Source: a virus
Virus record (IMG/VR): IMGVR_UViG_3300030101_003222
Coordinates: 1-21,898 of that record
Length of the DNA: 21,898 bases
Direction: 5' to 3' (one strand)
Below, one piece after another: positions 1 to 21,898 of the stretch. Position 1 is the first letter of the stretch. Each line of letters starts with the position of its first letter. Under the pieces are notes generated by a model. It made no database searches. It worked only from the letters and a program-made list of their open reading frames with translations, and was not told the origin of the DNA. A program made the position numbers and the translations under genes.

Positions 1-482
1 CAACACCTGTATATTTAACTAATGCACCTTTTGATATTGTTTCAAGTGTATCTGGCTCATCAAGAACTTATCAAGCAAATGGACATTTACGCAGTATAAC
101 AGGTGCTAATGAAACAAACAGACCTACAAAAAATACTCTTTCAATAAGTTTATCAGGTGTTGATCAAACTTATGTGTCAGTTGCCTTAAATGAAAATATT
201 ATTAATGCTGATGTGTATTTGTATAGAGGATATCTAGACGCAAACAATGCATTAATATCAGACCCTTTTTTATTATTTTATGGAACGATAGATGAATATA
301 AAATTACAGATAATACTACCACTGCCAATTTAATAATAAGCATTACATCACATTGGGGTAACTTTAGTAAAACATCTGGTCGTACGACTACAGATAATTC
401 ACAACAAAGATTTTTTAGTGCTGATAAAGGTATGGAGTTCGCAGCTCTAACTGTTCGTGATATTAAATGGGGTAGGACATGA
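1..482 (+). CDS. Distal tail / tail hub protein, DUF2163-like (5' truncated)
   Basis: The reading frame is already open at the window edge (first full codon at base 3), so this is the C-terminal ~159 residues of a longer protein. It lies directly before the gpJ-like gene, where lambda-like and gene-transfer-agent-like tails carry the gpL/DUF2163-type hub protein. Visible features are an N-terminal stretch with TNAPFDI, a middle strand-rich part (YLYRGYLDA, LLFYGTIDEYKI), and a C-terminal segment with Arg/Gln/Phe (SQQRFF) ending in DIKWGRT. That ending is typical of DUF2163-type tail proteins I know. The stop overlaps the next start (ATGA). The family call rests on sequence feel and position, so it is moderate; the structural tail role is safer. 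Confidence 0.6.
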   Translation, partial: TPVYLTNAPFDIVSSVSGSSRTYQANGHLRSITGANETNRPTKNTLSISLSGVDQTYVSVALNENIINADVYLYRGYLDANNALISDPFLLFYGTIDEYKITDNTTTANLIISITSHWGNFSKTSGRTTTDNSQQRFFSADKGMEFAALTVRDIKWGRT

Positions 483-919
483 GCATAAATCAATATTATG
501 CTGAAAAAAAAGATATAATGGATATTTTTAATTTACTTGTTGAATATAAAAAAATTGATTTAGAAGATTGTAATTATCCAGATATTGATCAAGATAAATC
601 ACTTAATTTTTTGCATACTATTTTAGCAAAAGGTAAAATAATACTTTTGAAAGATTTAGATAAAAATGAATTGATTGGTTGTTGTTTGTATAACAAATCA
701 GAATATTTTTTTAGTAAAACACAAATAATGGTTATACAAATGTTGTATATAAAACAAAATTATAGGAATTATAATTTAGTAAAACAATTAATAGAGTCAG
801 TAAAAAAACAAGCCGAGAATATGCCTTTAGTTATTTCTATTACTTCTGGTTTAGGTGTTGATCCAGTTTTTAAAATGTTAGGTTTTGAAAATATGGGTTG
901 TAATTGGAGGTTATTATAA
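479..919 (+). CDS. GNAT-like acetyltransferase-fold protein in the tail-tip operon
   Basis: This 146-residue protein overlaps the previous gene by four bases and ends exactly where the gpJ-like gene begins. The pattern fits a GNAT fold: an N-terminal helix after MSINQYYAEKKDI, strands around GKIILLKD and ELIGCCLYN, a central strand VIQMLYIKQNYRNYNLVKQLIE matching the acetyl-CoA-binding strand-turn-helix, and a terminal FKMLGFENMG. The usual R/QxxGxG/A pyrophosphate loop is degenerate here (NYRNYN), so catalysis is uncertain. In comparable tail operons this slot, between the DUF2163-type protein and gpJ, often holds an NlpC/P60-type peptidase; no such protein is visible. It may acetylate a tail component or be a structural use of the fold. 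Confidence 0.6.
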   Translation: MSINQYYAEKKDIMDIFNLLVEYKKIDLEDCNYPDIDQDKSLNFLHTILAKGKIILLKDLDKNELIGCCLYNKSEYFFSKTQIMVIQMLYIKQNYRNYNLVKQLIESVKKQAENMPLVISITSGLGVDPVFKMLGFENMGCNWRLL

Positions 920-3900
920 ATGGGTGGTTTTAATCCTTTTGAGCCAATAATAGATTTTGTTACTGATGTTGTTGATGCAGTCGTTGATATTGTTGAGGAT
1001 TTTGTTGGTTGGCTATATCCTATGCCAGATATCCCAGACTTTGGGGATATGCAACAAGACCTCAACGCAAAGGGAGTATTAGTAAACAAAATTAGTGCTA
1101 ATGCTAGTATACCGATAATATATGGTACAAGAAAAGTAGGTGGTAATGTAGTTTTTATTGAAACATCAGGAACTGATAACGAATTTTTGTATATGGCTTT
1201 AGTATTATCTGAGGGCGAGATACATGACATCACAAAAATATTTATAAATGACAATGAAGTATCTTGGTCAGGCGATATTGCAGATAATACACAAATCACT
1301 GTGGCGAGTAGTGATGCAAATTTTTTTGATACGACTGATAGTGTTAGTTTAATAACATGCGAACCTCATTTTGGAAGCGATAGTCAAAGTGCTTCAAGTT
1401 TATTAAGTGGTTTAAGTTCTTGGACATCTAACCATAGATTAAGAGGGCTGGCATATCTTGCTATAAAATTCAAATGGAATGCAGATAAATTTGGTTCGTT
1501 ACCTACTGTCAATGCAATAGTTCAAGGAAAAAAAATTTACAATCCTAATCTAGATAGCACAAAAACAGGTGGCTCAGGTTCACATAGAGAAGATACAAGT
1601 TCTACTTGGGAGTTTTCAGATAACCCTGTTTATCAATTATTAGATTATTTAAGAAATGATAGATACGGTATGGGCATTCCTAATAGTTATTTTGATTCTA
1701 ACTATGCTGATTGGCAAACTGCTGGTGATGTTTGCGATACAAATATAACACCATTCTCTGGTGCAAGTCAGATTAATCTAATGGATAGTCATACAGTTGT
1801 TGATACATCAAAAAAAGCTATTGAAAATGTAAGAGAGTTTGTAAAAGGTTGTCGTGCTTTTTTAAATTTCTCAGCTGGTAAATATAAAATACTTGTAGAG
1901 AGTTCTGGTTCTGCTTCTATTACTTTGACTGAAGACAATATTTTAGGTGGCATTACTGTTAGCAGTAAAAATAAAAACTCAAGATACAATAGAGTTATAG
2001 TCAATTTTATAAACCCAGATAAAAATTTTATGTCAGATACAGCACAGTTTCCCCCTGTAGATGAAACAGGCATAGCAAGTGCAGATCAACACGCAACCAT
2101 GAAAACTGCAGATGGTGGTTTATTATTAGAGGGTAGATTTGATTTTCCAATGTTTACTAGTCCATATCAAGCACAAGAAATGGCAGAAATAATACTTAGA
2201 AGATCAAGATCAAGTTTAGATGTAACACTGAAAGCTGATGCTACTGCTTTAGAGTTAAGCATAGGCGATATAGTAAATATTACACATGCCACTCCAGGTT
2301 TTTCTGCAAAACCATTTAGAGTACAGGGTATGTCAATAAACGCAGATCATACTATTGGATTACAATTATCAGAACATCAAGATAGTTATTATACTTTTGG
2401 AACTCAACAAGAAGTAGCTACTATTCCTGATACTACTCTTCCTAATCCATTTAGTATATTACCCCCAGCAAGTGTAAGTTTAGATGATGAATTGATTGAA
2501 TATGCTGACGGTATAGTAATCACAAGACTAATAATTACAGTAGGTGCATCGCTTGATAATTTTGTTGATAATTATGAAGTCCAAATAAAACAAACAAAAG
2601 ATCAAAATGGTAACAGTGTTACTGACTCTTTCAGAGAAATAGCAGTAGGTAAAATTTTAGAATATCAACACCTTAATGTTATAGATGCTGCAGAATATCA
2701 AGTAAGAGTAAGAGCTGTTAATACTTTAGGTGTCAAATCAACATTTGTATCTGCAACAAGAACGATAGTAGGTGGTGTTGAGGTACCAAGTAATGTTGAA
2801 GATTTTGCAGTAGAAATGCACGGACAAGATCACATGAAACTTACATGGACACCACCAAGCAAAGAAAGTGATTTGGATATATCGTTTTATGAAATCAGAT
2901 ATCAAAACACATTATCTGGTGCTAATTGGCTTAATTCCTCTAATCTAGTTAGGTGTCCTCGCAGAAAATGTGATAGTGCTATTGTACCAGCAAGAACAGG
3001 TTCATATTTAATAAAAGCTGTAGATAAAAATAGTAATACATCTGCTGAAGCAAGTATTGTCAGCACAAATATTTCAAGCATACAGGCATACACACAAGTT
3101 ACTACATTTACTGAAACACCTGATGTTTTTACAGCACTTGATAGTATGGATGCTAGTTTTCCTTTAGCTGTAAAAATTGATGATTCTGGGGATACGGTAT
3201 TAACACTTGATACTGTAACAAATTTTGATGATACCGTTGGTAACTTTGACAGTCCTAGTGGTGATTTTGAACTAGGTGGCACAGATACAACTTCAAATCC
3301 AACATTTTTTAATTCAAATCGTGATGCAAAAGGTTTTTACAATTTTACTAACAGTTTATCCTTATCACAAATATATGACGGTAATCTTGAACCCACCATT
3401 ACTTTAGATGCAGAAAACCCATACGATTTGTTTGATAGTGGTAGAGGTGCTTTAGTTTTTGATTCAGCAAAGGCTCCTTTTGATGGTACAGAACAAATAC
3501 ATGCTTTTCATAGAGTTCAAGTCGCTACTTCAACAACCTCATTGTCTGATTGCACAAACTTTGTAGATATAACGCAATCAGCAACTTTTAAATTTAAGTT
3601 TGCAAAGTTTAGATTAAAACTAACAAATGATGATGATCAAACATCAAGCAATGTTAAAAATGTGCAAATAAAATTAAATATGGAAGAGAGAACTATTGGG
3701 GAAAGTAATTTAGCAACATCTTCTGGTAGTAAAACTATTACATACGGAAATGCTTTTTTTGCAGTTCCTTCTATCGGTATAGCAGCTCAAAACATGGCAA
3801 CAGGCGATGTATTCACAATATCCTCAAAGACAGTTTCTGGGTTTACTATTGCTTTTGTTAATAGTAGTGGTGCATCAGTAGATAGAACTTTTGATTATAT

Positions 3901-3928
3901 TGCGAAAGGTTATGGGTTGCAAAGTTAA
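920..3928 (+). CDS. gpJ-like tail tip / host-specificity protein
   Basis: This 1002-residue protein is the largest in the window. It resembles the central tail-tip protein of lambda-type siphophages (gpJ), which forms the distal tail hub and contacts the host receptor. The N-terminus carries a hydrophobic/acidic segment (about residues 5-36). The conserved tip core follows: IPIIYGTRKVGG, ALVLSEGEI, a NHRLRGLAYLAIKF segment, and NPVYQLLDYLRNDRYGMGIP at about 235-255. Two fibronectin type III-like segments lie at about 512-610 and 620-715. The C-terminus has a strand-rich domain ending in FDYIAKGYG, of a type common at the end of tail proteins in marine phages. Translation starts at the ATG abutting the previous stop, with GGAGG nine bases upstream (906-910). 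Confidence 0.9.
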   Translation: MGGFNPFEPIIDFVTDVVDAVVDIVEDFVGWLYPMPDIPDFGDMQQDLNAKGVLVNKISANASIPIIYGTRKVGGNVVFIETSGTDNEFLYMALVLSEGEIHDITKIFINDNEVSWSGDIADNTQITVASSDANFFDTTDSVSLITCEPHFGSDSQSASSLLSGLSSWTSNHRLRGLAYLAIKFKWNADKFGSLPTVNAIVQGKKIYNPNLDSTKTGGSGSHREDTSSTWEFSDNPVYQLLDYLRNDRYGMGIPNSYFDSNYADWQTAGDVCDTNITPFSGASQINLMDSHTVVDTSKKAIENVREFVKGCRAFLNFSAGKYKILVESSGSASITLTEDNILGGITVSSKNKNSRYNRVIVNFINPDKNFMSDTAQFPPVDETGIASADQHATMKTADGGLLLEGRFDFPMFTSPYQAQEMAEIILRRSRSSLDVTLKADATALELSIGDIVNITHATPGFSAKPFRVQGMSINADHTIGLQLSEHQDSYYTFGTQQEVATIPDTTLPNPFSILPPASVSLDDELIEYADGIVITRLIITVGASLDNFVDNYEVQIKQTKDQNGNSVTDSFREIAVGKILEYQHLNVIDAAEYQVRVRAVNTLGVKSTFVSATRTIVGGVEVPSNVEDFAVEMHGQDHMKLTWTPPSKESDLDISFYEIRYQNTLSGANWLNSSNLVRCPRRKCDSAIVPARTGSYLIKAVDKNSNTSAEASIVSTNISSIQAYTQVTTFTETPDVFTALDSMDASFPLAVKIDDSGDTVLTLDTVTNFDDTVGNFDSPSGDFELGGTDTTSNPTFFNSNRDAKGFYNFTNSLSLSQIYDGNLEPTITLDAENPYDLFDSGRGALVFDSAKAPFDGTEQIHAFHRVQVATSTTSLSDCTNFVDITQSATFKFKFAKFRLKLTNDDDQTSSNVKNVQIKLNMEERTIGESNLATSSGSKTITYGNAFFAVPSIGIAAQNMATGDVFTISSKTVSGFTIAFVNSSGASVDRTFDYIAKGYGLQS

Positions 3929-3951
3929 TGAGAAAACGATATAGATAACAC

Positions 3952-4266
3952 ATGGCACAAGTATCAGATGTAAGTTTAGCAAACCAAGGTTTCAGTTCAT
4001 TTAGAACAGAACTCAATAATATTTTGACAGCTTTAAATACGCAACACATTGGAAGCTCGGCTCCAGGCAGTGTAGCAGCTGGCACTTTGTGGGTAGATAA
4101 CGCAACATCTGGAGTTTTGAAGCTCAAGATGAATGACGGCACCGATAATGTGGAAATTTTACAAATAAATATTACAAGCAATGCTATAAGTAGCAACATG
4201 TCAGTTACAGGAACAATTTCAGAAACTGACCCTAATGCGTTGCCACTTGCGATTGCTTTAGGTTAG
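3952..4266 (+). CDS. Short tail-fibre N-terminal-type protein
   Basis: This 104-residue protein follows gpJ. It has the pattern LNNILTALNTQHIGSSAP, then AGTLWVDN and LKLKMNDGTDNVEI, which I associate with the N-terminal region of phage tail-fibre proteins in marine phages. Here it stands alone instead of being fused to a fibre shaft. It is probably a structural adaptor or connector for the fibres encoded downstream. No enzyme motif is seen. Its ribosome site is weak; the ATG is the first available in frame. Confidence 0.5.
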   Translation: MAQVSDVSLANQGFSSFRTELNNILTALNTQHIGSSAPGSVAAGTLWVDNATSGVLKLKMNDGTDNVEILQINITSNAISSNMSVTGTISETDPNALPLAIALG

Positions 4267-4274
4267 GAGATTAA

Positions 4275-4625
4275 ATGGCTAATACTTTTAAGGTAAAAAC
4301 TAATGGGGCAATGCCTGCTTCGGCTGGAACTCCATTAACTTTATACACTGTACCCAGTTCAACAACGACTGTTGTAATTGGTCTTATGCTTTGCAATATT
4401 CATACTGCTTCTGTAACTGCTGATGTCCAATTAGTTTCAGATACATCAGATACAGAAACAAATGAAACAGTTTTATTAATAAAAGATGTTACTATTCCAG
4501 CGAATACAACACTTGAAGTTTTAACAGGTGGTAAGATTGTTATTCAAGCTACTGACATTTTAAAAATTGATTGTTCAGTAACAGCAAAAATAGATGCAAC
4601 ATTAAGTATATTAGAGATAACATAA
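4275..4625 (+). CDS. Hypothetical virion-associated protein, strand-rich
   Basis: A 116-residue protein with almost continuous beta-strand character (TPLTLYTVPSSTTTVVIGLMLCN, TADVQLVSD, TVLLIKDVTIPANTTLEVL, DILKIDCSV). It is preceded by TAGGAG at a good distance from the ATG. The pattern of small residues and alternating hydrophobics suggests a compact beta-sandwich like those on phage heads or tail fibres. I do not recognise a named family. Its place between gpJ and the fibre genes argues for a structural role, such as decoration or adaptor. Confidence 0.5.
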   Translation: MANTFKVKTNGAMPASAGTPLTLYTVPSSTTTVVIGLMLCNIHTASVTADVQLVSDTSDTETNETVLLIKDVTIPANTTLEVLTGGKIVIQATDILKIDCSVTAKIDATLSILEIT

Positions 4626-4626
4626 T

Positions 4627-5391
4627 ATGGGATTTATAGGAGTACAACCAGCTTCAGTTCCTCTAACAGCAAGTGATATTACAAATGATATTATAAATGC
4701 TGATAAAATAGCTGACAATTCTATTTCTGAAGAGCATTTAGACCCAACTGTAATAACAGGGTTGAGTGCTTTAGGTGCAGAACCAGCAGATACAGACGAG
4801 TTTTTAATTAGTGATGCTGGAACACTTAAAAGAATGGATTACTCTTACATAAAAGGTGGTGGAGGATTTGTCTATGTTGGTGGAGCATCACTTGTAAGTA
4901 CAAATACATCACAATTAAATGTTGATAGTGTATTTTCTTCTACATATAGAAATTATAGAATTTTTATTGAGGCAACACAAAATTCAAATACAGGAGATAT
5001 AAGAATGAAATTAAGAGATGCTTCAGGAGATATTACTGTTTCAAATGAATTTTATACTGTTTTGTTTGGTGGAGCTCAAAACGGTAATGTTCAAGCTGGA
5101 ACACAAACGCAAGATAATTATTTTCGTTTATTTGAAAATACACCAGACCAAGGAAATACAGATTATCCAGCTTGTGTTTGTGAAATAACAATTTACTGCC
5201 CATATGTATCTACTGATCACACACACATGACATTTATAGGAAGTTACAAACATAGTGGTGGAGAAGAAAGAGCAAGATACGGAAGTTTATTAATGAAAGG
5301 TCAAAAAACAGTAACAGGATTAGCATTAGTTAGTTCAAGTGGATTAATGAATGATGCACAAGTAAAAGTTTATGGAATGGTAGATAGTTAA
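4627..5391 (+). CDS. Tail fibre / receptor-binding protein, module 1
   Basis: A 254-residue fibre protein. The N-terminus (MGFIGVQPASVPLTASDITN) and the DEFLISDAGTLKRMDYSYIKGGGG segment are standard attachment/linker modules in marine phage fibres. The C-terminal ~165 residues form a strand-rich domain (YRNYRIFIEATQNSNTGDIR, FIGSYKHSGGEERARYGSLL), probably the receptor-binding tip. It is the first of three fibre ORFs, each followed by a small chaperone-like ORF. The start lies one base after the preceding stop, with no clear ribosome site, so translational coupling is likely. Confidence 0.7.
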   Translation: MGFIGVQPASVPLTASDITNDIINADKIADNSISEEHLDPTVITGLSALGAEPADTDEFLISDAGTLKRMDYSYIKGGGGFVYVGGASLVSTNTSQLNVDSVFSSTYRNYRIFIEATQNSNTGDIRMKLRDASGDITVSNEFYTVLFGGAQNGNVQAGTQTQDNYFRLFENTPDQGNTDYPACVCEITIYCPYVSTDHTHMTFIGSYKHSGGEERARYGSLLMKGQKTVTGLALVSSSGLMNDAQVKVYGMVDS

Positions 5392-5392
5392 A

Positions 5393-5722
5393 ATGTCTGA
5401 AGAAATTTACAAAATATACGACAATAAAGTTGGTTTACGAGATATGACAGACCAAGAAAAATCTATAAGAGATGCTGAAATTAAAGATTGGAATGATGAT
5501 AAATCTAATAGGCAAATTTCTCAAATAAGAGAAATTAGAAATCAAAAACTTTTTGAAACAGATTATCTTGCTATGTCAGATAATACAATGTCTGATGAAA
5601 TGAAAGCATTTAGAAAATCAATGAGAGATATACCACAAGATTATTCAGCAGATAAATATGATGAATTACTTGCTAGAGATGATAATGGTAATTTAACTCA
5701 TTCAGTATGGAGTAAACCTTAA
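5393..5722 (+). CDS. Phage tail assembly chaperone-like protein, module 1 partner
   Basis: A 109-residue, charged protein. Its central part reads IREIRNQKLFETDYLAMSDNTMSDEMKAFRKSMRDIPQ with breaks; the RNxxLxxTDY...RxxxRDIP pattern matches the phage tail assembly chaperone-like family (Pfam Phage_tail_APC type). Such proteins usually follow fibre genes and help fibres fold or attach. The start comes one base after the fibre stop, and the stop overlaps the next fibre start (TAATG), so the unit is tightly coupled. The role is inferred from the motif and position. Confidence 0.65.
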   Translation: MSEEIYKIYDNKVGLRDMTDQEKSIRDAEIKDWNDDKSNRQISQIREIRNQKLFETDYLAMSDNTMSDEMKAFRKSMRDIPQDYSADKYDELLARDDNGNLTHSVWSKP

Positions 5723-6711
5723 TGGCATATATAGGTAAAACTCCAACATCAGGCGATTTTGTTTTACTTGATAGCATAACGACAAGTGCAACTGCTAGTT
5801 ATACTATGCAAAAAAATTCTGTAAACTTTGAGCCACAATCAGCAAATCATATGATCGTATCTCTTAATGGAACAATTCAAGCACCTGTTAGTTCTTTTAC
5901 TGTTTCAGGTTCAACACTTACTTTTGCTAGTGCATTAACAAGTTCTGATGTCATAGATTTTATTTTAGTATTAGGTAATGTAAATGATGTCGGAGTGGCT
6001 AGTTCAGTTGTTGATAGTGCAATCACAAAAAATAAATTAAATTTAATATCAACAAGTGGCAGTCCAGGTCTTGAAGTAAAAGGAGATGGCAGTTCAGAAA
6101 ATGGCACAATACAACTTAATTGCTCAGCTAATTCACATGGAGTAAAAATCTCTAGTCCTGCACATTCAGCAGGTCAATCATACGAATTAATTTTACCAAC
6201 AGGAAATGTAACTGCTGATAAATTTTTAAAAGTAGCAAGTGTTAGTGGTTCTGGTGCAACAGGTATTGGTCAATTATCTTTTGCTGATGGCGAGGGTGGT
6301 ACGAATACCCCTTATTTTCATGTTACGAAAAGTGGTGACCAAGCAATTTCAAGTGATAGTTTTACAACAGTAACATTTGATTCAGAAATATTAGATAGTG
6401 GAAACGCATTTGCTTCTAATACATTTACAGCACCATCTTCTGGTTATTATTTTATATATTCACAATTAGTATGGAGTGGTACAACAAATTCAGATTATTC
6501 ACTTAATAGATTAATGAAAAATGGTAGTCCTGTAAACTGGAACGCATTTTTTCAAACTAACAGCAGTGGAGGTTTTGGTGGGTTAATCATTTCATTATCA
6601 GCGAGTGATACTGTTACTGTACAATGTTATCAAGACTCTGGTGGTTCATTAAGTTTAAGAGGTGGAAGTCAAGATGAATGTCAATTTGGTGGATTTAAGT
6701 TAGTAACATGA
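5722..6711 (+). CDS. Tail fibre with C-terminal C1q-like head, module 2
   Basis: A 329-residue fibre protein. Residues 1-95 (MAYIGKTP, NHMIVSLNGTIQAP, SSFTVSGSTLTFA, SSDVIDFILVLG) match the N-terminal fibre domain seen in podo- and siphophages of marine bacteria. The middle (about 100-190) is a linker rich in Gly/Ser. The last ~135 residues look like a C1q/TNF-like jelly roll: FHVTKSGDQ, FTTVTFDSEILDSGNAF, FTAPSSGYYFIYSQL, MKNGSPV, LSASDTVTVQC, FGGFKL. This type of domain forms trimers and is a plausible receptor-binding tip. Confidence 0.8.
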   Translation: MAYIGKTPTSGDFVLLDSITTSATASYTMQKNSVNFEPQSANHMIVSLNGTIQAPVSSFTVSGSTLTFASALTSSDVIDFILVLGNVNDVGVASSVVDSAITKNKLNLISTSGSPGLEVKGDGSSENGTIQLNCSANSHGVKISSPAHSAGQSYELILPTGNVTADKFLKVASVSGSGATGIGQLSFADGEGGTNTPYFHVTKSGDQAISSDSFTTVTFDSEILDSGNAFASNTFTAPSSGYYFIYSQLVWSGTTNSDYSLNRLMKNGSPVNWNAFFQTNSSGGFGGLIISLSASDTVTVQCYQDSGGSLSLRGGSQDECQFGGFKLVT

Positions 6712-7031
6712 GCAATTTATCATACAAAATTAGAGCATATCTTGGAAGATTACCAGATTTTAAATCTGAAGTTATTTTATATGATGATGGAAACGGAGTT
6801 GTTTATATTAAAGAATGGAACGCAACAGATAAAGTAAAACCAACTGATGCACAATTAAACGCATTAGAAAGTGAAGCAACAAAACTTGAAAACAATGCAA
6901 AAGCAGACGCAAATAGAAAAGCTGAGTATTTATCTTGGGAAGAACAACTAGATTATATCTATCATAATGGTATAACTAAATGGAAAACAGATCATATAAA
7001 ACCAATTAAAGACAAATATCCGAAAGAGTAA
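6708..7031 (+). CDS. Tail fibre chaperone-like protein, module 2 partner
   Basis: A 107-residue protein overlapping the fibre stop by ATGA. The N-terminus (MSNLSYKIRAYLG) is followed by VVYIKEWNATDKVKPTDAQLNAL and an EEQLDYIYHNGITKW...IKDKYPKE tail. The latter is common in small phage proteins next to fibre genes (XkdW/DUF4376-like style). It shares the MSxLxxKIxxYL start and the WN...PT...AL pattern with the 66-residue ORF after the third fibre, so the two are probably related. It likely assists folding or attachment of the upstream fibre; this is inferred from position. Confidence 0.6.
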   Translation: MSNLSYKIRAYLGRLPDFKSEVILYDDGNGVVYIKEWNATDKVKPTDAQLNALESEATKLENNAKADANRKAEYLSWEEQLDYIYHNGITKWKTDHIKPIKDKYPKE

Positions 7032-7034
7032 TTT

Positions 7035-7565
7035 ATGGCATTAATTAAAACTAGAGCAAGAGGACTAAAGCTAGATGATAACTTTGCTTTTACAGGCACG
7101 ATCACAGGTGCGGGAGAAAGTAATACACCAGCTTTCTATGTTGGAAAAACATCTAATCAATCTGTTTCTGATAATACAAAAACAAAAGTAACTTGGAATG
7201 AAGCCTATGATACTGATAGTGCTTTTGCTTCTGATAAATTTACAGTTCCATCTGGTAAAGCTGGAAAATATAATTTTTATATTCATGTTACTTTATCAAC
7301 AACAGGAAGTTTTGGAGTAAGAAATCCAAGAGCATACATTTATAAAAATGGAAGTAGTCTTTATATGTTTCAAGGAGCTGTTAACGAACAAGGCATTGAT
7401 AGTTATTCTGTAACAGGAACATTATCATTAGATTTATCAGTTGGAGATTATATTGAAGTGTATGCTAGAAATAGTATTGATCAAGGGTCAGCTCTTTTTT
7501 TAGGTAAATCTGGAGACTCGCCATACGAAGAAAGAACATGGTGGGGAGGTTATAAACAATCATGA
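7035..7565 (+). CDS. Short tail fibre / C1q-like receptor-binding protein, module 3
   Basis: A 176-residue protein that is almost entirely a C1q-like jelly roll: FYVGKTSNQ, KTKVTWNEAYDTDSAF, FTVPSGKAGKYNFYIHV, RAYIYKNGSSL, TGTLSLDLSVGDYIEVYA, WWGGYKQS. Only about 30 residues precede the head, so it lacks the shaft and N-terminal anchor of the module 2 fibre. It may be an accessory tip that docks on another fibre or an interchangeable receptor-binding head. It starts three bases after the preceding stop and overlaps the next start by ATGA. Confidence 0.7.
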   Translation: MALIKTRARGLKLDDNFAFTGTITGAGESNTPAFYVGKTSNQSVSDNTKTKVTWNEAYDTDSAFASDKFTVPSGKAGKYNFYIHVTLSTTGSFGVRNPRAYIYKNGSSLYMFQGAVNEQGIDSYSVTGTLSLDLSVGDYIEVYARNSIDQGSALFLGKSGDSPYEERTWWGGYKQS

Positions 7566-7762
7566 GTACATTAAACCAAAAAATTAAATTATATTTAGAA
7601 AACAATTCAAAAAATTATGATGATGAATTAGAAAATTATGTTTTGCAAAATGATTTAAAAACACCACCAACAGGGAAAGTAAAACTTAACAATGATTATT
7701 TAGTAAGTTGGAATGTTGATGGATTAGAAGCACCAACACAATCGGATATAGATGCTTTATGA
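7562..7762 (+). CDS. Small chaperone-like protein, module 3 partner, apparently shortened
   Basis: A 66-residue protein. Its N-terminus (MSTLNQKIKLYLEN) and its end (LVSWNVDGLEAPTQSDIDAL) align by eye with the first ~56 residues of the 107-residue module 2 partner. The protein stops at the point where that one continues into its charged C-terminal half. It either represents a genuinely short version or a truncated copy. The stop overlaps the start of an 18-codon ORF (ATGA at 7759-7762). Confidence 0.55.
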   Translation: MSTLNQKIKLYLENNSKNYDDELENYVLQNDLKTPPTGKVKLNNDYLVSWNVDGLEAPTQSDIDAL

Positions 7763-7815
7763 TTAAACCTTGCGATTGTAATTTTAAAGAACAAGAGTGT
7801 AATTGTGGGGAATGA
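7759..7815 (+). CDS. Possible 18-residue Cys-rich micro-ORF
   Basis: A tiny ORF (MIKPCDCNFKEQECNCGE) fills the gap between the module 3 partner and the next secreted protein. It overlaps the former by ATGA and the latter by four bases (ATGA at 7812-7815). Four cysteines sit in two CxC pairs, the arrangement of a minimal metal-binding peptide. The exact fit between two stop/start overlaps suggests it is translated, at least to couple the neighbours. A function is not known, and the length makes the call tentative. Confidence 0.3.
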   Translation: MIKPCDCNFKEQECNCGE

Positions 7816-8387
7816 TAAAACCTTTTGTAATAGGCACAATACTAGCCCTTATATTAATTTTTTTTCTTAATAGTATGATGAACTCAGCACTAGCTGAGAC
7901 AAATACAGTATCATCAACAGTCGTAACAAATAATACTCCACCAACTGCGAGCAGTCCTAGTGTTGTTGTCAATAATTCTGATGTATGTAAAACTGCTGTA
8001 GCTGGTGCAGTTCAGACTCAGATACTTGGTATAAGTTCTGGTATGACAGTCACTGATGAGAATTGTGAAAGAATAAAATTATCAAGATCGTTATATGCTA
8101 TGGGTATGAAAGTGGCTGCGATTTCAACATTATGTGCAGATTATAGAGTGTTTGACGCAATGTGGAATGCTGGAACATACTGCCCTTTTCAATCAGCCAT
8201 AGGCGAGGATGCAAAAACAGGTTGGGAAAATAATAAAAGTTTGATTCCTAATGGTAGTTTAATATTTGTTGAACTTGAAAAAATAGAGGTTAAAGAAACA
8301 CCACAAACAGTTAGAGATTTAAATGATTTTGAGAAATTTGTTATTGTCGGCATGGCTATGTATATTGGTGTGCCTATCCTTTTCTAG
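7812..8387 (+). CDS. Secreted or membrane-anchored hypothetical protein
   Basis: A 191-residue protein, taken from the ATG at 7812; a TTG three codons upstream is possible but less likely. The N-terminus (IKPFVIGTILALILIFFLNSMMNSALAET) is a signal peptide or membrane anchor ending in an ALA-type cleavage site. A Ser/Thr/Val-rich linker follows. The body carries several cysteines (VCKTAVAG, DENCERIKLS, ISTLCADY, GTYCPFQ), suggesting disulfides in the periplasm. The C-terminus is hydrophobic (FVIVGMAMYIGVPILF). The last 65 bases also encode the signal peptide of the next gene in another frame. It lies before the lysis genes; the function is unknown. Confidence 0.65.
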   Translation: MIKPFVIGTILALILIFFLNSMMNSALAETNTVSSTVVTNNTPPTASSPSVVVNNSDVCKTAVAGAVQTQILGISSGMTVTDENCERIKLSRSLYAMGMKVAAISTLCADYRVFDAMWNAGTYCPFQSAIGEDAKTGWENNKSLIPNGSLIFVELEKIEVKETPQTVRDLNDFEKFVIVGMAMYIGVPILF

Positions 8388-9855
8388 TAAAGCTGTAGAT
8401 TGCACAACTGATACAGTAGGATTATGTAATCCCACTATTGAACAAATCATTGAGGAAGTAATCACTGAAACAATAGAGTTCCAATCTGACGGTATATTAA
8501 CAACTACGACTACTGAAACTACTACTACGACAACAACTGTTTCTAATGAAGATTCTGGAGATATTTTAGATGGCGATAATGGTTATGTCACATCTTCAAA
8601 AGAGGGCGATATGGACATTGATTGGGGAGGTCAAGGACCTGCGACTATGCCGAGTGGTTCTGGTTGTTTCAATTTAGGAACTGATAAATGTGCCCAAATA
8701 ACAGGCTCTGGTAATTCAACATCAAATATGGGTGTAGAGGGCATGGGTACTACTTTCATTAATACTGTTGATATATCAGACCTAAATATAAAATATGGTG
8801 GTAAAACTAACTATTCAATAAAGGTTGATAAACAGGATGCTTCTGATTCAATCTACATGCATATTACAGGAAAAAATGGCAATACAAATGTTTTTAGTGG
8901 TACGGATATTTTAAGTGCAAGTGGCACAAACTCTGGATTTGATACATACACAGGGGGATTTGATTTCTCTGGAAGTATTACAACTGTAATTATAGAGGTC
9001 GGAGGTAGAGATATCAATCTTGCAATCGGACCCTTGTTCGACGATGTCTCTGTTAACATTTTGTATAACACTATCAATACCATTGTTGAGCAAACGATAA
9101 CAAGTGTTGAAATGTTTGTTGCTTTAAACCCTGATGTGCCTGATGAAGTAATAGATGTTGTTGAAGATATTTTTGATGCTAATATTCCTGTTGAATCTGA
9201 TGTCGGTTTTGAGTTTGAACCTATTGAGGTAGAAGAAGTAAGTTATGAAAGTGTTGAAATAGAAATCGCTGAGATAGAAATAGAAGAAATACAAGTAGCA
9301 AGTGTTGATGTTTCAGAAAATGTTGAGGTCAGTGTGGCTGATGTGGAATCAGAAATTGAAATGGAGTTAGAAATGGATATTGAAGATGTTGAAACAGATA
9401 CAACAGAACCAGAACCAACAGAAGAAACACCAAAGGATAGCGAAAGCACAGAACAACCCGAAGAAAAAACAGAAGAATCAACAGAGGAACCCAAACAAGA
9501 AGAAACAGAAGTAGCAGAGGCGAAAGAAGAAACCAACCAAGAAAAAAGCCAAGACGATGAAAAACAGGAATCATCTAAACAAAAAGCAGCTAAAAAAGTT
9601 TTGAAAAAGATTGATGATAAAAAGAGATATGATTCTACAAGTCAATTAAAAACCCTCGTTGTAATGCAAGTATTAGGAAACACTAAATCATTTTTTGATA
9701 GCCAACAAGAACTTAATGATAGGGCAAATTTTTTTACTAATCTAACTTTGCCAGATGCTGTCATATCTGATAATAATATTGCAGGATATTTACTGTTTGG
9801 TGGTAGTAATCAATTAATGAATGAAATGATAGAGAGTCAATGGCAACAGAAATAG
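8323..9855 (+). CDS. Large acidic secreted protein with Thr tract, unknown function
   Basis: A 510-residue protein with a clear signal peptide (ILRNLLLSAWLCILVCLSFSSKA). A short Thr-rich tract (about 60-72) is followed by a Gly/Ser/Asn-rich strand-forming region to about residue 245. A very acidic low-complexity stretch (about 295-425) follows, first alternating Glu/Val/Ile, then Glu/Thr/Pro/Lys. A basic patch (KQKAAKKVLKKIDDKK) and a compact conserved-looking C-terminus (LKTLVVMQVLGNTKSFFD, AGYLLFGGSNQLM) end the protein. It overlaps the previous gene by 65 bases and the next by 16. The architecture suggests a surface or periplasmic extended protein. No family is recognised. Confidence 0.65.
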   Translation: MILRNLLLSAWLCILVCLSFSSKAVDCTTDTVGLCNPTIEQIIEEVITETIEFQSDGILTTTTTETTTTTTTVSNEDSGDILDGDNGYVTSSKEGDMDIDWGGQGPATMPSGSGCFNLGTDKCAQITGSGNSTSNMGVEGMGTTFINTVDISDLNIKYGGKTNYSIKVDKQDASDSIYMHITGKNGNTNVFSGTDILSASGTNSGFDTYTGGFDFSGSITTVIIEVGGRDINLAIGPLFDDVSVNILYNTINTIVEQTITSVEMFVALNPDVPDEVIDVVEDIFDANIPVESDVGFEFEPIEVEEVSYESVEIEIAEIEIEEIQVASVDVSENVEVSVADVESEIEMELEMDIEDVETDTTEPEPTEETPKDSESTEQPEEKTEESTEEPKQEETEVAEAKEETNQEKSQDDEKQESSKQKAAKKVLKKIDDKKRYDSTSQLKTLVVMQVLGNTKSFFDSQQELNDRANFFTNLTLPDAVISDNNIAGYLLFGGSNQLMNEMIESQWQQK

Positions 9856-10325
9856 ATGTAGGTGGAGTAAAATTTAGAGGAGGTAAGATATTCCTCATCA
9901 TAACTATTTTAAGTAGTTTTGTAGGGGTATTATGGGGTGGTTTTGAGGCATATCAGAGGTACTTAGATATGGAAGCCAAAATCAATAACTTTGTATCGCC
10001 AGATATGTCAGGTTTTGACAAAAAATTAGAAGTGTTAGATACTGAATTAAATATGTTACAATCAGAAATATCTATAATACTTGACGAGGTTGCTTTGGTG
10101 GCCGATGTTGCTAAAGAGCTCAAAAACGATTTAAAAGCAGATGTCCGTAGAATAGAAACTATTGTTGAAGATGTTGAGCAAAGAGTAAAAGAAGATAGCC
10201 GAGAAAATGCAAAAGATTTAAAAGAGGCTATTAATAATATAAAAGATGATATGACAGAACTAGAGGAAAAGGTTGAAAAGCAAATAAGAAACGCATTAGA
10301 GAACCCTTTAAGTAAGTTGAATTAA
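9840..10325 (+). CDS. Membrane-anchored coiled-coil protein next to the lysis genes
   Basis: A 161-residue protein. Residues about 16-36 (IFLIITILSSFVGVLWGGF) form one transmembrane segment. The rest is long, highly charged and heptad-like (KKLEVLDTELNMLQSEI, DVRRIETIVEDVEQRVKE, KDDMTELEEKVEKQI), predicting a coiled coil. This one-TM-plus-coiled-coil layout resembles inner-membrane spanins, and the gene precedes the lysozyme and holin. No partner outer-membrane lipoprotein is embedded nearby on this strand, so spanin is only a possibility. The start overlaps the previous stop by 16 bases. Confidence 0.6.
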   Translation: MATEIDVGGVKFRGGKIFLIITILSSFVGVLWGGFEAYQRYLDMEAKINNFVSPDMSGFDKKLEVLDTELNMLQSEISIILDEVALVADVAKELKNDLKADVRRIETIVEDVEQRVKEDSRENAKDLKEAINNIKDDMTELEEKVEKQIRNALENPLSKLN

Positions 10326-10350
10326 AACACATATATGATATTTATTGCCC

Positions 10351-10539
10351 ATGAGTAAGATTACACCAAAAACTACAAAAGAGCATATTGTCAATATTTA
10401 TAATAAAATAGAACAGTTAGAATCAAATCATATTTACCATTTGCAACAAGAGGTAAAAAAATTAAATCGTATTTTGTATGCTGTTGGTTTTATGGTTGCT
10501 ACACAATTTATAGCATGGGGATTAAAATTTTTTAGCTGA
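10351..10539 (+). CDS. Small membrane protein upstream of lysozyme
   Basis: A 62-residue protein, taken from the ATG at 10351 in preference to a TTG two codons upstream. Residues 1-40 are helical and charged (EHIVNIYNKIEQLESN, LQQEVKKLNR). Residues 41-58 (ILYAVGFMVATQFIAWGL) form a single C-terminal transmembrane segment. The stop overlaps the lysozyme start (TGATG). It could be a holin accessory or anti-holin, a guess from size, topology and position only. Confidence 0.55.
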   Translation: MSKITPKTTKEHIVNIYNKIEQLESNHIYHLQQEVKKLNRILYAVGFMVATQFIAWGLKFFS

Positions 10540-10979
10540 TGGACTTACATACTTTACAACAAGAAATAATACAGGAAGAGGGTGGTATAATACTAAAACC
10601 ATATCAAGATCATTTAGGATATTGGACAATCGGTGCTGGCCACCTTATTAGAGATAATGAAAAACAAGAACTTATGCAACCGATTACATATCAAAGAGGT
10701 TTAGAATTATTTTTAAAAGATTTTAATGTATCAAAAAAAGATATGGAAACTTTTACTGAGGGTATGAGTATTGATGATAATGCCAAAGAGTGTGTGCTTC
10801 ACATGGTATTCCAGCTTGGATTACCTCGTTTAAATAAATTTATTAAATTCAAAAAGTGTTTATCTGAAAACGATATAGAGGGTGCTATGGTTGAGATGAA
10901 AGACTCGTTATGGTATCGTCAAACTACCAATCGTGCTAATCGCATAATTGATAAAATGAAAAAAAGTATAGGAGTATAA
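10539..10979 (+). CDS. Endolysin, T4-type lysozyme (GH24)
   Basis: A 146-residue muramidase that cleaves peptidoglycan at lysis. The T4 lysozyme triad is visible: E14 (in QEEGG), D24 (KPYQDHLGYW) and T30 (YWTIGAGH), with spacing one residue longer than T4 between Glu and Asp. The rest also follows T4 lysozyme: MVFQLGLPRLNKF, and SLWYRQTTNRANRII near the C-terminus. There is no signal peptide, so release to the periplasm should need the holin encoded just downstream. The length is slightly shorter than T4 lysozyme (164). Confidence 0.93.
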   Translation: MDLHTLQQEIIQEEGGIILKPYQDHLGYWTIGAGHLIRDNEKQELMQPITYQRGLELFLKDFNVSKKDMETFTEGMSIDDNAKECVLHMVFQLGLPRLNKFIKFKKCLSENDIEGAMVEMKDSLWYRQTTNRANRIIDKMKKSIGV

Positions 10980-11396
10980 ATGGTACTAGGAAAATTATTA
11001 GGTGGTGATGCAATAAAAACTGTTGCTGGTGTTATTGATGATTTACATACCAGTGAAGAAGAAAAAGAACAGTTAAAAGTGCGATTTGCTGAGATAGAGT
11101 CACGATTAAAAGAAAAACAGATGGCGATTAATTTAGCAGATGCACAAAGCACTGCTGGTGGCATAAGTGGTATGTTACAACGCTCATGGCGACCTCTTAT
11201 TGGTATGTCATGTGCTTTAGCAATTTTTTGGGAGTTTGTCTTGTCAAAATTTATTTTGTTTATTTGTGGATTGTTTCAGTATGAAGTGGTAAACATACCA
11301 GAGTTAGATATGGGAACTCTTATGCCTCTTGTGATGTCACTTTTAGGTATGGGAGCACTCAGGACGTTCGAGAAAACCAAGGGAATCTCGAAATAA
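10980..11396 (+). CDS. Holin, 3TM / GTA-holin-like family
   Basis: A 138-residue protein starting at the ATG abutting the lysozyme stop, with AGGAG upstream. The N-terminal half is helical and charged (EEEKEQLKVRFAEIESRLKEKQMAINLADAQ). It is followed by SMLQRSWRPLIGMSCALAIFWEF with breaks, the signature of the 3TM holin family (PF11351 type; the motif RPxIG), then FILFICGLF and LMPLVMSLLGMGALRTFEK. The family opens the inner membrane to let the endolysin out. Its place directly after the lysozyme supports the call. Confidence 0.88.
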   Translation: MVLGKLLGGDAIKTVAGVIDDLHTSEEEKEQLKVRFAEIESRLKEKQMAINLADAQSTAGGISGMLQRSWRPLIGMSCALAIFWEFVLSKFILFICGLFQYEVVNIPELDMGTLMPLVMSLLGMGALRTFEKTKGISK

Positions 11397-11411
11397 CGAA
11401 AGGAGTCAGTT

Positions 11412-11540
11412 ATGGCAAAAAAATTTATTGAGGAAAAAGTCAATAGATGGTGGCATGCATTCACTGAGTTAAAATCATGGGTGCAGATAGCAATAGCAAT
11501 CGTATTGGTTGTTTTAGTTCATAATTATATTTTGCATTAG
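11412..11540 (+). CDS. Very small membrane protein
   Basis: A 42-residue ORF with AGGAG at 11401-11404 upstream. Residues 1-20 are polar and amphipathic (KKFIEEKVNRWWHAFTELK). Residues 21-38 (SWVQIAIAIVLVVLVHNY) form one transmembrane helix. It sits between the holin and the Lys-rich mini-proteins. It may be a lysis accessory; no family is known to me. Confidence 0.5.
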   Translation: MAKKFIEEKVNRWWHAFTELKSWVQIAIAIVLVVLVHNYILH

Positions 11541-11541
11541 T

Positions 11542-11646
11542 ATGGCTAAGAAAAAGAAAAAAACTGTTGGTCTTACTAATAAACAAAAAAAGTTGCCGAA
11601 AGCATTACAAATGGCGATTTTAAAAAAACAAAAAAAGGGAAAATAA
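11542..11646 (+). CDS. 34-residue Lys-rich mini-protein
   Basis: A short ORF (begins MAKKKKKTVGLTNKQ) with about 14 lysines and no acidic residues. It begins one base after the previous stop and is followed immediately by another basic mini-ORF, so it is probably translated by coupling. The charge suggests binding to DNA, RNA or membrane phospholipid; there is no recognisable domain. Confidence 0.45.
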   Translation: MAKKKKKTVGLTNKQKKLPKALQMAILKKQKKGK

Positions 11647-11647
11647 T

Positions 11648-11746
11648 ATGCCAAGAGGAGTAGGTTATAGCTCAGGTAGGAGTTCAATGAGGTCAAAACC
11701 CATGAAACCTAAAAAAGCTAAAAAGAAAAAAAAGAAGAAAAAATAA
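11648..11746 (+). CDS. 32-residue Lys-rich mini-protein
   Basis: A short ORF (begins MPRGVGYSSGRSSMRSK) ending in a lysine run (eight Lys after PKKA). It starts one base after the previous stop, and its own stop overlaps the next start (TAATG). An N-terminal Gly/Ser/Arg part and a C-terminal poly-Lys tail give a nucleic-acid-binding look. The A-rich DNA at 11711-11743 explains the lysines in part, so the composition alone is not proof of function. Confidence 0.4.
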   Translation: MPRGVGYSSGRSSMRSKPMKPKKAKKKKKKKK

Positions 11747-11928
11747 TGGTTAAGGTTGCGTCTATAAAAAACATCACGAAAGGTTTGAAACCAGGACAAA
11801 AAAAAACCATGAATCGTCACGCAAGACATCATAGTTTGAAACACATGCGGTCAATGGCTAATGCGATGAAAAAGGGTGCAACCTTTACACAGGCACATAA
11901 TAGAGCCATGAGGTCAGTAGGGAAATGA
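11746..11928 (+). CDS. 60-residue basic protein
   Basis: A Lys/Arg/His-rich protein: KGLKPGQKKTMNRHARHHSLKHM, then MANAMKKGATFTQAHNRAMRSVGK at the C-terminus. The latter segment (KGxTFxxAHxxAMRxVGK) is a pattern I have seen in small conserved phage proteins. The ORF overlaps both neighbours (TAATG and ATGA). It may bind nucleic acid; the function is unknown. Confidence 0.6.
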   Translation: MVKVASIKNITKGLKPGQKKTMNRHARHHSLKHMRSMANAMKKGATFTQAHNRAMRSVGK

Positions 11929-12068
11929 GTACAGGGTTTACGACTACTGCCACAATATCTGAATTAATAGACAAAAGACCTATAAAAAGGAAAAAACGAT
12001 CAAACAGGTCTAGAAAAGCTGTGAAAAAAAGCTCATACAGAGCCACACAGAGGCTTTTGAGGGTTTAG
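11925..12068 (+). CDS. 47-residue basic C-terminal protein of the late operon
   Basis: The last plus-strand ORF before the strand switch. The first 17 residues are neutral (STGFTTTATISELIDK), and the rest is strongly basic (KRKKRSNRSRKAVKK, YRATQRLLRV). It overlaps the previous stop by ATGA. The stop lies at the base of the hairpin that separates the two converging operons. No family is recognised. Confidence 0.5.
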   Translation: MSTGFTTTATISELIDKRPIKRKKRSNRSRKAVKKSSYRATQRLLRV

Positions 12069-12093
12069 GGGTACTAATACCCCCAGACCTCAA
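12057..12093. terminator. Hairpin between convergent operons, possible bidirectional terminator
   Basis: The inner stem GGGGTA/TACCCC (loop CTAA, 12068-12083) is extended by the outer arms TTGAGG (12057-12062) and CCTCAA (12088-12093) across a small internal loop. It covers the stops of both converging genes. A strong U-tract is missing on either side, so it may slow or block transcription without being a classical intrinsic terminator. Confidence 0.5.
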
Positions 12094-12862
12094 TTCTTGC
12101 ACTTAAAACAGCTTCATCTCGCCAAATCCAATCATCAGGGTTTGGAATCAAAGAATTTTTAACATCTTCGGCTGAATTAACAGTTTTTAGATAATAAGCC
12201 ATAGCAGTTATAATATGCTCACATAATTTCATGGCATAATGATAATCCGTAAGAGACATTTCATAAAAATCTGTACCTGTTTTTTTAGCTACAAGATACC
12301 ATAATTTTTGATTAGCATTTGTGCCTCTATGATAGATAGCTTGTTGCATGGCATGAGACATAGAGATACCGTTTGGTTTTCTCTTAGTGGTTTTCAAATC
12401 AATATAGAAATCTTCATTAGTATATTTATCTTCCATGTGAAAGTCAGTATAACCAATCAGAGGTATGCCTTTGATATCTAGTTCTACTTTTTTTTGATAA
12501 CCTATAAGATTCCATTTGAAAGCATGATCTCTAAACTTTTGAACACCTAAATTTAGCAAAGGCGATAAATATTCTTTTTCCTCTGCAGTTTTAGGGTCAT
12601 CAATTCTTGAGCAGTTTGCGTCAAACTCATCATGCATTTTTTTATCAGCTACTTCTAGATGCAATCCATTAAGAAACATATTTAAACCAGACTCAACTGC
12701 TTTTCCTCGTTCAGCAGCAGCACTACTAGCAAACTCATAACCGAATATCCTACGCAATGCCCACCTCTCACGATTAAAAGCGAACTCGTTTAAATGGCTA
12801 AATGACAGTGGCAATAATTTTTTTTTATCGCCACTATCAAACTTTTGAAAATGTTCTATCAT
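12074..12862 (-). CDS. PD-(D/E)XK nuclease superfamily protein (RecB/Cas4-like exonuclease)
   Basis: A 262-residue protein, the last gene of the minus-strand operon. The fold signature is visible in order: SFSHLNEFAF near residue 20, AAERGKAVE at 49-57 (the conserved Glu of motif I), GYTD with D140, IDLKTT with D155 and K157 (the D-x-K core), and HAMQQAIYH at 170-178 (the QxxxY motif). This set matches phage and RecB-type PD-(D/E)XK exonucleases, which degrade or process DNA ends in recombination or host DNA breakdown. No four-cysteine Fe-S cluster of true Cas4 is seen. The start overlaps the upstream stop by ATGA. Confidence 0.8.
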   Translation of the reverse strand: MIEHFQKFDSGDKKKLLPLSFSHLNEFAFNRERWALRRIFGYEFASSAAAERGKAVESGLNMFLNGLHLEVADKKMHDEFDANCSRIDDPKTAEEKEYLSPLLNLGVQKFRDHAFKWNLIGYQKKVELDIKGIPLIGYTDFHMEDKYTNEDFYIDLKTTKRKPNGISMSHAMQQAIYHRGTNANQKLWYLVAKKTGTDFYEMSLTDYHYAMKLCEHIITAMAYYLKTVNSAEDVKNSLIPNPDDWIWRDEAVLSARIEVWGY

Positions 12863-13110
12863 ATCAAGTCAATATATTCTTTTTGTTTTTCAACAATATT
12901 AGTTACTTTAACTTGTAAATGCATTAGATCATCACTGATTGCACCTTTACCAAACTTATGAAGATACATAGCAATAGCAATCCTCAAGTTTTCCATGACA
13001 TGCAAATCTTTTGTAGCATGAAATATAGCACCTTGTAATTGCTCTTCATGTTCATTGTGATATGCTTCTTGTTCTTCTGGTGTTAGTTCTTCTAATAAAC
13101 GATCAGACAT
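12859..13110 (-). CDS. Hypothetical small helical protein
   Basis: An 83-residue, acidic, helical protein (LLEELTPEEQEAYHNEHEEQL, then MHLQVKVTNIVEKQKEYIDL). It starts at an ATG overlapping the upstream stop (TAATG), with GGAGG eight bases before. It lies between the HTH protein and the PD-(D/E)XK nuclease and overlaps the nuclease start, so it may work with it. No family is recognised. Confidence 0.55.
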   Translation of the reverse strand: MSDRLLEELTPEEQEAYHNEHEEQLQGAIFHATKDLHVMENLRIAIAMYLHKFGKGAISDDLMHLQVKVTNIVEKQKEYIDLI

Positions 13111-13307
13111 TATTTTCCCTCCATTGAATATTGTGCGAAAGTCTTACCCTGTTTGGTAATATTTTCAGTTATTATATCATAACCCTCTTTTCTTAAATCT
13201 AAAATTCTAGCACTTAACCTAAAGCAACCGAACTTTTCAAGAGCATCTATGGGGGTTAGTTTTTTACCTTTGAGTAGGTAATTTAAGATTTGTTTATTCT
13301 GGCTCAT
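13110..13307 (-). CDS. Small helix-turn-helix protein
   Basis: A 65-residue protein that looks like a winged helix: NKQILNYLLKGKKLTPIDALEKFGCFRLSARILDLRKEGYDI with breaks, followed by a wing (TENITKQGKTFAQYSM). The pattern 'LTPxDAlxxfgxxRLsaRIxdLrkeGxxI' matches the small phage HTH_39-type family. These are presumed DNA-binding, perhaps regulating the operon or assisting replication. GGAGG lies seven bases before the ATG. Confidence 0.75.
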   Translation of the reverse strand: MSQNKQILNYLLKGKKLTPIDALEKFGCFRLSARILDLRKEGYDIITENITKQGKTFAQYSMEGK

Positions 13308-13318
13308 ACAACCTCCTT

Positions 13319-13675
13319 CTATAAGTGTTTTGCCAACTCCCTTTCGTTAACGACTTTAGTTCTTAAGTCTTCACGAAAGGTTTTAAAGGTTTCGTATCTA
13401 ATCTTAGCACGATTCCTTTCTTTAAGAACTTTCTCGTATCTATCGGTATAGTCCTTAAACCTTTTATCTGAATAAATGTGTGCATTTAATTCAGTAGTAT
13501 TCTTATACTTAATATTTTGACAGTAATAAAGGGTTAATTCTGATACTAACATTTTTTCCTCTTTTTTAAGGAGTTCTAATGCTGTATCGCTATCGCTATA
13601 TTCAAGACCTAGTATCTCTTGTTGATGAGATAATTGGCTAGGCTCAAACTCTAGTGAATATATATCAGTCGCCAT
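13319..13675 (-). CDS. Conserved-type phage helical protein, unknown function
   Basis: A 118-residue helical, charged protein. The C-terminal half (YTDRYEKVLKERNRAKIRYETFKTFREDLRTK, with breaks) looks like a long helical hairpin or coiled coil. The start overlaps the HNH gene's end by eleven bases, with GAGG upstream. Small proteins of this kind accompany recombination or nuclease genes in other phages; the specific role is unknown. Confidence 0.55.
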   Translation of the reverse strand: MATDIYSLEFEPSQLSHQQEILGLEYSDSDTALELLKKEEKMLVSELTLYYCQNIKYKNTTELNAHIYSDKRFKDYTDRYEKVLKERNRAKIRYETFKTFREDLRTKVVNERELAKHL

Positions 13676-13961
13676 TGTTTTCCTCGTACTCTTTGTTATC
13701 TATTTTTTCTTTCAATCTGATTCGCCATTCTTCGTTTATATCTTTGTGTTGATGTGCAATCGTATGACAGCTTCTGCATACAGGAAATAAATTATCAATC
13801 CTATTAAGGCGATTATTTTTTACTCCTCCCATTTTTTTTGAAATCAAGTGATGGATATCTACTGCTGGTTTTTGATAACATCCCCAACACATAGGGGTAT
13901 CTTGTTCGTGATACCCCCAGTATTTGCTAAAAAGTAGTTTATAGTTTTTCAAGGTTTTCAT
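13665..13961 (-). CDS. HNH endonuclease
   Basis: A 98-residue nuclease with a textbook HNH site: a first CxxC at C25/C28, the catalytic DIHHL (H37-H38), the linking N57 (RIDNLFPVC), a second CxxC at C62/C65 followed by H66, and H70. The two CxxC pairs bind a structural zinc, and the HH...N...H set binds the catalytic metal. Here it lies in the early operon rather than beside the terminase, where packaging-associated HNH proteins usually sit. It overlaps the SSB-like gene by 23 bases. Confidence 0.85.
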   Translation of the reverse strand: MKTLKNYKLLFSKYWGYHEQDTPMCWGCYQKPAVDIHHLISKKMGGVKNNRLNRIDNLFPVCRSCHTIAHQHKDINEEWRIRLKEKIDNKEYEENNGD

Positions 13962-14358
13962 TGAAAGACTTTACAGCATTTTTAGTAAGATCTGAAATAT
14001 CAGTTACTGCAAAATGCCCACTACCCATAGCACGACCAACTATGCCAGTCACAAAGATATCTCTTCTTTGCGTCACATCCTTACTGACAATAGGTCTAGA
14101 TGTAGTAGTGATTGCCGAACTACTACCATCTTGCGTGTGATCTGCAACAACCTCAATGTCTTTGACATTAGTATAGGGATTACCATTTGCAGATGTCTTT
14201 GTATTAACCACTGTGAAATTTATAGCATCGCCACTTTTAGGCATAGGGTTAAGCACTGTGCCTCGGCAGTATAATCTAGTACCGTCTATCAAATCTATTG
14301 AGTAGTTTGGTACTCCGTCTTTAGTATTGTCGAATATTTTTTCTATAACATTTGACAT
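13939..14358 (-). CDS. OB-fold / single-stranded DNA-binding-like protein
   Basis: A 139-residue protein. The N-terminal ~70 residues form alternating strands (YSIDLIDGTRLYCRG, GDAINFTVVNTKTSANGNPYTNVKDIEVV, with breaks) of an OB-fold kind. A Ser/Thr/Asp linker follows, then a conserved-looking DIFVTGIVGRAMGSGHF segment and a charged C-terminal helix. This layout fits a phage ssDNA-binding protein, but the acidic tail tip typical of bacterial SSB is not obvious. It is preceded by an (AAT)n tract and GGAGG, suggesting strong translation, which fits an SSB. Confidence 0.5.
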   Translation of the reverse strand: MSNVIEKIFDNTKDGVPNYSIDLIDGTRLYCRGTVLNPMPKSGDAINFTVVNTKTSANGNPYTNVKDIEVVADHTQDGSSSAITTTSRPIVSKDVTQRRDIFVTGIVGRAMGSGHFAVTDISDLTKNAVKSFNENLEKL

Positions 14359-14367
14359 ATTACCTCC

Positions 14368-14384
14368 TATTATTATTATTTATT
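14368..14384 (-). repeat. (AAT)n tract directly upstream of ribosome site, copy 3
   Basis: Reading on the minus strand, an AATAATAATAAT tract runs into AGGAGG and the start of the OB-fold protein. It is the third copy of the same arrangement in this operon and overlaps the upstream region near the lipoprotein stop. Confidence 0.6.
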
Positions 14385-14822
14385 AAGAACATTATAACCT
14401 CTACCCTCTAAACAATTATTAATTAAATCTTGTCTAGTAGTTAATTTGGGAGAGAGCCATAAAATCCTCCAACGAAAAGAATTATATACTATTTTGCTTT
14501 TATCGGCTACGATATTGGTATTATCTTTGACGATATCTTGGCATGTATATAAGTCATCATGATATCTGTTCATATCCCCATTGATATTAGCAGATGATTT
14601 GCCTCTACTGTCAACTATTGGTGCCTTGCTACAACCGAAAACGACCATAGCAAGACATATTAAAATAAACATTGTTAATACCTTGAAAAACATTTTGTAG
14701 TAAGTTTTTTGTTGAGATATCACATGTTTATATTCAATGACAGGTTTACGAGTTCTTAGACAGTACCCGACAATGCGGGTACTCATATAACCATAGGGAA
14801 AAAATTTATTTCTCTTTGGCAT
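14376..14822 (-). CDS. Lipoprotein, envelope-facing, bacterial-type
   Basis: The open frame allows 148 residues from 14822 (coupled to the upstream stop, TGATATG) or 105 residues from an internal ATG at 14693. The second gives a normal lipoprotein signal (MFFKVLTMFILICLAMVVFGC, lipobox VFGC, here described by its ends). The mature part has PIVDSRG, NRYHDDLYTCQD and a C-terminal NNCLEGRGYNVL. This is the pattern of a bacterial outer-membrane lipoprotein family that usually has a glycine zipper in the middle; here that is replaced by a charged stretch. It could act in superinfection exclusion, which is speculative. The true start is undecided. Confidence 0.6.
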   Translation of the reverse strand: MPKRNKFFPYGYMSTRIVGYCLRTRKPVIEYKHVISQQKTYYKMFFKVLTMFILICLAMVVFGCSKAPIVDSRGKSSANINGDMNRYHDDLYTCQDIVKDNTNIVADKSKIVYNSFRWRILWLSPKLTTRQDLINNCLEGRGYNVLNK

Positions 14823-14823
14823 A

Positions 14824-15144
14824 TCAACTCACTATTTTTAAGTGATCTTTTTTGACAGGTGCAGTCGAACCAAATGCCTTACGCAAGACTTTATCAAGTT
14901 CGTCTATACCTATCATCAAAAGTTTATCCATGAGTTCTTGTTTGCACTCACAATAAGTAGGTGCCTCAATAATCTCAAGATTATGCCTATTGATTAATTG
15001 TTTATCATCAATAGAACCAACCCATTTAGTACCAGACTCACCGTCCAGACCAATAGTTTTTTTTACTTTAATAATATCCACTTTGACAGTTCTGCCAACA
15101 AATGGAATGTAGTCAACATAATGACCATGCTTTTTAGTCTTCAT
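14824..15144 (-). CDS. Hypothetical early protein
   Basis: A 106-residue protein taken from the ATG at 15144 because GGAGG sits at the right distance before it; an ATG sixteen codons upstream lacks a ribosome site. The first part is strand-rich (HYVDYIPFVGRTVKVDIIKV, with breaks). The middle has TKWVGSIDDKQLINRHNLEII, like a small beta-barrel (SH3/KOW-style) edge. The end is helical (ELMDKLLMIGIDELDKVL). It overlaps the upstream gene by 11 bases. I do not recognise a family. Confidence 0.55.
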   Translation of the reverse strand: MKTKKHGHYVDYIPFVGRTVKVDIIKVKKTIGLDGESGTKWVGSIDDKQLINRHNLEIIEAPTYCECKQELMDKLLMIGIDELDKVLRKAFGSTAPVKKDHLKIVS

Positions 15145-15436
15145 TTTTAAGTGCCTCCAACTTTTTAGGTGTCCAATATTTATCTCTTTCAATGCCTAAA
15201 CCAAAAGCACCTTTATAAGAGGATAGTTCATCAATACTGACATAACCCAATTCTTTTTCAAATATTTCACATAACCCATAAGCAACATTAGTTTCTGGAT
15301 CAAGTTCAGATAGATACCAAGTGCCTTTGCCTGTTGGGTTAAATAGTTTAACATAAGCAAGGGAAGATTTACTTCCCTCGGCTTTCTTATGGTTTTTGAT
15401 AAGTTGCTCTCTTATCGCTTTAGTGAATAAGTTCAT
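15134..15436 (-). CDS. DUF2958 domain protein
   Basis: A 100-residue protein, start chosen at 15436, which has AGGAGG upstream. The series VKLFNPTGKGTWYLSELDPE, VAYGLCEIFEKELGYVSIDEL and GLGIERDKYW matches the DUF2958 family, known from phages, plasmids and mobile elements but with no established function. The length is close to the family norm. It overlaps the upstream gene by four bases. Confidence 0.8.
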   Translation of the reverse strand: MNLFTKAIREQLIKNHKKAEGSKSSLAYVKLFNPTGKGTWYLSELDPETNVAYGLCEIFEKELGYVSIDELSSYKGAFGLGIERDKYWTPKKLEALKNED

Positions 15437-15969
15437 TGTGCCTCCTTTTGATAATAACCATAAATACAACGCATACCTTGACGGTCTGGGTTATAAATAT
15501 CGTTAATGACTTTATCTACAACACAAGTTAAATGTCTTGATAAACTTAATATTGCAGTACCGTTAGGCACCTCATCTTTTCTAAGATGATACTTACAACC
15601 ACTGCCAATAGTCATAAGAGGCACCCATTTAAAACCAATATCTATAATATATTGATGATAAACTTGTTTGAAATTACCATTTCTAGGCGATGTTTGATTT
15701 CTTAGTTCCATTTGCCTTGATAATTTATTGTTATGGTCGTCGATATAATTTTGATTTAGATTAAACAAATCATCATAGACTGACTTATAATCAAAACCAC
15801 TTGCGATACTTATTGCTCTAACAACACAATCGCCAGACGTACCTTTGAAATATTTGGAACGACCTCCGTCATTATATTGGAAATCACATCCCCATATTCT
15901 TTTTTTGTAATCAATACCACCAGCTCTACCTAGATGATGATATATTTTACCTTTTTGTATTTTGGTCAT
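15433..15969 (-). CDS. Cysteine-peptidase-like phage protein
   Basis: A 178-residue protein, start chosen at 15969 because of GGAGG upstream. The segment GTSGDCVVRAISIASG with C48, followed much later by SRHLTCVVD with H146 and INDIYNPDRQ with D157/N160, is the order Cys-His-Asp/Asn of papain-like folds. Related phage proteins have the same GDCVxRAI and SRHLxxVxDGxIxDxxxPS pattern and no assigned function. It may cleave a host or phage protein, or an isopeptide-type bond. Catalysis is inferred from the motif order only. Confidence 0.6.
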   Translation of the reverse strand: MTKIQKGKIYHHLGRAGGIDYKKRIWGCDFQYNDGGRSKYFKGTSGDCVVRAISIASGFDYKSVYDDLFNLNQNYIDDHNNKLSRQMELRNQTSPRNGNFKQVYHQYIIDIGFKWVPLMTIGSGCKYHLRKDEVPNGTAILSLSRHLTCVVDKVINDIYNPDRQGMRCIYGYYQKEAQ

Positions 15970-16144
15970 TATTATTGCCTCCATTATTATTATTATTAAT
16001 TATTCTGCTACTCATAACTTGATTAGCATTATTATCAAAGACGGCACTACTACCGTCTAAGAAAACTATTTTAAAGTAATGAGTGACCTTACCATTTTCG
16101 ATGAGGTCAACTCTTTTTGAAGATTTGAAAGGTTTAGGTAACAT
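15947..16144 (-). CDS. Hypothetical small early protein with Asn-rich tail
   Basis: A 65-residue protein. The first ~45 residues have a strand pattern (VTHYFKIVFLDGSSAVFDN). The C-terminal NNNNNGGNNND is encoded by the (AAT)n tract and ribosome site of the downstream gene, so it is probably a by-product of that signal. The start overlaps the upstream stop (TAATG). Confidence 0.5.
   Translation of the reverse strand: MLPKPFKSSKRVDLIENGKVTHYFKIVFLDGSSAVFDNNANQVMSSRIINNNNNGGNNNDQNTKR
15984..16003 (-). repeat. (AAT)n tract directly upstream of ribosome site, copy 2
   Basis: Minus strand: TTAATAATAATAATAATGG joins the GGAGG of the cysteine-peptidase-like gene. The tract is inside the end of the upstream ORF and gives it an Asn run. 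Confidence 0.6.
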
Positions 16145-16308
16145 TATTGAGCCACCCTTAAATCATTTTCATCAATCCAAAAACTGCCACCTAAAAAAGC
16201 AACAAGATAATTTTGATCAATAGGATTAATTGATTTTATAACACCCATATAATACTTATCATTTAGATCGCAATAATATTGAACAGTTTGATTAACTTTA
16301 TATTTCAT
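16144..16308 (-). CDS. Small SH3-like hypothetical protein
   Basis: A 54-residue protein, start chosen at 16308, where it overlaps the upstream stop (TAATG) and follows GGGGG. The sequence reads like a small SH3/KOW-type barrel: KVNQTVQYYCD, KYYMGVIKSI, NYLVAFLGGSFWIDENDL. This is an inference from strand spacing, not a recognised family. Its 3' junction repeats the motif at its own start (GGCTCAATAATG). Confidence 0.5.
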   Translation of the reverse strand: MKYKVNQTVQYYCDLNDKYYMGVIKSINPIDQNYLVAFLGGSFWIDENDLRVAQ

Positions 16309-16574
16309 TATTGAGCCCCCAAATAAATAATACAACCTAAAGCAGAACCAAGTTTATTAACAAGCATTCTATTAGATTTTTTTAGATTTTGGACAGCAAT
16401 ATCAGCACCAACAGTTTCGAACTGAACGAAACCACTTTTATCAACATAAGATAATTGAACTTTGATTGCTTTGATAACAACACCGTAAGCAGTATTATAA
16501 TCGTATGAATTAACACCTTTAGTAAAAGTATATTTTCCAAAAGTGAAAGTTCTAGTTTGCACTTTATGAGCCAT
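16308..16574 (-). CDS. First gene of the minus-strand operon, hypothetical
   Basis: An 88-residue protein starting at 16574. The ribosome site GGAGG lies six bases upstream and the (AAT)n tract directly before it. An earlier in-frame ATG at 16607 would add a run of asparagines made of the tract itself, so it is rejected. The body is strand-rich (TRTFTFGKYTFTKG, VVIKAIKVQLSYVD, GFVQFETVGAD) with a helical end. As the first early gene with a strong ribosome site, it could be a host-takeover protein; the function is unknown. Confidence 0.55.
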   Translation of the reverse strand: MAHKVQTRTFTFGKYTFTKGVNSYDYNTAYGVVIKAIKVQLSYVDKSGFVQFETVGADIAVQNLKKSNRMLVNKLGSALGCIIYLGAQ

Positions 16575-16584
16575 TTGACCCTCC

Positions 16585-16604
16585 TTATTATTATTATTAT
16601 TAAT
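16585..16604 (-). repeat. (AAT)n tract directly upstream of ribosome site, copy 1
   Basis: Minus strand: ATTAATAATAATAATAATAA followed by GGAGG and the first gene of the operon. The similarity of the three copies (tract, then ribosome site, then ATG) suggests an AU-rich translation enhancer, a site that ribosomal protein S1 could bind. Confidence 0.6.
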
Positions 16605-16612
16605 CATAATAG

Positions 16613-16636
16613 AAACCTACTAAATTTTTTAGGTTT
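16613..16636. promoter_or_regulatory. Inverted repeat in the leader of the minus-strand operon
   Basis: AAACCTA (16613-16619) and TAGGTTT (16630-16636) are perfect arms around ten AT-rich bases. It lies directly upstream of the first (AAT)n tract and could be an operator or RNA hairpin for the early operon. No -10/-35 pair could be assigned with confidence beside it. Confidence 0.35.
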
Positions 16637-16747
16637 TGACTACATAAATCGTCATAAAAAAACCCTTATAAAACCTTGATTATTTAACTTTTTTTTAATA
16701 AAGTAAGTATGCTTTTTCTTTTTTAAACATAAAAAGCTCTTTTTGTG

Positions 16748-16804
16748 GTGTCGCCTCCAACTTGACACTACATATTGGGGGTAAGTTAGTTTATCCTTGC
16801 CCCC
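16748..16804 (+). promoter_or_regulatory. Divergent control region: -35-like box, dyad and start-codon hairpin
   Basis: The gap 16575-16804 separates the divergent operons and has no gene. Near its right end a perfect TTGACA (16762-16767) is present, but the -10 position (about 16785-16791) is poor. The dyad GTGTC (16748-16752)/GACAC (16764-16768) overlaps it. A 9-bp stem, GGGGGTAAG (16777-16785) with CTTGCCCCC (16796-16804, one G-T pair), ends exactly at the VRR-NUC ATG and replaces any ribosome site. Together these look like the start-of-operon control for the replication/modification genes. Confidence 0.4.
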
Positions 16805-17179
16805 ATGACAAAAGAGATTGATATTCAAATAGCATGTAATTTTTTGTTAAATGAACTATCAGAGATTTATATTTTTAGGCACTATCATATAGCCAATGAG
16901 GGTAAGCGATCAGTTCAATATCAAGTAAAATTAAAAAAAATGGGTTTTAGGTCAGGTGCACCAGATTTAGTTATAGAGTACCCACAGGGCAAACTTTTAT
17001 ATGTTGAACTTAAAAACGAAAAAGGGCAGTTATCTCAATCTCAAAAACTATGGAAAATACAATCTAGTGCTTTAAACACGCCACATTTTATTATAAAAGG
17101 TAATATTAAACAATGTTTAGAACAGTTAGTAGAAATTATTGATAAATATGTCCCTCGTCGTACAGGTCAATCAAAATAA
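16805..17179 (+). CDS. VRR-NUC domain nuclease
   Basis: A 124-residue protein with the single-domain phage VRR-NUC layout. The core is KKMGFRSGAPDLVIEY with D54, YVELKNEKGQLSQSQ with E68 and K70, giving the D...E-x-K site of PD-(D/E)XK enzymes. VRR-NUC proteins act on branched or flap DNA and are common in phage replication clusters. There is no visible ribosome site; instead a strong hairpin ends at the ATG. The 3' end overlaps the next ORF by 32 bases. Confidence 0.88.
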   Translation: MTKEIDIQIACNFLLNELSEIYIFRHYHIANEGKRSVQYQVKLKKMGFRSGAPDLVIEYPQGKLLYVELKNEKGQLSQSQKLWKIQSSALNTPHFIIKGNIKQCLEQLVEIIDKYVPRRTGQSK

Positions 17180-17366
17180 AATTTTATTACCCAAAGACAC
17201 ACATGACCAGGACAGATTTATCGGTAAGTGGCATAAGGCTCAAACCCTTGCAATAGCAAAAGTTCAAGACGATTGGTTATTCAAAGACTACACACCAGAA
17301 GAATTTGATTTCAAAGTCAATGAATACACTTTAAAATATTATAGGCAAAATAAAAATGGAGGCTAA
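17148..17366 (+). CDS. Hypothetical protein between VRR-NUC and replication protein
   Basis: A 72-residue ORF starting at the ATG at 17148 (an upstream TTG in frame is less likely), overlapping VRR-NUC by 32 bases. It contains GKWHKAQTLAIAKVQDDWLFKDYTPEEFDFKVNEYTLKYYRQN with breaks, mostly helical and charged. The end codes for a GG just before GGAGG, the ribosome site of the next gene. No family is known to me. Confidence 0.5.
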   Translation: MSLVVQVNQNKILLPKDTHDQDRFIGKWHKAQTLAIAKVQDDWLFKDYTPEEFDFKVNEYTLKYYRQNKNGG

Positions 17367-17368
17367 TT

Positions 17369-18211
17369 ATGTTTATAGAAGAAAGTTCAAAACCTAAAGA
17401 TAAACTCAAAGCATGGTATTTATTTACCGAAGATTTTATCGCAGGAACTCAACATTTAACTAATCAAGAAATAGGAATTTATATTCGTTTGCTTTGTTGG
17501 AATTGGAATAAAAGATGTTCGGGTATACCAAATAACAAAGAAACTTATTATCGTATTGCAAGTGCATTTGTTGATCATGAAAAGTTTTCATGTGAAAAAG
17601 TTATTAAAGAAAATTTTGTATTAGTTAATGAACATTGGCAAAACGAAAGACAACTACAAGAATATTTATATATTACAAAAAGGATAGAGGCATCAAAAGA
17701 GAATGGTAAACTAGGTGGTCGTCCAAAAAAACCTAGCACAAACCCCCCTACCTCTACCCCTACCCCTACCATTAATAATAAATATAATAGAGATTTTGAG
17801 GATATATGGAATAGACTGTATAATAAACGAGGCAGTAAATATAGAGCATATGAGCAATATAAAATAGCAATAAAATTTCCTGATGTTGATTCAGATAGAT
17901 TAGTGATGGGTTATAATAAATTATGTTCAGCTACTGATGAAAAAAAGTTTGTGCCTCATTTTAGTAAATGGTTAAAAGATCAAAGGTGGGAAGAGTTTAT
18001 ACCAGAACCAACATCAAATTTAGGTGTAGTCAACCACGATGACACTAGATTACAAATGTTTGTTGATGCTATTAGAGATAAAAAAGTCACACGATTTGTT
18101 AAAGACTGGGCATTAAAACACAAAGATGTTATTGATAGAGGTATAAAACTAGGTAAAATAACAAAACAACAAGCCATTGAAGATTTAGAAATGGCTAGTG
18201 AATATAGGTAA
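17369..18211 (+). CDS. DUF1376-type replication initiator-like protein
   Basis: A 280-residue protein with GGAGG upstream. The N-terminal domain (about 10-75) has KAWYLFTEDFIAGTQHLTNQEIGIYIRLLCWNW with breaks, the DUF1376 pattern: a winged-helix domain of phage replication proteins. The spacer (about 108-132) is basic then Pro/Thr-rich (GRPKKPSTNPPTSTPTPT). The C-terminal part has FEDIWNRLYNKRGSKYRAYEQYKIAI and FVPHFSKWLKDQRWEEF, seen in phage initiators that load helicase. It probably starts replication. The TACCCC repeats in the spacer may be part of the origin. No polymerase or helicase is visible in the window. Confidence 0.78.
   Translation: MFIEESSKPKDKLKAWYLFTEDFIAGTQHLTNQEIGIYIRLLCWNWNKRCSGIPNNKETYYRIASAFVDHEKFSCEKVIKENFVLVNEHWQNERQLQEYLYITKRIEASKENGKLGGRPKKPSTNPPTSTPTPTINNKYNRDFEDIWNRLYNKRGSKYRAYEQYKIAIKFPDVDSDRLVMGYNKLCSATDEKKFVPHFSKWLKDQRWEEFIPEPTSNLGVVNHDDTRLQMFVDAIRDKKVTRFVKDWALKHKDVIDRGIKLGKITKQQAIEDLEMASEYR
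17743..17770. repeat. CCCCTA repeats (G-rich on the minus strand) in the replication-protein gene
   Basis: A C-rich tract of CCCCCCTA, CCTCTA, CCCCTA, CCCCTA, CC stands out in AT-rich DNA. On the minus strand it reads as G-tracts of two to six separated by TA, a G-quadruplex-type pattern. It sits in the spacer between the N- and C-terminal domains of the DUF1376-type protein, where lambda carries its origin in gene O. Confidence 0.55.
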
Positions 18212-18215
18212 TATT

Positions 18216-18824
18216 ATGCAAAATATAGAATTAGAAAAAATTATCCCTTACTCAAGAAACCCAAGACAAAATCAACATATTGATAAAGTTGCTGGTTCTA
18301 TCAAAGAGTTTGGATTTCAACAACCGATCGTTGTAGATATTGATAATGTGATAATTGTCGGACATACAAGATATTTAGCTGCAAAAAAACTTGGTATGAC
18401 ACAGGTTCCTGTTATTATCGCCGATAAATTATCAAAAAACCAAGTAAAAGCATATAGGATTGCTGACAATAGAGTTTCTGAAGAATCAACTTGGAATAAT
18501 GAATTACTTAATCTTGAGTTACTAGATTTGCAAAAACAAGAGTTTGATCTTGATAGTTTAGGATTTGAGCAAAACGAACTAAATAAAATTTTTAATCAAG
18601 ATGATCCATTGTTTGTATCGCCTGAACAATCTGGTATGGAAACTGACACAGATAATATTGAAGATTTTATACCATCACAAGTTAGAATGGTGCAATTATT
18701 TTTAAATTCTGAATCTGAACCAAAATTTAAAGAAATGATAGAGTTACTACAGAATAAATATAATACTAATAATTTAACTGACACCGTATATAATGCGATA
18801 AAAAATGAATACGATAGAGGTTAA
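18216..18824 (+). CDS. ParB/Srx-fold protein (ParB N-terminal-like)
   Basis: A 202-residue protein taken from the ATG at 18216 rather than a GTG six codons earlier. The N-terminal ~100 residues are a ParB-type domain: LEKIIPYSRNPRQN, VAGSIKEFGFQQPIVVD, the nucleotide-binding VGHTRYLAAKKLG (GHTR at 49-52, in place of GERR), and QVKAYRIADNRVSEESTW. The C-terminus is acidic then helical. The same N-terminal pattern is fused to, or next to, DNA methylases in other mobile elements. Here it overlaps the dioxygenase gene by 20 bases, linking it to DNA modification rather than chromosome partition. Confidence 0.85.
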   Translation: MQNIELEKIIPYSRNPRQNQHIDKVAGSIKEFGFQQPIVVDIDNVIIVGHTRYLAAKKLGMTQVPVIIADKLSKNQVKAYRIADNRVSEESTWNNELLNLELLDLQKQEFDLDSLGFEQNELNKIFNQDDPLFVSPEQSGMETDTDNIEDFIPSQVRMVQLFLNSESEPKFKEMIELLQNKYNTNNLTDTVYNAIKNEYDRG

Positions 18825-19719
18825 GCCAATACTAAATGATCAAGAAATCAAAGATTTACATGGTAAATTTATTGATGAAACATTTTTAAAATATCCAGTT
18901 ATTAATACTGATACAATAGTTAAAAATGAAAAAGGCGAGACATTACTTGTATTTTTAAAAAATGTAATACCAAATAATATTGCTTTTGAAGCATATAAAG
19001 TTTTTAGAAAAGCAACAGCAGTATCAAATAATCGTGGTCAAGCAGCTGGTCCACTGCCACCAGAACTTAAAACAGGCGATAAAATAGACGGATTAACAGT
19101 AGGTAAAGTAAGAGGTAATCGTTTTTGGCCATTAAGGAAAGACGGTACATTATCTAATAGTCCAAAGGCAAGGGCAGTTTATAGTTCAATCGTTGGATAT
19201 GCTGATAGATATTCAAGGATACCATATTGTAGGACTACAGAGTTCACACGAAAATATTTTGAAGAATATAAAAAAACTTTACCTTATGTAAAATATATTG
19301 GAGATTTATTTAAAAGATACATTCCAGAAAGATATGAACCACAAAAAAAAGCATGGTATAACACTCATGAAGATTTTAAAATACCAGAAACCCCATTCAC
19401 AACGATTACAGTAAACAAAAATTTTAGGACTGCTTGTCATTATGATGCTGGCGATTTAAAAGAGGGTTTCGGTAATCTAGGAGTTTTGCAAGCTGGCGAT
19501 TATAAAGGTGCATATACTATAATACCGAAATATGGTGTTGGTGTTGATGTTCGTAGTTGTGATTTAGCATTTTTTGATGTTCATGAACTGCATGGTAATA
19601 CAGAAATAAAACCTATCGGCAATGCAGAAAGAATCTCAATAGTGGCTTATTTTAGGGAAAAAATGACAGAATGTGGTAGTGCAAGTCAAGAATTAGAAAG
19701 GGTAAAATATGGAGGATAA
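18805..19719 (+). CDS. TET/JBP-family 2-oxoglutarate/Fe(II) dioxygenase
   Basis: A 304-residue protein. The C-terminal double-stranded beta-helix has the full TET/JBP signature: TITVNKNFRTACHYDAGDL with the Fe ligands H212 and D214, GFGNLGVLQAGDYKGAYTIIP, GVDVRSCDLAFFDVHELHGNT with the second His at 263, and ERISIVAYFREKM with R276 for 2-oxoglutarate. The N-terminal half has an FRKATAVSNNRGQAAG stretch and an RFWPLRKDG stretch, seen in JBP-like proteins. The family oxidises the methyl of thymine or 5-methylcytosine in DNA. It overlaps the ParB-like and methyltransferase genes. The substrate (T or 5mC) cannot be decided by eye. Confidence 0.9.
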   Translation: MNTIEVKPILNDQEIKDLHGKFIDETFLKYPVINTDTIVKNEKGETLLVFLKNVIPNNIAFEAYKVFRKATAVSNNRGQAAGPLPPELKTGDKIDGLTVGKVRGNRFWPLRKDGTLSNSPKARAVYSSIVGYADRYSRIPYCRTTEFTRKYFEEYKKTLPYVKYIGDLFKRYIPERYEPQKKAWYNTHEDFKIPETPFTTITVNKNFRTACHYDAGDLKEGFGNLGVLQAGDYKGAYTIIPKYGVGVDVRSCDLAFFDVHELHGNTEIKPIGNAERISIVAYFREKMTECGSASQELERVKYGG

Positions 19720-20311
19720 ATTTACAAACATATATGAAAAAAATATATGGGGCAAAGGTTCAGGAGCTGGTAGTTCTTTCAATTACAACAAAAAATATAT
19801 TTTGTTTTTACAAGAATTTTTTTTAAAAAATAATATAAAATCCATCTTAGATGTTGGGTGTGGTGATTGGCAATTTAGTCAATTTGTAAATTTTGATGGT
19901 ATAAAATATAAAGGGATAGATGTTGTTTCCTCAGTCATTGATGGAAATGCTAAATTTGCAAATGAAAATATAGATTTTATTTGTGGTGATATCAGTGATT
20001 TTAATCAATTAAAACCATACACAAATGTTGATTTGATTCTTATCAAAGATGTTTTACAACATTGGCATGACCAGGAGGTTGATGTTTTTTTAAATAATAT
20101 ATCAAATACAAATGCAAAAAATATTTTAATTACAAGTGCTTATAAACATTTTAGAGATAAAAATAAAAGTCTTTACCCAAGAAATATAGATAATAAATAT
20201 TCATTTGCACCACTTGATTTGATGCATAGTAAATACAATCATTTTAATTTTAAAAAGGTTTTTAAATACAAATTTAAAGAAGTTATTTTGTATCAAAACA
20301 AAACACAATGA
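19709..20311 (+). CDS. Class I SAM-dependent methyltransferase in the DNA-modification operon
   Basis: A 200-residue enzyme overlapping the dioxygenase by 11 bases. Motif I is ILDVGCGDWQFSQF (D48-VGCGDW), then KYKGIDVVSSVI (motif II region), FICGDISDF and a motif IV/V region with LILIKDVLQHWHD. There is no PCQ or DPPY motif, so it is not a standard DNA C5 or N6/N4 base methyltransferase. The class (WGKGSGAGSS before the core) is one seen with sugar and natural-product modifications. It probably methylates the hydroxymethyl or sugar group of the modified base. This is inferred from context. Confidence 0.75.
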   Translation: MEDKFTNIYEKNIWGKGSGAGSSFNYNKKYILFLQEFFLKNNIKSILDVGCGDWQFSQFVNFDGIKYKGIDVVSSVIDGNAKFANENIDFICGDISDFNQLKPYTNVDLILIKDVLQHWHDQEVDVFLNNISNTNAKNILITSAYKHFRDKNKSLYPRNIDNKYSFAPLDLMHSKYNHFNFKKVFKYKFKEVILYQNKTQ

Positions 20312-21078
20312 ATTTTAGAATAGCCATACCCTCAATATCAAGAGCTGATACTATCACAAAAAAAACATTAAATTATTTGAAACAAACAGATGTTGACATG
20401 GCAAAAGTCGATATTTTTTTAAGCAATCCAAACGAAGAACAGGCATATAGAGAAAATTTACAAGATTATCCTGTGAATATAATAATAAGCAATACAAAAC
20501 ATGTGAACACTCAACGCAATTTTATAGTTAATTATTATAAAGAAGATGAACTTATTTTAGGTATAGATGACGATATAGACATGGTGGCTATGAAAGTTGA
20601 TGACAAAAATACAACACAATTAAACAGTTTAGTAGATTTTGTTGAACAAGCATTCACAATATCACTTGATAGAAAGATAGATATGTGGGGAGTTAATCCT
20701 GTTATAAATCCTTATTTTATGAAAAACAATGTAACATTTAACCTAAAATATATTGTAGCTTGTTTTTATGGTTGGCGAAATAATCATGAAAAAAAAGCAT
20801 ATGTTTCAACAAATCCAGAGTATGGTAAAGAAGATTTTGAAAGATCAATAAGATATTATATTGCTGATGGTGGTGTAACTAGATTTAATTATGTAGCACC
20901 CAAAACAAAATATTATTCAGAAAAAGGTGGCATACAAAATTATAGAACTGTTGAATATGAAGAAACAGCAGTACAATGGTTATTAAAAACTTTTCCAATG
21001 TTTTGTAAACGCAATACAAAATCAAAAGGTAAGTATCCAGAGGTAAGGTTGATTGACCAAAGGAGGAAAAAAAGATAA
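20308..21078 (+). CDS. TAGT-like glycosyltransferase (TET/JBP-associated)
   Basis: A 256-residue GT-A-type protein overlapping the methyltransferase stop by ATGA. The N-terminus RIAIPSISRADTITKKTLNYL is a nucleotide-sugar-binding start. It is followed by VNTQRNFIVNYY and the metal site LGIDDDIDM (D87-D89). The second half has KEDFERSIRYYIADGG, as in acceptor-loop regions, and ETAVQWLLKTFP. The pattern matches TET/JBP-associated glycosyltransferases of phages, related to the base-J glucosyltransferase of kinetoplastids. The acceptor would be the 5-hydroxymethyl pyrimidine made by the upstream dioxygenase. Confidence 0.8.
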   Translation: MNFRIAIPSISRADTITKKTLNYLKQTDVDMAKVDIFLSNPNEEQAYRENLQDYPVNIIISNTKHVNTQRNFIVNYYKEDELILGIDDDIDMVAMKVDDKNTTQLNSLVDFVEQAFTISLDRKIDMWGVNPVINPYFMKNNVTFNLKYIVACFYGWRNNHEKKAYVSTNPEYGKEDFERSIRYYIADGGVTRFNYVAPKTKYYSEKGGIQNYRTVEYEETAVQWLLKTFPMFCKRNTKSKGKYPEVRLIDQRRKKR

Positions 21079-21129
21079 AAAAGTCAAAATTAAGTTAAAT
21101 TACCCATAACTCAGGGGAAAGAGGATTAA

Positions 21130-21462
21130 ATGACAGAGAAAAAAAAGGTAGGCAGACCTAAGAAAGAACTGCCATATACCCTAGAAGATATAGAAAAACT
21201 AGCAGCAATGCAGTGTACTCGTGAAGAGATTGCAAACTTTTGTGGTGTATCAGTAAGCACACTAAAGCGTAATTTTGACCCCCCTATAAAAAAGGGATGG
21301 GATATGGGCAAAAGGTCATTACGAAGAGCTATGTTTGATAAAGCTATGCGAGGTAATACGACAATGTTGATATGGCTTTCTAAAAATTATCTAGGTATGA
21401 AAGATAAGGTTGAAACATCTGAAGAATCAGAACCATTGCCTTGGAATACTGACCTTGTTTAA
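21130..21462 (+). CDS. terS: Terminase small subunit
   Basis: A 110-residue protein with GAGG upstream. It begins with a basic AT-hook-like stretch (KKKVGRPKKE), followed by a helix-turn-helix (TREEIANFCGVSVSTLKRNF, about 24-43). The C-terminal GNTTMLIWLSKNYLGMKDK is the standard small-terminase end, followed by an acidic tail. The stop overlaps the TerL start (TAATG). TerS recognises the packaging site on the phage DNA and recruits TerL. The 50-base gap before it has no assignable promoter. Confidence 0.88.
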   Translation: MTEKKKVGRPKKELPYTLEDIEKLAAMQCTREEIANFCGVSVSTLKRNFDPPIKKGWDMGKRSLRRAMFDKAMRGNTTMLIWLSKNYLGMKDKVETSEESEPLPWNTDLV

Positions 21463-21898
21463 TGCCACTAACTAAACCTCAAGCAGAGGTAATAAATAAT
21501 CCCTCTCGCTTTAGGATATTAATTACAGGTAGAAGATTTGGTAAAACTTTTCTAGCAATCCATGAACTTGCTAGATTTGCAAGGTTTCCTAATAGAAAAG
21601 TTTGGTATGTTGCACCTACTTATAGACAGGCAAAAGCAATATGTTGGCAAGAATTAGTACAAAGATTGCGTAAGCATAATTGGTTATCAGAAGTAAATAA
21701 CAGTGATTTGACTGTAACATTGCGTAACAATTCAAAAATATCGCTTCGTGGTGCAGATAATGAAAATAGCTTGCGTGGTATAGGTTTAGATTTCTTGGTC
21801 ATGGACGAGTTTGCTGACATAAGTCCTGTTGCTTGGTATGAAGTATTGAGACCTACTCTCAGTGATACACAGGGGCATGCTTTATTTTGTGGCACTCC
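21462..21898 (+). CDS. terL: Terminase large subunit, N-terminal part (3' truncated)
   Basis: 145 complete codons of an ATPase that pumps DNA into the procapsid; the frame is open to the end of the window. The Walker A is GRRFGKT (in ILITGRRFGKTFLA), the adenine-side helix WYVAPTYRQAK follows, and Walker B with the catalytic Glu is LDFLVMDEFAD. The SLRGIGLD segment before Walker B is also typical. The nuclease domain lies outside the window. The start overlaps the TerS stop. Confidence 0.95.
   Translation, partial: MPLTKPQAEVINNPSRFRILITGRRFGKTFLAIHELARFARFPNRKVWYVAPTYRQAKAICWQELVQRLRKHNWLSEVNNSDLTVTLRNNSKISLRGADNENSLRGIGLDFLVMDEFADISPVAWYEVLRPTLSDTQGHALFCGT

Follow-up and report, generated by a model that had tools for sequence, protein, structure and literature searches.

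A group of overlapping genes in the DNA of a marine phage raises the question of whether this virus modifies its own DNA and, if so, at which base and with what final decoration. We addressed the question computationally in a viral fragment of 21.9 kb, for which no larger record was found; this whole stretch of DNA is referred to here as the window. Judging from its sequence, the cassette is real and probably functional in DNA hypermodification, with thymine as the favoured base.

The four-gene cassette

The initial annotation had listed four overlapping genes encoding, in order, a ParB_N-domain protein, a TET/JBP dioxygenase, a small methyltransferase and a TET-associated glycosyltransferase (TAGT), and both order and coordinates held when the gene calls were rechecked (Table 1). 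The overlaps measure 20 (ParB/TET), 11 (TET/methyltransferase) and 4 bases (methyltransferase/TAGT), and all four Pfam assignments exceed the curated cut-offs. The terminase genes, absent from the initial list, directly adjoin the 3' end of the cassette, and the DUF1376/primosomal-like gene forms the upstream context of the ParB-TET core, outside the pathway.

Table 1. Features of the window in and around the cassette
Feature	Coordinates	Strand	Basis
DUF1376 / primosomal-like replication gene	17369..18211	+	Pfam PF07120 9.2e-11, phrog_9327
ParB_N-domain protein, 202 aa	18216..18824	+	Pfam PF02195 5.5e-9; phrog_620, phrog_498
TET/JBP Fe(II)/2-oxoglutarate dioxygenase, 304 aa	18805..19719	+	Pfam PF12851 1.7e-24
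Small class I SAM methyltransferase, 200 aa	19709..20311	+	Pfam Methyltransf_25 1.9e-7, Methyltransf_11; phrog_3382
TAGT (TET-associated glycosyltransferase), 256 aa	20308..21078	+	Pfam PF20691 4e-12
Short spacer, slot to terminase	21079..21129	+	86-100% identical in relatives
Terminase small subunit (TerS)	21130..21462	+	phrog_309 1.9e-11
Terminase large subunit (TerL), cut by window end	21462..21896	+	Terminase_6N 7.7e-8, phrog_2 5.9e-26

The ParB gene starts at the ATG at 18216, as initially annotated, with an in-frame GTG at 18198 as a possible alternative. Its product scores 36.4 bits against the ParB_N profile (cut-off 26.3), and residues 49-55 (18360-18380) read GHTRYLA, fitting GxxRxxA, the ParB nucleotide motif. 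Among its nearest phage relatives are ParB-methyltransferase fusions, which it resembles in their N-terminal part, as seen from tblastn matches to records named 'DNA modification methylase' and from the alignment.

The dioxygenase scores 86.3 bits against Tet_JBP (cut-off 34.9). The full Fe/2-oxoglutarate set that had been claimed for it is borne out, as H212 (19438-19440), D214 (19444-19446), H263 (19591-19593) and R276 (19630-19632) are invariant in 83 members of its clade and, in the clade profile alignment, fall on the HxD...H...R of human TET2. The AlphaFold2 model (mean pLDDT 86) has NgTet1, CcTet, TET2 and CMD1 as its best PDB matches by Foldseek, the top one being NgTet1 4lt5 (E 5.5e-11, TM 0.56-0.63). 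A phmmer search of the PDB with the single dioxygenase sequence gave no real match, whereas the clade profile did match. Family and fold together make it very probable that this TET/JBP enzyme hydroxylates the 5-methyl group of a pyrimidine.

The TAGT scores 46.9 bits (cut-off 27.5), and its putative metal site, also claimed at the outset, stood up well: the DDD at residues 87-89 (20566-20574) is invariant in 14/14 TAGTs, down to 19% identity, in an alignment that takes in those of the cultured phages Acadian and Altadena. A search of PDB sequences with the TAGT profile found nothing; the structural model (pLDDT 89) matches the GT-A enzymes TarP and TarS by Foldseek. This protein probably glycosylates the hydroxymethyl group with a hexose-type sugar.

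The ParB-TET core and its exchangeable slot

Because the arrangement ParB-TET-[slot]-TerS-TerL recurs in dozens of contigs from several host groups, it is not a product of chance. Among the IMG/VR relatives ParB-TET is fixed and TerS-TerL lies downstream, while the genes in between vary. The spacer that follows the TAGT gene is conserved between phages with different slots and marks the downstream border of the exchange; TerS, with 85-99% DNA identity to relatives carrying other slots, is the fixed gene beyond it. The slot may hold the window's TAGT by itself, either of two further TAGTs (one of them 43-45% identical), or a methyltransferase with a TAGT. Elsewhere a methyltransferase is joined by a different glycosyltransferase-like gene, or an FkbM methyltransferase occupies the slot, with or without a TAGT after it; other fillings are a P-loop kinase, an unclassified protein of 323 aa with one of 152 aa, and a glutamine amidotransferase with an acetyltransferase. 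Two relatives of the window (L001 and L030) share 94-95% DNA identity with it in TET and 96-99% in TerS and yet carry different slots, and the 11 slot states, mapped on a 38-TET tree, require no fewer than 14 changes. The window's methyltransferase gene (19710-20306) is itself a clean insertion in comparison with a 31.9 kb relative, G006, in which TET abuts TAGT, and in another contig (L116) a TAGT 66% identical to that of the window has a TET of the actinophage type as its partner.

Cultured actinophages were reached through the glycosyltransferase matches. Mycobacterium phage Acadian has a ParB-TET-TAGT-PIG-L deacetylase series followed by a kinase, which its annotation names the terminase small subunit, and the large terminase, and Arthrobacter phage Altadena encodes ParB, a 'Tet-like J-binding protein', a glycosyltransferase and a deacetylase, its dioxygenase being matched by 84 phage records. 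These two and Arthrobacter phage Lilmac1015 have ParB, TET and TAGT in the window's order and have no C5-cytosine methyltransferase (C5-MTase); in Acadian, as in the window, the operon directly precedes the terminase region. They differ from the window in that a PIG-L deacetylase would tailor the sugar in place of a methyltransferase, and in that their TET belongs to another clade. In Pelagibacter phage HTVC112P, gp17-gp19 comprise ParB, a TET of 60.5% identity and a single tailoring gene, ahead of the genes for packaging, again with no C5-MTase; this phage differs in carrying the FkbM methyltransferase alone, with no TAGT.

The four-gene set had been thought possibly uncharacterised. It is in fact not singular, being one filling of a widespread swap slot, and its ParB-TET-TAGT part already occurs in cultured phages, some of which have it annotated. 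The enzymes themselves belong to known families, and Iyer et al. reportedly predicted TET-glycosyltransferase clusters in phages in 2013 (cited in PMC6449724). Our searches of open papers found no description of a C5-MTase-free ParB-TET class with an exchangeable slot by the terminase in Pelagibacter-type phages, nor of the methyltransferase-glycosyltransferase pairing, which is weak evidence of novelty.

Thymine or cytosine as the substrate

The initial annotation had suspected a thymine-based, base-J-like route from the absence of a visible C5-MTase. A profile search with PF00145 found no such enzyme in the window. It was equally negative for 45 related records, HTVC112P, G006 and G012 among them, and for 11 cultured TET phages with complete genomes (HTVC112P, P12024L, Cr30, C48C1, DLP_6, S-CBWM1, Acadian, Lilmac1015, Altadena, Tonitrus and Prince); phage Melnitz served as the positive control (2.2e-56). 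As G006 is colinear with the window (the blocks that align are 69-84% identical in DNA), it could stand in for the remaining part of the genome, where a C5-MTase had been proposed as something to look for: none is found in that stretch of ~11.2 kb, which carries terminase, portal, scaffold, capsid and tail-type genes, as judged by their order in comparison with HTVC112P. A direct C5-MTase-TET-glycosyltransferase system acting on cytosine was accordingly dropped as a candidate.

The slots offer evidence of another kind. ADDT and Ploopntkinase3 accompany ParB-TET in Tonitrus, Prince and one further locus (L192), and Acadian has a kinase; in Cr30 an ADDT gene lies ~2 kb from a TET of the window's own clade. 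ADDT has been placed in thymidine hypermodification, as an aGPT-Pplase or alkylamine transferase (PMC11955845, PMC6449724), and the ParB-TET set of Rhodococcus phage Tonitrus, with its amino acid:DNA transferase and kinase, has been described in the paper on that phage as hypermodifying thymidine (PMC11955845); Mycobacterium phage Prince has a similar set. No C5-MTase being found and thymidine-hypermodification enzymes being present in the slot, oxidation of thymine followed by glycosylation is favoured, and on these grounds we are fairly confident that thymine, rather than 5-methylcytosine, would be the substrate of the dioxygenase. Two further observations count for thymine: thymidylate-synthase-type enzymes were absent from the 13 records tested, with the exception of Cr30, and in L116 a TAGT like that of the window accompanies an actinophage-type TET. 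Against it, the thymidylate synthase homologue of Cr30 could supply 5hmdU without TET.

According to one alternative, TET would oxidise 5mC to 5hmC, which would then be glycosylated, as in phages with a C5-MTase, a TET and a glycosyltransferase; the 5mC would come from the host or from a methyltransferase that escaped recognition. Support comes from two of the three predicted base contacts of the dioxygenase, D217 (19453-19455), Y282 (19648-19650) and R284 (19654-19656). D217 aligns with TET2 N1387, NgTet1 D234 and CMD1 D350, residues that form a bond to N4 of 5mC, and the counterpart of R284 is CcTet R393, a residue in contact with O2 of 5mC (PMC11040006), so that D217 and R284 both match contacts of 5mC-oxidising TETs. 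In the Melnitz-type clade, where the C5-MTase adjoins TET in 62/62 loci (those with at least 600 bases upstream of TET), D is also invariant at position 217; actinophage TETs have N there and L or I at position 284. Moreover, the production of glycosylated cytosine by a C5-MTase, a TET and a glycosyltransferase together is documented (Burke et al. 2021, through PMC12730594). As proof of cytosine, however, the base-contact residues are weakened by Cr30, in which the same D/R pair occurs in a TET with ADDT nearby, just as a kinase is weakened as proof of 5hmU by the Melnitz phages, in which a kinase gene adjoins TET although a C5-MTase is present. Other TETs keep their methyltransferase adjacent, as in the 62/62 Melnitz-type loci against none of the 11 complete cultured phages, and reliance on the host would thus be out of the ordinary. 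For Acadian, methylome work cited by PMC4938668 shows no cytosine methylation in its host, M. smegmatis, and older reports conflict; for the window, a scan of genome contigs for a host gave only 4 loci, none of them from Pelagibacter. Given the lack of PF00145 in the complete cultured phages and in near-complete close relatives, and the thymidine-pathway enzymes in ParB-TET slots, we regard the cytosine route as rather unlikely. The suspicion of a thymine base has therefore been strengthened by gene content, in the window, in the G006 stand-in and in the cultured relatives, while D217 and R284 still speak for contacts of the 5mC type.

Tailoring steps and the proposed pathway

The small methyltransferase (METHYLTRANSFERASE) belongs to a family that is rare in IMG/VR, with 3 relatives. 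Its earlier description as a non-DNA-type enzyme agrees with its NCBIfam and PDB matches, which are weak and point to small-molecule methyltransferases; searches against DNA base-methyltransferase families gave no sequence match, and only generic or weak matches of the small-molecule type. In 4/4 loci (the window, L002, L104 and L105) this family stands directly before a glycosyltransferase, of three types across the four, and the FkbM methyltransferase, a different enzyme, precedes a TAGT in L030 and L110. Such gene order and pairing favour an action on the transferred sugar, and we lean, from gene order only, towards O-methylation of that sugar by the small methyltransferase. This fits, by analogy, the PIG-L deacetylase that follows TAGT in the actinophages.

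Alternatively, the DNA pathway may hold while the small methyltransferase O-methylates the hydroxymethyl group directly or hits another target. FkbM is, in fact, the sole slot gene in HTVC112P, L012-L014, L028 and L059, and no TAGT was found in HTVC112P and G012 when it was searched for there; a methyltransferase can therefore follow TET with no visible glycosyltransferase, and the sequences suggest a 5-methoxymethyl base in those phages. FkbM is nevertheless of a different family, and that of the window is always followed by a glycosyltransferase, so we consider a non-sugar target unlikely. Finally, it is very improbable that virion DNA is unmodified, with glycosyltransferase and methyltransferase decorating another molecule and TET serving demethylation or RNA: the GT-A matches are indeed wall teichoic acid transferases, but TET stays the same partner while unrelated slots come and go, TAGT is named for its association with TET, ParB relatives are fused to DNA methyltransferases, and ADDT, found in some slots, is a DNA-acting family.

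With sugar O-methylation as the preferred last step, the operon would modify the phage's own DNA during or after replication. The ParB_N protein may load on or bind phage DNA, helping to direct the enzymes; the dioxygenase would hydroxylate the 5-methyl of a pyrimidine in DNA, most likely converting thymine to 5-hydroxymethyluracil; the TAGT would move a hexose-type sugar onto the hydroxymethyl group; and the small methyltransferase would then O-methylate the sugar. The predicted product, an O-methylglycosyl-5-hydroxymethyluracil, would be a base-J-like mark shielding the DNA against host nucleases. The pathway of 5-methyl hydroxylation, glycosylation and possible methylation predicted at the outset finds support in families, folds and conserved context, and sugar-linked genes also neighbour TET elsewhere (a nucleotidyltransferase in S-CBWM1 and a UDP-galactopyranose mutase in C48C1). 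Taken as a whole, ParB-guided TET action on thymine, TAGT glycosylation and sugar O-methylation of phage DNA is an explanation to which we give moderate credence. As the exchangeable slot holds the last steps, the outer decoration would change fast between close relatives, a turnover that would be expected in an arms race.

Among known systems, the thymidine hypermodification pathways (M6, ViI, phiW-14 and Tonitrus-type) start from thymine or 5hmU, as is predicted here, and Tonitrus shares the ParB-TET core; they differ in that a 5hmU kinase and an amino-acid:DNA transferase replace the glycosyltransferase and methyltransferase. Both of these enzymes are present in the ParB-TET relatives Tonitrus and Prince and were not found in the window, G006, G012 or HTVC112P. 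In M6, ViI and phiW-14, synthesis of 5hmdU probably precedes replication (PMC6449724); PF00303, the thymidylate-synthase-type hydroxymethylase, was not found in the window or its close relatives. The cytosine systems of the Burke 2021 and Melnitz type share TET hydroxylation followed by tailoring, with a kinase beside TET in Melnitz, but encode their own C5-MTase, which the window does not. In kinetoplastids, base J is made by a thymidine hydroxylase of the TET/JBP family and a glycosyltransferase, a scheme that the predicted phage pathway would match, whereas the window differs in its ParB partner, possible O-methylation and TAGT-family glycosyltransferase. Only tentatively, then, do we propose an independent base-J-like pathway in phages, with a ParB-guided TET acting on thymine, a TAGT and a sugar-capping methyltransferase, in a modular slot swapped between nearly identical phages.

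Such a pathway, if true, would let phages turn thymine into glycosylated 5hmU after replication, without calling on a special pool of nucleotides, and would be the phage counterpart of trypanosome base J. Phage TETs would also split into two classes recognisable by context, one coupled to a C5-MTase and the other to ParB. HTVC112P, Acadian, Altadena and Tonitrus are cultured phages suited to the study of the thymine reading of TET, and the swap slot would supply chemistry, and studies of nuclease evasion, with tailoring enzymes that act on DNA, of the sugar, methyl, amino and kinase kinds.

Tailoring genes beside the TET dioxygenase

Because the sole gene between TET and terminase in six loci (L012, L013, L014, L028, L059 and L081, the last being Pelagibacter phage HTVC112P) is an FkbM methyltransferase, and a TET-associated glycosyltransferase (TAGT) was looked for and not found in HTVC112P and the related genome G012, 5-methoxymethyl pyrimidine is the predicted product where this enzyme acts alone. 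In phage C48C1, a UDP-galactopyranose mutase (PF03275, 5.6e-52; L085 7249-8259) lies two genes past TET, suggesting galactofuranose on the DNA; in S-CBWM1 (L096 4810-7524) the genes after TET encode TAGT, a phosphatase of the HAD type, a nucleotidyltransferase and an APH-like kinase, hence a possible sugar-donor pathway. The DNA of Caulobacter phage Cr30 is probably hypermodified, as a single block (L084 4410-9573) holds TET followed by a dATP/dGTP diphosphohydrolase, an amino acid:DNA transferase (ADDT) and a gene with weak similarity to TAGT. Beside TET in L027 (1946-3228) and L046 (7445-9532) lie a class II glutamine amidotransferase and a GNAT acetyltransferase, which would represent an amidation/acylation type of tailoring.

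In a separate clade, the Melnitz-type contigs (L120-L190), a C5-cytosine methyltransferase adjoins TET in all 62 of the 62 loci with at least 600 bases upstream, often with a P-loop kinase next, making this set a candidate 5hmC-phosphate pathway.

Public names and the minus-strand block

Public names are misleading: TET appears as "DnaJ chaperone / SNF2 DNA repair protein" or as "queuine tRNA-ribosyltransferase", the P-loop kinase of Acadian as "terminase small subunit", and PHROG families 6059 and 800 bear the same names. In the window, a minus-strand block diverges from the replication and cassette genes, and the GC skew changes sign there.

Coordinates of the minus-strand and misannotated genes
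Feature	Gene	Location	Strand
Block including PD-(D/E)XK nuclease		window 12074-16607	minus
PD-(D/E)XK nuclease		window 12074-12862	minus
TET, misleading name	HTVC112P gp18	L081 7599-8507	
TET, misleading name	Acadian gp2	L101 813-1691	
P-loop kinase annotated "terminase small subunit"	Acadian gp5	L101 3022-3588	

Exchange of TAGT and TET

Two loci ordered ParB-TAGT-TET-TerS (L116 4125-6678; L119 3-1474, whose sequence begins within TAGT) carry a close TAGT, yet a TET of actinophage type; glycosyltransferase and dioxygenase are therefore exchanged independently of each other.
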